From Streptomyces sp. NBC_01216 (lineage in GTDB: Bacteria > Actinomycetota > Actinomycetes > Streptomycetales > Streptomycetaceae): 64,000 nt of DNA. Both the position numbers and the translations under genes were made by a program. Shown here in pieces: positions 1 through 64,000 of the stretch (the first letter of the stretch is position 1; the number at the start of each line of letters is the position of its first letter). The notes beneath the pieces are model-generated. The model was not told the origin of the DNA, made no database searches, and saw only the letters and a list, made by a program, of their open reading frames with translations. The DNA lies in assembly GCF_035994945.1 (NCBI RefSeq), contig NZ_CP108677.1:6510001-6574000 (forward strand), read 5' to 3'.

Positions 1-158
1 CGCGGCAACCGGTCGAACAGGCGCAGGTCGAACTCATTCTCCAGCGTCCGCACGTGGGCGGTGACGGTGGACTGGACGCGGCGCAGACGCTCTGCGGCAG
101 CGGTCAGGTTCTCGGTCCGGGCCACAGTGGCGCAAGTGCGCAGCAGCCGGGTGTCCAC
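1..158 (-). CDS. LysR-family transcriptional regulator, N-terminal part (3' end outside window)
   Basis: Only the first 52 codons are in the window. They read as the winged helix-turn-helix of a LysR regulator: VDTRLLRTCATVARTENL, then AAAERLRRVQSTVTAHV and a linker helix LENEFDLRLFDR. GTG at 158 is chosen because a GGGGGCGG ribosome-binding site sits just upstream and the reading begins directly at helix 1; the nearer ATGs are out of frame. The gene is divergent from the PhzF-like gene at 255, the classic LysR arrangement, and the gap holds two inverted LysR-type boxes, so it probably regulates itself and that gene. The effector domain is not visible, so the ligand cannot be guessed. Confidence 0.8.
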   Translation of the reverse strand, partial: MDTRLLRTCATVARTENLTAAAERLRRVQSTVTAHVRTLENEFDLRLFDRLP

Positions 159-179
159 CCGCCCCCGACGATAGCCATC

Positions 180-232
180 GGCATCGCTACAAACGATGAG
201 TCCCATCGGTACTCATCGTTTGTAGCGATGCC
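180..232. promoter_or_regulatory. Large LysR-type dyad operator
   Basis: A perfect inverted repeat with 22-bp arms (180-201 and 211-232) around a 9-bp spacer. Each arm contains a LysR box of T-N11-A form that is itself an imperfect palindrome: ATCGCTACAAACGAT (183-197) and ATCGTTTGTAGCGAT (215-229). It sits between the divergent LysR and PhzF-like genes. The geometry fits a recognition site plus activation site bound by a LysR tetramer; this role is inferred from position and symmetry. Confidence 0.7.
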
Positions 233-254
233 TGCGGGGTGCGACGGTAGGGGC

Positions 255-1127
255 ATGACCTTGAGGACGCGCCCGGAAATCCTGCGTTACACCGCTTTCA
301 CCACGGACCCCGCCGGCGGCAATCCGGCCGGCGTCGTGCTCGACGCGGCCGCCCTGGACGACGCCGCCATGCTTGCCACCTCGGCCGAGATCGGCTACTC
401 GGAGACCGCGTTCGTCACCGCCGCGGACCGTGCCGCGCGCCGGTTCCGGCTGCGCTACTTCAGCCCGCTCGCCGAGGTCGCCTTCTGCGGCCACGCGACC
501 GTCGCGACCGCGGTGGCCCTGGCCGAACGGATCGGCCCCGGTCCGCTCGTCTTCGACACGCCGGTGGGCGAGATCGCCCTGGACACCTCGGCAGGGCCCG
601 AAGGCTCCGTGACGGCGACGCTCACCAGCGTCCCCACCCGCTCCCGACCGGCGACCGACAAGGAGATGGACGCCTCCCTCGCGGCCTTGCGCTGGTCCCC
701 CGCAGACCTCGACCCCACACTTCCCCCGCACGTCGCCTTCGGCGGGAACGAGCACCTCGTCCTGGCCGTGGCCACCCGCGAGCGACTCGCGGCCCTCGAC
801 TACGACTTCGACTCCCTGGCCGAGGTGATGCATCGTCACGGCTGGACCACGCTCCAGCTGATCTGGCGTGAGGCCCCGGACCTCTTCCACGCCCGCGACC
901 CCTTCCCGATCGGCGGTGTCGTCGAGGATCCGGCCACCGGTGCCGCGGCCGCCGCACTCGGCGGCTACCTGCGCACCCTCGGCGCCCTCCCGTCCTCCGG
1001 TGCCCTCACCATCCGTCAGGGGGAGGATCTGGGCCGACCGAGCCTGCTCCGGGTCGAGGCGTCCACCACCGACCCGCGCGCCCGGGTGAGCGGGCAGGCG
1101 GTGGCGATCACGGACGCACGGTACTGA
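255..1127 (+). CDS. PhzF-family isomerase/epimerase-like protein
   Basis: A 290-residue protein of the PhzF fold (two DAP-epimerase-like halves). Visible signatures are GNPAGVV near the N-terminus, SETAFV containing the conserved catalytic glutamate, FCGHATVATA, and DPATGAAAAALGGYL with the conserved aspartate in the second half. PhzF itself isomerises trans-2,3-dihydro-3-hydroxyanthranilate in phenazine biosynthesis, but no other phenazine gene is present, so the substrate here is unknown; most relatives are orphan enzymes. ATG 255 follows GGTAGGGG, and the in-frame extension upstream runs through the operator and does not look coding. Probable target of the divergent LysR regulator. Confidence 0.85.
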   Translation: MTLRTRPEILRYTAFTTDPAGGNPAGVVLDAAALDDAAMLATSAEIGYSETAFVTAADRAARRFRLRYFSPLAEVAFCGHATVATAVALAERIGPGPLVFDTPVGEIALDTSAGPEGSVTATLTSVPTRSRPATDKEMDASLAALRWSPADLDPTLPPHVAFGGNEHLVLAVATRERLAALDYDFDSLAEVMHRHGWTTLQLIWREAPDLFHARDPFPIGGVVEDPATGAAAAALGGYLRTLGALPSSGALTIRQGEDLGRPSLLRVEASTTDPRARVSGQAVAITDARY

Positions 1128-1479
1128 GGCGCAGCGCCCGTACCAACGCCGCGGTCACCGGATGCGGGGCCGCGTTCCGTGGGCGAGCCGCCGGGGCGGC
1201 GCCTACGCCGCGACTGCGGCGGTCGTGTGTGGGGTGGCGGCGGTGCCCGCTGACGGTTCCCGGCGGGCGGTCAGGCCGGATCCGTGGGCGGCGGTCACGG
1301 CTGCTCGACTTCCGTCGGCGTGGAGCGCGGGCGGTGCCACGCGTGCGCGCAGGTGCCCTCGCAGTGCGTCCGTCTCCCGCGGGTGTCCGCCACGGCGAAC
1401 ACCGAGACGAGGACGCGGAACGTGGTCACATGTTCGTCGGTGGGCAGACGTGCGAAGCCGTAACGGCGGGTTCCTGCAG
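1128..1479. other. Intergenic stretch without a recognisable gene
   Basis: About 350 bases after the PhzF-like stop. Several reading frames are open but their translations are Arg/Gly/Pro-rich and resemble no family. It leads into a degraded DUF5958-like gene and is probably gene debris. No clear hairpin terminator was seen. Confidence 0.5.
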
Positions 1480-1700
1480 ATCATCACCGCGGGATTGGTG
1501 GTGGGTTTCGTCCCGGACCTCGTCCCGCCCGCGCGGCCGTCCGGGGCGGTGATGTGCGCCTGCATCGCGTAGCCGCCGACCTGCAGCAACACCTTCCGCC
1601 GGTCCTCCGGGGACGGACCGGAGAACCAGGCCGCCCCCGTCGTCCGAGGTCCGGAGCTCCTGGGCGATCTCGTTGACGACATGCCCGGTCCGGGAAGTTC
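1480..1700 (-). pseudogene. Frameshifted remnant of a DUF5958-like gene
   Basis: Two minus-strand frames together resemble the start of DUF5958 proteins common in Streptomyces. VVNEIAQELRTSDDG reads in one frame (about 1680-1636). A different frame then continues with GAAWFSGPSPEDRRKVLLQV, GGYAMQAHITAPDGRAG and GTKPTTNPAVMI (about 1640-1480), matching the family pattern of NELAQG..., a WF motif, an IQARATAEDGP-like segment and a RPTHTPAVLI-like segment. The C-terminal half is missing. The function of the family is unknown. The assignment rests on remembered family patterns and should be tested by profile search. Confidence 0.5.
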
Positions 1701-1968
1701 TGTCCACAGTGCCCCTCACGGTCGCGTCTTGATCACATCCGTGCCGGGGTGGAGACCGTATCTCGTGCGTGGAGCCTGCGAGTTCGGCCCACCGGGTCCC
1801 CGCACCGCGCGGTGGACTCCCCGGGGCATGAGGTGTCCTGCCCCGACGTGGCCGTACGTCGGGCACAGGGCGCCTGTTCGGACCGGTCGGGGGCGCCGAC
1901 GTTCGTGGCGAACCGGTACGACAGCCGGAGATCCTGTGACCGTGTCCTGTCATCCTCGTTGACTGGGC
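1701..1968. other. Intergenic stretch between two gene remnants
   Basis: About 270 bases between the DUF5958-like remnant and the transposase stub. No frame gives a recognisable product and no intact terminal inverted repeat of an insertion sequence is evident. Likely residue of the rearrangement that brought in the transposase fragment. Confidence 0.4.
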
Positions 1969-2103
1969 ATGATGACGGGTGTGACGGCTGAGCAGCTGGC
2001 CGGAAGAGACGCGGAGCTGTCCGAGCTGGCCGGTTCGTTGGGGCGGTTGTCCAACCGGCCCGAGCCGCGGGTGGTGTTCACGCAGTATGTCGAGGGGCTG
2101 TGA
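1969..2103 (+). pseudogene. Truncated transposase N-terminus (IS701-type)
   Basis: A 44-codon reading begins MMTGVTAEQLAGRDAELS and ends FTQYVEGL, then stops at TGA 2101. This resembles the extreme N-terminus of the IS701-family transposases abundant in Streptomyces, where a similar segment precedes the LL...RKN...LAE stretch and the DDE domain. Everything after the first ~40 residues is gone, and the next gene's end follows within 50 bases. It is therefore a deletion scar and cannot encode an active transposase. The family name comes from pattern memory, not alignment. Confidence 0.5.
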
Positions 2104-2148
2104 TGCACCGCGCCGGCAGGCGCCCCCTTCGGCGCGGGCGTGCGGGCG

Positions 2149-2838
2149 TCAGGGGGCGCAGGCGGTGCGTTCCTCGACCGTCATCGCGCGGGAGCGGGCG
2201 ATGAGCGAGTCGTTCTTCCCTGTGGGCGCGCTGAAGGTGCTGTTCTTGATGATGACGTGCCGGTATCTCTTCTTGGTGCCGCTCCTGATCTTGGTGTCCG
2301 ACGTGAAGTCGAGCCGCAGATCCCCGGTGGCGGTTCCCATCTCCGCGGCCCTGCTGAACCAGCCGACGTTGCAGGCCGGAACCGGCAGGCTGTTCGTCTG
2401 CGAGACGGTGCTCGACCGTGTCCACGTCCTGGTGTACTTGGCGGTCACCGCGACCTCGGCCGCGCCCCAGACGGCCGACTTCACCGAGGTGCTCACCTCG
2501 AAGCTGTCCGAGCTCGTGACCGTGTCCGACCAGGCCAGTGTGTGAGTGACCGTCGTGGACGCGTAGTTGAGGACGCGGTCACCCACCGGGTGTTCCGGCC
2601 CGGGTGCGGCCTGGTACGCGGTCGGGGCGTAGCGCATCTTGCAGTCGATGTCTTCCCAGGGGATCGCCGGTCCGATCTCGTGCGCGTCGTAACATATCTG
2701 CAGGGCCTTCGCTGCCAGCGGGTCACCGGCATCCAGCGTCAGGGTACGGTTCTGTGCCGCTGCGGCCGGTGACACGGTCGGCCCGAGCATCCCCACCACG
2801 ACCCCCGCCAGGATCGATGCTTTTCGAATGGTGTGCAT
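2149..2838 (-). CDS. Secreted beta-strand-rich protein, possibly aerolysin-like
   Basis: A 229-residue protein starting at ATG 2838 behind AAAGGA. Residues 1-28 form a Sec signal peptide (MHTIRKASILAGVVVGMLGP, then a PAAAA cleavage region). The mature part contains a long stretch of alternating polar and apolar Ser/Thr residues (THTLAWSDTVTSSDSFEVST, then SVKSAVWGAAEVAVTAKYTR), then a PACNVGWF motif and a C-terminal TACAP. This amphipathic pattern resembles the membrane-inserting hairpin of aerolysin/ETX-MTX2 pore-formers, but I do not recognise the family with certainty. Four cysteines could form two disulfides. Divergent from the GlxA-type regulator with a 139-bp gap. A secreted structural or binding protein is the alternative. 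Confidence 0.6.
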   Translation of the reverse strand: MHTIRKASILAGVVVGMLGPTVSPAAAAQNRTLTLDAGDPLAAKALQICYDAHEIGPAIPWEDIDCKMRYAPTAYQAAPGPEHPVGDRVLNYASTTVTHTLAWSDTVTSSDSFEVSTSVKSAVWGAAEVAVTAKYTRTWTRSSTVSQTNSLPVPACNVGWFSRAAEMGTATGDLRLDFTSDTKIRSGTKKRYRHVIIKNSTFSAPTGKNDSLIARSRAMTVEERTACAP

Positions 2839-2977
2839 GCGCGCGTAATTCCTTTCCGGATCGAGCAGTTGAAGAGGCAGTCCGGGCGTCGTACGCACCC
2901 ACGGTGGCGGCGACGCGCCGACTCGACGATCATTCTGGAGCCCCGTCACCCCTGAACGTGAGCGCGAGAACAGGCAC

Positions 2978-4084
2978 ATGCCGCAAGAATCCTTCCAAGG
3001 TGCCGCGGGGCGCCGCCCGCACCGCGTGGCGGTCCTCGTGGACGAGAACACCAATCCGTTCGAACTGGGCTGCGCCACCGAACTCTTCGGTCTGCCGCGT
3101 CCCGAACTCGGTCGTGAACTCTATGAGTTCGCGCTCTGCACGCCAGGCGACCGCACGGTCATGCGCGGCCGCTTCTTCACTCTCACCGAGACGGCCGGCC
3201 TGGAAGCGGCCGAGGCCGCCGACACCCTGGTCGTCCCTAGCCGACCGGACGTCGCCCGCCCCCGCCACCCCGCCGTACTGGACGCCATACGCCGCGCCCA
3301 CGCCCGCGGCGCCCGGCTGGTCTCCTTCTGTACCGGCGCGTTCGCCCTGGCCGAGGCAGGCGTACTCGACGGGCGCCGGGCTACGACGCACTGGCAGTGC
3401 GTGGAACTCCTGCGTTCCCACTATCCCGCCGTCCGCGTCGAACCCGACGTCCTCTTCGTCGACGACGGCAGCGTCCTCACCTCCGCGGGCAGCGCCGCCG
3501 CGCTCGACCTCGGCCTGCACATCATCCGCCGTGACCACGGCGCGGAGACCGCCAACACCATCAGCCGTCGACTCGTCTTCCCCGCCAACCGCGACGGCGG
3601 GCAGAAGCAGTTCATCGAGCGCCCCATGCCCGACCTGCCCGACGAATCCCTGGCCCCCCTGCTGGCCTGGGCGCAGGAGCGGCTGGACGCCCCGCTCACC
3701 GTCGCGGACCTCGCGGCCGAGGCGGCCGTCAGCACCACCACCCTGCACCGGCGCTTCCGTACCCAGCTGGGCACCACACCGCTCGCGTGGCTGACCGCGC
3801 AGCGCGTCACCCTCGCCCGCCGCCTCCTCGAACGGGGGGACACCCGCATCGACGCCGTCGCCCGTCACAGCGGACTGGGCACCCCCGCCAACCTCCGCAC
3901 CCTGTTACGTCGAGAGACGGGACTCACCCCCTCTGCCTACCGGCAGCGCTTCGGCCCGGAGACCCACTTCACGACCGGCCCCGCACCCGCCACCTTCCGC
4001 GACGGCATCGCCGCCCCCGCCCCGCGGGCCACGGAGTCGCAGCCCGCACCCGCCCGGTCGCGCCCCACCGAATCGCGGGAATGA
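2978..4084 (+). CDS. GlxA/FtrA-type AraC-family transcriptional regulator (DJ-1/PfpI domain), TTA codon
   Basis: A 368-residue regulator. Residues ~15-190 form a DJ-1/PfpI amidotransferase-like sensor domain (RVAVLVDENTNPFELGCATE, with the nucleophile elbow VSFCTGAFALAEAG) and residues ~225-325 carry two AraC helix-turn-helix motifs (LTVADLAAEAAVSTTTLHRR, and FGPET after the second). Starts at ATG 2978. Codon 310 (3905-3907) is TTA, the rarest Streptomyces codon, read only by the bldA tRNA, so full-length protein may appear only late in development. Relatives regulate amino-acid, aldehyde or secondary-metabolic genes. The divergent secreted protein at 2838 is the nearest candidate target. Confidence 0.85.
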   Translation: MPQESFQGAAGRRPHRVAVLVDENTNPFELGCATELFGLPRPELGRELYEFALCTPGDRTVMRGRFFTLTETAGLEAAEAADTLVVPSRPDVARPRHPAVLDAIRRAHARGARLVSFCTGAFALAEAGVLDGRRATTHWQCVELLRSHYPAVRVEPDVLFVDDGSVLTSAGSAAALDLGLHIIRRDHGAETANTISRRLVFPANRDGGQKQFIERPMPDLPDESLAPLLAWAQERLDAPLTVADLAAEAAVSTTTLHRRFRTQLGTTPLAWLTAQRVTLARRLLERGDTRIDAVARHSGLGTPANLRTLLRRETGLTPSAYRQRFGPETHFTTGPAPATFRDGIAAPAPRATESQPAPARSRPTESRE

Positions 4085-4432
4085 GGAGCCGTCCTCGCGC
4101 TCGCCGCTGCCGCGCCGCGGCTCACAGGTTCCTCCGGTGGCCTACGTCGCCTCTGTGCCGACCGTCCTCGTCCTCGGCGGCGGCGACGCCTACGGGGGCT
4201 CACGCCGGTCTGTCGGCCGCGCCGGATGAAGACGTACCAGCCGAACGGCGGCTGAGCGACGACCGGGAGGGCCATATAGGGAAGCGGTCCGCCGGGCCGG
4301 CCGCCTGCTTCCGGTGCTGACCGGCGTCGCCCGTGGGCCCGGCCGGCTCCCGTGCGGGGCACGAGCGCCGGCCGGACCGTGGGTGGGGCGTGTCCTCGTC
4401 AGGTGGTCAGGTGCCTTCTGTGGGACACCCCG
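4085..4432. other. Intergenic stretch between convergent genes
   Basis: About 350 bases between the AraC-type regulator and the end of the protease gene. One minus-strand frame has a short hydrophobic run (PYMALPVVAQPPFGWYVFI at about 4222-4300) that could be a membrane-protein remnant, but it has no start, RBS or family match. No strong terminator hairpin was identified. Confidence 0.4.
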
Positions 4433-7400
4433 TCACAGACGCTGCCAGAGCGCGGGTACGTTCGGCGGGTCCCAGCCCGGATAGGCCGTGTGGCCCTGGA
4501 TGCACCGGTAGCGGACGCCCTCGTACGTCACCACGTCCCCGGCCGCGTAGGTGGCGCCGAGCCGCCAGGTGGTCTCACCGCCGCCGCCGGACACGGTCAG
4601 CGTGTAGGTGCTGGTGTGGGTGACCTCGCCCGCGCCGGACACCGTCAGGGTGTAGGTGCCGCCGACGGTGCCCGCCGCGACCTGCACGGTGGCCGTCGAG
4701 GACTGGCCGGAGGTCACTGAGGAGGGGGCGAACGACACGGTCACGCCGGACGGTGCGCCCGAGGCGGAAAGTCGCACGTTCTGCGGGTCGCCACTGGTGG
4801 TGGCGGTGGTCACGCCGACCGTGGCGGAGGAACCGGGCGTCACCGTGCCGGCCGAGGGGGAGACGGCGATCGAGAAGTCGTTCACCGGGGCCGGTGTCCC
4901 GCCGACGGCCGTCTTCCAGATGGTGTAGGCGATGCCGTCCGCGCTGCGGTTCAGCGCGGTGGCGTTGATGTTGTTCGTGGTGTCGCACGCGGAGTGGTAG
5001 CAGGGGTCGTAGGAACGGCCCGCGGTGCCGCCCCACTTGGCGGCCTCCGAGGAGGACTTCACCGCCGAGGCGCCGGTGGCGTAGCCGGACGTGGGGACGC
5101 CGACCCGCTGGAAGGAGTAGTCGTCCGAGCGGCCCCGTCCTTCGACGTTCTCCTGCGGGGCGAGTCCCAGCGAGTCCCAGTACGCCTTCATCGGTGCCGA
5201 GGCCGCCGAGTTCAGGTTGTTGATGAAGTAGCCGCCGTTGGTCGAGGCGACCATGTCGAAGTTGTAGTAGGCCCTGATCCGGGCGCGCTCGGTGCCGGAG
5301 AGTGTCCTGGCGTAGAAGTCGGATCCGTTCAGGCCCTGTTCCTCGTCGGTCCACCAGGCGAAGCGGACCCGGTTCTTCATGTTGGGGTCGGTCCGGGCCA
5401 GTGTCAGGGCTGTCTCGAGGAGCGCGGCGGAGCCGGAGCCGTTGTCGTTGATGCCGGGGCCCGCGGACACTCCGTCCAGGTGGGCGCCGAACATGTAGAC
5501 GCCCGCGGCGTCGCCCTTCGGCCATTCGGCGATGAGGTTGTTACCGGCCCCCGCGGAGCAGCCCGAGGCGCAGGACTGTTCGGTGACGGTGTACCCGGCC
5601 GCCTGGAGTTTGCCCTTGACGTACGCGAGGGAGTCCCGGTAACCGGCCCCGGTGGAGCGGCGGTTACCGCCGTTCCGTGCGGCGATGGAGTACAGCTGGG
5701 ACAGATGTGACTGCACGGCGGTCACGTCGACGTCCGGCGGAGTGGAAGGGTCGCCGCCCCCGCCGACGCGCAGGGTGTACTGCGCGGTGTGGGTCGTGCC
5801 GTCGCCGCGGCCCGTGACGGTGAGCGTGTAGGTGCCGGTGTCCGTACCGGCGGACGTCGAGACGGTCATGGTGGAGCTGCTGCCGGACGTGACCGTGGAC
5901 GGGCTGAAGGAGACGTCCACGCCCGAGGGCGCGCCGGAGGCGGTGAGCGAGACCTGCTGGGCGCTGCCGGACGAGGTGCTGGTGTCGACGGTGGCGCGAA
6001 CGGTCGAGCCGGGCCGGGCGTCGCCCGAGCTGGGGTTGAGGGCCAGCGAGAAGTCGTTCTGCTCCGCGGAGCAGGCCGGGTCGCCGGCCTGTGCGGGAAC
6101 GGTGATCGCGTCCCAGGCGGCCTTCGTCCTGTCGAAGAGACGGCAGCTCGCGTCCAGGTTCTTCGCGGTGGTCAGGGTGGCCGTCCGGTAGCGCTTGTAG
6201 GTCATGCCGCTGGTCTTGAGCAGCATCGCGCCGTAGAAGATCCGACCGGCGTCCCGGATGCCGACTCCGGTGACACCGGAGCCGTTGCAGGTGGAGGAGG
6301 AGGGCTTCCCGCCCCCGGGGCTGGAGCCCTCCGCCAGCAGGTAGAACCAGTGGTTGAGCGGACCGGCCGCGGCGTGTTCCTCGGTGTTGGGGATCGAGGA
6401 GGAGTAGCAGGCGGGGTCGCCGAGCGCGCCGGGGTCGTACATGTTGCGAATCGGGCCGCGCCCCTGCAGGTCGATCTCCTCGCCGACCGTGTAGTCGGGG
6501 GTGTCGTAGGGTGCGGGCTGGTCGGCGTACGCCTCGGTGAGAGCGCCCATGATGTCGCCCGTGGCCTCGCCCAGGCCGCTCTCGTGGTTGGCCCCGCCGG
6601 GGGTGTTGGAGTCCAGGCCGTGGCCGAACTCGTGGCCGATCACGTCCATGCCCGCGATCCACTTGCCCGCGCTGTTGTGGCCGATGGTGACGGTGGATCC
6701 GTCCCAGTAGGCGTTGAGCTGGTTGAGGCCCACGCGCACCGGCCAGCTGCCGCCGTTGCCGTTGTGGCCGTTGCGGCCGAGCCAGTTCCTGAGCATGTCC
6801 GACTGTTTCTGGGCCGCGAACATGGCGTCGACGCAGCCGGTCTCCCGGCTGGAGGCGTTGCCCGTGCCCCAGTCGTCCGTGGGCTTGGTGAACAGCCCGC
6901 CGCTGTAGTCCGAGCACTGCAGGCCGGGGCGGGTGGTGTCGCGCAGGACGTACTGGCTGCCCGAGCGGGAGGTGTCGATGGTGAGCGGGTCGGGGCCGTT
7001 CCACTCGCTGTGGCCGGTGCCCGCGTGGACGTCGTCGTAGCTCCCGGCGACCTTGCCGGTGCGGGCGTCGACGAAGACGTGCAGCCTGCTGGGCACGTCG
7101 GCGGCCGTACGCCCTGTCACCACGGTCTCCCAGGCGAGCACGGCGCGGTCGTTCTCGACCCGGACCACGAGGCGCGGGGTGTCGGTGCTCGTCGTCCGGG
7201 CCAGTCGGCCGCGGCTTGTCTCGGCGGCCCGGGAGGCCGGAATCCTCGCCCGGGTGGGAACGGAGATCGTGGCCCGGGTGGCGGACTGGACCGAGCGGAC
7301 TCTGCCGTCGTCGTCGGAGAGGACCACCGCGTCACCGCCCACGACGGGCAGGCCCTTGTAGGTCCGCTCGTAGGCGACCGCGTACAGGCCGTCGGTCCAG

Positions 7401-7624
7401 GGGATGACCTGGCGTCGGTCGTACTGCTCGTGGGGCCCCTTGGCGAGTGAGTCGACGCCGCTGCGCGCGGCCTGGTCGGCGGCGGCCACCGCCTTCGCGA
7501 CCGGGCTCGGACTCGGTGCCGTGGGGGGTGCGGTGGCCGGCGCGGCCGTGGCGACGGACGCCGGCACCACGACCCCGAGGGTCACGGCCAGGGATACCCC
7601 GGCCACCGCCATCTTTCTCAGCAT
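4433..7624 (-). CDS. Secreted M4 metalloprotease fused to an M28 aminopeptidase, with PKD-like linkers and a C-terminal carbohydrate-binding module
   Basis: A 1063-residue preproprotein. In order: Sec signal (to ~30), FTP/PepSY propeptide (~50-200), M4 thermolysin domain with zinc motif HEFGH at ~331-335 and the third-ligand segment [11 protein letters not shown], an Ig/PKD-like linker (~545-640), an M28 zinc aminopeptidase domain (GAHLDG at ~711, NDNGSG at ~725, TDEEQG at ~760, as in Streptomyces griseus aminopeptidase), a second near-identical linker (~920-1005), and a CBM5/12-like chitin-binding tail ([21 protein letters not shown]). The endo- and exo-peptidase in one chain should degrade proteins to amino acids at a chitin or cell surface. 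ATG 7624 is preferred over the adjacent ATG 7627 because AAGGAG then has better spacing. The XRE gene lies upstream on the same strand. Confidence 0.88.
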
Positions 7625-7775
7625 CATGGCTCCTTGTGAGAGGTGATGAAGCCACCCGGTGATGGTCATGGATATGACAAGTCCACCCAGGGGCGGGCGG
7701 GCCGGGTTCGCCCCCCGCCCGTGGGCACGTCGTGTCGCCGGGCTGGCCGAACCCTCACACTCGGCGGCCCTCGGG

Positions 7776-9242
7776 TCAACGCATCCGCAGGCGCTGTGCC
7801 GTGCTGTCAAAATCCGGCAAGCCGACCGCGGCGCCGAGGTCGCCCGTGTCGAGCAACCGCTCCCGGTACTGGCGGACTTCGGGTGTGGTGCCCCAGTCGG
7901 AGAGGAGCCTGCCGTGCAGCCCGCCCAGCTCGGCGCTCACCAGCAGCTCACGAGACCGCGTCGCCTCCGCGAGCACCGGGGACGCCAGGGCCACGGCGGC
8001 GCCCGGATCGCCCGCGCACGCCCAGCAGTCGGCCAGGCGCAGAGTGAGCAGCAGGTGTGTGTCGCGCATCACGGCCGGCAGTCGCGCGCGGGACCGCGCG
8101 ATGGCGGTGGCCGCTCGCCGCGCCGTCGCGCGGTCGCCGGTCACCGCGGCGAGGTCCCGCAGCGCGCCGCCGACCGCCGACTCCAGCCGCATCTCGCCCT
8201 CGGCGCCGGCCAGCCAGGGTGCCTCCAGGTGGTCCCGCGGGCGCAGGCGGACGAACGCGCGCCGGGCCAGGGTGATGTGGCGACGGCACTCGGCGGCGTC
8301 GTGGCCGAGGGCGTGGCCCCGTGCCTGGTAGAGGTGGGACAGGGTCGTGACCCAGTGCCGTCCGGAGTCCACGGCGCCGATCGCCCTGGCGTATCCGAGC
8401 GTCGCGGCGGCATCCTCGTCGAGCCGCACCAGCGCGCAGGTGTCGCTCAGGAGTGTGGCGCGCGCCGGAGCGTCGTCGACGGCGTCCGCCCACCGCAGGC
8501 CGTGACCGAACCAGGCCATGCCGATGCTGCTCTGGCCGCGCCGCATCCGCAGGCGCCCGGCCACCTGGGCGTACTGGGCGGCGATGCGCAGGTGCCCGTA
8601 GGGCGTACGGCCGGTGGCGTCGACCGCCTCGGCCCATCGCATCACGGCCCGCAGCAGCCGCTCCGCGGTGACCACGCCGTCCATGGTGGCACGGTGCAGC
8701 GCCCCACGGATCACGCAGGCCAACGCGGCCGTGAGCACGTGCAGCAGATCCGCCTCCATGCCCGTCAGTCCGGCGAACGGGCGGTGCGCGGAAGTCAGTT
8801 CATCGAGCAGCGCCGATGCCACCGCCCGGTCGGGTACGGCGCAGCCGGCGGCGCCGTGCAGCGGGCACGCGAGCCCTTCGGTCGGCAGGGCGCACGGCCA
8901 CGGCACGTGATCCCAGGTGTCCCGGTCGCCGGTGTCGGCACCGGGCGGTGCGGCGAACAGTCCCGGGGTGGTGGGGAGGTGCCGGGGTCCCGGGGGCGCC
9001 TCGCGCGGGGCCGCGGTGATCGCCGCCAGTTCGCCCCCGGTCTCCAGGACGGTGTCGAGCCGGCGCACCAGCCCCGCCGGCGGCTCGCGCAGTCCCGCTT
9101 CGAGGCGGCTGATCTGGCTGTGGTGGTAGCCCACCGTCCGGCCGAGCTGCTGCTGGGTGACGCCGGCGTTCCTGCGCCAGGATCGCAGCCGGCGCCCGAA
9201 CTCCGCCCAGGACTCATCGGTTCGTGCTGAGGCGACAGCCAT
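7776..9242 (-). CDS. XRE-family helix-turn-helix regulator with long C-terminal sensor region
   Basis: A 488-residue protein. Residues ~12-65 are a Cro/C1-type helix-turn-helix ([20 protein letters not shown], then [16 protein letters not shown]). The remaining ~400 residues are alpha-helical, Ala/Arg/Leu-rich and TPR-like, as in large Streptomyces XRE regulators that respond to unknown signals or peptides. ATG 9242 follows GGAGGGA. It lies 151 bp upstream of the M4-M28 protease on the same strand with no obvious terminator between them, so it may control or be co-transcribed with the protease; this is inference only. Confidence 0.8.
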
Positions 9243-9524
9243 GTTCCCTCCCGGCGGAGGCCCCCGCCTCCGGCAGACGTTCCACCCGGACTTCGCACTG
9301 ACGAGCTACGAGTTGATGTCCAGCACAGGACAGGCGCCGGGGCACGTCAATCGGATCGGCCAAAGACGAGACAGCTTGGTCTGTACCAAATCGGGTCGGG
9401 GTGCGACGAAACCGTCGCGCCCCCACGACAGCCGCACCGGCCGGGCCGACGCGCCGCGGCGCGCGACTTCCCGGCGCCCCTGCGGGGCACGCCGAGCGGG
9501 GCTCCTCCCCTTTACCGTGTTTCG

Positions 9525-10139
9525 ATGTGTTCTGTTCCGAGATGGGCTCTGATCTCGTCGGGGTGCGCCCCCGTCCTGCTGGTCACAGGCTGGGTCTTCG
9601 CGGCGTTCCTGGAGGGGGCCGCCTACGACCCCGTCAGGCAGACCATCAGCGTCCTCGCGGCCTACGGCGCCGCGGGGTTCTGGGTGATGACGGCGGCACT
9701 CTTCGCCCTGGGGGTCTGCCATCTGATCACCGCCTGGGGCCTGCGCCCCGCAGCGAGACCAGGGAGGCTGGCGCTGGCCTGCGGGGGAGTGGCCGCCCTC
9801 GCGGTCGCGCTGAACCCGGCACCCAGCAGCGGGGGGTCCCTGCGCCACGGGGCGGTCGCCGCGACCGGCTTCGTCCTGCTGGCCGCGTGGCCGCTCCTCG
9901 CCGTGCCATCGGACCGCGGCGGGCCCTGGGCGCTTCGGCCCGCGCCCGCCCTCGCGGCAAGCGCGGTGATGGCTGTCGGCGCGGGCTGGTACCTCCTCGA
10001 AACTCAGGGTCACGGTGCCGCCGGCGTCGCCGAACGCTTCACGACCGGTGTCCAGGCCCTCTGGCCCTTCGTGGTCGTCGCCTCCTGCCTCCGCCACGCC
10101 GGCACGGCGCGGGCTCCGGAGCGACGCGGCCGGCCGTGA
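9525..10139 (+). CDS. DUF998-family membrane protein
   Basis: A 204-residue integral membrane protein with about six hydrophobic helices. The pattern of DUF998 is visible: WVFAAFLEGAAYDPVRQTIS in the first loop, ITAWGLRP, and a conserved NPAPSSGGSLRHG loop before helix 4. The family is widespread in actinomycetes and its function is unknown. No Shine-Dalgarno sequence precedes ATG 9525; a TACCGT hexamer six bases upstream suggests a leaderless transcript. Confidence 0.8.
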   Translation: MCSVPRWALISSGCAPVLLVTGWVFAAFLEGAAYDPVRQTISVLAAYGAAGFWVMTAALFALGVCHLITAWGLRPAARPGRLALACGGVAALAVALNPAPSSGGSLRHGAVAATGFVLLAAWPLLAVPSDRGGPWALRPAPALAASAVMAVGAGWYLLETQGHGAAGVAERFTTGVQALWPFVVVASCLRHAGTARAPERRGRP

Positions 10140-10321
10140 CGGATGGGCGGGCATAACGGCAGCCGGGCGCCGAGGCCGGGGGCGAGGGTCCGAGAAGGCG
10201 AGAGGGCGGGGGCGCGCAGCGTCCCGCCGCGCGTTCGTGTCGCGGTCCGCGGGACCCGGCCGCTCTCGCGCCGACGGCCCGCACGGGTGCCGGGCCGTCG
10301 TCGTTGGCCGATCCTGGTGAC

Positions 10322-12586
10322 ATGGGTGCCAAGGCCGCCGGCCGCGACACCGGCGACGGGCGCACGAGACGCCCGCGCCGACCGTCCGCCGCCTTCCTCG
10401 CCGCGGGCCGCCGCTCGGCGCGTGTCACGCTCGCCGCCGGTGCCGGCTTCTACCTGTTCCTGTACGGGCTCGGACAGCCGGTCGCGGCCACCTACGCACT
10501 GTTCGCCGCGGTCGCGCTCGCCGGTCTGTCGCACATCCCGGGGACCGGACGGCAGCGTGCCGCCGTGCTGCTGCGGCTCGTCCCGGTGGCCTGGCTGCTG
10601 GTCGCCGCCGGCACGTTCCTCGCCGTACGGACCTGGAGCGCCGTGGCCGGGATGCTGGTCATCGGCTTCGCGCTGGCGTTCGTCGCCGTGGCCGGCCCCC
10701 GTCCGGCCGGCGCGGCTCCGGGACTCCAACTGCTCTACATCCTGCCGTCCTTCCCGCCCTACGCCCCCGACCAGACGGGCGAGCGGCTGATCGGCGCGAC
10801 CGTCGGCATCCTGCTGCTGATCCTCGCCGAGGCATTCGTCCTCCCCGAACCGGCTCCCGTGCCGTACCGCGAGCTCACCGCCCGCGCGGCCGCCGTGGCG
10901 GAGCGGTGCACCGACGAGCTGACCAGCGCCCCCTACGTCCTGTCGCCGTCCACGGCGAGGGCCGCCGGGAACGCGGCCGAGGCACTCCGTCCCTCGCGAG
11001 TCCCGGAAGCGGAGCGCCCGGCCGGACCCGGGGTCCGCTCCCGCGGCCTGGCCCATGCCGGCCTCGCGGCACGCACCCTGTTGAACCGGCTGGTCCGGCT
11101 GCCCGCCCTCCCGCCGGGCCGCGCCCCCACCGAGCCGGGCCTGGCGCTGCTGCGCGCCGTCGGACGGTCCACCGCGGGCAGCGCCTCGCTGCTGTGGGGG
11201 AGCCCCCCGGCCGGGCCGGACGTCACGCCCGCCACGGAACGCGCCGCACTGGCCGCGGCGCCGACGCGAGCGGCCCTCCCGGTGGCACTGCACCGTCGGG
11301 CCGATCTCCTCGACCTGGCCGACGCCGCGTCGGCGCTCACTCGCGCCGCCGGACTCGCCGTGCGGGGCCGTGAGCGCGCGTCCGGACTGCCTCTCGGCCG
11401 GTTCTGGTACGCGCACATGCGAGCGCCCCGGCTCTGGTGGCGGCGGCTCGTGGGGCATGCCGGCAGCAGGTCGGTCTTCTTCCAGAACGCCGTGCGCATC
11501 AGCCTGGCGCTGGCCGCCGCCCGGGCCGTCGCCGGTCTGGACACCCTGCCGCACGGTTTCTGGGCGATGCTGGCGACCCTTTCGCTGACCCGCACCACAC
11601 TGGTCGCGACCCGGAAGAGCACCCGGCAGGCCGTGACGGGGACGCTGATCGGTGCCCTGTTCACGGCAGGTGTCTTCGCACTCGTGGGGACGGACACCAC
11701 TGTCTACGCCGTGGTCCTGCTTCCCGTGCTGCTGGTCACCTTCACCGTCGGGCCGGTCAAGGGCGTCGGCTGGGCCCAGGCACTCTTCGCGATCACGGTG
11801 GCCCTCGTCTTCGCGCAACTGGCACCGGCCACCTGGCGGCTCGCGGAGGCCCGGGTGCTGGACGTCGTGATCGGCAGCGTGATCGGCGCCGTCTTCGGCC
11901 TCCTCGCCTGGCCGCGCGGCGCGCAGGAGGAGGTGCGGCGCTCGGCGGCGGTACTCCTGCGGTCCGCCGCCGAAACCGTGATCATGACGAGTTCGGCGGT
12001 CGCCGCCGGCGGGGTGCGGGCCCCCGGTGCGCCGCCACCGGGCGCCCTGCTCCGGCACTCCCTGGTGCTCGCGGAATCGGCCTTCGCCCAGTACCAGAGC
12101 GAACCGATGAGCCCCCCATCGGCGACATCCCGTCCCGGAAGCCCGTCCGGAAGCCCGCCGGGACAGCCCGACTGGCAGGCCGTGCTGCTGGCCGGCCACC
12201 ACACCCTGTGGGGTGCCGAGCGGGTCCTGGAGCCGGAGCCGGAGCCGGAGCCGCGCGGCGCCGCGGCGGCCGTCACCGTACCCCCGCTGGAACCCGCGGC
12301 CGCCGTCGCGCTGACCCGCCTCGGGGAACGCGTGGCAGGACGGATGCTGCTGCTGTCCGCCGCCCTTGACGCGCTCGGGTACGCCCCGTGGCCCGAGACT
12401 CCGGTCGGCCGCCCCGGACCCGGGACGACGGAAGTCGAGCCGGCCCCGACAGGAACCGGGTACCACACGGCCGACGCCTGGCTCCACTCGCTCCTCGCCG
12501 ACCTGGAGCGGCTCGCGGGAGCGGCTCCGGCGCCCGCGTGCGAGGGCGCCGGGCCGGAGGCGGCCGGAGGGCCCGCCGACACCTGA
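10322..12586 (+). CDS. FUSC-family (aromatic acid exporter-like) inner-membrane protein
   Basis: A 754-residue protein with two blocks of about six transmembrane helices (roughly 25-180 and 385-530), each followed by a cytoplasmic helical region, typical of the fusaric acid resistance/AaeB-YccS family. The second block carries the family motif LSLTRTTLVATRKSTRQAVT, followed by a glycine-rich TLIGALF helix. These proteins are thought to export aromatic or amphipathic compounds, but the substrate is unknown. ATG 10322 is preferred over an in-frame TTG at 10304; there is little Shine-Dalgarno signal. The C-terminus has a short Glu-Pro repeat (EPEPEPEP). A FUSC paralogue of different architecture lies at 50477. 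Confidence 0.82.
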   Translation: MGAKAAGRDTGDGRTRRPRRPSAAFLAAGRRSARVTLAAGAGFYLFLYGLGQPVAATYALFAAVALAGLSHIPGTGRQRAAVLLRLVPVAWLLVAAGTFLAVRTWSAVAGMLVIGFALAFVAVAGPRPAGAAPGLQLLYILPSFPPYAPDQTGERLIGATVGILLLILAEAFVLPEPAPVPYRELTARAAAVAERCTDELTSAPYVLSPSTARAAGNAAEALRPSRVPEAERPAGPGVRSRGLAHAGLAARTLLNRLVRLPALPPGRAPTEPGLALLRAVGRSTAGSASLLWGSPPAGPDVTPATERAALAAAPTRAALPVALHRRADLLDLADAASALTRAAGLAVRGRERASGLPLGRFWYAHMRAPRLWWRRLVGHAGSRSVFFQNAVRISLALAAARAVAGLDTLPHGFWAMLATLSLTRTTLVATRKSTRQAVTGTLIGALFTAGVFALVGTDTTVYAVVLLPVLLVTFTVGPVKGVGWAQALFAITVALVFAQLAPATWRLAEARVLDVVIGSVIGAVFGLLAWPRGAQEEVRRSAAVLLRSAAETVIMTSSAVAAGGVRAPGAPPPGALLRHSLVLAESAFAQYQSEPMSPPSATSRPGSPSGSPPGQPDWQAVLLAGHHTLWGAERVLEPEPEPEPRGAAAAVTVPPLEPAAAVALTRLGERVAGRMLLLSAALDALGYAPWPETPVGRPGPGTTEVEPAPTGTGYHTADAWLHSLLADLERLAGAAPAPACEGAGPEAAGGPADT

Positions 12587-12652
12587 CCGGGGAACCCGCC
12601 GGGAGCCGCGCGCCGCCGTGGGACCGCGCGGCACGACAGGACGGAGACACGC

Positions 12653-13060
12653 ATCCTCACGAGGGACGCCACCGCAGACGACTGGCCCCGGATCTGGCCC
12701 ATCTGGCGGGAGATCGTCGCCGCCGGCGACACCTATACCTGGGACCGCGACACCGACGAGGAGACCGCGCGAGGGCTGTGGACCGGCGGCGCGGACCGCC
12801 GTGTGTTCGTCGTCGAGGACGCGGGCGCGGTGATCGCCTCCGCGTACCTGCGGCCCAACTACGGAGGGCCGGCCGGCCGTGTCGCCAATGCCGGCTTCAT
12901 GGTCGATCCCGCCGCGGTCGGGCGCGGCGTCGGACGCGCCCTCGCCGAACACGTGCTGCGCGAGGCACGCGACGACGGCTACACGGCGATGGTGGGCGTC
13001 CTGACCCCGGGAGGCTTTCCCGACCCGACCCGACCCGACCCGACCCGACCTGACCCGGTC
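12653..13060 (+). pseudogene. Degenerate GNAT acetyltransferase
   Basis: The translation ILTRDATADDWPRIWPIW through FVVEDAGAVIASAYLRPNYG and GRGVGRALAEHVLREA is clearly a GNAT N-acetyltransferase; the last segment is the acetyl-CoA loop. No ATG, GTG or TTG exists in frame at the N-terminus; the only in-frame choice near the RBS-like AGGACGGAG is ATC 12653, and the first GTG (12803) would delete strands beta1-2. After GYTAMVGVLTPGG the expected C-terminal strands are replaced by six tandem CGACC repeats (13021-13050) read as DPTRP repeats. Broken at both ends, so probably non-functional. Part of the decaying stress island. Confidence 0.65.
13021..13055 (+). repeat. Pentanucleotide tandem repeat (CGACC)6 plus one degenerate unit
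   Basis: Six perfect CGACC units at 13021-13050 followed by TGACC. The unit is not a multiple of three, so a change in copy number would shift the frame. It sits at the point where the GNAT reading loses its family resemblance, and may be either the cause of the truncation or a later expansion in dead sequence. Confidence 0.9.
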
Positions 13061-13204
13061 CGACGCGACCGCGTCCTGGTGTCCGGCGCCCCGGTCCGCC
13101 CACGGTCGGGGCCCGTAGCGTTCACCGGGTGGGGCGGCCGGCGCACCGTACGGCACCGTCGTCCGGGCCCCGCGTCGTGTGCGGGCCGGACGCCGACGGC
13201 GTAG

Positions 13205-13533
13205 GGGGAGTTCTTGCTGGGCCCGCAGCCCAGGAGGTGCGAAGGGCACGGCACCCCGACGACGCCGTGGCCGCGGCACGGGAGTGTCGGCTCGCGGCCA
13301 GGCGCCGCACTCGCGCCGAGCGGGCAGGAGTGCTTCCCTGAAGAGGAGGAAGGGCCCGGTGAAGAGGACGCGGAGGAGCGGCTACGAGCCGTGCACCGTG
13401 CGATCAGGATCCGCGAGAAGCGGATGGGTCCTTCCTCACACTGCCCCCACCACTCTCCGCTGTCCGCCCTCTCCTCGATCCCGACGACAGCGGTCGGGGC
13501 CCGATCGGGAGCCGTGCGCGGCCTTGGAAGACG
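13205..13533. other. Intergenic stretch inside the stress island
   Basis: About 330 bases between the GNAT remnant and the universal-stress-protein remnant. Short open frames (for example one containing AVAAARECRLAARRRTRAER) match nothing I know. The sequence GGGTCCTTCCTCAC near 13430 only weakly resembles a DevR box. Confidence 0.4.
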
Positions 13534-13970
13534 GTGGAGGCCGTGGAGTCGGCCCTCGTCGTAGGAGTCGACGGTTCCGAGAGCAGCCTCACGGCGGTGG
13601 ACTGGGCCGTGGACGAGGCCGTACGGCGCGGTCTGCCGTTACGGCTGGTCCACGCCTCGCCGTGGGAGCGTTACGAGGGGGTCGTCGCCCCTGGCGGGGA
13701 GCCTCCCCCGGGACAGGGTCCTCGCCGAGAACATCGTCGCCACCGCACGGGAGAGGGCCCGGCTCCGCTCCCCGGATGTCCGTACGCCGGACCATGGCCG
13801 AAGTCCCCGCTCGGCGGCTCCTGGTCGAACGCTCGGCCGAAGCGGACCTTCCGCGTCGTCGGGGCCCGACGACGCGGCGGCCTCATCGGCCTGGAACTCG
13901 GGTGCACCGCCCATCGCGTCCTCCACCAGGCGGCCTGCCCGTGATCCTCGTGCCGCGGCACCGCCCCGCC
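13534..13970 (+). pseudogene. Universal stress protein gene with several frameshifts
   Basis: The beginning (MEAVESALVVGVDGSESSLT, then AVDWAVDEAVRRGLPLRLVH) is a normal UspA nucleotide-binding start. The rest of one Usp domain is present but spread over three frames: RVLAENIVATARERARLRSP, then AEVPARRLLVERSAEADL, then RVVGARRRGGLIGLELGCTA (the G-x-R-x-R-G-G loop) and finally VILVPRH. At least four frame changes are needed, so it cannot be repaired by a single error. Codon 36 (13639-13641) is also TTA. An intact tandem Usp gene lies 255 bp downstream. Confidence 0.75.
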
Positions 13971-14006
13971 GGGAACGCCGGGAACGCCGGGAACGCCGGG
14001 AACGCC
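13971..14006 (+). repeat. Four tandem copies of a 9-base unit GGGAACGCC
   Basis: Four perfect copies directly after the remnant of the Usp reading frame (VILVPRH). In frame it would encode repeated Gly-Asn-Ala. It lies in dead or intergenic sequence and probably has no coding role. Confidence 0.9.
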
Positions 14007-14128
14007 GAAGGCGACGCCGATACCCGGCTCCGAGTACAGGACGGAGCGCTCCCGTGCCCGAGCGCTCCGACACCCCGCCCTTACCACCGCGCCCGGGCGG
14101 GGCCGGCAGGGCCGTCAGAGCCGCGGAG

Positions 14129-14142
14129 GGGCCGAACGGCCC
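14129..14142. promoter_or_regulatory. DevR/OsdR-box-like palindrome upstream of usp
   Basis: GGGCCGAACGGCCC, a perfect palindromic match to the DevR/DosR core GGGNCNNNNGNCCC, 82 bases upstream of the usp start codon. The identical 14-mer occurs at 20683-20696 between the Acg-type nitroreductase and the sensor kinase genes. Binding by the response regulator encoded at 22767 is inferred from this identity and from the known target site of the family. Confidence 0.65.
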
Positions 14143-14224
14143 ATGTCCCCGCCACCCGGTGCGATGGGAACGTGGAGGTGACGCCCCGCGTCCAGGGGGT
14201 GGGCCGACATCCGGGAGGTGCGCC

Positions 14225-15187
14225 ATGAACGACGGATCGGGAGAGGTCGTCCTGGGCGTCGACCCGCGCGCGCAGTCCGTCCCCGCCCTGTTGTGGGCGG
14301 CCGACGAGGCCCTGCGCCGCGGGCGTCGGCTACGCCTGGTCGTCGCGGTCCCGGCGGCGCACGATCCGCTGGGCTACCCCGAGGCCGCCCACCGGAACGC
14401 GCTGCGGACGCGAGCCGAGATGGCGCTCGCGAACGCCGAGGACGTGGTCCACGCACTCCACCGCGCGCCGCGTCACACACCCCACCGGACCCCGGACCAC
14501 GGCGGTCCGCCCACCACGACGGAACTCGCGGAAGGGACTCCGGCCGCCGTCCTGCTCTCCCGGGCGGCGCGCACGGATCTCCTGGTCGTCGGATCCCGCG
14601 CGTTCGGCCGGCCCGCCGAGATGTTCGGCGAGAGCTCTGTGGCCGTACCGGCCGGGGCGCGCGCCGACTGCCCCGTCGTCGTGGTCCGGGCCCCCGAGCG
14701 CACCACCGGTCCTCCTCCCTGCGTCGTCGTCGGCGTGGACGGCAGCGAGGCGGGCCGTGCCGCCGTCGGCTTCGCCTTCGCGCAGGCTGCCCTGCGCGGA
14801 GCCCGGCTGCGGGCCCTGTGGGTCTGGCCCCGGTCGGGCCTCGTGCACGAGAACGTCGCCCACGCACTCGCCGCGCGGGAGGATCTGCTCGCCGATTCGG
14901 TGGCGGAGTGGGCCGGGTTCCACCCGGACGTGGACGTCGTGGAGGAGGTGGCGCGGGGCCATCCCGTCGAGGAACTCACCCTGGCCTCGCGTGACGCGCT
15001 CGCGGTCGTCGTGGGGCGTCGTGGACGCGGCGGGTACGACGGCATGCGGCTCGGCTCCACGGCGCACGGGCTCCTGCGGCGCGCCGACTCTCCCGTGATC
15101 GTCGTTCCCGCCGGCATCAGTCCCGACCTGTCCGACCTCCCGGCGGCGGTCGGCCACCGCACGCGCCCGCTCGCCCGGTCCGCGTGA
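14225..15187 (+). CDS. Tandem universal stress protein (two UspA domains)
   Basis: A 320-residue protein with two Usp domains (~5-155 and ~165-305). The second is canonical: VVVGVDGSEAGRAAVGFAFA start and the ATP-binding GRRGRGGYDGMRLGSTAHG loop, ending VIVVPAG. In the first domain the loop is changed (GSRAFGRPAEMFGESSVA), so it may not bind ATP well. ATG 14225 follows GGGAGG. Tandem Usp proteins are hallmark members of the mycobacterial DosR dormancy regulon. A DevR-box-like palindrome lies 82 bases upstream, and a strong hairpin follows the stop. Confidence 0.88.
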   Translation: MNDGSGEVVLGVDPRAQSVPALLWAADEALRRGRRLRLVVAVPAAHDPLGYPEAAHRNALRTRAEMALANAEDVVHALHRAPRHTPHRTPDHGGPPTTTELAEGTPAAVLLSRAARTDLLVVGSRAFGRPAEMFGESSVAVPAGARADCPVVVVRAPERTTGPPPCVVVGVDGSEAGRAAVGFAFAQAALRGARLRALWVWPRSGLVHENVAHALAAREDLLADSVAEWAGFHPDVDVVEEVARGHPVEELTLASRDALAVVVGRRGRGGYDGMRLGSTAHGLLRRADSPVIVVPAGISPDLSDLPAAVGHRTRPLARSA

Positions 15188-15199
15188 CCGGCCCGATCC

Positions 15200-15223
15200 C
15201 GGCCCCAGGCGCACCTGGGGCCG
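15200..15223 (+). terminator. Hairpin terminator after the tandem usp gene
   Basis: A perfect 10-bp stem CGGCCCCAGG / CCTGGGGCCG with a CGCA tetraloop, 13 bases after the usp stop. No U-tract, as usual for Streptomyces. Confidence 0.65.
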
Positions 15224-15344
15224 TCCGGCCCACCCGCCGCGGCCCACCCGGCCCCGCGCCCGGGCCCCTTCGGCACTCGGGGCCGGAGGCCGCCGGGGGA
15301 GAAGGTGAGGGCAGACGGCACCACCAGGAGAGGAGGACCCGTCC

Positions 15345-15624
15345 TGGCCGGCGGCGCAGCGCGTCGGCGCGGCTTCGTACCCGACTTCGGCACGTGGTTC
15401 GGCAGCGAGATACCCGGGCTCCCCGGCCGGCGCCCCGCCACCGCGGCCCACTCCCGATCGAGGTGACCGGAGACGACGGTACTGACGTACTGCGCGCGGA
15501 ACCGCCGGGAACGGACCCCGGCCATGACATCGGGATCACGGTGGACGGCGGCCTGATCACCGTCACTACCCTCCCGGTGAAGCGGATCGAGGGCACGAGC
15601 GGCGCGGACCGGCCGGAGCCGTGA
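15345..15624 (+). pseudogene. Hsp20 (alpha-crystallin) small heat-shock protein remnant
   Basis: One frame gives RRRGFVPDFGTWFGSEIPGL up to a stop at ~15464; a second continues with LPIEVTGDDGTDVLRAEPPG, then TDPGHDIGITVDGGLITV. Together these match the start of the alpha-crystallin domain of actinobacterial Hsp20 proteins (IEE..DDG.YVLRAELPGIDP.KDI..TV..G.LTI). After that the sequence jumps to TTLPVKRIEGTSG, which resembles the extreme C-terminus. The central domain, including the EEK...FRYGSF part, is deleted. A frameshift plus a deletion make it non-functional. Hsp20/HspX is a second hallmark of DosR regulons, which supports reading this region as a decaying dormancy island. Confidence 0.65.
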
Positions 15625-15703
15625 GCCGGACCGGGGCCTGGCACCGGTGGGACGAGCGAGAACGCCCGTGAAAGACCACGCACTCGTACGAAGGAGCATC
15701 GCC

Positions 15704-16213
15704 ATGAACCCCAAACGCGTACTGGTCGCCTACGGCAGCAAGCACGGCGCCACGGCCGGCATCGCCGACGAGATCGGCAGGACCCTGCGCGCGGACGGCC
15801 TCGACGCGGTCGTCCTGTCGGCCGCCGACGTCACCGATGTGAGCGGCTACGACGGTGTGGTGCTCGGCGGCGCGGTGTACGCCGGCCGATGGAACGGGAA
15901 GGCCCGGCGCTGCGCCCGCCGCAACGCGGAGCAGCTCAGGAACGTGCCGTTGTGGATGTTCAGCAGCGGACCGGTGGACCGGTCGGCCGAGGAGCGCGAC
16001 ATCGCGCCGCCGCCCGGCGTCGCACGCCGGATGAAGCGCCTCGGCGCACGCGAGCACGTCACCTTCGGAGGCGCCGTCACCGCCGACACTCCGGGCGTGA
16101 TCGCGAGGTCCATGGTCCACGGGGGCAAAGGCGGGGACTTCCGCGACCCGGAGCGTATCCGGAGCTGGGCCCACCACATCGGCGCCGAACTCAGCTCACC
16201 GACCACGGCCTAG
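15704..16213 (+). CDS. Flavodoxin-domain protein (HemG/protoporphyrinogen oxidase-like)
   Basis: A 169-residue flavodoxin-like protein beginning MNPKRVLVAYGSKHGATAGI, the FMN phosphate-binding loop (S-K-H-G-A-T). YDGVVLGGAVYAGRW is the second FMN loop, and PLWMFSSGPVD the third. ATG 15704 has an AAGGAG eight bases upstream. The closest functional relatives are HemG-type menaquinone-dependent protoporphyrinogen oxidases and redox flavodoxins; which substrate it uses cannot be told. Located between the Hsp20 remnant and the phosphorylase operon in the stress island, where a redox role under low oxygen is plausible. A strong hairpin follows. Confidence 0.82.
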   Translation: MNPKRVLVAYGSKHGATAGIADEIGRTLRADGLDAVVLSAADVTDVSGYDGVVLGGAVYAGRWNGKARRCARRNAEQLRNVPLWMFSSGPVDRSAEERDIAPPPGVARRMKRLGAREHVTFGGAVTADTPGVIARSMVHGGKGGDFRDPERIRSWAHHIGAELSSPTTA

Positions 16214-16227
16214 CGTGTCTGCCGCGG

Positions 16228-16253
16228 CCCGGGGCCGGGTGGCCGGCCCCGGG
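16228..16253 (+). terminator. Hairpin terminator after the flavodoxin gene
   Basis: A perfect 11-bp stem CCCGGGGCCGG / CCGGCCCCGGG with a GTGG loop, 15 bases after the flavodoxin stop and ahead of the phosphoglucomutase gene. Confidence 0.65.
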
Positions 16254-16310
16254 GCCGGTCCCCGGGTTGCGCCGCCCCGCATGTGCGCCACCCTGGACGG
16301 ACCGGTGGTG

Positions 16311-17153
16311 ATGCGCATGGAACCGCACAAGCTTCCCGCGGTGCGGGCGGTGCTCTTCGACACGGACGGCGTCCTGCTCGACACGGCCGTGTCGCACGCC
16401 GCAGCCTGGAAGAAGGCGTTCGACGCCTGCCTGGCCTCGCCGCTGCCGGGCCCTCCGCAGCCGGCGTTCGACGCCGAGGGCGAGTACCGGGCACTGGTCG
16501 ACGGGAAGTCCCGTTTCGACGGTGCACGGGCCTTCCTGCGAGCCCGAGGCGTCGACCTGCCGGCCGGAACGCCCGGCGACCCGCCCGGCTGCGCCACCGT
16601 CTGGGCGGTCGCGGCGGCCAAGGACCGGGCTCTGGTGACGGCGCTGCGCGACGCCGAGGTCCCCGTCTTCGCCGACACCGTCCCCGCGCTGCGCGCGCTG
16701 CGCCGGGCCGGCCTGCGTCTCGCCGCCGTATCGGCATCCCGGCACGCGCGCTCGCTGCTCGCCTCGGCCGGACTCGTGCGGTGGTTCGACACGGTCCTGG
16801 ACGGCGAGCAGGCCGCCCGTCTCGCGCTCCCCGGCAAGCCCGACCCCGCGCTGTTCCTGGCCGCCGCGCACCGTCTGGGTGTCGTCCCCGGCGACTCGGC
16901 GCTCGTGGAGGACGCGGTCGCGGGCGTGAAGGCGGGCCGCCGGGGCGGATTCGCCCTCGTCGTCGGGGTGGACCGCCGGGCGGCGCCGGGCACCGCCGCC
17001 GCGTTGCGCCACCACGGGGCAGGGGTCGTCGTCCGTGACCTCACCGACCTGGCCCGGCGGCTGGGAGCGTGCGACGCGGTGGGCTCGGGCCGTCGGGGCG
17101 CGAGTGGCGGCCGGAGCGAGGAGCAAGACGGCCGGGGTGGCGGTGCGGCATGA
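16311..17153 (+). CDS. HAD-superfamily beta-phosphoglucomutase
   Basis: A 280-residue HAD hydrolase of the beta-phosphoglucomutase type. The nucleophile motif is FDTDGVLLDTA (D17 and D19), the cap domain carries the W-K-K-A-F region, motif II is AAVSASRHA, and the last motifs are GKPDPALF and VEDAVAGVKAGRRGGF. It would convert beta-glucose-1-phosphate to glucose-6-phosphate. Its stop overlaps the start of the GH65 phosphorylase by ATGA, so the two are translationally coupled; this pairing is the standard arrangement for phosphorolytic use of maltose, trehalose or kojibiose. ATG 16311 is chosen; GTG 16308 and ATG 16317 are alternatives. Confidence 0.88.
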   Translation: MRMEPHKLPAVRAVLFDTDGVLLDTAVSHAAAWKKAFDACLASPLPGPPQPAFDAEGEYRALVDGKSRFDGARAFLRARGVDLPAGTPGDPPGCATVWAVAAAKDRALVTALRDAEVPVFADTVPALRALRRAGLRLAAVSASRHARSLLASAGLVRWFDTVLDGEQAARLALPGKPDPALFLAAAHRLGVVPGDSALVEDAVAGVKAGRRGGFALVVGVDRRAAPGTAAALRHHGAGVVVRDLTDLARRLGACDAVGSGRRGASGGRSEEQDGRGGGAA

Positions 17154-19560
17154 GCGACACCTCGTGGACCTGGGAGTACGCCGCCTACGAACCCGCGAGG
17201 GAACGCCTGACCGAGTCGCTCTGCACCCTGGGCAACGGACGTTTCGCCACCCGGGGCTCCGCACCCGAGACCGCGGCCGACGCGGTGCACTATCCGGGTA
17301 CCTACGCCGCCGGCTGCTACGACCGGCTCACCTCGTCCGTGGCCGGACACCCGGTCGACAACGAGGACCTGGTCAACCTGCCCGACTGGACCCGGCTGCG
17401 CTACCGCTGCCTGCCGGACGACGGCCCGCCCGGCGCCTGGCTCACCCCGGACGACCCGGGGCTGTTCCGCCATCGTCTCGTCCTCGACCTGCGCACGGGG
17501 GTGCTCACCCGGCGCCTGCTCTACCGGCGACCGGACGGCCGCGGTCTCGGCGTCACCCACACCCGGATCGTGCACATGGGCAGTCCGCGCCTGGCGGCGC
17601 AGCAGACCGTGTTCCGGGCCTACGGATGGAGCGGCGCCGTCGAGGTCGAATCCCGCGTCGACGGGGACGTCACCAACGCCGGTGTGGAGCGCTACCGTGA
17701 CCTCGACGGCCGTCATCTGACGGGACATCAGCCCGGATGCGAGGGCGACGGCATCGCCCGGCTCGGGTTCCGCACACGTTCGTCGGGGATCGCCTTCGGC
17801 CTCGCCGTACGGTCCGTCACCCGGCCCGGCGTTCCCGCCCGCGAGGCGGTCACGCCTACCGGCACGGTGCAGACCTTCCGCCTGCCGTTCTCCGGCCGGC
17901 GTCCGGTGATCGTCACCAAGACGGCCGCCCTGGCCACGTCACTGGACCGTCCCGCCGCCGCCCCGCTCGCGGCGGCCGTCGAGGAGCTCACCCGTGCGCC
18001 GTCCTTCCCCGGCCTGCTGGTCTCCCACCGCACGGCCTGGCGGCGGCTCTGGGCACAGGCGGAGTCCGAGATCCCCGGCGAGGCCGGACGAATCCTGCGC
18101 CTGCACCACTTCCACCTCCTCCAGACCCTGTCCCCGCACACCGCCGAGCTCGATGTCGGGGTGCCCGCCCGCGGCTTGCACGGGGAGGCGTACCGAGGCC
18201 ACGTCTTCTGGGACGAGCTGTTCGTCCTTCCTCATGTCACCCTCCACTTCCCGGAGGTGGCGCGGGCTCTTCTCCTGTACCGGTACCGCAGGCTCCCCGC
18301 GGCTCGTGAGGCGGCGGCCCTGGCCGGCGCCGAGGGAGCCATGTACCCCTGGCAGAGCGGCAGTTCGGGGCGTGAGGAGACCCAGTCCCTGCACCTCAAC
18401 CCGTACTCCGGACGCTGGCTGCCCGACCGTTCGCGGCTCCAGCGGCACGTCGGCTCGGCCGTCGCCCTGAACGTCTGGCGCTACGGCCGCGCGAGCGGCG
18501 ACACGGGCTTCCTGCACGGCCCGGGTGCCGAGATCCTGCTGGAGGTCGCCCGGTACTGGGCGAGCGTGGCGGCCTTCGACGCGGACCACGAGCGGTATCG
18601 CGTCCGCGGTGTCGTCGGGCCGGACGAGTACCACGACGGCTATCCGGACGCGACCGAGCCCGGCATCGACGACAACGCCTACACCAACGTCACGGCGGCC
18701 TGGGTGCTGGCCCGGGGACTCGAACTGCTCGGTGAACTGCCCGCCGAGCGTCGTGCCGAACTGGCCGAGCGCCTGCGGCTCGACGACGGTGTCCTGGACC
18801 GCTGGCAGGACATCAGCCGCCGCATCTACGTGCCGTTCCATCAGGGCGTGATCAGCCAGTTCGAGGGATACGGGCGGCTCGCCGAACTGGACTGGAAATC
18901 CTACCGGCGCCGCTACCCCGACATCCGCAGGCTCGACCGCATCCTGGAGGCGGAGGGCGACACCGTCAACCGCTACCAGGCGTCGAAGCAGGCCGACGTG
19001 CTCATGCTGGGTTATCTCTTCCGACCCGCCCGGCTCCGGGAGCTGTTCGCGCGGCTCGGGCACCACCTCGACGACGACGTGTGGCGGGCGACCGTCGACT
19101 ACTACCTCGACCGGACCTCTCACGGTTCGACGCTGAGCAGCCTGGTCCACGGATGGGTGCTCACCCGGCAACAGGGTCCGGCCGCCTGGCGGTACTGCGA
19201 GGAGGCCCTGCGCGCGGACGTCAACGACATCCAGGGCGGCACGACCGGTGAGGGGATCCACCTCGGTGCCATGGCCGGCACGCTCGACCTCGTGGAGCGC
19301 GGTCTCACCGGACTCGACCCGGACGGAGAGGGCCTGCGGGTGGACCCCGTCGCGCTGCCCGAGATCCCCTGGTTGTCCTACACGCTGTGCTTCCGCGGGA
19401 TCGCGGGCATCCGGGTGCGGATGCGGCCCGGCCGCCTCGGGATCTCGGTGCCGGGCTCGCAGCGGGGGCCGCTCGTCGTCATCCTGCCCGGGGAGCGCCG
19501 CGTCACCGTGGCGGCCGGCGAGGAACGCTGGTTCCTGCTCTCACCCGGCCGAAGCCGCGG

Positions 19561-22676
<3,116 letters not shown>

Positions 22677-22766
22677 CCGAGAGCCGGGGCGTGCGGAGCA
22701 CCGGCGGTCCGGCGGTCTCGGAGCGCGGGAGGAGAGGAGAGGCCGTCACGTTGGCGCCGCGGGGGC

Positions 22767-23456
22767 TCAGCCCGCGTCGTCGTGCTCGTGCGCCTGGGCG
22801 GCGATGACCGCCGCCTGTACCCGTCGTTCGACCCCGAGTTTGGCGAGCAGCCGCGAGATGTGGTTCTTGACCGTCTTCTCCGACAGGTAGAGGCGGTGGG
22901 CGATCTGGCGGTTGGTCATGCCCTCTCCGATGAGGTCCAGCACGTCGTGTTCCCGCTGCGTGAGGGCTGCGAGGAGTGCGTCCTCCGGCGGACTCGCGGG
23001 CTCCGGCTCCCGCAGGGAGCTCATCAGCCGGGCCGTGGTGGCGGGGTCGAGCATCGACTGTCCGGTCGCCACCGTACGGACCGCCGCCACCAGGTCCGAC
23101 CCCTTGATCTGCTTGAGCACGTAACCCGCCGCCCCGGCCATGATCGCGTCGAGAAGGGCCTCCTCGTCGTCGAAGGAGGTGAGCATCAGGCAGGCCAGCC
23201 CCGGCATCCGTGACCGCAGTTCCCGGCACACCGAGATGCCGTCGCCATCGGGGAGCCGCACGTCGAGGATCGCCACGTCCGGCTCCAGGGCGGGCCCCCG
23301 GGCGAGCGCCTGCTCGGCCGTGGCCGCCTCGCCGACCACCGTCAGGTCCTCCTCGGCGTCGAGAAGGTCGCACAGGCCCCGGCGGACGACCTCGTGATCG
23401 TCCAGGAGGAAGACCCGCACGTGTGCGGCGGCGGAGAAGCCCGGTTCGTCGGACAT
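22767..23456 (-). CDS. DevR/DosR-like (OsdR-like) LuxR-family response regulator
   Basis: A 229-residue response regulator. The receiver domain has D19/D20, phospho-acceptor D65 ([12 protein letters not shown]) and switch lysine K115 (YVLKQIKG). The linker [18 protein letters not shown] is characteristic of DosR, and the NarL/LuxR DNA-binding domain reads [20 protein letters not shown] followed by RVQAAV, nearly the DosR recognition helix. ATG 23456 gives the usual length. It lies convergent to, and 90 bp from, the DevS-like kinase. It should bind GGGNC-N4-GNCCC boxes such as those at 14129 and 20683. Close similarity to DosR/OsdR is seen; the regulon here is inferred. Confidence 0.9.
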
Positions 23457-23672
23457 GGAGGCCCCTGTGGTCGCGTTCCGGAGATGACCGGTATCCCCGA
23501 CCAGTGTCTCAGGACCCGCGCGAACGCACCGTCGGACGGCTTCCTTCGGGGGGTGTGTCCCGCACGCCGCCACTCGGGGCGACGCACGGTGTTCCTTCGC
23601 GGCACCGGGTCATCCGCTGGTGACCCAGGGCATCGGCCCACGACGTCCGGTGACGGACGCGCGGACCGTGCT

Positions 23673-23833
23673 CAGAGCCTGTCGGGTGGCCTTCGGCCGG
23701 CAGGCGGACGCGGCCTGGTGCGTGCGATTCCAGGGCGCGGCGAGGTCACCGTAGGGGAGCCACCGGGGCAACACCGGCAGCGTGCGTGCCAGGGCGTGAC
23801 CGCCCGGTCAGAGGCCACCCGGCAGGCTCTCAG
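23673..23833. mobile_element. MITE-like inverted-repeat element, copy A
   Basis: A 161-base element with imperfect terminal inverted repeats (left CAGAGCCTGTCGGGTGGCCT; right end reads inverted CTGAGAGCCTGCCGGGTGGC). It is strongly similar over most of its length to the reverse complement of 62750-62923, including shared internal blocks GTGCGTGCGATTCCA and GGGCGTGACCGCC. Both copies are flanked by TCAG on each side in the element's orientation, a possible 4-bp target duplication. It is too short to encode a transposase. Its right end supplies the stop codon of the N-formylglutamate amidohydrolase-like gene. Confidence 0.7.
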
Positions 23834-24627
23834 CCGGTCACCCCGTCCACGAGCCGGGCCAGCGCGGTGGCCAGCGTGTCGAGCCCCGGACCCGGGGGGC
23901 CGCCCGGCTCCTCCATGTAGAGGTCACGGCGGAGTTCCACCATGAGCGCGGTGACGTTCGTGGCCGTCCCGTAGTACCGCAACGGCACGTACGTTCCCGC
24001 GAACGGGCTGTCCAGCCCGATTCCGCCGACGTCCGCGAACGCCCCGCGGGCCGCGCCGAGCAGCGCGGCGGGCGTGTGGAACGGGTCCGTCCCCAGGCAG
24101 ACCGGCGGGCGCGGCCCGTCGCCGTGGAGCTCGTACGGCAGCGTCCTCGTCGGATACGAGTGCACATCGATGATCACGGCGCGCCCCACGGCGTCGAGCC
24201 GCTCCGCCACCGCGACCGCCATCGCCGCCGCGTAGGGATGGAAGTACCGCTCGATCAGCGGCCGCCCGTCGAAACCGGCCGGCCGGAGCGCCGCGCGGTG
24301 TGTGGTGCGCGTGTACACCGCCCCCATGCCGCGCGCGAGCATCTCCTCGCGCTCGTCCGGGAAACGCTCGGGGTCGACCACCAGGCGGGACAGCCGGTTG
24401 ACGAACCGCCACGGCGTGAGACGCGCGGCCCGGGACGCCCGGTCGGCGATCTCCGCCGTGTGGGAGTCGGTGATGTGGTCCAGTTCCGTCGCGAGAGCCG
24501 GGTCGTCGAGCACGATCCCGGCCCGCACCTCCTCGGGTACGGCACGCGAGGAGTGCGGAACGTGGAGGATCACGGGCGACTCGGCGGAGCCCGGGTGGAG
24601 CCGGAAGGAAGGGGTGGTGTCCGTCAT
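23830..24627 (-). CDS. N-formylglutamate amidohydrolase-like protein
   Basis: A 265-residue protein of the N-formylglutamate amidohydrolase (HutG/FGase) fold. It shows VILHVPHSSRAVPEEVRAGI at the start, ELDHITDSHTAEIAD with metal-binding acidic and histidine residues, PWRFVNRLSRLVVDPERFPD, IIDVHSYPTRTLPYE and the C-terminal VELRRDLYME. The reaction would be hydrolysis of an N-formyl or related amide in histidine-type catabolism, but no other hut gene is nearby, so the substrate is uncertain. ATG 24627 has an AGGGA upstream. The TGA stop lies inside the terminal repeat of the mobile element, so the native C-terminus may have been altered by insertion. Confidence 0.82.
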   Translation of the reverse strand: MTDTTPSFRLHPGSAESPVILHVPHSSRAVPEEVRAGIVLDDPALATELDHITDSHTAEIADRASRAARLTPWRFVNRLSRLVVDPERFPDEREEMLARGMGAVYTRTTHRAALRPAGFDGRPLIERYFHPYAAAMAVAVAERLDAVGRAVIIDVHSYPTRTLPYELHGDGPRPPVCLGTDPFHTPAALLGAARGAFADVGGIGLDSPFAGTYVPLRYYGTATNVTALMVELRRDLYMEEPGGPPGPGLDTLATALARLVDGVTG

Positions 24628-25116
24628 CTGCGTCCCTGCTGTGTGCCCGCGGCGAGGTGGGCTCCGCATCGACGGGTGCGCGCACGGGGAGCGGCGCACC
24701 CCACGTGGCGCCCGGGAAGCCTCATGATCTCCCGCGCCGTCGGTCAGGCGGGCGGGGAACCGGCCCGCCTCGCCCCGGGCCCGCCTCCCGTGTACCCGCA
24801 GCGGGGAAGGGACCGCGTCGGCGGGGCGGACGGTGTATCCGCACGGAGGATGAGTCAAACACGGGTGGTTCGCGGTGTTTCATGCGCTTCTCGAATGACG
24901 CGGATCGCCCCGAAGTCCCGATAACGGACTAACCCGGACCGTTTGCCTGTGGCATAGGCTCCGTGGCTTCGGGCGGGTATCGTCTCGGCCGCTCGGTCGG
25001 GATCCTTCGAGCCCGCGCCGGAGAAGTGCCGCGGAATCTTCGGCGTTTCCTGTTATCCGGGAGACGCCCTGCGGTCTCCCAGATGCCGGGCATCGACAAC
25101 AGGCGGGACAGGCAGA
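24628..25116. other. Intergenic region upstream of the sigma-CAP fusion gene
   Basis: About 490 bases between divergent genes. It is less GC-rich near 24885-25080 and probably holds the promoter of the downstream gene. An ECF-type autoregulatory promoter might be expected, but I cannot assign -35/-10 boxes with confidence. No small gene or hairpin stands out. Confidence 0.45.
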
Positions 25117-27231
25117 GTGAATCAGGGCATGGGAACACAGCACGGGACGGATCTCGTAAGGGCGGCACAGAGCGGCGACCCGTGGGCTCAGGACCAGCTC
25201 ATCGCCGCCTATCTGCCCCTCGTCTACAACATCGTCGGACGAGCCCTCAACGGTCACCAGGACGTCGACGACGTCGTGCAGGAGACGATGTTGCGGGCGC
25301 TCGACGGCCTGGGGGGCCTGCGCGCACCGGACAGTTTCCGGTCCTGGCTCGTCGCCATCACCATGAACGGGATACGCGGTCACTGGCACAAGCGGCGCAC
25401 CGGCCTTCCCGCCGGCGCCCTCGACGACGCCCGTGACGTCCCTCACCCCGGGGCCGACTTCGTGGAACTCGCCGTCGTCCGGCTGCACCTGTCCGGGCAG
25501 CGGCGGGAGACCGCCGAGGCGACCCGCTGGCTGGAGCCGGACGACAGCGCCCTGCTGTCGCTGTGGTGGCTGGAGTGCGCGGGCGAGCTGACCCGCTACG
25601 AGCTGGCGGCAGCCCTCGAACTCTCCACGCAGCACACCGCGGTCCGTGTGCAGCGGATGAAGACACAGCTCGACACCGCCCGGGTCGTCGTGCGGGCCCT
25701 CGCGGAGAACCCGCTGTGCCCCGCCCTGGGGTCCGAGCTCGGCACCTGGGACGGCCGGCCCTCGGCCCTCTGGCGCAAGCGAATAGCCCGCCACGCCCGC
25801 GGCTGCGCGCACTGCCGGGGCCTGTGGAGCAACCTCGTCCCCGCCGAGGGGCTGCTGGCCGGACTGCTCCTCGTCCCCCCGGCGGCGCTGTTGCTCGCCA
25901 CCGTCCGGGACGCCGCGGGCTCCGGACTCGCAGCGGCGTCCGCCGCGACCACCGCGTTCCCGGCACAGCACCACGGCACCGGATACGGGACGCCCGGTCC
26001 CTACGGGGCCACCGAGCCCTACGGTGCGCCGTACGAGGCATCCGGTACCTACGAGGCATCCGGCTCCTACGGGACGCCGGGCGGGTACGACACCTCCGGC
26101 GGGTACGACACCTCCGGCGGGTACGGGACGCCGAGCCCGTACGAGACGAACGGCGCCTACGGGACCACGCTGTCGCACGAGTCCGACCCCCTCCACGGAG
26201 CTCCCGCGCAGACGCCGTACGAGGCCGCGCCGTACCAGAGCGGCCCGGCCCACGCGGCGACCGCCCCCTACGACGTGAGCGCGCTCCGCGCCCCGTACGA
26301 GACGGCGGAGCCCTACGAGGCCGCGGGCCCCTCCGAGCCGACCGAGCCGTGGACCACGGGCGAGGAGAGCGTCGCCCAGGAGCCCGGAGCGTCGTACGGG
26401 CACCGGAGTGCCCCGGCGGGAGCGGGCGGTCGTGGCTCCCGAGGTGCCCGCCGGCGTCGGGAACAGGAGCGGCGACGCGGCCGGCGCAGGGCCGTCGTCG
26501 CCGCCGGCATGGCGGTCGTGGCCGTCACCGGCGGGTCGTTCTACCTGAGCGGGGGACCCGACGGGGACGGCGACACGCTGGACGCGAACCGCGCCGCCGC
26601 GCCCGGCCCCGACCTGCCCCTCGCACAGCAACCCACCACCATGCTGGAGACTCCTTCCGCCTCGGCGTCCGCGTCCGCGTCCGCGTCCGCGTCGGCGAGC
26701 GCCACCGCGAGCCCGTCCGCCACCCCCAGCCGCACGGCGAAAGCCACGCCGAAGAAGACCGCCGCGCCCCGCACCTCGTCGCCCGCGCCGAAGCCGAAGG
26801 CGACCACCACGGGGACCGGCACGGGCACCGGAACGAAGCCCGGGTCCGGCTCGGACTCGACCGCCGACCAGGTCATCAGCCTGGTCAACGCCGAGCGAGC
26901 CAAGGCCGGCTGCGCTCCCCTGACGGCGAACTCGCAGCTGACCAGGGCGGCTCAGGGGCACTCCGACGACATGGCCGCGCGTGGCTTCTTCGATCACACC
27001 AATCCCGACGGCAAGAGTCCGGGCGACCGGGTCACGGCCGCCGGCTATCCCTGGTCGACGTACGGCGAGAACATCGCCAAGGGCCAGCGGACCCCGGAGC
27101 AGGTGATGGAGGCGTGGATGAACAGCCCGGGCCACCGCGCCAACATCCTCAACTGCGCCTTCAAGGAGATCGGGGTCGGCATCCACGACGAGGGCGGCCC
27201 CTACTGGACGCAGGTCTTCGGCGCTCGCTGA
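25117..27231 (+). CDS. ECF sigma factor fused to zinc anti-sigma-like motif, transmembrane helix and extracellular CAP/SCP domain
   Basis: A 704-residue chimera. Residues ~10-195 are an ECF sigma factor: region 2 (AQDQLIAAYLPLVYNIVGRA, then DVDDVVQETMLRALDGLGGL) and region 4 (ELTRYELAAALELSTQHTAV). Residues 226-233 are HARGCAHC, the H-x3-C-x2-C pattern of zinc anti-sigma domains, then a hydrophobic stretch (~243-265). A Tyr/Gly/Thr repeat region (~285-420) and an Arg-rich segment precede a transmembrane helix (~460-480, AVVAAGMAVVAVTGGSFYL). An Ala-Ser/Pro-Thr linker leads to a CAP/SCP domain (~582-704; VISLVNAERAKAGC, GENIAKGQ, NSPGHRANIL). Positive-inside topology puts sigma in the cytoplasm and CAP outside. 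It may be a one-protein signalling receptor. GTG 25117 is chosen; ATG 25129 is possible. Confidence 0.85.
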   Translation: MNQGMGTQHGTDLVRAAQSGDPWAQDQLIAAYLPLVYNIVGRALNGHQDVDDVVQETMLRALDGLGGLRAPDSFRSWLVAITMNGIRGHWHKRRTGLPAGALDDARDVPHPGADFVELAVVRLHLSGQRRETAEATRWLEPDDSALLSLWWLECAGELTRYELAAALELSTQHTAVRVQRMKTQLDTARVVVRALAENPLCPALGSELGTWDGRPSALWRKRIARHARGCAHCRGLWSNLVPAEGLLAGLLLVPPAALLLATVRDAAGSGLAAASAATTAFPAQHHGTGYGTPGPYGATEPYGAPYEASGTYEASGSYGTPGGYDTSGGYDTSGGYGTPSPYETNGAYGTTLSHESDPLHGAPAQTPYEAAPYQSGPAHAATAPYDVSALRAPYETAEPYEAAGPSEPTEPWTTGEESVAQEPGASYGHRSAPAGAGGRGSRGARRRREQERRRGRRRAVVAAGMAVVAVTGGSFYLSGGPDGDGDTLDANRAAAPGPDLPLAQQPTTMLETPSASASASASASASASATASPSATPSRTAKATPKKTAAPRTSSPAPKPKATTTGTGTGTGTKPGSGSDSTADQVISLVNAERAKAGCAPLTANSQLTRAAQGHSDDMAARGFFDHTNPDGKSPGDRVTAAGYPWSTYGENIAKGQRTPEQVMEAWMNSPGHRANILNCAFKEIGVGIHDEGGPYWTQVFGAR
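26083..26118 (+). repeat. In-frame 18-base direct repeat in the sigma-CAP gene
   Basis: Two perfect copies of GGGTACGACACCTCCGGC followed by a partial third, encoding GYDTSG units within the Tyr/Gly-rich linker. In-frame, so copy changes only alter linker length. Confidence 0.85.
26663..26694 (+). repeat. In-frame hexanucleotide repeat (GCGTCC)n in the sigma-CAP gene
   Basis: Four tandem GCGTCC units plus degenerate flanks, encoding an Ala-Ser repeat just after the transmembrane helix. Expansion or loss would change the extracellular spacer length without shifting the frame. Confidence 0.85.
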
Positions 27232-27399
27232 CGGAGAACGCGCCGCGGCCGGCCGGACCGGTGCGCCACGGCCCCGTGCCACCGCGCCCCGGCCGCGACG
27301 TCCGTGGCGCCGTGGTCCTGGCCGCGTCCGTCGCCCTTTCCCGGCGGCCGGGCGTGACCGGGCACTCCGCCGCCTCCGCCCCTGTGTCAGGGTGGGACC

Positions 27400-28350
27400 G
27401 TGACCACGAGTGAGAACCCCGACCGCCTCGTCCTCGGTTGCATGGGGCTGGGCGGAACCTGGGACCCGAGCCCCTACACGGCCGCCGACGTCGATGCCGC
27501 GGAGGGCGCCGTCGAGGCGGCCCTGGACAGTGGCATCACCGCGTTCGACCATGCCGACATCTACCGGCACGGGAAGTCCGAGGCCGTCTTCGGCGAGGTC
27601 CTGGCCCGGTCGGCCGGACTCCGGGAACGGATCACCCTCCAGACCAAATGCGGCATCCGGCTCGCCGACGGGGACCGGCCCGGCCGTTACGACCTGCGCG
27701 GCGCCACCCTCGTCCGCAAGGTCGAGGAGAGCCTGGCCCGTCTGCGTACCGACGTGCTGGACGTCCTGCTCCTGCACCGGCCCGACCCGCTCGCCGACCC
27801 GGCCGAGATCGGCGAGGCCCTGACCTCACTCCACCGTCAGGGCCTGGTACGCCGCTTCGGCGTGTCCAACATGAACGCCGCGCAGATCGCCCGGATCCAG
27901 GCCCACCTCGACCTGCCCCTGGTGGTCGACCAGTTGGAGATGAGCCTGCACCGGCGCGCCTGGTTGGAGGACGGCGTTCTCGTCAACACCCCGGAGTCTG
28001 CCGCCAACGGCTTTCCCTCCGGAACCGTGGAACACTGCCTGGCGCACGGGATCTCCCTCCAGGCGTGGGGGCCGCTCGCGCAGGGCCGCTACACCGGACG
28101 GGAGGAGAGCCCGGACGAGCGCGCCACCGCCGTGCTGGTGCGGAGGCTCGCGGAGGCGAGGGGTACGACGCCGGAAGCGGTGGTGCTGTGGTGGCTGCGC
28201 CGTCACCCGGCCCGCATCGTCCCCGTGATCGGCTCGTCGAACCCCGCGCGCATCCGTGCCTGCCGGGACGCGGCGCTCCGCGAACCGGACCTCGGCCACG
28301 AGGAGTGGTACCGGCTGTGGGTGACGGCGCGCGGAGCGGCGCTTCCGTAG
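27400..28350 (+). CDS. Aldo/keto reductase
   Basis: A 316-residue NADPH-dependent aldo/keto reductase, (alpha/beta)8 barrel. It resembles the YdhF/AKR11-type proteins: LVLGCMGLGGTWD, GITAFDHADIYRHGKSEAVF (catalytic D and Y), LQTKCGIR (catalytic K), LLLHRPDPL, RFGVSNMNAAQI, and the cofactor segment VPVIGSSNPARIRAC. Substrate unknown. GTG 27400 is chosen; CAGGGT lies only six bases upstream, so the mRNA may be leaderless. It stands alone between the sigma-CAP gene and the convergent serine hydrolase. Confidence 0.87.
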   Translation: MTTSENPDRLVLGCMGLGGTWDPSPYTAADVDAAEGAVEAALDSGITAFDHADIYRHGKSEAVFGEVLARSAGLRERITLQTKCGIRLADGDRPGRYDLRGATLVRKVEESLARLRTDVLDVLLLHRPDPLADPAEIGEALTSLHRQGLVRRFGVSNMNAAQIARIQAHLDLPLVVDQLEMSLHRRAWLEDGVLVNTPESAANGFPSGTVEHCLAHGISLQAWGPLAQGRYTGREESPDERATAVLVRRLAEARGTTPEAVVLWWLRRHPARIVPVIGSSNPARIRACRDAALREPDLGHEEWYRLWVTARGAALP

Positions 28351-28457
28351 CGACCGCGTGACGCCTCGGGCAGGGGGAGCGCCCGCCCTCCCTCCTGGGG
28401 ACCGCGACCCCGCCCGCCCGGGGACCTGATTCGGCGGCCGGGGTGCGCGAGACCCGC

Positions 28458-29501
28458 TCAGGAGAAGGCGTACGAGCGGAAGCGGTCCCGCAGTGCCGCC
28501 ACCGGCCGGCTTTCGCGGGTGAAGTAGAGCTTGTTGGTGAGGAGGACGGCCCACCGGCGCCGGGCGGGGGAGACCCACATCGCCGTGCCGGTGAAGCCGA
28601 AATGCGCCCAGACGTCCGGCCGGCCACCGCCACCAGGGACGGGATCGGGGTCGGGGTGCCAGAGGAGGCCACGGGCCGGGGCGAGCCGGCCGGTCCGTAT
28701 CCGAAGCGACTCCGCGACCCACGGGCCGTCGAAAGCGGCCGGTCCGGGGGCGAGCGCGTGGCGGAGGAAGCGGGCGAGATCGCCGGCGGGGGCGAAGACG
28801 CCGGCTATGCCGCAGGCGCCGCCGAGCAGCCGGGTCGAGAAGTCGTGCACCGTCCCCTTCAGGTGCGCGCCGGCTCCGTCGTCGAACTCGGTGGGCGCGC
28901 AGCGGGCGGCGGCGTCGGCCGTCAGCGGGCCGTACCGGGTCTCGGACATGCCGAGGGGGGTCCAGACCCGGGACGCCGCGAGGTCGGCGAGCGTCCGGCC
29001 GGTGAGGTGCTCGGCGAGGTACCCGAGGACGAGCGCGGCCCGGTCCGTGTAGGCGACGGCCCGCCCCGGCGGGTGGCGCAGCGGCTCGGCCAGTACGCCC
29101 GCCCGGACGGCGGCCGGGTCGCCGCCGTAGTGGTGGCGGAGATTCGCGCGCAGGGGCAGGCCCGCGGTGTGCGTCATGAGGTGGTGCGCGGTGACCGCGC
29201 CGAGCGGTCGGCCCGCCGCCTCGGGCCAGAACGTGCCCAGCGGACGATGGAGTTCCAGACGGCCGGACCGGGCGAGTATCCCGGCGACGGACCAGACGGC
29301 GAGGATCTTCGTGAGACTGGCCAGATCGAAGAGGGTGTCGCTCCGCATCGGCTCGTCCGGGCAGGCGGGGTCGAGCACACCGGCCGCGCCGTCCGCCAGG
29401 ACGCCCTCGGCGTCGCCGACGGACCAGACGGCTCCCGGGCACACCCGTGCCCGCACGGCGTCGCGGACCAGCGACTGGATCCGGTCGGTGTGGTGTCCCA
29501 T
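28458..29501 (-). CDS. Serine hydrolase of the class C beta-lactamase family
   Basis: A 347-residue protein with the serine beta-lactamase/DD-peptidase fold. The catalytic SxxK motif is SLTK (in DLASLTKILAVWSVAG), the second motif is YTD (in AVAYTDRAALVLGYLAEHLT) in the Y-x-N position, and HFGFTGT replaces the KTG motif. HLMTHTAGLPL is also conserved. No signal peptide is visible, so an intracellular esterase or amidase is more likely than a true beta-lactamase. ATG 29501 follows a GGGGGAT. It lies 93 bp downstream of the GH16-like gene on the same strand. Confidence 0.83.
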   Translation of the reverse strand: MGHHTDRIQSLVRDAVRARVCPGAVWSVGDAEGVLADGAAGVLDPACPDEPMRSDTLFDLASLTKILAVWSVAGILARSGRLELHRPLGTFWPEAAGRPLGAVTAHHLMTHTAGLPLRANLRHHYGGDPAAVRAGVLAEPLRHPPGRAVAYTDRAALVLGYLAEHLTGRTLADLAASRVWTPLGMSETRYGPLTADAAARCAPTEFDDGAGAHLKGTVHDFSTRLLGGACGIAGVFAPAGDLARFLRHALAPGPAAFDGPWVAESLRIRTGRLAPARGLLWHPDPDPVPGGGGRPDVWAHFGFTGTAMWVSPARRRWAVLLTNKLYFTRESRPVAALRDRFRSYAFS

Positions 29502-29594
29502 GGCATCCCCCGGGTGCGGTCGGGCGGTCGGTGGCCCCGAAGGTGCCGGGCTCCGTCGGTATGCCCGGACCGAGCCCGAAGGATGCCTCGTCCG

Positions 29595-30377
29595 TCAGGG
29601 TCTGAACACCATCAGGCCGGATACCGTGCAGGACATCTCCGACACGTTCCGGTCCGGCGCCGGGTGGTACCGCCCCGCGCAGACCGAGAGGTTGACGATG
29701 AGGTGGGCGCGCCAGTCGCGGCCCACTCCGCGCCGGTCGGCGTGGGCGCGGACGCCGTTGACGCTCCACACCACCGACCGGGCGCCGAACTCGGTGCGCA
29801 GGTCCACCCATTCCCCCGGCCGGATCGAGGGGTGGCGGTAGTAGCGGTGTCCTCCCCGTACATGGTTGGACAGCTCCAGGAGGTCGGGGTTGTCCGGGTG
29901 GTACTCGAAGACGTCGATCTCCTGGCCGCCGTCCAGCCAGGTCCAGATCGCCGGCCAGGCTCCCATCTCCCTGGGGAGTCTCACCCGCGCCTCCAGCACG
30001 TCGCCCGCGCGGACCTGGAAGCCCTCGGCGCTGCCCTCCGTCGTCAGGAGGCCCGCGTCCCACTTCCCGTCGGGCCGCCGGGTCGCCCGGAAGACCCCCG
30101 AGCGGCTGTACGCCGGGTCCTCCACCAGGTAGTCCAGCTTGTTGTCGCCGGGGTTGGTGGGCCCGCCGCCGGGATAGGCCCAGGAGCGGCCCGCGACCCA
30201 CTGGGTGGCGGAGCCGAAGTCCGCGACGAACACCGGCGTCGCGGAGGACGGAGCCGAGGGCGCGCGGGGCGGCGGCGGGGACGGCGACGGGTCCGGTGCC
30301 CGCGGCGGGGCGGGAACGGTGTCGCGCCCCTGCCCGCGGTGCCGTCGCCGCAGCCGGTCGATCAGATCCGAGAACAT
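29595..30377 (-). CDS. Family 16-like glycoside hydrolase without a signal peptide
   Basis: A 260-residue protein. Residues ~1-50 are basic then Pro-rich (PSPSPPPPRAPSAP). The rest is a jelly-roll domain with a GH16-type active-site strand, EIDVFEYH (the E-x-D-x-x-E triad), preceded by WPAIWTWLDGG and followed by LIVNLSVCAG. GH16 enzymes cleave beta-1,3 or mixed glucans and related polysaccharides and are normally secreted. Here no hydrophobic leader is found from ATG 30377 (good GGAGGAG site), nor in the upstream in-frame extension. It may be non-classically exported, or the start of the gene may have been lost. Confidence 0.72.
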   Translation of the reverse strand: MFSDLIDRLRRRHRGQGRDTVPAPPRAPDPSPSPPPPRAPSAPSSATPVFVADFGSATQWVAGRSWAYPGGGPTNPGDNKLDYLVEDPAYSRSGVFRATRRPDGKWDAGLLTTEGSAEGFQVRAGDVLEARVRLPREMGAWPAIWTWLDGGQEIDVFEYHPDNPDLLELSNHVRGGHRYYRHPSIRPGEWVDLRTEFGARSVVWSVNGVRAHADRRGVGRDWRAHLIVNLSVCAGRYHPAPDRNVSEMSCTVSGLMVFRP

Positions 30378-30701
30378 GGGCGAACTCCTCCGTGGGGGGT
30401 ATGGGTCATCCGGAGGCGTTCTGCCCAGGGACGCGCCACTCATGCTGAATCGTTCACCATGTGTCGAGTTGTCGTCACACAGGAGTAGTCGTCGTACGAG
30501 AGGAGCGGCCGTGCGGACCGCGTTCCGTCGCCGCGGGGGTGGTCCGGACGCGGGCGCCGGGCCCGGTCGCCGCAGACGGCCCGAGGGGGGTGGGCCCTGC
30601 TCGCGAGGGGAGTCACCCACTCGTGTGGATACCCCCCAAGGGTATTGCTGTCACGGTGGAGTCAGGTGCCCCAAGGGGTCATCCTTTCGAAGGAGAGTGA
30701 C
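30378..30701. other. Intergenic region between the GH16-like gene and the persulfide-module pseudogene
   Basis: About 320 bases holding two divergent promoter regions. The only recognisable element is the CsoR/CstR-type palindrome at 30629-30645. Short frames in between show no family resemblance. Confidence 0.5.
30629..30645. promoter_or_regulatory. CsoR/CstR-type operator upstream of the metallo-hydrolase/rhodanese pseudogene
   Basis: ATACCCCCCAAGGGTAT, an inverted repeat ATACCC-N5-GGGTAT, 57 bases before the start of the degraded gene at 30702. A sister site ATACCC-N4-GGGTAT lies at 31871 in front of the CstR-like repressor and rhodanese genes. Such sequences are typical CsoR-family operators. 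Confidence 0.7.
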
Positions 30702-31501
30702 GTGTTCTTTGTCGACAGCCTGGACACCGAGGGGCTCGGCAACCGGAGTTACCTCGCGGGAGGCGCCCGCGGTGCGGTGGTCGTGGACCCGCCCCGCGAC
30801 ATCGACCGTGTGATCGCTGAGGCGGCCCGGCGCGGCGTGCGGATCACGGCCGTCGCCGAGACCCATGTCCACAACGACTACACGTGACCGGTGGCCTGGA
30901 GCTCGCCCGGCTGACCGGGGCGCGCTACCTGGTGCCCGCCGCGGCCGATGTGGCCTACGCCCGGGTGTCGGTGGCCGACGGCGACCTGGAGCCCGTCGAC
31001 GACGGACTCGCCCTGCGTGCCGTGGCCACCCCCGGTCACACCCCGCACCACACCACGTACGTCCTGGAGGAGGCCGGCCGTCCGGTGGCGGCCTTCACCG
31101 GCGGATCGCTCTCATCGGCGGCGTCGGCCGTCCCCGCCTGGTGGAACCGTGGCTGGCCGAGGACCTGGCCCGCGCCCAGTACGCCTCGGCGAACCGGCTG
31201 GCGGCCGAGCTGGACGACCAGGTGCGGGTCCTGCCCACGCACGGGTTCGGCAGCTTCTGCTCTCCGCCGTGACGGCGAGCGTGCGGGCGGGTGGATCGAG
31301 GGGAGCGTGCACCTTCCCGTCCACCGGATCCACCGGCACCTGGAGGACGTGCCGGAGGGCACCGTATGGGTGCACTGCGCGGGCGGCATGCGTGCCGCCA
31401 TCGCCGCCTCCGTGCTCGCCGCCGCCGGACGTGACGTGGTGGCCGTCGACGACGGGTTCGGCGCCGCGGCCGAGGTCGGCCTCGTGCTCGTCACCCGGTG
31501 A
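30702..31501 (+). pseudogene. Frameshifted and shortened metallo-beta-lactamase/rhodanese (persulfide dioxygenase-like) gene
   Basis: Three frames must be joined to read the protein. Frame 1 (30702-30886) starts FFVDSLDTEGLGNRSYLAGG and ends at the first metal motif THVHNDY. Frame 2 continues TGGLELARLTGARYLVPAAA up to FTGGSL. Frame 3 carries LIGGVGRPRLVEPWLAEDLA to LPTHGFGSFCS. Finally a rhodanese domain follows (WIEGSVHLPVHRIHRHLEDV, then VHCAGGMRAAIAASVLAAAG). The linker and first rhodanese part usual in ~450-residue relatives are deleted. The first change is at ~30880, where two bases appear inserted. Such proteins oxidise glutathione- or thiol-bound persulfides. The operator in front is intact. 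Confidence 0.75.
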
Positions 31502-31575
31502 TCCGGCGGGTCTTCGGCAGCGTGCTGCTGGCGGTCGCCGTGGCCATGGGCGTCACGGCCCTGCTCCCAGTGCGG

Positions 31576-31887
<312 letters not shown>

Positions 31888-31926
31888 CTACCGTGGGGGT
31901 GAACCATCAATCGAAAGGCCCTGTTC

Positions 31927-32508
31927 GTGACCAGCCCGACCACCGCGACCACTCTGACGACCTCCCAGGCCACGAACCGGTTCGGCGAGTACGTCGTCAT
32001 CGACGTCCGCACGCCCGGCGAGTACGCGGCGGGTCACGTGCCCGGCGCCCGCAACATCCCGCTCGACCGGATCGAGGAGGCCGCCGCCGCCCTGCGCGCC
32101 GCCGCCGAGCGCCAGCCGCTGCTGATCGTATGCGCCTCCGGTGCCCGTTCGAGTCGGGGCTGCGGCCGGCTGGCGGCCCTCGGTGTCCAGGCGGCGAGCC
32201 TCGACGGAGGCACCGCCGCGTGGGTGGCGGCCGGTCACCCGGTCGAGCGGCCGGCCGGGGTGCGGGCGGCCTGGCCCATGGACCGCCAGGTCCGTCTCGC
32301 CGCCGGGACGCTCGTCCTCCTCGGCTTCCTCGCCGGACTGGCGTGGCCGCCCGCCCACTGGCTCTCGGGCCTGGTGGCGGCCGGCCTGGTGTTCTCCGCC
32401 GTGACCGGCACCTGCGGCATGGCCGCCCTGCTGGGCCGGCTGCCGCACAACCGGGCGCCCCGGGGCGCGGTCACCTTCCGGGAGACCCTGGAGGGGCTGA
32501 CCGCCTGA
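31927..32508 (+). CDS. Membrane-anchored rhodanese (YgaP-like, rhodanese plus DUF2892)
   Basis: A 193-residue protein. Residues ~15-115 are a rhodanese domain (YVVIDVRTPGEYAAGHVPGA; active-site loop VCASGARSSRG with the catalytic Cys). Residues ~120-175 contain two transmembrane helices and a CGMAALLGRLPHNR motif typical of DUF2892/YgaP. It would transfer sulfane sulfur at the membrane. GTG 31927 follows GAAAGG. It shares a promoter region and operator with the divergent CstR-like repressor, so it is probably induced by persulfide stress. Confidence 0.87.
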   Translation: MTSPTTATTLTTSQATNRFGEYVVIDVRTPGEYAAGHVPGARNIPLDRIEEAAAALRAAAERQPLLIVCASGARSSRGCGRLAALGVQAASLDGGTAAWVAAGHPVERPAGVRAAWPMDRQVRLAAGTLVLLGFLAGLAWPPAHWLSGLVAAGLVFSAVTGTCGMAALLGRLPHNRAPRGAVTFRETLEGLTA

Positions 32509-32540
32509 CCTCTCGCCGATCCGACGTCGGCCCCGGAGGG

Positions 32541-32972
32541 TCAGCGCAGGCTCGCGCCGTAGACGCGGTCCACGGACAGTGTGAGCAGCACCCGGCGGTC
32601 GGAGACCATGACCGCGTGGTACTCGTCCCAGTCCGGGTGCTCCCCGGCCGCCTCGCGGTAGTAGTCCACCAGGGCCTGCACCTCGGGGCCCCGCGGATCG
32701 CTCCCCGGTCCGACGAGCGTCACCGTGCCCTCGGCGGTGGCCCATGACCGGCCGTCCGTGTCGGTCACCTCCAGGGCGGCACGCGGGTCGCGGCGGAGAT
32801 TGGCGATCTTGGCGGTGCCCGCGGTCGTCGACACCCGGATCACCCCGGCGTCACGGTCGTAGGCCGGCAGCACGGGGGAGAGCTGGGGGCGTCCGTCGGA
32901 CTTGATCGTCGCGAGGACGCCGAGACGGCTCCGGGCGAGCAGTGCGTGCGGGTCGAACCCTGTGTCGGTCAT
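32541..32972 (-). CDS. PPOX-class F420/flavin-dependent oxidoreductase
   Basis: A 143-residue split-barrel protein of the pyridoxamine-5'-phosphate oxidase-like superfamily: LGVLATIKSDGRPQLSPVLP, RVSTTAGTAKIANLRRDPRA and the C-terminal VLLTLSVDRVYG. Actinomycete members of this type often use coenzyme F420, but the cofactor cannot be determined by eye. It is divergent from the ArsR regulator and convergent with the rhodanese gene. Confidence 0.83.
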   Translation of the reverse strand: MTDTGFDPHALLARSRLGVLATIKSDGRPQLSPVLPAYDRDAGVIRVSTTAGTAKIANLRRDPRAALEVTDTDGRSWATAEGTVTLVGPGSDPRGPEVQALVDYYREAAGEHPDWDEYHAVMVSDRRVLLTLSVDRVYGASLR

Positions 32973-33090
32973 GTCCGCCCCAACCCGGTGCCGCCCACGC
33001 CCTATTCCGATTCCGCGCGATCTCCTGCCCGGGGGTGTCCGCGCGCCGCCGTCCGTCCGCCCGCCCGTGCCGGCTGCCTACGATGGCCCC

Positions 33091-33450
33091 ATGGCCGAAC
33101 GCGAGGGACCCCCAGGAGCGGGTGGTGCGCACCAGAGCACCCCGGGCAGCCGCGAGCTCACCGCGGCGGCGGGGGTGTTCGCGCTCCTCGCCGATCCCAC
33201 CCGGCTGCATCTGGTCTGGCTGCTCACGCGCGGGGAGTCGGACGTGACGGCGCTCGCCGAGGCGTGCGGTGCCGCCCGGCCGGCCGTCAGCCAGCATCTG
33301 GCGAAACTGCGTCTCGCCGGACTCGTCCGGCACCGCAAGGACGGCCGGCGCGTCGTCTACACGCTTCCCGACGGTCATATGCGGCGCCTCGTCGTCGAGG
33401 CGATCAGCCACGCCGACCACCAGGTGAGCGGAGAGCCCTGGCACGACTGA
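33091..33450 (+). CDS. ArsR/SmtB-family metal-sensing repressor (alpha5 site)
   Basis: A 119-residue winged-helix repressor: LLADPTRLHLVWLLTRGESD, ACGAARPAVSQHLAKLRLAG (recognition helix) and GRRVVYTLPDGH. The C-terminal helix contains D-x-H-x10-H-x2-H (DGHMRRLVVEAISHADH), the alpha5 metal site of SmtB, CzrA and NmtR that binds zinc, cobalt or nickel. No alpha3 Cys motif is present. TACGAT six bases before ATG 33091 suggests a leaderless transcript. The next gene is an MFS exporter with a histidine-rich tail, the expected target. Confidence 0.85.
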   Translation: MAEREGPPGAGGAHQSTPGSRELTAAAGVFALLADPTRLHLVWLLTRGESDVTALAEACGAARPAVSQHLAKLRLAGLVRHRKDGRRVVYTLPDGHMRRLVVEAISHADHQVSGEPWHD

Positions 33451-33496
33451 CGCTCCGTGCGCGGACGTCCGGCCCTGCCCCGACCCCATGGCATCA

Positions 33497-33520
33497 ACAT
33501 GTGCGCACGCATGCACGCGT
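33497..33520. promoter_or_regulatory. Candidate ArsR/SmtB operator upstream of the MFS exporter
   Basis: Inverted repeat GTGC-N10-GCAC within TGTGCGCACGCATGCACG (33500-33517), just ahead of a TACGGT -10-like element (about 33523) and the MFS gene at 33566. The size and position fit a SmtB-type operator. The symmetry is imperfect, so this is tentative. Confidence 0.4.
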
Positions 33521-33565
33521 CGGCTACGGTGAAGGCCACCGTGTTGCCCGACGAGGGCGGTCTCC

Positions 33566-34924
33566 ATGCTGTCCGTGCTACGCCACCGAACCTACCGGCA
33601 CCTCTTCGCGGCCCAGGCCGTCGCGCTGACCGGAACCGGCCTCGCCACCGTCGCGCTCGGCCTCCTCGCCTACGACCTGGCCGGAACGCGCGCCTCCGCG
33701 GTCCTCGGCACCGCGCTGGCCCTCAAGATGGTCGCGTACGTCACGATCTCGCCGCTCGCCGGCGCGCTCGCCCGGCGGGTGCCGCGCCGCGCCCTGCTGA
33801 TCTCCATGGACCTGACCCGCGCCGCGATCGCCCTGCTCCTGCCCTTCGTCACCCAGGTCTGGCAGGTCTACGCCCTCATCCTCCTGCTCCAGGCCGCCTC
33901 GGCCGTGTTCACGCCGGTCTACCAGGCCACCCTGCCCGAGGTACTTCCCGACGAGGGCGACTACACCCGGGCCCTGTCGCTGTCCCGGCTCGCCTACGAC
34001 CTGGAGAGCCTGTTCAGCCCGGTACTCGCCGCCGGGCTCCTGGCCTTCGTCCCCTACGAAAGACTCTTCGCCGGCACCGCGGCCGGCTTCCTCGCCTCGG
34101 GCGCGCTGGTCGTCTCGGTCCCGCTGCCGGCACCGCCGGCGCCCGGTGGCGCCACACCGGACGGGGCGCGCCCCGGCGGCGGCCCGTGCCGGACGTTCTC
34201 CGGCACCCGGCTCTTCCTCGTCACCCCGCGGCTGCGCGCACTCCTCGCCCTCGATCTCGTCGTCGCCGCCGGCGGCGCGGTCGTCCTCGTCGACACCGTC
34301 GCACTGGTCCGTGACACCCTCGGCCGCTCCGCCGGAGACGTCCCGATCGCCCTCGGAACCTACGGAGCCGGATCGATGGCCGCCGCCCTCCTCCTGCCGC
34401 CCCTGCTGGAACGCTACGGCGAGCGGCCCCTGATGCTGCCCGCGGCCTTCGCGGCCACCGCCGCCCTCGGGCTGTCGGCCGCCGCCGCGTCTTCCTGGCC
34501 CGCACTGCTTACCACCTGGTTCCTCATCGGCGCGGCCGGATCGGCGATCCTCACACCCGCCGGACGGCTGGTGCGCCGCTCGGCGGCGGGCCCCGGCCTG
34601 CCGGCCGCCTTCGCCGCGCGATTCTCCCTCTCGCACACCTGCTGGCTGCTCACCTACCCGCTCGCGGGCGCCCTCGCCGCCACCGCCGGTCCACGGGTTT
34701 CCGCAGCCGTGCTGACCGCCGTCGCCCTCGCCGCGTCCGCCGCCGCGGTGCGCCTGTGGCCGCGCACGGACCCGGACGGACCGCACCACCTCCATCCCGG
34801 CCTCGCGCCGGACCACCCGCACCTGGCCGGCGCGCACGGCGGCCACGCGCACGCCTACCGCCGGGACGACCTCCACCCGCGCGGGGTCACCGCGCCCTCC
34901 CGGGACCAGCGAAGCGGAGCGTGA
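33566..34924 (+). CDS. MFS exporter with histidine-rich C-terminal tail (probable divalent metal efflux)
   Basis: A 452-residue transporter with about twelve membrane helices: HRTYRHLFAAQAVALTGTGL, LAGALARRVPRRAL (MFS motif A-like) and LFSPVLAAGLLAF. The last ~45 residues contain a His cluster (HHLHPGLAPDHPHLAGAHG and HAHAY), suggesting metal binding in the cytoplasm. With the upstream ArsR of the zinc/nickel/cobalt-sensing type this is most likely a metal-inducible exporter. ATG 33566 directly follows the promoter. The 3' end overlaps the convergent alpha-mannosidase gene by 38 bases, and the histidine tail is encoded there. Confidence 0.82.
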   Translation: MLSVLRHRTYRHLFAAQAVALTGTGLATVALGLLAYDLAGTRASAVLGTALALKMVAYVTISPLAGALARRVPRRALLISMDLTRAAIALLLPFVTQVWQVYALILLLQAASAVFTPVYQATLPEVLPDEGDYTRALSLSRLAYDLESLFSPVLAAGLLAFVPYERLFAGTAAGFLASGALVVSVPLPAPPAPGGATPDGARPGGGPCRTFSGTRLFLVTPRLRALLALDLVVAAGGAVVLVDTVALVRDTLGRSAGDVPIALGTYGAGSMAAALLLPPLLERYGERPLMLPAAFAATAALGLSAAAASSWPALLTTWFLIGAAGSAILTPAGRLVRRSAAGPGLPAAFAARFSLSHTCWLLTYPLAGALAATAGPRVSAAVLTAVALAASAAAVRLWPRTDPDGPHHLHPGLAPDHPHLAGAHGGHAHAYRRDDLHPRGVTAPSRDQRSGA

Positions 34925-37900
34925 CCAGCTCGAACGGCCGCAGCCGAAGCCGCAGCCCCCCGTCGGTCACCCGCACCGTGCCGGCCGGGGGGTCCGCCAG
35001 AGGCCGTTCCAGGAGATCGCAGAGCTGCGCCCCGACCGGGTCGACTCCGGTGGTCAGCCGCACGTCGGCGCGCGCGCCCCGGGACTCGTACAACCGCACG
35101 ACCAGGTCGCCGCCGCGGTCGTCGGCCAGTTTCACGGCGCTCACCACGACGCCTTCGTCATCCACCGCCACCAGCGGCTCGACGTCGGCGTCCCCGGGAA
35201 CCCGGCGCTCCGGCAGGCCGATCCGGTACCCCTCGCGCACGGCGTCGCCCACCGACGCTCCCGGCACCAGCGCGTGCCGGAACCGGTGCACGCCCTGGTC
35301 GGTGTGCGGGTCGGGGAAGCGGGGCGCACGCAGCAGCGACATCCGCACCGTCGTCGTGGTGCCGCGGTCGCCGGGCCGTACCGCACGGGTCACGTCGTGG
35401 CCGTACGTCGACGCGGTGACCAGCGCCACCCCCCAGCCGGGCTCCTCCAGATGGACGAAGCGGTGGTTGCACGCCTCGAACTTCGCCGCCTCCCAGCTGG
35501 TGTTGGTGTGGGTCGGACGGTACAGGTGGCCGAACTGGGTCTCCGCGGCGTAGCGGTCGGTATGGAGGTCGAGCGGGAAGGCCACCTTGAGGAACTTCTC
35601 CGTCTCGCGCCAGTCCACCTCGATGTCCAGGTCGAGCCGCTTCGCGCCCGCGTCGAGCGTCAGGGTCTGCGCCACGCGGGAGGCGCCGAAGGAACGGATC
35701 ACGCGCACCGCGGCCGACCGAGGGGAATCGGCGACGACGACCACCTCCTCGGCCTCCGTGAGGTCGGTGACCGTGTTGCGGTAGAACCGGTCGACGTCCC
35801 AGGCGTCCCACATGTTCGGGAAGTCGGGGTGGATCTGGAGCAGGTTGGCCGCCGCGCCCGGGGCGATCGTCTCGCGTCCGGCGGCGAGGTCGACCACCGA
35901 CACGACCAGCCCCCGTTCGTCCACCGACACGCGAAGCAGCCCGTTGGACAGGACACGCCCCCCGTCGGGCCGCTCCGTCACCGAGCAGCCCCCGGACTCC
36001 CCGCTCGTCCTGTGGTCGTCCAGAGCCTCCGACACCGCCAGGGCGCCGCCCGCGGGAACGCCGGCGCGCGCGTGCGGTGCGGCGTTGAAGACCACGTCCC
36101 GCCCCGCCGTGGCGTCCCCGGCCAGTGCCCGCTGCGCCCGCTCGACGATCCCGGTGAGCTCCCCGGCGACATCCGCGTAGGTCCGCTCCGCCTCGCGGTG
36201 CACCCAGGCGATCGACGACCCGGGCAGGATGTCGTGGAACTGGTGGAGCAGCACCGTCTTCCAGAGGCGGTCCAGTGCCTCGTACGGATAGGGCGAGCCC
36301 GTCCGGACGGCCGCGGTGGCCGCCCACAGTTCGGCCTCGCGCAGCAGGTTCTCGCTCGCCCGGTTGCCCTGCTTCGTCCGGGCCTGGCTGGTCAGCGTCG
36401 CCCGGTGCAGCTCCAGGTACAGCTCGCCCACCCACACCGGCGCGTCCGGGTACTCGGCCTCGGCTCGGTCGAAGAACGCGGCCGGCCTCTCCCAGACGAC
36501 CCGCGCCGACCCCTCCAGATCGCGCAGCCGTGCGGCCTTCGCGACCATCTCGCGGGTGGTCCCGCCGCCCCCGTCGCCCCAGCCGGTCGGCGCGAGCGAA
36601 TGCCGGGCCCGCCCCTTCTCCTTGAAATTGCGCGCCGCGTGGGCGATCTCCCGGCCCTGCATGGAGCAGTTGTAGGTGTCGACCGGTGGGAAGTGGGTGA
36701 AGATCCGTGTGCCGTCGATGCCCTCCCACCAGAAGGTGTGGTGAGGGAAGGTGTTGACCTGGCTCCACGAGATCTTCTGCGTCAACAGCCACCGGCAGCC
36801 CGCCGCCCGGATGATCTGCGGCAGTCCGGCGGCGAAACCGAAGGTGTCCGGCAGCCAAGCCTCCTCGCTCTCGATCCCGAACTCCTCCAGGAAGAAGCGC
36901 TTCCCGTGCACGAACTGACGGGCCATCGCCTCCGAGGACGGCATGTTGGTGTCCGACTCGACCCACATGCCGCCGGCCGGGACGAAACGGCCCTGCGCGA
37001 CCGCCTTCTTCACCCGCGCGTACACCTCCGGCCGGTGTTCCTTGATCCACGCGTACTGCTGTGCCTGCGACATGGTGTAGACGAACTCCGGATGGTCCTC
37101 CAGGAGGGCCGTCATGTTGGCGGTGGTCCGCGCCACCTTGCGGACCGTCTCGCGCAGCGGCCACAGCCAGGCCGAGTCGATGTGCGCGTGGCCGACCGCG
37201 CTGATCCGGTGTGCCGAGGGCTCGGCGGGGGAGGCGAGCACCCCGGCGAGCCGCTCTCGTGCCACGGCCGCCGTCCCGTTCACGTCCTGCAGGTCGAGAG
37301 CGTCCAGTGCCCCCTCGACCGCCCGCAGCAGATCCCAGCGGCGGGCGCCGTCCGGCGGCAGCTCCGCCATCAGGTCGCCGAGGACCTCCAGATCCATCAC
37401 GAGCTGCCACACCGTCTCGTCGAAGACCGCCAGATCCGTCCGTTCCAGGCGGTACCGGGGCCTCGTCCCGGCCGTCGACCGGTCGCCGAGGTCCGTCGGC
37501 AGGAAGGGGTGGTAGTCCAGGATCACCGGATTGGAGGCGGCCTCGACGTGCAGCAGCACCTCCTCGCCGCCGGCCGCCGGCGAACCGATCCGCACCCACT
37601 GGTTGCGCGGGTGGAGGCCCTTCACAGGAGTGCCGTCACCCCGGTAGACCAGCCCCTCGCACTGGAAGCCGGGCATGTTCGCGTCGAATCCGAGGTCGAT
37701 CAGCGCCTCCACGGTCCGCCCCGCCCATGCGTCGGGGACCCGGCCTGACACGGTGAGCCAGCTCGTGCCCCAGGGAGCCCCCCAGGCATCGCCGACGGCG
37801 ATCGGGGTCCGCGGCGCGGCGAGGCCCTCGGCCACCGGTACCGGCTCGCCGGGCGCAGTCCAGATGCCGGCTTCCAGGGGCACCGACGCCGGATGGACCG

Positions 37901-37967
37901 CCGGGCGGATCCGTTCGTCGAGGACCCGCCTCAGCCGGGACTCGATCAGGCCGCGGTCGTCGTGCAT
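34887..37967 (-). CDS. Glycoside hydrolase family 38 alpha-mannosidase
   Basis: A 1026-residue GH38 enzyme without a signal peptide. The catalytic domain has the zinc-binding GHAHIDSAWLWPLRE (~257), a helix with MSQAQQYAWIKEHRPEVY, and the nucleophile Asp in LPDTFGFAAGLPQI (~371), followed by SWSQVNTFPHHTFWWEGIDG. The C-terminal half is the usual beta-sandwich region. It would remove alpha-linked mannose from imported oligosaccharides in the cytoplasm. It is the last gene of a likely operon: solute-binding protein, two permeases, GH5 beta-mannosidase, GH38. Only 30 bases separate it from the GH5 gene. Confidence 0.9.
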   Translation of the reverse strand: MHDDRGLIESRLRRVLDERIRPAVHPASVPLEAGIWTAPGEPVPVAEGLAAPRTPIAVGDAWGAPWGTSWLTVSGRVPDAWAGRTVEALIDLGFDANMPGFQCEGLVYRGDGTPVKGLHPRNQWVRIGSPAAGGEEVLLHVEAASNPVILDYHPFLPTDLGDRSTAGTRPRYRLERTDLAVFDETVWQLVMDLEVLGDLMAELPPDGARRWDLLRAVEGALDALDLQDVNGTAAVARERLAGVLASPAEPSAHRISAVGHAHIDSAWLWPLRETVRKVARTTANMTALLEDHPEFVYTMSQAQQYAWIKEHRPEVYARVKKAVAQGRFVPAGGMWVESDTNMPSSEAMARQFVHGKRFFLEEFGIESEEAWLPDTFGFAAGLPQIIRAAGCRWLLTQKISWSQVNTFPHHTFWWEGIDGTRIFTHFPPVDTYNCSMQGREIAHAARNFKEKGRARHSLAPTGWGDGGGGTTREMVAKAARLRDLEGSARVVWERPAAFFDRAEAEYPDAPVWVGELYLELHRATLTSQARTKQGNRASENLLREAELWAATAAVRTGSPYPYEALDRLWKTVLLHQFHDILPGSSIAWVHREAERTYADVAGELTGIVERAQRALAGDATAGRDVVFNAAPHARAGVPAGGALAVSEALDDHRTSGESGGCSVTERPDGGRVLSNGLLRVSVDERGLVVSVVDLAAGRETIAPGAAANLLQIHPDFPNMWDAWDVDRFYRNTVTDLTEAEEVVVVADSPRSAAVRVIRSFGASRVAQTLTLDAGAKRLDLDIEVDWRETEKFLKVAFPLDLHTDRYAAETQFGHLYRPTHTNTSWEAAKFEACNHRFVHLEEPGWGVALVTASTYGHDVTRAVRPGDRGTTTTVRMSLLRAPRFPDPHTDQGVHRFRHALVPGASVGDAVREGYRIGLPERRVPGDADVEPLVAVDDEGVVVSAVKLADDRGGDLVVRLYESRGARADVRLTTGVDPVGAQLCDLLERPLADPPAGTVRVTDGGLRLRLRPFELVTLRFAGPGRAR

Positions 37968-37997
37968 GGCAGTCGCTCCCTCGCGTGGGTGTGCGGG

Positions 37998-39293
37998 TCA
38001 GGGCTTTCGTCGGACCGGGCCGAGTTCTGCGGCCGTGACCGTCCGGGTGATGCCGCGTGCGTTCAGATGCTCGCGGTCCGCGGCGCGCGCCGCCAGTACG
38101 ACCGAGGGTCGTACTCCTGCCGCGGCGAGCCGCATGAACGCCTCGAAGAAGGCTCCGCCGGGAGCGCAGACGGAGCGTCCGGCCGCCCCGTCGGGCAGGT
38201 CCAGCACCAGGGCGGTGGTGCGCGGGGCGGCCGGACGGCCGGTCGTGCGGACCTCCGCCACCACCTCGGCGATCGCCCGACCGGCCGGCTTGGCGGCCTG
38301 GTCGTTCGTCAACAGGCCCAGGCCGTATTCCAGTTCGGGGAAGTCGGCGAGCGAGCGGTCGACGTCGTGGGAGCACCACCAGGTGATCCCCCACAGATCC
38401 GGGCAGTCCAGCGCCGCCGCCACCGTCGTACGGGCGAAGCCGGCGGCCCGCTCCGGCGGGATGTGCGGGGCCGGGGCCCCGACCTCCTGGAGCCACACCT
38501 GCCGCGCCGGGTCGTCGGCCCACGCCTTGGACAGCTCGATCAGGTACGCGGCGTGCTGTCCGGTGGCGACGGCGTCGGCGCCGTAGCGCTGGGCGGTGCC
38601 GTTGAACACCCAGGAGTGCACGGCGGTCGCCGCGCCCAGCCGCGCCGCGTGCCCGGGGGTGAACGGATGGTCGTCCAGGTACCAGGCCGCGTCGTACTCC
38701 GCGTGCAGATGCAGCCGGCCCGGCGCGCCCTCCTCGCAGGCTTCCAGCATCCGGCGTAGCCAGTGCGCGGCCTGAGCGGGTGTGATGCGGTCCGGGTCCG
38801 GATGCGGGTCGCCGGAGAACTGGTTGATCTCGTTGCCGAGTGTCATGCCGAGGAAGTTGGGCCGGTCGGCGAGGGCCGAGGCGAGGGTGCGCAGGTACGC
38901 GGCCTGGCTGTCGAGGACGTCGGGGTCGGTGAACAGGTTCCGCCGGTGCCAGCTCACCGTCCAGGAGGGCCGGAAGTCGAAGCTGGACAGATGGCCCTGG
39001 AGTCCGTCGACGGCGACGTCGAGCCCGCGTTCGCCCGCCGCGTCCGCCAGGAGTACCAGCTGCTCGACCGCGCGCGGCCGAATCAGGGAGCGGTTCGGCT
39101 GGAAGACCGGCCAGAGCGGGAAGACCCGGACGTGGTCGAGTCCGAGGGCCGCGACGGAGTCGAGATCGGCCCGGACGGTGTCCGGGTCGAAGTCGAGCCA
39201 GTGATGGAACCAGCCTTCGCTCGGTGTGTAGTTGACTCCGAACCGCGGGACCCGCGAGGGGGGCTCGGCCGGTGGCGGCGGGGAGGTGGGCAT
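37998..39293 (-). CDS. Glycoside hydrolase family 5 beta-mannosidase (GH5_18-like)
   Basis: A 431-residue (beta/alpha)8 enzyme of clan GH-A without a signal peptide: FGVNYTPSEGWFHHWLDFDP, HVRVFPLWPVFQP, acid/base in TLGNEINQFSG (~E153) and nucleophile in WLQEVGAPAPHIPP (~E267), with ITWWCSHDVDRS near the active site. The short GVNYTPSEGWFHHW start and its association with GH38 and GH85 fit subfamily 18, whose studied members cleave the Man-beta-1,4-GlcNAc of N-glycan cores; subfamily is inferred. ATG 39293 has an AAAGGA; ATG 39317 would overlap the permease stop as ATGA and is an alternative start. Confidence 0.85.
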   Translation of the reverse strand: MPTSPPPPAEPPSRVPRFGVNYTPSEGWFHHWLDFDPDTVRADLDSVAALGLDHVRVFPLWPVFQPNRSLIRPRAVEQLVLLADAAGERGLDVAVDGLQGHLSSFDFRPSWTVSWHRRNLFTDPDVLDSQAAYLRTLASALADRPNFLGMTLGNEINQFSGDPHPDPDRITPAQAAHWLRRMLEACEEGAPGRLHLHAEYDAAWYLDDHPFTPGHAARLGAATAVHSWVFNGTAQRYGADAVATGQHAAYLIELSKAWADDPARQVWLQEVGAPAPHIPPERAAGFARTTVAAALDCPDLWGITWWCSHDVDRSLADFPELEYGLGLLTNDQAAKPAGRAIAEVVAEVRTTGRPAAPRTTALVLDLPDGAAGRSVCAPGGAFFEAFMRLAAAGVRPSVVLAARAADREHLNARGITRTVTAAELGPVRRKP

Positions 39294-39313
39294 GCTCGGG
39301 TCCTTTCCGGAGG

Positions 39314-40156
39314 TCATCCCTTGACCGCGCCTTCTTCGACGCCCTTGAAGAAGAACCGCTGGAGCACGGCGAACACGGCGACGACGGGCAGGAAGGCGAT
39401 CATGGTGCCGGCGGCGATGAGCCGCGGATTGGCGGTGAACGTCCCGTCGAGATAGCGCAGTCCGACGGTGAGGGTGTAGTGCTCGGGGTCGTTGAGGACG
39501 ATGAGGGGCCACAGGAAGTCGTCCCAGGCGCCGATGAAGGTGAAGATCACGACCACACTGAGCATGCCCCGTACGTTCGGCAGCCCCACATGGATCAGGC
39601 GCTGCGGGACGTTGGCTCCGTCGATCAGGGCGGCGGCGTCAAGCTCCGGCGGAACGGCCCGGAAGGCGGTGTACATCAGCAGGACGTTGAGCATGGCGAT
39701 CGCTCCGGGCAGGGCCACGCCGAGCAGGGTGTCGGACAGCCCCATCCCGCGGACGGTCACGTACTGGGAGACCAGGGTGACCTCGCCGGGCAGGACGAGC
39801 GTGGCCAGGAAGAGGCCGAGCAGCCACCGTGCCCCGCGGAAGCGCAGCCGGGACAGGGCGAAGCCGGCGAGGGTGGCGCCCACCACGTTGCCGACGACCG
39901 CCACCGAGGCCACCACCAGGGAGTTGGCGGCATACGTCCAGACGGGGACGGTGTCGGCGACGTCGGCGTAGTTGGCGAACGTCGGCTCCCGGGGCAGGAA
40001 GTCCGGCGTACGCGCGTACACGTCCTCGCCCGGGCCCTTGAACGAGGTCGACAACTGCCAGAGGAACGGGCCGACGGTGAGCAGCAGGACCAGCGCGAGC
40101 AGGAGGTAGCGCACCGTCCGCGCACCGGCCGATGGGGCGCCGAAGGTCCGGGACAC
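39314..40156 (-). CDS. Carbohydrate ABC transporter permease (MalG-type)
   Basis: A 280-residue inner-membrane permease with six helices. It has the CUT1-family EAA loop (EAA-like AALIDGANVPQRLIHVGLPN), TFKGPGEDVY near the N-terminus and the FPLW-like DFLWPLIVL. It pairs with the MalF-type permease just upstream (4 bases between them). No ATPase gene is in the cluster, so a shared MsiK-type ATPase elsewhere in the genome is expected, as is usual in Streptomyces. Confidence 0.9.
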   Translation of the reverse strand: MSRTFGAPSAGARTVRYLLLALVLLLTVGPFLWQLSTSFKGPGEDVYARTPDFLPREPTFANYADVADTVPVWTYAANSLVVASVAVVGNVVGATLAGFALSRLRFRGARWLLGLFLATLVLPGEVTLVSQYVTVRGMGLSDTLLGVALPGAIAMLNVLLMYTAFRAVPPELDAAALIDGANVPQRLIHVGLPNVRGMLSVVVIFTFIGAWDDFLWPLIVLNDPEHYTLTVGLRYLDGTFTANPRLIAAGTMIAFLPVVAVFAVLQRFFFKGVEEGAVKG

Positions 40157-40160
40157 GGGA

Positions 40161-41033
40161 TCAGGCCGGCTTCCGGTCGAGCCGGGCGAGCAGCAGCATC
40201 GGGCCCAGAGTGATCACGAAGAGGACGAGGCTCAGCGCGGAGGCGTAGCCGAGATGGCCGGTGAAGCCGCGGCTGTACATCTGGATGAGCATGACCACCG
40301 ACATGTCCCGGCCGCCCGGTCCGCCGGTGCCGTCGGACAGGACGTACAACTCGGAGAAGACCCGCAGCGCGGAGACCGAGACCAGCACGGCGACCAGCGT
40401 CATCGCGGGCCGGACGCCCGGCAGGGTGACGTGCAGGAACCGTCGGATCGCGGAGGCCCCGTCGACGGCGGCTGCCTCGTGGAGTTCGCGTCCGACGTTC
40501 CCGAGCGCGGACAGGTAGATGACCATGTAGTAGCCGAGTCCCTTCCACACCGTCAGCGCGATCGCGCTGAACAGCAGCAGCCAGCGGTCGGTGAGGAAGG
40601 GGACCGGACGGTCCGCGAGGCCGAGCTGTCCGAGGAGTCCGTTGACCAGACCGCGGTCGTCGAGCACCCAGCCCCAGATCAGTCCGACCACGACGGCCGA
40701 GGCGACGACCGGGGTGTAGAAGGCCGTGCGGAAGAACGCGATGCCCGGCAGCCTCCGTTCCACCAGGAGGGCCAACAGCAGGGGCAGCACGGTGAGCAGC
40801 GGCAGGCAGACCAGCAGGTAGACGATGCTGTTGACCAGGGCGTCGGCCAACTGTTCGTCGTCGAGGGCCCGTTCGTAGTTCTCCAGGCCGGTGAACCGGC
40901 CGCCGCCGAGAGGCCGGGCGTCGCTGAACGACAGGACCACGGTGTTGACGGCCGGCCACAGGTTGAAGACGGCGAGCCAGACGACGGCGGGCCCGGCGAG
41001 CAGCCACGGGGTGAACCAGCGCCGGTGGGTCAT
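40161..41033 (-). CDS. Carbohydrate ABC transporter permease (MalF-type)
   Basis: A 290-residue permease with six helices: TPWLLAGPAVVWLAVFNLWP at the start, FFRTAFYTPVVASAVVVGLI, and the EAA loop ELHEAAAVDGASAIRRFLHV. ATG 41033 follows AGGAAGG; the longer in-frame reading upstream is antisense to the solute-binding gene region and not coding. Second gene of the N-glycan uptake operon. Confidence 0.9.
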   Translation of the reverse strand: MTHRRWFTPWLLAGPAVVWLAVFNLWPAVNTVVLSFSDARPLGGGRFTGLENYERALDDEQLADALVNSIVYLLVCLPLLTVLPLLLALLVERRLPGIAFFRTAFYTPVVASAVVVGLIWGWVLDDRGLVNGLLGQLGLADRPVPFLTDRWLLLFSAIALTVWKGLGYYMVIYLSALGNVGRELHEAAAVDGASAIRRFLHVTLPGVRPAMTLVAVLVSVSALRVFSELYVLSDGTGGPGGRDMSVVMLIQMYSRGFTGHLGYASALSLVLFVITLGPMLLLARLDRKPA

Positions 41034-41098
41034 GGAGTGGGTGCCTTCCTGGCGGGGGCCTGCCGAGAGGGCGGCCGGTCGGGGCGGTGGCGGCGCGC

Positions 41099-42382
41099 TC
41101 AGTCCCGGAGCATCCGGTCCGCGCGGGCGACCGCGGTGTCCAGGGCCTCCTGGGACCCTGTCCGTCCGCTGAGGGCCAAAGCGATCTGCTGGTTGATCAC
41201 CGTCTTGATCGCGTCGTTGGCCTGGACCGGCTCCAGCACCGTGGCCCGCGCGAGCGAGGCGAACGCGGTGACCTTGGCGTCGCCCGCGTTGGTGCCGTCG
41301 CTCCGGCTGAAGTAGGGGTCCTGGGCAGAGGCCCTCGTGGAGGGGAAGACGCTGGTGAGGCGGGCGAAGGCCGCCTGGTTCCCGGCGTTCGTCACCCAGC
41401 GGGCCAGGGCCAGCGCGGTCGCGCGGTTCCCGGAGTGGCTCGCCACCGACAGCCCCTGGACGTACAGCGGCGGCGTGCCCATCGCGGGGGAGGAGACGAC
41501 CTTGGGCGCCAGGCTCGGGTTGTCCGTGGCCAGCGAGGTGATGTAGTTGCCGCCGGCGGTGGTCCAGGCGGCGGTGCCCGCGGTGAACAGCTTGGTGTTG
41601 CCCGCGTACGTCTCGGTCAGCACGTCCCGGGGGAGCAGCCCCTCGCGGAAGGCGGCCCGGTAGGTGTCGAGCAGCGCTGCGGCCTCGGGGGTGTTGAAGG
41701 TGAAGCGGGTGCCGTCCTCGGACATCAGCGGCACACCGGCGCCGGCGAAGTCCATGAGTCCGGGTTTGCGGCTCATCAGGTAGACCGACCCGTTCGACCG
41801 CTCCTTCACCGTCCTGGCGGCCGTGATCAACTGTCGCAGGTCGGCCGGCGGCTTCGCCGGGTCGAGTCCGTACCGCCGGAGCTGGTCCGCGTTCCAGTAG
41901 TTGACGTCGGTGTTGAGGTACCAGGGGTAGCCGTACACACCCTCCCGGCCGGTGAACCGGTAGGCGTCGGTGCCGCCCTTCACGTAGTCCGCCTCGAGCT
42001 TCGGGTCGGCGGCGCCCACGTCGAGCAGCAGGCGGCGCTTCACCAGGGGCAGGGCGAAGTCCGGCGGCAGGTTGACCACGTCGGGCAGGGTGCCGCCGGC
42101 CGCCTGGCTGAGGACCTTCTCCGAGTACCCCTCGCCCGGCTGGTCGAGCCACTCGACCTCGACTCCCGGGTGCTCCTTCTCGAAGGCGTCGAGCACGCCT
42201 TCCATGTACGCCGTGAACGTGGGCTTCAGCGCCCAGGTCTGCAGGGAGACCCTGCCGCGTATCTCACCGCCCCCGGAGGGGACGCCGCGGTCCGTGCCGT
42301 CGACGCCGCCCAGCCCGCAGCCCGCCAGCAGCGCCGCCGTGGCCACGGCGGCGGCCGTCCGCATCCAGTCAGTTCTTCGCAT
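41099..42382 (-). CDS. Carbohydrate ABC transporter substrate-binding lipoprotein
   Basis: A 427-residue family-1 solute-binding protein. The lipoprotein signal ends in the lipobox LLAGC (Cys ~22). The mature part has VSLQTWALKPTFTAYMEGVL, FEKEHPGVEVEW, GTLPDVVNLPPDFALPL, YGYPWYLNTDVNYWNADQLR and FTAGTAAWTTAGGNY, a typical oligosaccharide-binding layout. First gene of the operon; its promoter region contains the LacI-type operator at 42425. Expected ligand: mannose-containing oligosaccharide released by the GH85 enzyme (inference from gene neighbourhood). Confidence 0.9.
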   Translation of the reverse strand: MRRTDWMRTAAAVATAALLAGCGLGGVDGTDRGVPSGGGEIRGRVSLQTWALKPTFTAYMEGVLDAFEKEHPGVEVEWLDQPGEGYSEKVLSQAAGGTLPDVVNLPPDFALPLVKRRLLLDVGAADPKLEADYVKGGTDAYRFTGREGVYGYPWYLNTDVNYWNADQLRRYGLDPAKPPADLRQLITAARTVKERSNGSVYLMSRKPGLMDFAGAGVPLMSEDGTRFTFNTPEAAALLDTYRAAFREGLLPRDVLTETYAGNTKLFTAGTAAWTTAGGNYITSLATDNPSLAPKVVSSPAMGTPPLYVQGLSVASHSGNRATALALARWVTNAGNQAAFARLTSVFPSTRASAQDPYFSRSDGTNAGDAKVTAFASLARATVLEPVQANDAIKTVINQQIALALSGRTGSQEALDTAVARADRMLRD

Positions 42383-42424
42383 CGCAAGGTCTCCCGGTCT
42401 GTTCCGACGGACGAGGCAGCGCTA

Positions 42425-42438
42425 CTAAACCGGTCTAG
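42425..42438. promoter_or_regulatory. LacI-family operator between the ABC operon and lacI gene
   Basis: CTAAACCGGTCTAG, an imperfect 14-bp palindrome of the LacI/GalR type with a central CG. It shares the consensus CTAAAMCRGTYTAG with the site at 43533-43546. It lies 43 bases upstream of the solute-binding protein start and 68 bases upstream of the lacI start. Confidence 0.75.
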
Positions 42439-42505
42439 CGATCGGGGACTATGCTCCCGCTAGACTCCGCTGTCAAGGCACGGAACAGGACGGAAGGGGC
42501 CGCGC

Positions 42506-43546
42506 GTGGCCAGACCGACGATCGCCGACATCGCGCGGCGGGCCGGGGTGTCCAAGGGGGCGGTGTCCTTCGCGCTGAACGGACGGCCCGGCGTCAGCGA
42601 GGAGACCCGGGGGCGCATCCTGCGGGTCGCCGAGGAGATGAACTGGCGCCCGCACAGCGCCGCACGCGCCCTCGGCGGAGCGCGGGCCGGTGCCGTCGGG
42701 CTCGTCCTCGCCCGCCCCGCCAGGACCATCGGGATCGAGCCGTTCTTCAGTCAGCTGCTCAGCGGGCTCCAGGCCGCCCTCTCCGTCCACGGCACGGCCC
42801 TCCAGCTGCTCGTCGTCGAGGACACCGCCGCCGAGATCGAGGTCTACCGCCGCTGGACCTCCGAACACCGCGTGGACGGTTTCGTCCTGGTCGACCTCCA
42901 GGTCCGGGACCCGCGCATCGCGGTCCTGGAACACCTCGGTGTACCCGTCACCGTCCTCGGCGGCCCCGGCCGCCACGGCCGCCTCCCGTGCATCTGGGCC
43001 GACGACCGCGAGGCGATGGTGTCGATCGTCGAGTACCTCGCCGCGCTCGGACACCGGCGGATCGCCCACCTGGCCGGGCTGCCCGCCTTCCAGCACACCC
43101 AGCGCCGCATCCGCGCGGTGCGGGACAGCGCCCGACGGCTCGGCCTCACCGAGGCGCTCTCCCTGCCGACCGACTTCAGCGACGCCGAGGGAGCGGCCGC
43201 CACCCGGGCGCTCCTGGCCCGGAGGTCGCGGCCCACCGCGATCGTCTACGACAACGACGTGATGGCGGTGGCCGGTCTCGGCGTGGCCGGCGAGATGGGA
43301 GTGGACGTGCCCGGCGAGCTGTCCATCGTCTCCTTCGACGACTCGACGCTCACCCGTATCGTGCACCCCTCGCTCACCGCGCTCACCCGCGACACCTTCG
43401 CCCTCGGGGAACAGGTCGCCCGCTCCCTGCTCGCCCTGGTCGACGATCCGGCCACCGCGCGGGACGTCAGGAACCCGACCCCCCGGCTCACGGTCCGTGA
43501 GAGCACGGCGCCGCCACCCTTGACCCTGGCGGCTAAAACAGTTTAG
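42506..43546 (+). CDS. LacI-family transcriptional repressor of the glycan locus
   Basis: A 346-residue LacI/GalR regulator. The N-terminal helix-turn-helix and hinge are canonical (PTIADIARRAGVSKGAVSFA, NWRPHSAARALGG), followed by a periplasmic-binding-protein-like sensor domain ending in VPGELSIVSFDDSTLTRIVH and PSLTALTRDT. GTG 42506 is the first start in frame. It is divergent from the sugar ABC operon and upstream of the GH85 gene, with a matching palindrome on each side of the gene; it probably represses both until an N-glycan-derived sugar binds. Its stop codon TAG is part of the second operator. Confidence 0.9.
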   Translation: MARPTIADIARRAGVSKGAVSFALNGRPGVSEETRGRILRVAEEMNWRPHSAARALGGARAGAVGLVLARPARTIGIEPFFSQLLSGLQAALSVHGTALQLLVVEDTAAEIEVYRRWTSEHRVDGFVLVDLQVRDPRIAVLEHLGVPVTVLGGPGRHGRLPCIWADDREAMVSIVEYLAALGHRRIAHLAGLPAFQHTQRRIRAVRDSARRLGLTEALSLPTDFSDAEGAAATRALLARRSRPTAIVYDNDVMAVAGLGVAGEMGVDVPGELSIVSFDDSTLTRIVHPSLTALTRDTFALGEQVARSLLALVDDPATARDVRNPTPRLTVRESTAPPPLTLAAKTV

Positions 43547-43548
43547 CC
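43531..43548. promoter_or_regulatory. LacI-family operator overlapping the lacI stop codon
   Basis: GGCTAAAACAGTTTAGCC, an 18-bp inverted repeat (arms GGCTAAA/TTTAGCC) whose TTTAG includes the lacI stop codon. The 14-bp core CTAAAACAGTTTAG matches the operator at 42425. It lies about 190 bases upstream of the GH85 gene, which it presumably controls. Confidence 0.75.
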
Positions 43549-43581
43549 TCCCCGGGCGAGACGACCGCCGCCGCACACCGC

Positions 43582-43610
43582 GCCCGCTCCCGGCCCCACC
43601 GGGAGCGGGC
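43582..43610 (+). terminator. Strong hairpin after lacI, ahead of the GH85 gene
   Basis: A perfect 12-bp stem GCCCGCTCCCGG / CCGGGAGCGGGC with a CCCCA loop, 36 bases after the lacI stop. It would end the lacI transcript. Since an operator lies before it and the GH85 gene after it, it could also act as a leader hairpin in a transcript starting at the operator. Confidence 0.7.
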
Positions 43611-43739
43611 CGCCGTGTGCCGCTTGAGGCCCGAAGACCGGCACACGCCGTGGACCAGGCGTCGTGCCCCGTGCCATCCGCACCATCAGCACCTCCCGTA
43701 CACCCAGCACCCTCACCTTCCGCTGGACCGGAGTTCCGG

Positions 43740-46193
43740 ATGAGACGACACCTTCCACTGACACCGGGACGGGCCGCGATCGCCGCCGCGCTCGGCCTCG
43801 CCCTCCTCGCCCCCTTGCCGAGCGCCGCGGCGGCGGACCCGCCGCGCGCCCCGGCGCCACCCTCCGCGGCGGCCCCGGCCCGCGGGGACCAGCCCCACGC
43901 CTCCTACTGGCACCCCGACACCCTCCTGGACTGGGACCCCGGCACCGACCCCGACGCACCGTTCAACCGCTCCCGGGTCCCCCTGCGGACCCGCGTCTCC
44001 GATCCCGCGCTCCGGGCCAACGCCAACGCCCGCGCCGGCGAAGGCGGGATCACCGGCCTGGTCTCCTTCGGCCCCACCTCGGACAACCCCTCACAGGGCT
44101 CGGCCGACCCGGACTACTACGCCTTCGGGCACTGGCAGTACCTCGACAAGCTGGTGTTCTGGGGCGGCTCCGCGAGCGAGGGCCTGATCCTCGCCCCGAA
44201 CGCGACCGTCATCGACGCCGCCCACCGCAACGGCGTCAAGGTCTACGGCACGGTCTTCTTCCCGCCCACCGCCTACGGCGGCCGGATCCAGTGGGTCCGC
44301 GACTTCGCCCGGAGGACGGGCTCCACCTTCCCCGTCGCCGACAAACTCGTCGAAGTCGCCCGCTACTACGGCTTCGACGGCTGGTTCGTCAACCAGGAGA
44401 CCGCCGGTGGCGACGCCGCCCTCGCCACCGACCTGCGCGACGAGATGCGCTACGCGCGCGCCCTCGGCCCCGTCGACTTCATGTGGTACGACGCGATGAC
44501 CGAGTCCGGCGCGGTGAGCTGGCAGGACGCCCTGACGTCCGCCAACGACTCCTTCCTCCAGGAAGGGACACGGCGCACCTCCGACTCGATGTTCCTCGAC
44601 TTCGGTTGGAACGCCGCCGGCCTGGACTCCTCGCGGACCCTCGCCAGGAACCTCGGCCGCAGTGAGTACGAACTGTTCGCCGGCATCGACACCGAGGCGA
44701 ACGGATACCGGACCTCCGTCCCCTGGAACGCGGTCTTCCCTCCGGGACGGCCTCACGTCACCTCGCTCGGCATCTACCGTCCCGAGTGGACGTACACCTC
44801 CTCGACGGACCGCGCCGACTCCCATGCCCGCGAGGCGCGCTTCTGGGACGGCCCGCACGGCGATCCGTCGGACACCACGACCGCCTCGGCCTGGAAGGGG
44901 CTCGCGCACTACGTCGCCGAGTCGTCCGCCGTCACCGCCAAGCCCTTCGTCACGTCCTTCGGCGCCGGCCAGGGCGACTTCCACCACTCCGCCGGTGTCC
45001 GTGTCGCCACCGGGGGCTGGAACAACCTCTCGCTCCAGGACGTGCCCCCCACCTACCGGTGGCTGGTCGAGTCCGACGGGACCGCCCTGCACCCCTCGAT
45101 CGACTTCACCGACGCCTACGAGGGCGGCTCCTCGCTACGCCTGACCGGCAGACTCGACGCCGTCAACACCGTGCGGCTCTACCAGACGCGGCTCCCCGTG
45201 GCCGACGACACCCGGCTGTCCGTGGTCGTGAGGACCCCGGCCGCCGGCCCCACCCGCCTCAGCGCCGCCCTCGCCTTCACCGACGCCCCCACCACCTTCA
45301 CGACGCTGGACCTCGGCTCCACCACGACGTCCGGCTGGGAACCCAAGACCCTCGACCTCTCGGCGTTCGCCGGACGGACCATCGCCCAGATCGGCCTGCG
45401 GGCATCGGGTTCCGACGCCTCCTACGACGTGAGGGTCGGCCAGATCGCCGTGTACGACGGGGCTGTGGACGTCACGGCCGCGCCGACCGCGTTCGGCGTC
45501 CTCGGCGCGACCGACGTGAGCCCCACCCGCAAGTCCCTGCGGCTGTCCTGGACGGCGCCCGCGGGGCCCGTGCACCACTACGAGGTGTACCGGCGCGACG
45601 CCGGCGGCCGCACCTTCCTGGGCGCCACCCCGAACGACGCGTACTTCGTCCCGGGCCTGGACCGCGTCGGCACCGAGACCAGCACGACCCTCGAGGTCGA
45701 GGCCGTCTCCGCCGAGTACGGCCGTTCGCCCGCCGCCACCACCTCGGTCGGCTGGTCCCCGGCCACCGAGACCAACCTGGCGCTGAACCGCCCCGCCACC
45801 GCCTCCGGCAGCTGCAACAGCGCCGAGACCCCGGACAAGGCGGTCAACGGCTCCGTCTCGGGCGGCGACGCCGACAAGTGGTGTACGACGACGAGCGCCA
45901 AGTGGCTGGAGGTCGATCTCGGTTCCGTCCGGGCCCTGAACCGCTTCGTCGTCCGCCACGCCGCCGCCGGCGGCGAGAACGACACCTGGAACACCCTGGA
46001 CTTCACGGTGAAGGTACGCGCCTCGGCCGGTGAGCCGTGGGTCACCGCGGCGTCCGTCACCGGCAACACCGCCGCCGTCACGACGCATCCGGTCAGCGTC
46101 ACCGCGCGCTTCCTGCGTCTGGAGGTGACGAGACCGACCCAGACCACCGACCCGGCCGCCCGGATCTACGAGTGGGAGGCGTGGGGGTCCTGA
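43740..46193 (+). CDS. Secreted endo-beta-N-acetylglucosaminidase, glycoside hydrolase family 85, with discoidin-type module
   Basis: An 817-residue secreted enzyme. The signal peptide is ~1-32 (AAIAAALGLALLAPLPSAAA). The GH85 barrel has ASYWHPDTLLDWDP, PLRTRV, FGHWQYLDKLVFWGG, NGVKVYGTVFFPP and the catalytic pair in GFDGWFVNQETAGG (N218 and E220), where Asn positions the substrate N-acetyl group and Glu is the acid. FLDFGWN and ELFAGIDTEANGY follow. The C-terminus has an Fn3-like segment and an F5/8 discoidin domain (~685-817, NLALNRPATASGS). It would release high-mannose N-glycans from glycoproteins outside the cell, feeding the ABC importer. Its TGA stop lies in a solo terminal repeat of the MITE-like element. 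Confidence 0.9.
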   Translation: MRRHLPLTPGRAAIAAALGLALLAPLPSAAAADPPRAPAPPSAAAPARGDQPHASYWHPDTLLDWDPGTDPDAPFNRSRVPLRTRVSDPALRANANARAGEGGITGLVSFGPTSDNPSQGSADPDYYAFGHWQYLDKLVFWGGSASEGLILAPNATVIDAAHRNGVKVYGTVFFPPTAYGGRIQWVRDFARRTGSTFPVADKLVEVARYYGFDGWFVNQETAGGDAALATDLRDEMRYARALGPVDFMWYDAMTESGAVSWQDALTSANDSFLQEGTRRTSDSMFLDFGWNAAGLDSSRTLARNLGRSEYELFAGIDTEANGYRTSVPWNAVFPPGRPHVTSLGIYRPEWTYTSSTDRADSHAREARFWDGPHGDPSDTTTASAWKGLAHYVAESSAVTAKPFVTSFGAGQGDFHHSAGVRVATGGWNNLSLQDVPPTYRWLVESDGTALHPSIDFTDAYEGGSSLRLTGRLDAVNTVRLYQTRLPVADDTRLSVVVRTPAAGPTRLSAALAFTDAPTTFTTLDLGSTTTSGWEPKTLDLSAFAGRTIAQIGLRASGSDASYDVRVGQIAVYDGAVDVTAAPTAFGVLGATDVSPTRKSLRLSWTAPAGPVHHYEVYRRDAGGRTFLGATPNDAYFVPGLDRVGTETSTTLEVEAVSAEYGRSPAATTSVGWSPATETNLALNRPATASGSCNSAETPDKAVNGSVSGGDADKWCTTTSAKWLEVDLGSVRALNRFVVRHAAAGGENDTWNTLDFTVKVRASAGEPWVTAASVTGNTAAVTTHPVSVTARFLRLEVTRPTQTTDPAARIYEWEAWGS

Positions 46194-46226
46194 GAGCCTG
46201 TCGGGCGGCCCTCCGTCCGACAGGGC
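46191..46226 (+). terminator. Hairpin after GH85, resembling a solo end of the MITE-like element
   Basis: CTGAGAGCCTGTCGGGCGGC is nearly identical to the terminal repeat of the element at 23673, and is directly followed by an inverted CCGTCCGACAGGGC. The two can pair over about 13 bases with a 4-base loop. It may be a terminator derived from a collapsed element. Confidence 0.55.
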
Positions 46227-46513
46227 GCGCCCGCGCGCCGCACGCTTGACGCACGGGTACCAGGGAGGAGAATGCCGAGGGCAACGGACATCCCGGTCGA
46301 ACCGCGTGCGGCGGCGGGGCCACGGCGCGCGTCACCGGTCCCCGGAGGCTCCCTTCGCGGCGTCGCGGGTGCGCGCGACAGGCCCGCGATCCGCTCCTGA
46401 CGGCAGCTCCGCACGTGCCAGGGCGCAGCGCCGGGGCCGGGCCCCGCGCCCGGTCTTCCCGCGGACCCGCCGGGCCGACCCGCCCGGCTCACACCGGCAG
46501 GACCCGGAGGCCC
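46227..46513. other. Intergenic stretch between GH85 and HAD genes
   Basis: About 290 bases. One 42-codon frame begins at ATG 46272 with GGAGGAG only one base upstream, too close for efficient initiation, and its Arg/Ala-rich product has no resemblance to known proteins. Otherwise nothing recognisable. Confidence 0.45.
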
Positions 46514-47299
46514 ATGAACTCCCCCGAAGCCGCCCTGATCGACATCGACGGTGTCCTCACCGTCTCCTGGAAGCCGATCCCCGGTGCCGTACGGGCCCTG
46601 GAGGCCCTGCGGGACCGGGGCGTTCCCTACGCCCTGGTCACCAACAACACGTCACGGACGCGCGCCTCGATCGCCGCGCGGCTGACCCGGGAGGGCTTTC
46701 CCGTCGCCGTGCGCGACGTCCTCACCGCGCCCGCCGCCACCGCCGCGTACCTGAGGGAACACCATCCGGAGGCCCGCTGTCTCCTGCTGAACACAGGTGA
46801 CGTGCGCGAGGACCTCGAAGGCGTGCGCCTCGTCGGAGAGGACGACGCGCCCGATGTCGTCGTCCTCGGCGGCGCGGGAGCCGGCTTCACGTACGCCTCC
46901 CTCAACCTGGTCTTCCGCAGGCTCCGGGACGGCGCGCGCCTCGTCGCCATGCACCGCAACCTGTACTGGCGCACGGCCGACGGGCTCGACCTCGACACCG
47001 GAGCCTTCCTCCTGGGACTCGAGAGCGCGGCCCGCGTCGAGGCGATCGTCACCGGCAAGCCGGCCGCCGCCTTCTTCGCCGCGGCTCTGACCCATCTGAG
47101 GGTCACCGCGGACCGGACGCTCATGGTGGGCGACGACATCGTCTCGGACGTACTCGCCGCCCAGGGCAACGGGATCACCGGCGTCCTCGTCAGGACCGGA
47201 AAGTACCTGCCCGAGACCCACCGGGAGGCGGACGGGACCCCGGACCACGTGCTGGACTCCTTCGCCGACGTCCCCGGTCTGTTCGGCCGCCACGGCTGA
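46514..47299 (+). CDS. HAD-IIA family hydrolase (NagD/HDHD2-like phosphatase)
   Basis: A 261-residue HAD phosphatase of the IIA cap type. Motif I is LIDIDGVLTVSWKPIPGAV (nucleophile at D9 or D11), motif II VTNNTSRTRASIA, motif III GKPAAAFF, motif IV TLMVGDDIVSDVLAAQGNG, ending GVLVRTGKY. Members dephosphorylate sugar phosphates or nucleotides; the exact substrate is unknown. Lying next to the glycan locus it might act on N-acetylhexosamine or mannose phosphates, but this is only positional. ATG 46514 follows GGAGG. Confidence 0.85.
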   Translation: MNSPEAALIDIDGVLTVSWKPIPGAVRALEALRDRGVPYALVTNNTSRTRASIAARLTREGFPVAVRDVLTAPAATAAYLREHHPEARCLLLNTGDVREDLEGVRLVGEDDAPDVVVLGGAGAGFTYASLNLVFRRLRDGARLVAMHRNLYWRTADGLDLDTGAFLLGLESAARVEAIVTGKPAAAFFAAALTHLRVTADRTLMVGDDIVSDVLAAQGNGITGVLVRTGKYLPETHREADGTPDHVLDSFADVPGLFGRHG

Positions 47300-47360
47300 C
47301 GCGGCCGGTACCCGCCGGCCGGCCGGAACGGGCCGGGCCCGCGCGCCGCCCCCGGTCGGG

Positions 47361-49115
47361 TCACCTCTCCTGCGGGTAGCCGGCGATGACCTTGCCCTTG
47401 GGGTCCGCCTTCAGGTAGCCGGAGCCGTAGTCGTCGGACAGGTAGACGCTCATCCCCGCGCCGGTCTTGAAGACGGTCGACGGCGGGTTCACGACGAGGT
47501 AGCGACTGGTGGGGTTCTCGACGCCCAGCTCCTTTTCCGCCCGCTCCAGCAGTTCGGGCAGGGCGTCCCAGTCGAACTCCGCCAGATCGGCCGGCACCGT
47601 GCCGGTCATGACCGTGCCGCCGGAGCCCTCCCGCACGGCGACGTCCCCGCCCCGGTAGCTGAAGGAGTCGTAGCGCTTGGTGCTGCCCTCCACGAGTGCC
47701 TCGGCGATCACGTACTCGGGATACACGACGAAACGGGTGACCTTCGTGCCTCCCATGACCGGCTTCAGCTTCGCGACGGCGTCCTTGACGCCCTCGGCGG
47801 TGAGCAGATCCGTCTTCGCCGTCCTGTCGTCGGCCGTGTCCGCCGGCGCGTCCGGTGCCGGGGCGAGGGAGGAAGGGGACGAGGCGGCGGCGGACGGGCC
47901 GCGTGCGCCGGTGTCCCCGGAGTCCTTCCACCCGTCCCGGTTGAGGTATCCGACCGGAAGCGCCACCGCCAGCAGCACGGCCAGGACGAAGCCGAGGCGC
48001 GCGCCGGTCCGGCGCCGGCCACCCGGAACGGCGGTCGTGGTCGCGCCTGCCGCGAAGGGCGGTGGGGTGGTCCCACCCGCGGGGAAGGGTGGGGGAGGCG
48101 GCGTCACGGCCGGCCCGGACAGGGCGCCCGGAGCCTGTCCGGGGACGGGCGGTGCCAGAGGGAACGACGTGGCCACCGGGGCGGGCGCGCCGGGAGCCCC
48201 CCGGCCGTCCGCCTGGCCCGTCACGCCGCCGGTCCTGGGGTCCGCCGGCGTGGCTGTCGCGTCCTTGCGGATGCCGTGTCCGGTGGGCGCGACGGACTCC
48301 GCGACGGCGGACAGCGCGCGGTCGAGTTCCTCGGCCCGCGGGCGCGCGGCGGGGTCACGCACCAGCAGCGCGGCCAGCACGGTGCCGAGCGGTCCGGCCT
48401 GTCGGGGCGGCGGTACGTCTTCGGAGAGTACGGCCGCCAGTGTCGCCAGGGTGGTGGCCCGGCGCAGCGGATGCCGGCCCTCCACGGCGACGTACAGGAG
48501 CATGCCCAGGGACCACAGGTCACCGGCGGCCCCGCCCACACCGCCCCTGACCCGCTCCGGCGCCATGTAGTCGGGCGAACCGATGACGGAGCCCGTGGCC
48601 GTGAGGTTCGTCGACTCGCGGACGGCGGCGATCCCGAAGTCCGTGAGCACGGGGCGGCCGTCGGGGCGCAGCAGCACGTTGGCGGGCTTCACGTCCCGGT
48701 GCTCGATGCCCCGCTCGTGCGCGGCCCGCAGCGCCGACAGCAGGTCCCGGCCCAGCCGCGCCGCCTCCGACGGCGTCATGGTGCCGCGCTCCAGCCGGTC
48801 GTGCAGCGAGCCGCCGGTCACCAGCTCCATCACCAGCCAGGGGTACGTGCCCTCGCCGCCGTCCACGATGTGGTGGATCGTCACCACGTTCGGGTGGTCG
48901 AGCCGGGCCAGGGCCCTGGCCTCGCGCAGCACCCGTTCCCGGAGCGTGCGGGCGGCCTCCGGCTCGTACTCCGCCATGGCCGGGTCGGGCGGGCGGACCT
49001 CCTTCAGGGCCACCTCGCGGTGCAGCGCCAGGTCACGAGCCCGCCACACGGTGCCCATTCCGCCCCCGCCGAGCCGTTCCACCAGCTCGAAGCGGCCGTC
49101 GATCACTCTGCTCAC
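47361..49115 (-). CDS. Receptor-type Ser/Thr protein kinase
   Basis: A 584-residue PknB-type kinase. The catalytic domain (~5-265) has LGGGGMGTVWRARD (P-loop), VALKEV (Lys), IEHRDVKPANVLL (catalytic Asp), DFG and the SPDYMAPE motif. A Pro/Ala-rich juxtamembrane linker is followed by one transmembrane helix (~372-392, LGFVLAVLLAVALPVGYLNR) and an extracellular domain of ~170 residues without PASTA repeats (SYRGGDVAVREG, GVENPTSRYLVVNPPSTVF). GTG 49115 follows GGGAGAG. Signal and substrates are unknown. Confidence 0.88.
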   Translation of the reverse strand: MSRVIDGRFELVERLGGGGMGTVWRARDLALHREVALKEVRPPDPAMAEYEPEAARTLRERVLREARALARLDHPNVVTIHHIVDGGEGTYPWLVMELVTGGSLHDRLERGTMTPSEAARLGRDLLSALRAAHERGIEHRDVKPANVLLRPDGRPVLTDFGIAAVRESTNLTATGSVIGSPDYMAPERVRGGVGGAAGDLWSLGMLLYVAVEGRHPLRRATTLATLAAVLSEDVPPPRQAGPLGTVLAALLVRDPAARPRAEELDRALSAVAESVAPTGHGIRKDATATPADPRTGGVTGQADGRGAPGAPAPVATSFPLAPPVPGQAPGALSGPAVTPPPPPFPAGGTTPPPFAAGATTTAVPGGRRRTGARLGFVLAVLLAVALPVGYLNRDGWKDSGDTGARGPSAAASSPSSLAPAPDAPADTADDRTAKTDLLTAEGVKDAVAKLKPVMGGTKVTRFVVYPEYVIAEALVEGSTKRYDSFSYRGGDVAVREGSGGTVMTGTVPADLAEFDWDALPELLERAEKELGVENPTSRYLVVNPPSTVFKTGAGMSVYLSDDYGSGYLKADPKGKVIAGYPQER

Positions 49116-49264
49116 GTACTCTCCCGCGTCCTGTCCTCGGCGTTCGCGAACGGGCCCGCCGATGCTTCCGGCCGCAGGCTCGTGGCCGTTCGGGCCGGCA
49201 CGCGGGCGGGGGTGGGGCCACTGGGCCCCGGCCCCGTTCCCCGGGCCGGAGACGCCGAGCCCCC

Positions 49265-49680
49265 CGGCCCGCGTCCCGCACTGTAGGAGAAGCAGTATGG
49301 CGGTCTTCCGCGGCGATGGTGCGCCGGGTCCCGCGGGGTCGGTGCGCCGACCGGTACAGGTCGCGGAACAGCGTCATCTCCGCTCCGTGGCGGAGGAGTT
49401 CCCGGTCGACCCACCACACGACGTCCAGGAAGGGGGCCTCCGGACCGCCGCCGTGCGGACCGCCGCCGTGCGGATCGCCGCCGTGCCCCACGGTGTCGGG
49501 CGTCGTGCCGTCCGTGCACAGCAGGGCCTCCCGCCGGGACGCGGCCCCCGTGACGAAGGCCGGCAACGGCGGAGTCCGCGACGCCGCTGCCCGCGTAGTC
49601 GTCGCGGATCAGGTGACGCGTGCCGTTGGTGTGGTCGGCGCGCAGGAACAGCGGCTCGCTCAGGTGGCTCGGGCGCCGGG
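49265..49680 (-). pseudogene. Coding-like remnant with a frameshift, family unknown
   Basis: Codons with near-uniform G/C at the third position read HLSEPLFLRADHTNGTRHLI, RDDYAGSGVADSA in one frame. They then continue in another as PAFVTGAASRREALLCTDGT to DVVWWVDRELLRHGAEMTLF, RDLYRSAHRPR. The shift falls at about 49566. The reading includes a GGDPHGGGPHGGG segment from a 15-base repeat. No start codon or family was identified. It may be a broken small secreted or developmental protein gene; a sequencing error is an alternative explanation for the single shift. Confidence 0.4.
49443..49490. repeat. Three tandem copies of a 15-base unit
   Basis: CCGCCGCCGTGCGGA is repeated about three times (the last copy imperfect) inside the unknown remnant, giving a His-Gly-Gly-rich stretch on the minus strand. 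Confidence 0.75.
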
Positions 49681-49751
49681 CACACCGTTCGGGCTTCGGC
49701 GGCCCGATTTCCGCGCGGGCGCCGGGCCCTCGGCCCGCCCGGTCCGGTACG

Positions 49752-50258
49752 TCAGGGCGTCGCCCCGGAGCGGTCCCGGGCGTTCCGAGCCGACGCGCGG
49801 CCCACCGACTCGACCAACGGCAACAGCCGGTACGGCACCCGCTCGCGCAGCGCCATCTCCGTCCGGGTGCGCACCACGCCGGGCAACCGGATCAGGTGCT
49901 GGATCACGTCCTCCAGGTGACCGTTGTCCCGCGCCACCACACGCGTCAGAAGATCGCCGCCACCGGTGATCGAGAACGCCTCGACGATCTCCGGTACGGC
50001 CGCGAGCGCGTCGCCCACCTCGTCCAGGTGTCCCTGGGTGACCTCGATGTGGACGAAAGCCAGGACGGGGTGGCCGAGCGCGGCCGGGGACAGGAACGGT
50101 CCCGTGCCGGCGATCACCCCGTCCCGCTCCAGCCGGTCCACGCGCGCCTGAACGGTGCCTCTGGCCACTCCGAGGATCCGCGCGTACTCGCGCACGCTGG
50201 TGCGCGGCCGCTCGAGGAGGAGGCGCAGGATACGGGTGTCGAGCTCGTCCACCGCCAT
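49752..50258 (-). CDS. Lrp/AsnC-family transcriptional regulator
   Basis: A 168-residue regulator. The N-terminal helix-turn-helix is LDTRILRLLLERPRTSVREY, then GVARGTVQARVDRLERDGVI, followed by a RAM ligand domain (FVHIEVTQGHLDEVGDALAA, VARDNGHLEDVIQHL). ATG 50258 lies downstream of AAAGGGAG. It is divergent from the FUSC-type membrane protein with a 218-bp gap holding two palindromes, so it probably controls itself and that exporter in response to an amino acid or aromatic ligand. Confidence 0.88.
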   Translation of the reverse strand: MAVDELDTRILRLLLERPRTSVREYARILGVARGTVQARVDRLERDGVIAGTGPFLSPAALGHPVLAFVHIEVTQGHLDEVGDALAAVPEIVEAFSITGGGDLLTRVVARDNGHLEDVIQHLIRLPGVVRTRTEMALRERVPYRLLPLVESVGRASARNARDRSGATP

Positions 50259-50300
50259 GGTCCGTTGGCTCCCTTTCGGCTGAAATCTACCCGCGATGAC

Positions 50301-50342
50301 TGTACCAATGGCACAGCTCTCAGTGGCCGAGTTGAGCCACTG
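50301..50342. promoter_or_regulatory. Two palindromes in the Lrp/FUSC divergent promoter
   Basis: TGTACCAATGGCACA (50301-50315) is a 15-bp dyad matching 12 of 15 positions, of the Lrp/AsnC type. CAGTGGC-N8-GCCACTG (50321-50342) is a perfect 7-bp-arm inverted repeat immediately next to it. Candidate Lrp operators. Confidence 0.5.
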
Positions 50343-50476
50343 ACCGACGGATGCTTTCCTCGGTGACGAGTACGTAGACGGCGCCGCGCGAGCGCCGGAC
50401 CGGCGACGAGGCCGGGACCGGACCGCGGCGCCTTTCCCATGTCCGAGGGCGGCCACAAGCAGGCCCGGGGCACGAG

Positions 50477-52075
50477 ATGACGCGAAGAGGGTGTGTGTAC
50501 GGCAGCGGGGGCGGGTCGACCGTCGTGAAGAAGGTCCGGGAGGCCGTCCGCCGACTGGTCAGGCTGGTGTTCGTGGCCCCGGACCCGGGCCGGGTCCGGC
50601 TGCGCGTCTCCTCACGCGCCGTCCTCGGCGTCGGCCTCGCCGTCGCGGCGGCCGAACTCGCGGGGCTTTCGCTGACCGCCTCCCTCACAGGCGGGCTGGC
50701 CGCGCTGCTCGCGCTCTTCACCGTGGGAGACCCCACCGTCCGGCGCCAGCTGGCCACCACCGCCCTGCTGCCGGCGGTGGGCTTCCCCGTCCTCGCCCTC
50801 GCCACCGCGCTGCACGGTGTGCCTCCGCTGCGGGACGCCTCCTGGCTGCTCGTGGTCTTCGCCGGGGTGTACGCCCGCCGCTGGGGCCCGCGCGGTCACG
50901 CGCTCGGGATCTTCGCGTTCATGATGTTCTTCGTCACCCAGTTCCTGCACGCGCTGCCCGCGCAGCTGCCGGAGCTGTACACCGCGGTGACGCTCGCCCT
51001 GCTCGCCGTCGGCGCCGTCCGCTTCGTCGTCTGGCGCGTCGAGCGCCACGTCCCGCCGCCCGCCGCACCCGCCCCGCTGTCCGGTAGCGGCCTCGCCCGC
51101 CCCACCACCCGACAGGCGTTCCAGGCCACCGTCGCCTGCGCCGTCGCCCTGGCCGCCGGGCAGCTCATCTCCCATGAGCGCTGGTACTGGGCCGTCGGCA
51201 CCGCCTGGTGGATCTTCGTCAACACCGCCTCGCGCGGCGAGACGCTGGTCCGCGGCTTCCGCCGGGTGGTCGGTACCGTCACCGGTATCGCCGCGGGCTT
51301 CCTGATCGCCCTGCCACTGGCGGGGGCACCCGCGCCGACGGCCGCGCTGGTCGCCGTCTGCGTCTTCGGCATCTTCTACACGGCTCCGCTGTCGTACAGC
51401 TGGATGATGTTCTTCGTCACCGTGATGGCGGGCCTCCTGTACGGCCTGCTGGGCGTGCTGCACCCCGGGCTGCTGCTGCTCCGTTTCGAGGAGACCGCGG
51501 TCGGCGCCCTCGGCGCCGCCGTCGGCGTCGCCCTGCTGCCTGTCACCACGCACGCGGCCACCAACGCCTGGATCGAGCGGGCCGTGACCTGCGTCCACGC
51601 GTGCACCACCGTCGCGGCCCGCCGGCTCGCGGGCGACCCGGACGCCGATCCGGCCCCGCTCGCCGCCGAACTGGAGCTGCTGCTCGGCCGGGCGGGGATC
51701 TCGCTCGCCCCGCTGCTGCACCCGCTCAGCCCGCTGCGCGCGCGGAAGGCCCGCGCCCGGCACGTCCTCACCCTGCTCGAGGACTGCGCCCGTGAGATCC
51801 GGGGCCTCTCGGCGGTCGCCGCCGACCCCGAGGCATCCCACGACGCCCGGCTCGCCGCGGCCTCCTGGCGGGTCGAGGCGGCCGTGCACGCCCTGGTGCC
51901 GCCGGGCCGCTCCGGACGCCCGTCCGTCGGCGAGCGCCCCGGCGCTCCCGTCCCGCCGCACCATCCCGGCGCGGAGGCCGCCCTCGGCCACCTCCGCGGC
52001 CTGGAGCGCGCCCTCGTCGACCTGGCGGCCCCGCTCCGCACCTCACCCGACGCCCCGCTGGTCCGCGCCGCCTGA
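50477..52075 (+). CDS. FUSC-family inner-membrane protein (FUSC_2 type)
   Basis: A 532-residue protein with two blocks of membrane helices (~50-190 and ~220-370): RVSSRAVLGVGLAVAAAELA, FMMFFVTQFLHALPAQLPEL, and the family core WWIFVNTASRGETLVRGFRR, VVGTVTGIAAGF. A cytoplasmic helical C-terminus follows. FUSC proteins are proposed exporters of aromatic or other small acids. ATG 50477 is used; GTG 50525 (VKKVREAVRR) is equally plausible as the start. The divergent Lrp regulator suggests substrate-induced expression. Confidence 0.8.
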   Translation: MTRRGCVYGSGGGSTVVKKVREAVRRLVRLVFVAPDPGRVRLRVSSRAVLGVGLAVAAAELAGLSLTASLTGGLAALLALFTVGDPTVRRQLATTALLPAVGFPVLALATALHGVPPLRDASWLLVVFAGVYARRWGPRGHALGIFAFMMFFVTQFLHALPAQLPELYTAVTLALLAVGAVRFVVWRVERHVPPPAAPAPLSGSGLARPTTRQAFQATVACAVALAAGQLISHERWYWAVGTAWWIFVNTASRGETLVRGFRRVVGTVTGIAAGFLIALPLAGAPAPTAALVAVCVFGIFYTAPLSYSWMMFFVTVMAGLLYGLLGVLHPGLLLLRFEETAVGALGAAVGVALLPVTTHAATNAWIERAVTCVHACTTVAARRLAGDPDADPAPLAAELELLLGRAGISLAPLLHPLSPLRARKARARHVLTLLEDCAREIRGLSAVAADPEASHDARLAAASWRVEAAVHALVPPGRSGRPSVGERPGAPVPPHHPGAEAALGHLRGLERALVDLAAPLRTSPDAPLVRAA

Positions 52076-52114
52076 CGATGCCCCGGGCCCTTCCCCGCCG
52101 CCCACCCGCCATTT

Positions 52115-52124
52115 GGTCTAGACC
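52115..52124. promoter_or_regulatory. DasR-like (GntR/HutC) operator upstream of the lactonase gene
   Basis: The perfect palindrome GGTCTAGACC in the context TTTGGTCTAGACCGCC, matching the core of the DasR responsive element ACTGGTCTAGACCACT. It lies 66 bases before the lactonase start. DasR is the N-acetylglucosamine regulator of Streptomyces; assignment is by sequence resemblance. Confidence 0.6.
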
Positions 52125-52190
52125 GCCTGCTACCGTCGGCCGGACTACGGAGCGCTCGACCGTGACCGCTCCGGCGGAAGGGGAGACACC

Positions 52191-53237
52191 ATGGGCGACG
52201 CGGACGCGCGGGAACCGGCACGGGCCTTCATCGGCTCGTTCACCTCGGCGGGCGGCCGGGGCATCCTCACCGCCGACGTGGACCCGCGGACGGGCGCCCT
52301 GGCGGTGACCGGCGCCACCGCGACGCTCCCCGACCCCTCCTTCCTGGCCGTCGACGGGCCCGCGCTCTACGCCGTCTCCGAGGCCGAGGAAGGCGCCGTG
52401 GCCGCCTTCGACATCTCCGGAGCCGCGCCGGTCCCGCGCGGCGCCCCCACACCCGTCCGCGGCTCCGGCCCCACCCACCTCGCCGTCGCGGCCGGGCACG
52501 TCCTGACCGCCAACTACGGCTCGGGCAGCGTCACCGCCCTGCCGGTCAACGCCGACGGCACCCTGGCCGCCGCCGCCCACGTGGCCCGCCACCAGGGCTC
52601 CGGTCCCGTCGCCGACCGCCAGGGCTCCCCCCACGCCCACCAGGTGCTCCGCGACCCCGCCGACCGCTGGGTCACCGTCGTGGACCTCGGCACCGACTCG
52701 GTGCGGATCTACGCCCTCGACCCGGGCACCGGCACCCTCCGGGCCCACGGCGAGACCGCGCTGCGCCCCGGCACCGGGCCGCGCCACCTCGCCTTCCATC
52801 CGGCCGGCACGCACGCGTACGTGCTCAACGAGCTGGAGCCGACCCTCACCGTCTGCCGCTGGAACGCCGACGCCGGTGTCCTCGAACCACTCGACGAGAT
52901 CCCCGTCGTGCCCGCCGGGACGACCGCGCCCAGCCATCCGTCCGCGGTCGTCGTCTCCCCGGACGGCCGCTTCCTCTGGGTGGCCGTGCGCGGCGACGAC
53001 AGCCTCGCGGTCCTCGCCCTCGACCCGGCCGGCGCGAAGCCCGCGCCGGCCGGCACCGTTTCCTGCGGTGGTCGCTGGCCCCGTGACCTGGCGCTCGACC
53101 CGACCGGACGGTGGCTCTACGCGGCGAACGAGCGCTCCGGCGACGTCACGTGGTTCGGCATCGACCCGGACACCGGCCTGCCGCACCGGGCCGGCTCCGT
53201 CGACGCGCCGGCGGCCTCCTGCGTGGTCTTCGGCTGA
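52191..53237 (+). CDS. Beta-propeller lactonase (6-phosphogluconolactonase YbhE/Pgl type)
   Basis: A 348-residue seven-bladed propeller of the lactonase_2 family: AFIGSFTSAGGRGILTADVD, ANYGSGSVTALPV, QGSPHAHQV (metal-binding His), GTGPRHLAFHP, HPSAVVVSPDGRFLWVAVRG and RDLALDPTGRWLYAANERS. Family members hydrolyse 6-phosphogluconolactone or other lactones. ATG 52191 follows GGGGAGA. A DasR-like site upstream links expression to amino-sugar availability (inference). Confidence 0.86.
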   Translation: MGDADAREPARAFIGSFTSAGGRGILTADVDPRTGALAVTGATATLPDPSFLAVDGPALYAVSEAEEGAVAAFDISGAAPVPRGAPTPVRGSGPTHLAVAAGHVLTANYGSGSVTALPVNADGTLAAAAHVARHQGSGPVADRQGSPHAHQVLRDPADRWVTVVDLGTDSVRIYALDPGTGTLRAHGETALRPGTGPRHLAFHPAGTHAYVLNELEPTLTVCRWNADAGVLEPLDEIPVVPAGTTAPSHPSAVVVSPDGRFLWVAVRGDDSLAVLALDPAGAKPAPAGTVSCGGRWPRDLALDPTGRWLYAANERSGDVTWFGIDPDTGLPHRAGSVDAPAASCVVFG

Positions 53238-53301
53238 GCCCGCGGGGTCCGGCCCGCGGCCCCCGGGCGGTCGCACGACCCGGCAACCCGCCCCCGGGCA
53301 C

Positions 53302-53346
53302 ACGGGAGGGCCCGCTCCCGGACACTTCCGGTGCGGACCCTCCCGT
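53302..53346. terminator. Bidirectional hairpin between convergent lactonase and chelatase-like genes
   Basis: ACGGGAGGGCCCGC pairs with GCGGACCCTCCCGT over 14 positions with one mismatch; the loop is 17 bases. It is 64 bases after the lactonase stop and 33 bases before the end of the opposite gene, so it can serve both. Confidence 0.6.
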
Positions 53347-53378
53347 CTGCTTCGGCTGCCTGCGCGCCCGGCGCGCGG

Positions 53379-54302
53379 TCAGTGAGTCGGCGCCCCCTGG
53401 GCCTGCTGCGAGGCGAGGCCGAGCGCGGCGGCGTACTGGGAGAGCACCAGCTTGCCGATCGCCGGGTAGGCGCCGAGCGGCTCGGCGGCGGCGCAGCCGG
53501 CCTCCTTCGCGGCGGCGTCGAGCAGGCCGTCGGCCAGTTCGGGGCCGATCAGGTACGGCGCGAGCGCCAACTGCTCCGAACCGGAACCGCGCAGCTGCTC
53601 GGCGACCGCGGTGATCGAACCCTCCTGGTCGAGCGCGGCGGCGATCACGGGGACGGCCAGCCGCGCGGCCAGCAGCATGCCGGTGATGCCGGCGGCCTGG
53701 ACCGCCTCCTCGCCGCCGACCGTGGCCAGCACGATGCCGTCGGCGGCGGTGGCGACGGTGAACAGGCGAGCGCGGTCGGCACGGGCCAGACCGGCCTCCG
53801 AGAGGCGGACGTGCAGGCCCTCGGCGAGCAGCGGGTGCGGGCCCAGTACATCGGTCAGCTCGGCGAGGTTGCCGCTGTCCATGACGGCCTGGCGGATCCG
53901 GCGTGTCAGGACGCTGTCGGGGCCGGCCAGCAGCGGGACCACGACCGCCGCCGGGCCCTCGGGGGCGCTGACCTCGCGCCCGGCGGCCACGGCCAGCTCG
54001 TAGCGCTCGGTGCGCACGGCCGCGGTCCTGACGAGCGCGGTCGTCAGCGAGGGGTACTCGGCGTCGTCACCGTCGAGGTAACCGATCACCGCCTCCAGGC
54101 CGGGCAGCTCGGAGCGGGCGATGCTCACGACCTCTTCGGCCAGTGAGCGTATGGCGGCGGACGGCTCACCGGGAACGGCGAGGACGAGTGCGGGAGCGCC
54201 CTCGGGCGCCGCCGCGGGTTCAGGGCGGCGGTGCCGTCCGGTTTGGCGGGGTCGCGGCATTCGTACAGGCAGGCCGGAAGCAGGCCCAGTGGGGGAGCTC
54301 AT
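53379..54302 (-). CDS. CbiX/SirB-like (sirohydrochlorin chelatase-related) protein lacking the usual histidine
   Basis: A 307-residue protein with two chelatase-like half-domains. Recognisable segments are ELPGLEAVIGYLDGDDAEYP, VVVPLLAGPDSVLTRRIRQ and the second half VPVIAAALDQEGSITAVAEQ, LALAPYLIGPELADGLL. Ordinary sirohydrochlorin/cobaltochelatases start with AHGSRDP, where His binds the metal. Here the equivalent is ALVLAVPGEPSAA with no His, and the second metal His is also not evident. It may be a non-catalytic paralogue or binder. The first ~35 residues are Pro/Arg-rich. Confidence 0.72.
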   Translation of the reverse strand: MSSPTGPASGLPVRMPRPRQTGRHRRPEPAAAPEGAPALVLAVPGEPSAAIRSLAEEVVSIARSELPGLEAVIGYLDGDDAEYPSLTTALVRTAAVRTERYELAVAAGREVSAPEGPAAVVVPLLAGPDSVLTRRIRQAVMDSGNLAELTDVLGPHPLLAEGLHVRLSEAGLARADRARLFTVATAADGIVLATVGGEEAVQAAGITGMLLAARLAVPVIAAALDQEGSITAVAEQLRGSGSEQLALAPYLIGPELADGLLDAAAKEAGCAAAEPLGAYPAIGKLVLSQYAAALGLASQQAQGAPTH

Positions 54303-54389
54303 GGCGCCGCATGCTACTGGTTTTGCCCGCGGCGCAGTTCGGTGAGGTGCGACAGCGCGTTATCTGCACCGCTATGTCCGAACGGTCGT

Positions 54390-55400
54390 TTAACTGATGA
54401 GATGGAGTAGTCCCCGCTCCTGCGGCAGGCGGAGTGCACCGGCGGCGTGCGCCGAGGCGAGCAGGACCGCCCCCGCCAGCGGATCGCCGGCGGCGGGCAC
54501 CACGCGCGCGCCCGGCCGCCGCTCGGCGAGGTCCTCGCGCAGCGGGGCGAGAAGGGCCTCGCCGATGCCGAACAGGCCACCGGTCAGCGCCACGTCGACG
54601 GTGCTCCCGGCCGGGCAGACGGCTTCGGCGGCGTCGGCGATGTGCCTCGCCGCCCGGGCCAGCACCTCGCCGGCGACCGGGTCGCCCTCGGACGCGCAGG
54701 CCGCCACTTCGGGGGCGAAGGAGGCCAGCACGGCGGGCCGGTCGGTCCGAGGGTAGAGCGCGCCGGGCAGACCGGCGGCCGGGCCGAACCGGGCCTCGGC
54801 GCGGCTGAGGAGCGCGGCCGAGCCGCCGCGGCGGCCGTCGTACGCGCGCATCGCCGCCTCCAGACCGGCCCGGCCGATCCACGCACCGCTGCCGCAGTCG
54901 CCGAGCAGATGGCCCCAGCCGTCGGCCCGGCGCCAGGTGGTCAGGTCCGTCCCGAGGGCGATCATGCCGGTGCCGCCCGCCACGACCGCTCCGGACCGCT
55001 GCCCGAGCGCCCCCGCGTACGCCGTGACCGCGTCGGCGGCCAGCACCAGCCTCCGGACGCCGAGCGCGCGCTCCAGCGCCCCGGGCAGCTCGGCCCGCAG
55101 CTCGGCTCCGAGCGTGGCCATCCCGGCGGCGCCGACCGCCACGGCCGCGACGGCGCCCTCCGCGAGCGCGGCCGGGTGCTCCGGGGACGGGGCCGTTCCG
55201 TCACGCAGGCTCGCGACGGCGGACAGCAGCCGACGTAGCAGCGGGGCCGCCTCGATGCCACCGGGTCCGGTCCGCACCGGCTCCCGGGAGCGCACCGTCC
55301 CCAGCACCCGTCCGGCGCGCGCCTCGGCCAAGGCGACCCGTATCCCGGAACCGCCCGAGTCGACTCCGACGACCAGCTCGCCGGGGTGCGCGGCGGTCAC
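54390..55400 (-). CDS. BadF/BadG-type N-acetylglucosamine kinase-like protein
   Basis: A 336-residue actin-like ATPase-fold sugar kinase: GELVVGVDSGGSGIRVALAE (phosphate 1), AADAVTAYAGALG, AGGTGMIALG (phosphate 2), GWGHLLGDCGSGAWIGR and VALTGGLFGIGE (adenosine motif). These match eukaryotic-type N-acetylglucosamine kinases of the BadF/BadG/BcrA/BcrD family. It could phosphorylate GlcNAc arising from chitin, cell wall or N-glycan breakdown. GTG 55400 is the first in-frame start. Confidence 0.83.
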   Translation of the reverse strand: MTAAHPGELVVGVDSGGSGIRVALAEARAGRVLGTVRSREPVRTGPGGIEAAPLLRRLLSAVASLRDGTAPSPEHPAALAEGAVAAVAVGAAGMATLGAELRAELPGALERALGVRRLVLAADAVTAYAGALGQRSGAVVAGGTGMIALGTDLTTWRRADGWGHLLGDCGSGAWIGRAGLEAAMRAYDGRRGGSAALLSRAEARFGPAAGLPGALYPRTDRPAVLASFAPEVAACASEGDPVAGEVLARAARHIADAAEAVCPAGSTVDVALTGGLFGIGEALLAPLREDLAERRPGARVVPAAGDPLAGAVLLASAHAAGALRLPQERGLLHLIS

Positions 55401-55603
55401 CGGGTACCGACGGCGGACGGGTGCCTGCGTGACCTCATGAACCGGCTCCGGAGGGTGAGGAGAAGGGCTGGGGAGGGGCGACGGCGTGCAGCCTACTGCG
55501 GGGGGCGTTCCCGGGGCGGCACCGCCGGGCCCTTCCCGGCTCCGCGGTCGGGCACGGGTGACTGTGGGGTCACGGCGGGTGCCCGACTGTCCGTGTAGGC
55601 CGG

Positions 55604-55609
55604 TAGGGT
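55604..55609 (+). promoter_or_regulatory. -10 element of a probable leaderless promoter for ung
   Basis: TAGGGT ends eight bases before GTG 55618, and no Shine-Dalgarno sequence is present, so transcription would start at or next to the initiation codon. The -35 is not clear. Confidence 0.4.
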
Positions 55610-55617
55610 GACGGACC

Positions 55618-56295
55618 GTGGCAGCACGACCGTTGAGAGAACTTGTGGAGCCCGGCTGGGCCGAGGCGTTGGCGCCGGTGGCCGAACGCGTGGCGGCGAT
55701 GGGCGAATTCCTGCGCGCGGAGATCGCGGCCGGCAGAACCTACCTCCCGGCCGGGCAGCACGTGCTGCGCGCCTTCCAGCAGCCGTTCGACGAGGTGCGG
55801 GTGCTGATCGTGGGCCAGGACCCCTACCCGACGCCGGGTATGGCCATCGGGCACAGCTTCGCCGTCGCTCCGGACGTGCGGCAGCTGCCGGGCAGTCTGG
55901 AGAACATCTACCGGGAGCTCCACACCGACCTGGGTCTCCCGCGTCCTTCGAACGGCGATCTGACCCCGTGGACCCGGCAGGGCGTCCTCCTGCTCAACCG
56001 TGCGCTCACCACGGCGCCGCGGAAGCCCGGGGCGCATCGGGGTGCCGGCTGGGAGGCCGTGACGGAGCAGGCCATCCGGGCGCTCGCCGCCCGGGGCAAG
56101 CCGCTCGTGTCCGTCCTCTGGGGGCGCGACGCCCGCAACGCGCGGCCGCTGCTCGGGGACCTGCCGGCCGTGGAGTCGGCGCACCCTTCCCCGATGTCGG
56201 CCGACCGGGGCTTCTTCGGCTCCCGCCCGTTCAGTCGCACCAACGAACTCCTGGTCCGGCAGGGTGCCCAGCCCGTCGACTGGCGTCTGCCGTAG
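55618..56295 (+). CDS. ung: Family 1 uracil-DNA glycosylase
   Basis: A 225-residue UDG. It has the water-activating motif GQDPYP (D68), the uracil-binding [47 protein letters not shown] and the DNA-intercalating loop [20 protein letters not shown]. It removes uracil from DNA at the start of base-excision repair. GTG 55618 gives the normal family length. Confidence 0.96.
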
Positions 56296-56477
56296 CCGCC
56301 CGGCATGTAGCCGCCCGGCATCCGGAGGGGCCGGGAGCGTCCGGCATCCGGGTGCGCCACCGGCGCGCCTCCCTTGCTCCCGCCCCCGGGCGTCCCGGCA
56401 GGCTCCATGAGGCGGCCCCCGGGCGTCGGTCGCCCCAGGCCCGCCCCTTCGCCGGCGTCCGGGGCCCGCCGCCGGGA

Positions 56478-57563
56478 TCAGGCGATCACGGCGGCCCGCA
56501 CGCAGAGCACGTCCGGCAGGTGTGCGGCGAGCTGCTGCCAGGTGTCGCCGTCGTCCGCGCTCGCGTACACCTCGCCGTTGCGGTTGCCGAAGTAGATGCC
56601 CGCCGGGTCCCCGTCGTCCGCGCACATCGCGTCCCGCAGCACGGTGCCGTAGTGCTCCCCCTCGGGCAGCCCGGTGGAGAGCGGCTCCCAGCCGGCGCCC
56701 GCGTCGTTCGTGCGGTAGACACGGCAGCGACGCCCCGCGGGCACCCGGTCGGAGTCGGCGTTGATGGGGAAGACGTAGGCCGTGCCGGCGCGATGGGGGT
56801 GGGCCACGACGGCGAAGCCGAAGTCGGAGGGGAGCCCGGCCCCGATGTCGGTCCACCGGCCGCCCGCGTCGTCGCTGCGGAAGACACCCCAGTGGTTCTG
56901 GAGATAGAGCCGGTCCGGATCGTCGGCGTCCTGCGCGATCTTGTGCACGCACTGTCCGAACTCCGGGTCGGGGTCGGGCAGGAAGACCGCCGAGACACCG
57001 GTGTTGGAAGGCGCCCAGCTCTCTCCGCCGTCCCGCGAGCGGAACACGCCGGCCGTCGAGACCGCGACCGTCACCTGGTCGGGATCACGCCGGTCGGTGA
57101 CGACCGTGTGCACGGCCTCACCGCCGCCGCCGGGTACCCACCGGTCCCGGGTCGGGTGCTCCCAGAGCGGGCGCACCAGTTCGAAGGACTCCCCGCCGTC
57201 CTCGGACCGGAACAACGCGGCCGGCTCCGTGCCCGCGTACACCACGTCGGGGGAGTGGGCCGGCGCCGGATGCAGCTGCCACACCCGCTCCAGCGAAGCC
57301 CCGGTGTCCCGGGGGAACTTGACCGCCGGGCGCGGGGGCTCGGTCCAGGTGGCCCCGAAGTCGTCGGAGTGGAACACCGAGGGACCCCAGTGGGCGCTGT
57401 CGCCCCCGACGAGCAGCCGCGGAGTGGGGCGCCGGGTGTCGATGCCGATCGAGTAGACCGCCTGCGCGTTGAACCGGGGTTCGCCGAACTCCCATCGGCC
57501 GGCGCGCCTGCGGCCGACGAACAGGCCCTTGCGGGTACCTACGGTGAGCAGTACGTCGGGCAT
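56478..57563 (-). CDS. BNR-repeat (sialidase/VPS10-like) beta-propeller protein
   Basis: A 361-residue propeller with repeated Asp-box motifs: FHSDDFGATWTEP, FRSEDGGESFELV, FRSRDGGESWAPS, FRSDDAGGRWTDI, YRTNDAGAGWEPL and YASADDGDTWQQL. The N-terminus is MPDVLLTVGTRKGLFVGRR, without a signal peptide. Such proteins are often annotated as exo-alpha-sialidases or WD40/YVTN repeat proteins, but no sialidase arginine triad is evident, so a binding or scaffold role is as likely. ATG 57563 follows GGAGGGA. Confidence 0.82.
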   Translation of the reverse strand: MPDVLLTVGTRKGLFVGRRRAGRWEFGEPRFNAQAVYSIGIDTRRPTPRLLVGGDSAHWGPSVFHSDDFGATWTEPPRPAVKFPRDTGASLERVWQLHPAPAHSPDVVYAGTEPAALFRSEDGGESFELVRPLWEHPTRDRWVPGGGGEAVHTVVTDRRDPDQVTVAVSTAGVFRSRDGGESWAPSNTGVSAVFLPDPDPEFGQCVHKIAQDADDPDRLYLQNHWGVFRSDDAGGRWTDIGAGLPSDFGFAVVAHPHRAGTAYVFPINADSDRVPAGRRCRVYRTNDAGAGWEPLSTGLPEGEHYGTVLRDAMCADDGDPAGIYFGNRNGEVYASADDGDTWQQLAAHLPDVLCVRAAVIA

Positions 57564-57694
57564 GGCCGATCCCTCCAGGACGTCGTTGTCACGGATACGG
57601 GCCAGTCTGCCCCCGGCCACTGACAGTGGCGCCCGGAACGGCGTCCCCCCAGGTGGGGCGCGTGTGTCTCGCCCGGCCCGGGGGCGCCGGGGCC

Positions 57695-58777
57695 TCAGAT
57701 CGCCCAGGCGTACTGCTCCGGGGTGTGCGTCGCTGAACCCAGCTCGCGCGCGGCCCGGCGCGCCCAGGAGGCGTCGCGCAGCAGCTCGCGGCCGAGCAGT
57801 ACGGCGTCCGCCCGGCCGTCGGCGATGATCTTCTCGGCCTGCCGGCTGTCCGTGATGAGGCCCACGGCGGCGACGGGCAGCCCGGTCTCCGCCTTCACCC
57901 GGGTCGCGAACGGCACCTGGTAGCCGGGGCCGACCGGGATCCGGGCCGGGCCGCCGTTGCCGCCGCTCGACACGTCGAGGAGGTCGACCCCGTGCGCGCG
58001 CAGCAGCCGCGCGAAGCGGACGGTCTCGTCCGGGGTCCAGCCCTGTTCCTCCAGCCAGTCCGTGGCCGAGACGCGGAAGAAGAGCGGCAGCTCCGCGGGC
58101 CACACGGCGCGCACGGCGTCGACCACCTGGAGGGCGAAGCGGGTCCGGTTCTCGAAGGAGCCGCCGTACTCGTCCGTGCGGTGGTTGCTGTGCGGGGAGA
58201 GGAACTCCCCGATGAGATAGCCGTGCGCGCCGTGCACCTCGACGACCTCGAACCCGGCCGCCAGGGCGCGCCGGGCGGCGTCCGCGAAGTGGTCGACGAT
58301 CTCCCGGATCCCCTCGGCGGTCAGCTCGGTCGGCACGGTGTGGCCCTCGGCGAACTCGAGGGGGCTGGGGCCGACGGGCTGCCAGCCGTGGCCGTCCTCG
58401 GGTACCGGGCCGCGGCCCTCCCAGGGTCGGCGGGTGGCCGCCTTCCGGCCCGCGTGACCGAGCTGGATCCCCGGCACGGTGCCGTGTTCCTTGAGGAAGG
58501 CCGTGATCCGGCGCAGCGCCGCGGCCTGGGTGTCGTTCCAGATGCCGAGGTCGGCGGGGCTGATCCGGCCTTCGGGGGAGACGGCCGTGGCCTCGACCAG
58601 GATCAGCCCGGTGCCGCCGGTGGCGCGGGAGGCGTAGTGGGCGAAGTGCCAGTCGCCGGAGACTCCCGTGTCCGGGCCGGTCGCGGCGGCCGAGTACTGG
58701 CACATCGGGGCCATCCACACGCGGTTCGGGATGGTCACTGACCGCAGGGTGTACGGCTCGAACAGGGCGACGCTCAT
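57695..58777 (-). CDS. NADH:flavin oxidoreductase, Old Yellow Enzyme (YqjM-like)
   Basis: A 360-residue FMN-dependent ene-reductase: LRSVTIPNRVWMAPMCQYSA (with the YqjM-type Cys), GIQLGHAGRKAATRRPWEG, VEVHGAHGYLIGEFLSPHSN (FMN and substrate His pair), HRTDEYGGSFENRTRF and AVGLITDSRQAEKII. It reduces activated alkenes, quinones or nitroesters. It is divergent from an ArsR-family regulator, with an inverted repeat between them, and so probably induced by an electrophile. Confidence 0.92.
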   Translation of the reverse strand: MSVALFEPYTLRSVTIPNRVWMAPMCQYSAAATGPDTGVSGDWHFAHYASRATGGTGLILVEATAVSPEGRISPADLGIWNDTQAAALRRITAFLKEHGTVPGIQLGHAGRKAATRRPWEGRGPVPEDGHGWQPVGPSPLEFAEGHTVPTELTAEGIREIVDHFADAARRALAAGFEVVEVHGAHGYLIGEFLSPHSNHRTDEYGGSFENRTRFALQVVDAVRAVWPAELPLFFRVSATDWLEEQGWTPDETVRFARLLRAHGVDLLDVSSGGNGGPARIPVGPGYQVPFATRVKAETGLPVAAVGLITDSRQAEKIIADGRADAVLLGRELLRDASWARRAARELGSATHTPEQYAWAI

Positions 58778-58811
58778 GGAGGACTCCGTCTCAGGGGGCC
58801 TGATGGATGCT

Positions 58812-58834
58812 CGTACGATACTCGTCGTAGTACG
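58812..58834. promoter_or_regulatory. Inverted repeat between OYE and ArsR-family genes
   Basis: CGTAC (58812-58816) and GTACG (58830-58834) flank a 13-base centre that continues the dyad imperfectly (CGTACGATAC versus TCGTAGTACG). It lies 35 bases upstream of the OYE start. Candidate operator of the divergent ArsR-type regulator. Confidence 0.45.
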
Positions 58835-58906
58835 GCGACTGTCAAACTACGAGGGATCTCGTACCATGGAGGGTCAGGACGCCCCGGACGAAGTGGAGCC
58901 GCCGCT

Positions 58907-59281
58907 GTGACGACCGCGACCAACCCCCGGGCCCTCGCCCACCCCGAGCGGGACGAGATCCGCCTGGAGGGTGTGCTGCACGCGCTTTCGGACGCGGTGC
59001 GACTGCGGATCGTCAGCGAGATGGCGCGCGAGGGAACCGAACTGAGCTGCTCCTTCTTCGACCTCCCGGTGACGAAGTCGACGACCACGCACCACTTCCG
59101 GGTGTTGCGTGAGAGCGGCGTCATCCAGCAGATCTACCGGGGCACGGCCAAACTGAACGCGCTGCGTCGCGACGATCTGGACGCGCTCTTCCCGGGCCTC
59201 CTGGGCAGCGTGCTGGAGGCCGCGTCCCGCCAGTCCGACCGCCTCGGCGACCCGTGGCCGCCCGCCCCCGGCTCCCGGTGA
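58907..59281 (+). CDS. ArsR-family helix-turn-helix regulator
   Basis: A 124-residue winged-helix protein: VLHALSDAVRLRIVSEMARE, then SCSFFDLPVTKSTTTHHFRV and LRESGVIQQIYRG. It lacks obvious metal-binding motifs; the Cys in ELSCSFFD might be redox- or electrophile-reactive. Members next to Old Yellow Enzymes usually repress the neighbouring oxidoreductase. GTG 58907 is chosen. Confidence 0.86.
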   Translation: MTTATNPRALAHPERDEIRLEGVLHALSDAVRLRIVSEMAREGTELSCSFFDLPVTKSTTTHHFRVLRESGVIQQIYRGTAKLNALRRDDLDALFPGLLGSVLEAASRQSDRLGDPWPPAPGSR

Positions 59282-59498
59282 CACGCGCCCGACACCGTCG
59301 GCCGGGACCCGACCACCGCCAGGAGGTCTTCCGTGTGCGGTCCGCCCGCCGACCGTGACGGGCACCGCGCGGGGCCGGCGGGCGGAGGGGCAGGGCCGCC
59401 CGGCCGATAATCGATCTTGTGGTGGTCGGAAGGGCGCGTCCGCGCACGAGAACCGGCAGGGGCCGGGGCGCGACCGTGATCGAGGTGCGGGGGTTGGT

Positions 59499-60521
59499 GT
59501 GGGTCTGCCGGGGACGTCGAACCATGACGTGGCGCGAGAGGACAGGTTCGACTGGTTCTGCGAGGCCGTGTCCAGCGAGGTCATGCCGGTGACGCTCAGC
59601 AGCCGGCACCCGGCCGGTTTCCGGGCCGGGATCACGGACGTGGACCTCGGCGTGCTCCGGCTGTCGTCCGTGGCCTGCTCACCGGTGCTCTCCCGGCGCA
59701 CCCCGGCGCACATCCGGCGCGGCGACCCCGAGAACCTGCAGCTCGCGCTCATCACCCGAGGCGTGTTCAGGATCTCCCAGCGGGGCAGCGAATCCGTGAT
59801 CTCCGGCGGGCTCGTCCTCACGGACACCTCCCGCCCGAGCGAGGGCGCCTGTGCCGACGGTCAGGTCGAGACGGTGATGCTGCAGATTCCCCGTGCGTCC
59901 CTCGCACTGCGACCGGACCGTGTGGACCGCCTCCTCGCGCGGAACCTGACCGCGGACACCGGCTCCGGCGCGATCCTCGCCGGCTTCCTGACGACCCTGC
60001 TCGCGCACGCCTCGCCCTGCGGCCCCCAGGAGCTGCGCGCGATGGGATCCGTAGCCCTCGAACTGGCCACCGCCTGTCTCGCGCAGCAGCTCGGCGACCC
60101 CGGGCTGGCGCCGGCCGAGGCACGTGCGCAGGAGGCACGGCAGCGTGTCCACCGCTTCATCGAGAACAACCTCGGCGACCCGGACCTGACACCCCAGGCG
60201 ATCGCCGACCGGCACGGCATCTCCCTGCGCACCCTCCACACCCTCTTCGGAGACCAGCCGCTCACCGTCGCGGCGCACATCCGCCGGAGCCGCCTGGAGC
60301 GCGCCCACGCCGACCTCGCCCGCGCCGAGCTGGGCACTCACCCCGTCCAGGCGATAGCGGCACGCTGGGGCTTCTCCAGCGCCACCGCGTTCAGCCGGGC
60401 CTTCCGCGAAGCCTTCGGCCTCACCCCCACCGAACACCGCGCGCTCCACAGGGCCGCCCCCGCACGCGACGCACAGCAACCCCGCACGGCACGCACACCA
60501 CCGGGCGCCGCCCGAACGTAG
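59499..60521 (+). CDS. AraC-family transcriptional regulator (AraC_binding_2 type)
   Basis: A ~340-residue regulator. The N-terminal region matches the AraC_binding_2 type (DRFDWFCEAVSSEVMPVTLS, LQLALITRGVFRISQRGSES). The C-terminal helix-turn-helix is PDLTPQAIADRHGISLRTLH, then VQAIAARWGFSSATAFSRAF and REAFGLTPTEHR. GTG 59499 is the best start because the family usually begins just before RxDWF; the upstream in-frame extension is Arg/Gly-rich and unlike the family. It is 142 bp upstream of the secreted lectin, which may be a target. Confidence 0.83.
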   Translation: MGLPGTSNHDVAREDRFDWFCEAVSSEVMPVTLSSRHPAGFRAGITDVDLGVLRLSSVACSPVLSRRTPAHIRRGDPENLQLALITRGVFRISQRGSESVISGGLVLTDTSRPSEGACADGQVETVMLQIPRASLALRPDRVDRLLARNLTADTGSGAILAGFLTTLLAHASPCGPQELRAMGSVALELATACLAQQLGDPGLAPAEARAQEARQRVHRFIENNLGDPDLTPQAIADRHGISLRTLHTLFGDQPLTVAAHIRRSRLERAHADLARAELGTHPVQAIAARWGFSSATAFSRAFREAFGLTPTEHRALHRAAPARDAQQPRTARTPPGAART

Positions 60522-60663
60522 ATTCACTTGCTGCCGGGGCCGCCGCCTCAGCGTGAGCGCGGCCACGGGGGTGTCAGCGCAGACGGGGGACCGGTTCCCC
60601 GGGGCGGCCTCCCGGCGTCAGCTCATGCCGGCCGCCAGGCCGGAGACCACGAAGGAACCGCAC

Positions 60664-61161
60664 ATGATTCGCAAGGTATCGTCGGCGCTCGTCGCCCTGA
60701 TGGCCCTCATCGGCTTCAGCTTCCTCAGCACCGCTCCGGCCCAGGCGGCCGGGGGGACCCGTCTCTACAGCCTGGGTGCCTGCGCCACACCGGAAGGCAA
60801 CAGCACGGCCAACGGCGCCGTCGTCACTCTGTGGTCCTGCACCGGAAGCCCGCTCCAGAACTGGCACTGGAGAGGAATGTTCCTCGTCCACGACGCGAGC
60901 GGCAAGTGTCTGACACCCCGCGGCAACGCCTCGGGTACCAACGGCGCCGTCCTGACCCTGTGGACCTGTGACTTCAACTCGCTTGAGAGCCCTCAGCGTT
61001 TCGACACCGGGTTCGACCAGTACAACGACCGCATGCGGACCCTGAACGGGACCAAGTGCATCACCCTCAAGGGCAACTCGCGCGCCAGCGGCACGTGGCT
61101 GACCCTGTGGACCTGCAACCCCGAGTGGAACCTGGCGCAGTCCTGGCAGATATCCCTGTAG
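60664..61161 (+). CDS. Secreted ricin-type beta-trefoil lectin
   Basis: A 165-residue protein with a Sec signal (ALVALMALIGFSFLSTAPAQ, cleavage after AQA) and one beta-trefoil domain. Three repeats end in the QxW-like or LWxC pattern: NGAVVTLWSCTGSPLQNWHW, NGAVLTLWTCDFNSLESPQR and GTWLTLWTCNPEWNLAQSWQ. It would bind galactose- or xylan-type sugars, with no catalytic domain attached. ATG 60664 follows GAAGGA. Lone small secreted trefoils are uncommon compared with those fused to hydrolases. Confidence 0.87.
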   Translation: MIRKVSSALVALMALIGFSFLSTAPAQAAGGTRLYSLGACATPEGNSTANGAVVTLWSCTGSPLQNWHWRGMFLVHDASGKCLTPRGNASGTNGAVLTLWTCDFNSLESPQRFDTGFDQYNDRMRTLNGTKCITLKGNSRASGTWLTLWTCNPEWNLAQSWQISL

Positions 61162-61181
61162 TCCTGTCCCCAGCGCAGAGC

Positions 61182-61218
61182 GACGGGGGCGCGCGGCCCA
61201 GGACCGCGCGCCCCCGTC
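61182..61218. terminator. Bidirectional terminator between the lectin and FprA-like genes
   Basis: A perfect 15-bp stem GACGGGGGCGCGCGG / CCGCGCGCCCCCGTC with a 7-base loop, 20 bases after the lectin stop and 33 bases from the end of the convergent oxidoreductase gene. Confidence 0.8.
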
Positions 61219-61251
61219 CTCGCGCCACCGGTCCGTGCACGGACGCCGCGG

Positions 61252-62607
61252 CTATCCGCCGCCGGCGCCGCCCGCCGCCGCCCGCAGGCCCGCCCAGTCC
61301 GGGATCTTCACCGGTCCCCGGCCCAGCGAACGGCCCAGCTCCGACTCGGCGCGCTCGATGGCCAGCCAGCCCGGCCAGGCGACCGGCTCGTGACCGAGGT
61401 CGCGCAAGGCGGCGAGCGGGTCGGCGGCCACCGGCCGGGCGGCGAGGGCGGGGGCGTCGGTCAGCAGCGCGTCCACCGTCTCCTTGGCGCACGAGCGATT
61501 GGTGCCGATCACGCCGGTGGGGCCGCGCTTGATCCAGCCCGCCACGTACTCGCCCAGGGACGGGACGCCGTCCCGCAGCACCCGGCCCGCGAGGTGCGGG
61601 ACCGTGCCCCCGGTCTCGTCGAAGGGCAGCCCGGCAAGAGCGACCCCCCGGTACCCCACGGCCCGCAGGACCAGCTGTGCCTCGATCTCCTCGTACCGCC
61701 CCGTGCCCCGGACACTTCCGTCACCGGCCGGCTCGGTCCGCTCGAACCGCACCGCGGCGACCCGGCCGTCCTCGCCGAGCAGTTCCACCGGCCGCAGGAA
61801 GAACCGCAGCGTGAGACGGCGCTCACCGGCCGAGGGCGGCTCGGCCTGTGCCCATCCGCGGACGACCTCCAGATTCCTTCGGTTGGCGGCCGGCAGCCCC
61901 GAAGGGTCGACGAACGAGGGGTCCAGGGCCAGTTCGGCGGCGTCCACCCCGACCCGCACCCCCGAGAGGGAACCCAGCTCCCGCAGTTCCTTCGTGGTGA
62001 ACCGGGCCTGGCCCGGACCGCGCCGCCCCACCATGTGCACCGCCCGCACGCGACTGGTGCCGAGTGCCGACAGCGCCCGCTGCGGCACGTCCGTCCCCCA
62101 CAGCTCGTCCGGGGCGCGGGCGAGGATCCTGGTGACGTCCACCGCCACGTTCCCGGCCCCGATCACGACCGCCGAACGGGCGTCGAGGCCGAAACCGTCG
62201 GTCGCGGCGTCGGGGTGCGCGCTGTACCAGGACACGAACTCGGTGGCCGAGTGGCTGCCCGCCAGGTCCTCGCCGGGCACCCCGAGGCGCCGGTCCCGCG
62301 CCGCGCCCACGCAGTACACGACGGCGTGGTAGAGCCCGAGGAGCCGCGCGGGCGCCAGCCCGTGGGCACCGGCCTCCACGTTGCCGAGGAACCTGATCCG
62401 CTCGTCCTCCAGGACCGACCGGAGGTTCCGCTGGAGCGACTTGATCTTCTCGTGGTCGGGTGCGACACCGTAGCGCACCAGCCCGAACGGGCAGGGCAGC
62501 CGGTCCAGGACGTCCACCCGCACGTCGGGCACCCGCGACTGCCGGACCAGCGCCTGGGCGGTGTAGACCCCGCTGGGCCCGGACCCGACGACAGCGACAC
62601 GAAGCAC
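61252..62607 (-). CDS. FprA-type ferredoxin/adrenodoxin-NADP+ reductase
   Basis: A 451-residue FAD/NADPH oxidoreductase: LRVAVVGSGPSGVYTAQALV (FAD dinucleotide fold), LPCPFGLVRYGVAPDHEKIK, FLGNVEAG, AVVIGAGNVAVDVTRILARA (NADPH fold), VGRRGPGQARFTTKELREL, and the C-terminal GWIKRGPTGVIGTNRSCAKE. These are signatures of mycobacterial FprA and adrenodoxin reductase, which pass electrons from NADPH to ferredoxin, for example for P450s. GTG 62607 follows GGAAGGGG; the longer in-frame reading upstream runs into the MITE-like repeat and is rejected. Confidence 0.9.
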   Translation of the reverse strand: MLRVAVVGSGPSGVYTAQALVRQSRVPDVRVDVLDRLPCPFGLVRYGVAPDHEKIKSLQRNLRSVLEDERIRFLGNVEAGAHGLAPARLLGLYHAVVYCVGAARDRRLGVPGEDLAGSHSATEFVSWYSAHPDAATDGFGLDARSAVVIGAGNVAVDVTRILARAPDELWGTDVPQRALSALGTSRVRAVHMVGRRGPGQARFTTKELRELGSLSGVRVGVDAAELALDPSFVDPSGLPAANRRNLEVVRGWAQAEPPSAGERRLTLRFFLRPVELLGEDGRVAAVRFERTEPAGDGSVRGTGRYEEIEAQLVLRAVGYRGVALAGLPFDETGGTVPHLAGRVLRDGVPSLGEYVAGWIKRGPTGVIGTNRSCAKETVDALLTDAPALAARPVAADPLAALRDLGHEPVAWPGWLAIERAESELGRSLGRGPVKIPDWAGLRAAAGGAGGG

Positions 62608-62749
62608 GCCCGCACCCCTTCCCGCCGCGGTGAGTTCCGCCGAGAGGCTTCCAGCATCGCACTCGGCGGCCTCCCGGGGGAGGGTCCGGACGGCGGCGAC
62701 CACCCGTCGGGAGGACGGTGCCCGCGCCACCGTCCGGTGCCCCTCGCCC

Positions 62750-62923
62750 CTGAACGCCTGTCGGGTGGCCTCTGGCCCGGCGGTCACGCCCCGGCGCGCA
62801 CACTGCCGGCGCTGCCGACAAGTCCCCGTCGCTCCGCTACAGCGGCACTCCATCCCGGCGCCTTGGAATCGCACGCACCGGACCGTGTCCGTCTGTCGAC
62901 CGAAGACCACCCGACAGGCTCTG
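62750..62923. mobile_element. MITE-like inverted-repeat element, copy B (inverted relative to copy A)
   Basis: A ~174-base element whose reverse complement aligns with copy A at 23673-23833. The terminal repeats are GCCTGTCGGGTGGCCTCTGG on the left and, inverted, GAGCCTGTCGGGTGGTCTTC on the right, with shared blocks GTGCGTGCGATTCCA and GGGCGTGACCGCC. CTGA occurs directly at both borders (62750-62753 and 62921-62924). The centre differs from copy A, as expected for an old, diverged non-coding element. Confidence 0.7.
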
Positions 62924-62946
62924 AGCGGCACGCGCGTCCGGGCGTC

Positions 62947-63579
62947 TCACTGCGACGGCGTGAACGGCGGGCCGTCGGGCGGGCCCCCGTCCGGAGGCGT
63001 GCCCAGCTCCCAGTCCAGTCCGTACCGCTGGAACAGTTCCGCGCGCAGCCGGCTCGCCGGCATCGGGGCCCCCGGCAACAGCACCCCGACGACGGCGCCC
63101 ATCAGCAGCGCCCGCAGCAGCGGGTAGTCGGTGTCAGGGTCGGCCGATCCGTATCGCTCCATGGTGTCGCGCAGGAGTGCCGCGAGCCGCTGCTGTTCCG
63201 GGCACCGCACGAAACCCTCGGCCTGGAGGATCAGGGCCATGTGCGTGCGCATCAGTACGGGCCGGTCCACCGCCAGGCCGAGCACCGCGTCGATCGCCCG
63301 GGCCAGTCGTTCCCGGCCGTCCCGCGCACGCGGCTCGCGCTCCAGCGCCTCCTCCAGCGTCAGATGCATCAGCCGGTGCACCGCCGACTGGAGCAGTTGG
63401 CGCTTCCCCGGGAAGTAGTACGAGATCAGCCCGCGCGCCGCACCGGCCCGCTCCGCGATGTCCCCCAGGGTGGTCGCCTCGTAGCCACGCTCCGAGACGA
63501 GTTCGACGGTGGCCTGCAGCAGCCGCTCGCGCGAACGCCGTCGAAGCTCTTCATTGACCGATGCGCTACGCGGGGACAT
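62947..63579 (-). CDS. TetR-family transcriptional regulator
   Basis: A 210-residue regulator. The helix-turn-helix is ERLLQATVELVSERGYEATT, then LGDIAERAGAARGLISYYFP, followed by a ligand domain (AIDAVLGLAVDRPVLMRTHM, PLLRALLMGAVVGVLLPGAP). ATG 63579 is preferred because AGGAG lies eight bases upstream; ATG 63612 is the longer alternative. The target is not obvious; the nearest downstream genes are the FprA-like reductase and the mobile repeat. Confidence 0.87.
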   Translation of the reverse strand: MSPRSASVNEELRRRSRERLLQATVELVSERGYEATTLGDIAERAGAARGLISYYFPGKRQLLQSAVHRLMHLTLEEALEREPRARDGRERLARAIDAVLGLAVDRPVLMRTHMALILQAEGFVRCPEQQRLAALLRDTMERYGSADPDTDYPLLRALLMGAVVGVLLPGAPMPASRLRAELFQRYGLDWELGTPPDGGPPDGPPFTPSQ

Positions 63580-63708
63580 GCTGGACTCCTGCGTTGACTG
63601 GCTCCCGGCCAATATACTCAGCGCGGTCCGCTGTCGTGCCTTCGTGGCCGGCCGGCGGGGCTGCCGTCTGTTCTGGGCGACGCGGGGGATCGTCCAGAAC
63701 AGGCGGTT

Positions 63709-64000
63709 TCACGCCGTTTCCCCCATTCTCCTCCGCGCCCCCTCCGGGGTCGTCCGGCGGTGGAGGAGGATCGCGACGGCGACGCACGTCCAGCCGAGCA
63801 GCCAGCCCGCGACCACGTCCGAGGGCCAGTGCACGCCCAGGTAGACCCGGGTCCAGCCGACCCCGAGCACCGACATCACGGCCGTCACCGCCACGGCGCC
63901 CCAGCCCCGCCAGGCGTCGCGCCAGTGCAGGGCGAGCACCCACAGCAGCAGCCCGCAGCAGACCGTCGCCGTCATGGCGTGCCCCGAGGGGAACGACGCG
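63709..64000 (-). CDS. PAP2-superfamily phosphatase, C-terminal part (5' end outside window)
   Basis: The last ~96 codons of a membrane phosphatase. The reading enters at ASFPSGHAMTATVCCGLLLW (the PSGH motif of the PAP2 active site) and continues through VGWTRVYLGVHWPSDVVAGW, the third motif (R...H...D), to a final membrane helix and RRTTPEGARRR. Such enzymes dephosphorylate lipid phosphates or undecaprenyl pyrophosphate. The first phosphatase motif lies beyond the window. Confidence 0.88.
   Translation of the reverse strand, partial: ASFPSGHAMTATVCCGLLLWVLALHWRDAWRGWGAVAVTAVMSVLGVGWTRVYLGVHWPSDVVAGWLLGWTCVAVAILLHRRTTPEGARRRMGETA

Follow-up and report, generated by a model that had tools for sequence, protein, structure and literature searches.

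A predicted membrane-anchored ECF sigma factor with an outer CAP domain and its conserved promoter motif in Streptomyces

A 64,000-nucleotide stretch of Streptomyces sp. NBC_01216 (hereafter the window) carries a gene that raises an unusual question: could a single polypeptide receive a cue outside the cell through a CAP domain and answer it inside the cell as a sigma factor? A sequence-only reading had proposed that an ECF sigma factor, a zinc-binding motif, an Arg-rich segment, a membrane helix, a low-complexity spacer and a CAP domain are joined in one uninterrupted frame. We confirmed this layout. The gene, here called sigma-CAP, lies on the plus strand at 25117..27231, starts with GTG (an in-frame ATG at 25129 is also possible) and encodes 704 amino acids, in which sigma regions 2 and 4 are followed by an Hx3Cx2C module, a linker, an Arg-rich stretch, a membrane helix, a stalk and the CAP domain. 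The search suggested by that reading, for proteins having both sigma and CAP domains, found both in 118 of the 120 best-listed homologues. Both are likewise present at 69 of 70 named loci (80 were taken, and 10 lacking a complete ORF were dropped). A chance fusion or a frame artefact was therefore ruled out.

We then examined the sigma part. Region 2 covers residues 28–94 (25198..25398; Pfam Sigma70_r2, E 2.6e-13) and also shows a fold match to ECF region 2. Residues 24–185 match the sigma70-ECF family TIGR02937 with 55.2 bits, above its cut-off of 42.9. Region 4 is diverged and was placed at about residues 123–196 (25483..25704) by this match, by predicted helices and by a fold match to SigW that extends to residue 192; neither Pfam Sigma70_r4 nor zf-HC2 appears among the five families listed for sigma-CAP at E up to 10. 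The fused zinc anti-sigma-like module follows at about residues 201–262 (25717..25902). Its residues C201, H226, C230, C233 and E244, among them conserved zinc-type ligands, are invariant in 47 members, among which the whole N-terminal module has 34 invariant columns, and the Hx3Cx2C motif is found in 78 of 78 members. Short helices are predicted at 202–210, 217–229, 231–237 and 243–247. A class I zinc anti-sigma domain is defined, in the part of PMC7406223 consulted, by Hx3Cx2C spanning helices 2 and 3, and the sigma-CAP motif lies across helices 2 and 3 of the model. In a fold comparison, the predicted arrangement of sigma regions 2 and 4 is closed, like that of RsiW-bound SigW, whereas σE–RseA and AlgU–MucA align with the model over region 2 only. 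The comparison barely reaches past residue 190, so that the zinc module lies outside this fold test and has no match of its own there, and the AlphaFold model may echo known anti-sigma-bound ECF structures. A loss of key sigma residues, which would have spoken against the sequence-only reading, is not indicated by the sequence conservation and the predicted fold, both judged over the module and not residue by residue.

The rest of the protein allows its topology to be predicted. A low-complexity linker, probably cytoplasmic and variable in length among members, occupies residues 263–438 (25903..26430), followed by an Arg-rich juxtamembrane stretch (residues 439–458; 26431..26490), a membrane helix with a hydropathy of 1.82 over 19 residues (459–477; 26491..26547), a Ser/Ala/Pro/Thr-rich stalk (478–580; 26548..26856) and the CAP domain (581–704; 26857..27228; Pfam CAP, E 2.8e-25). 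In 53 of 55 CAP members, the net positive charge is greater on the N-terminal flank of the helix than on the opposite flank, and the sigma part is therefore predicted to lie inside the cell, with stalk and CAP domain outside. Sigma-CAP has two hydrophobic stretches, 245–263 and 459–477. We read the former, which adjoins the zinc module, as belonging to it, but it could be a second membrane helix, which would alter the topology. In the 55 members, in which the helix search was begun 70 residues past the motif, the median distance from H226 to the helix is 95 residues; in the window protein it is 233. The CAP match reaches 89.9 bits against a cut-off of 21.1; for the YkwD family TIGR02909, the protein stays below the cut-off (127 bits vs 171). 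The cysteines C599 and C680 are each kept in 52 of the 55 members; an extracellular disulphide between them would be plausible. H627, E651 and H673, which we take to be the His/Glu residues of the CAP cavity, are kept in 53, 53 and 51 members, respectively.

At E <= 1e-30, 144 of the 197 genomes searched in the order have a close relative; at E <= 1e-40, 81 of 101 sampled Streptomyces genomes do, the genus being identified from named homologues. Across the class, 19 of 246 genomes have one, 16 within the genus and three outside the order. The genome of the window itself has three sigma-CAP genes. Comparison of these sequences shows a conserved architecture whose outer end is exchanged: in place of CAP we found AbfB (L064 and L073), GH99 (L078) and Glyco_hydro_cc (L330 and L331), and further members (L053, L087 and others) end in a beta-rich domain with no family assignment. 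For the L087 beta domain, a model with pLDDT 71.6 and pTM 0.75 had no PDB match at E <= 0.001, and the domain is therefore left without a name. This end is also seen in L055, L069, L074, L083–L087, L095–L097 and others, and its sequence is conserved with small variations (LFHVASGG...MWQNEY...APVPQYLTR). For a tree and a first promoter set, 97 loci were picked down the list of relatives, giving 92 matching ORFs, of which 78 are distinct. The tree of 77 N-terminal modules (without L059) leaves 23 of its 74 inner branches open and requires at least six changes among five end labels, the least possible number being four. It is consistent with a few exchanges of the outer end upon a retained sigma module. 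In genome G034, the family match (C77:319319-320102) is split in two; the pieces overlap and lie in different frames, and the copy may be broken or mis-assembled.

We then investigated the region upstream of the gene, where the sequence-only reading had advised looking for a conserved ECF promoter. Such a motif, TGTTATC-N15-17-GTCTCC, was found (25051-25079 in the window). An alignment of upstream regions reveals two blocks with near-constant spacing, GTTATC-N15-GRTCTCCC, the window copy lying at 25052-25080. By this phylogenetic footprint and the genus-wide motif, we assign a putative −35 element TGTTATC to 25051..25057 and a putative −10 element GGTCTCCC to 25073..25080, 15 nucleotides after GTTATC, both on the plus strand. 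A short inverted repeat, GGGAGAC...GTCTCCC (25058-25080), overlaps the spacer and the −10 element; it is present in the window and in G229, but not in the other aligned orthologues. At the 70 complete named loci, GTTAT-N16-19-RTCTCC occurs within 150 bases upstream in 60, and in none in 20 rounds of dinucleotide shuffling; the remaining ten have related promoter variants by eye. Of the named loci, 17 gave no pattern match; the 16 of these that were inspected (all except L318) have GTTAT and TCTCC at similar spacing by eye. In the first locus set, the CAP-type promoter pattern is missing in 19 of 56 CAP members.

GTTATC-N15-GRTCTC has two perfect matches in the genome of the window, before the window gene and before paralogue 3. 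Allowing one mismatch gives 46 matches (control 2), of which a minority were inspected; the set may include further targets or chance matches. The pattern GTTRTC-N14-16-GGTCTCC has five matches, four of which lie at the three sigma-CAP loci: before the three sigma-CAP genes and before one stand-alone CAP gene, which is transcribed divergently from paralogue 2. The fifth (3044806) was set aside as antisense within a predicted ORF. Among the 101 genus genomes, GTTATC-N15-GGTCTCCC matches 26 times (control 1), 24 times before a family sigma gene, once before a stand-alone CAP gene and once before a gene for a papain-like protein. The broader TGTTATC-N15-17-GTCTCC yields 92 sites, and the reversed-pattern control none. 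We examined all 92: 54 precede family sigma genes, four stand-alone CAP genes, 16 alginate-lyase-like genes, 15 beta-helix-like genes and three other genes. The 54 sigma genes comprise 38 nearest to the CAP branch (30 with a CAP domain within the available DNA) and 16 of the beta type.

The two sigma branches appear to differ in part in spacer length and in the flank of the −10 element. Of the CAP-branch sites, 37 of 38 have a 16-base spacer, and GGTCTCC (26) is more frequent than CGTCTCC (11). On the other hand, the beta-type sigma sites have a 17-base spacer in 15 of 16 and CGTCTCC in all 16. The 31 enzyme-type target sites also have CGTCTCC without exception, with spacers of 16 (13 sites) or 17 bases (18 sites). 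A beta-type sigma gene stands at a site in 13 of the 16 genomes with an alginate-lyase-like site and in 12 of the 15 with a beta-helix-like site. A whole-protein Pfam scan covered three of the 16 alginate-lyase-like proteins (L167, L205 and L226) and one of the 15 beta-helix-like proteins (L196); the other sites were assigned through shared sequence words, and the short ORF at L222 was counted as alginate-lyase-like from its start only. Both target families are probably secreted, judging from signal-like starts seen by eye and from TAT matches below the cut-off for two proteins. The alginate-lyase-like family has a Tat-like start, and the beta-helix-like proteins are about 700 amino acids long; target loci include L163, L167, L205, L226 and others, and L159, L196 and others.

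CAP genes themselves are a smaller group of predicted targets. Of the six CAP domains encoded in the genome of the window, three belong to sigma-CAP proteins and two to stand-alone proteins whose genes adjoin sigma-CAP genes; the sixth lies elsewhere. Two of the three stand-alone genes (1907530 and 6692986) have no recognizable motif upstream, an observation that speaks against one simple CAP regulon. By eye, the stand-alone proteins share the plan of Arg-rich stretch, helix, stalk and CAP domain. A stand-alone CAP gene adjoins eight of 38 sigma-CAP genes, four divergently and four convergently; in the named set, one is found in the available flanks at six of 70 loci. No CAP gene lies beside the sigma gene at 22 loci (16 kb) of members without a CAP match. 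In G174, G212 and G247, the motif-bearing CAP genes and the listed sigma genes are on different contigs. The other neighbours of the window gene are sparsely conserved: of seven compared with 140 loci, five have no match at E <= 1e-20, the ORF at 29595-30620 has relatives in two and a LuxR-type regulator has matches in three. The context thus gives no function for this copy. The ORF at 29595-30620 (minus strand) looks secreted and, without a Pfam match, resembles GH16 by eye only; its relative directly adjoins a sigma-CAP gene in L040 and is near one in L281. A GAF histidine kinase gene (20622-22676, plus strand) and a LuxR-type response regulator gene (22767-23573, minus strand) are convergent in the window.

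Taken together, we consider it likely that sigma-CAP is a self-inhibited, membrane-tethered and autoregulated ECF sigma factor with a CAP sensor, controlling CAP surface proteins. The idea of a transmembrane transcription system, put forward in the sequence-only reading, gains support as a prediction from the conserved architecture, the zinc-type ligands and the predicted closed sigma fold, and above all from the conserved promoter found ahead of the gene itself and also ahead of some CAP genes. In the resting state, we infer, the fused module would hold regions 2 and 4 closed at the membrane. A cue from outside, for which the sequence-only reading offers a wall or lipid ligand as no more than a suggestion, would act on the CAP domain or the stalk; proteolysis would then free the cytoplasmic part, and the brake would be lifted. 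We propose the proteolytic step by analogy with IutY, for which it is shown, and SCO4117, for which it is proposed, in the parts of PMC8999054 and PMC5826349 covered. The released sigma factor would then read TGTTATC-N16-GTCTCC promoters, those of its own gene (a positive feedback) and of stand-alone, membrane-anchored CAP proteins.

The release step could also be dispensable: the sigma part might stay tethered, with a CAP-triggered conformational change or oligomerization relieving the module and RNA polymerase being recruited to the membrane. The long distance from H226 to the helix (233 residues; median 95, n=55) would give enough reach, and ECF groups activated through a conformational change of their extension exist, as far as PMC8999054 was covered. 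However, the signal would have to traverse the long low-complexity linker, and the membrane-bound fused cases in the accounts consulted are shown (IutY) or proposed (the SCO4117 model) to be released by proteolysis (PMC8999054, PMC5826349); we regard this tethered mode as unlikely. A related question is who reads the promoter. It was assigned by comparison only, and the genome of the window has further sigma-like genes (weaker matches, and L249), so that sigma-CAP might be merely one target of a different sigma factor. Yet TGTTATC-N15-17-GTCTCC is found in 57 of 81 genus genomes with the family and in none of 20 without it (Fisher 2.6e-9), and sites before non-sigma genes alone in 26 of 81 and none of 20 (Fisher 0.0012), p-values that are optimistic because related genomes are not independent. 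The motif also precedes members of both the CAP and the beta-domain branches, with mostly branch-typical spacing, as well as L330 (there as GTTATC-N17-GTCTCC), whose genome belongs to a different order of the class; this is expected if each sigma factor reads its own promoter. By eye, no motif was seen upstream of L331 and L332. Sequence comparison therefore leads us to favour sigma-CAP itself as the probable reader, and a different sigma factor seems unlikely. Least probable of all is that the sigma part is a remnant which no longer takes part in transcription, the protein being chiefly a membrane-anchored CAP surface protein. The absence of a Pfam region 4 match and the stand-alone CAP proteins that have the same plan by eye would fit such a loss, but the 34 invariant columns over 47 members, the conserved upstream promoter and the retention of the sigma module with quite different outer domains all disfavour it.

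The general plan of sigma-CAP is of a known kind. ECF48, ECF52 and ECF53 factors have a fused zinc anti-sigma domain, a membrane helix and an outside domain (PMC8999054, PMC5826349, as far as covered), and their extension has up to 400 residues and includes a zinc finger together with one to two membrane helices (PMC8999054); sigma-CAP has about 508 residues after residue 196, among them the zinc motif and either one or two hydrophobic segments. On the novelty of the kind, the sequence-only reading is not supported, since such fusions are already described. SCO4117, an ECF52 factor of Streptomyces coelicolor for which autoregulation and proteolytic release are proposed, likewise unites an ECF sigma factor, a zinc finger, a membrane region, a low-complexity stalk and an outside domain in one polypeptide, but its outer domain is a carbohydrate-binding module and its motif is CSGYN-17bp-SRHA, in contrast to TGTTATC-N-GTCTCC (PMC5826349, in part). 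ECF52 membership was rejected, as the outer domain is CAP and the same genome has a separate ECF-like protein ending in NPCBM (L249; 3251132), which differs by eye from the three sigma-CAP proteins and is likely the counterpart of SCO4117. ECF53 factors, compared by description only, are actinobacterial and have a fused zinc/membrane extension (PMC8999054, PMC10766802). Glycosyl hydrolase and carbohydrate-binding domains are predicted in some ECF52/53 proteins (PMC10766802) and recall the AbfB, GH99 and Glyco_hydro_cc ends found here; the excerpts on ECF53 make no mention of a CAP ending. IutY (ECF243) of Pseudomonas putida is also an ECF sigma factor fused to a membrane anti-sigma domain and activated by proteolysis, but it serves iron-starvation cell-surface signalling in answer to aerobactin, and a CAP domain is not mentioned in the part of PMC8999054 covered. 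The SigI/RsgI systems of cellulolytic clostridia, as excerpted, resemble the present family in having multiple paralogous sensors for different substrates that control extracellular proteins. Their sigma and anti-sigma are separate proteins, they belong to another sigma class, and they are not known to have a CAP domain. RsiW-bound SigW of Bacillus subtilis resembles the predicted arrangement of regions 2 and 4 in sigma-CAP noted above. SigW–RsiW consists of two separate proteins and is not known to have a CAP sensor. RsiW carries a zinc-binding motif (PMC7406223, in part). In the literature searched, which omitted likely ECF classification papers, we found no account of a CAP-linked ECF factor, of the AbfB-linked form, of the TGTTATC/GTCTCC promoter or of the predicted regulons.

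A wider reading, which we hold tentatively as a little short of even, is that Streptomyces and its relatives possess a plug-and-play receptor family, with one chassis of sigma factor, brake and anchor, exchangeable sensors, and narrow regulons reached through near-identical promoters. CAP sensors would control CAP surface proteins, and beta-domain sensors the predicted alginate-lyase-like and beta-helix secreted proteins. If this is true, sigma-CAP would be the first transcription receptor with a CAP sensor, as far as the literature searched shows. CAP-domain proteins are widespread in bacteria, mostly without a known function. Where such a domain is coupled to a sigma factor in the same protein, transcription would offer a read-out for finding what CAP proteins sense: a reporter with TGTTATC-N15-GGTCTCCC should respond to the activity of sigma-CAP, and the motif points to predicted targets in other Streptomyces whose genomes are sequenced. 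This would also provide predicted regulons for a fused ECF class in which SCO4117 is the sole Streptomyces member described as studied in the parts of PMC8999054 and PMC5826349 consulted.
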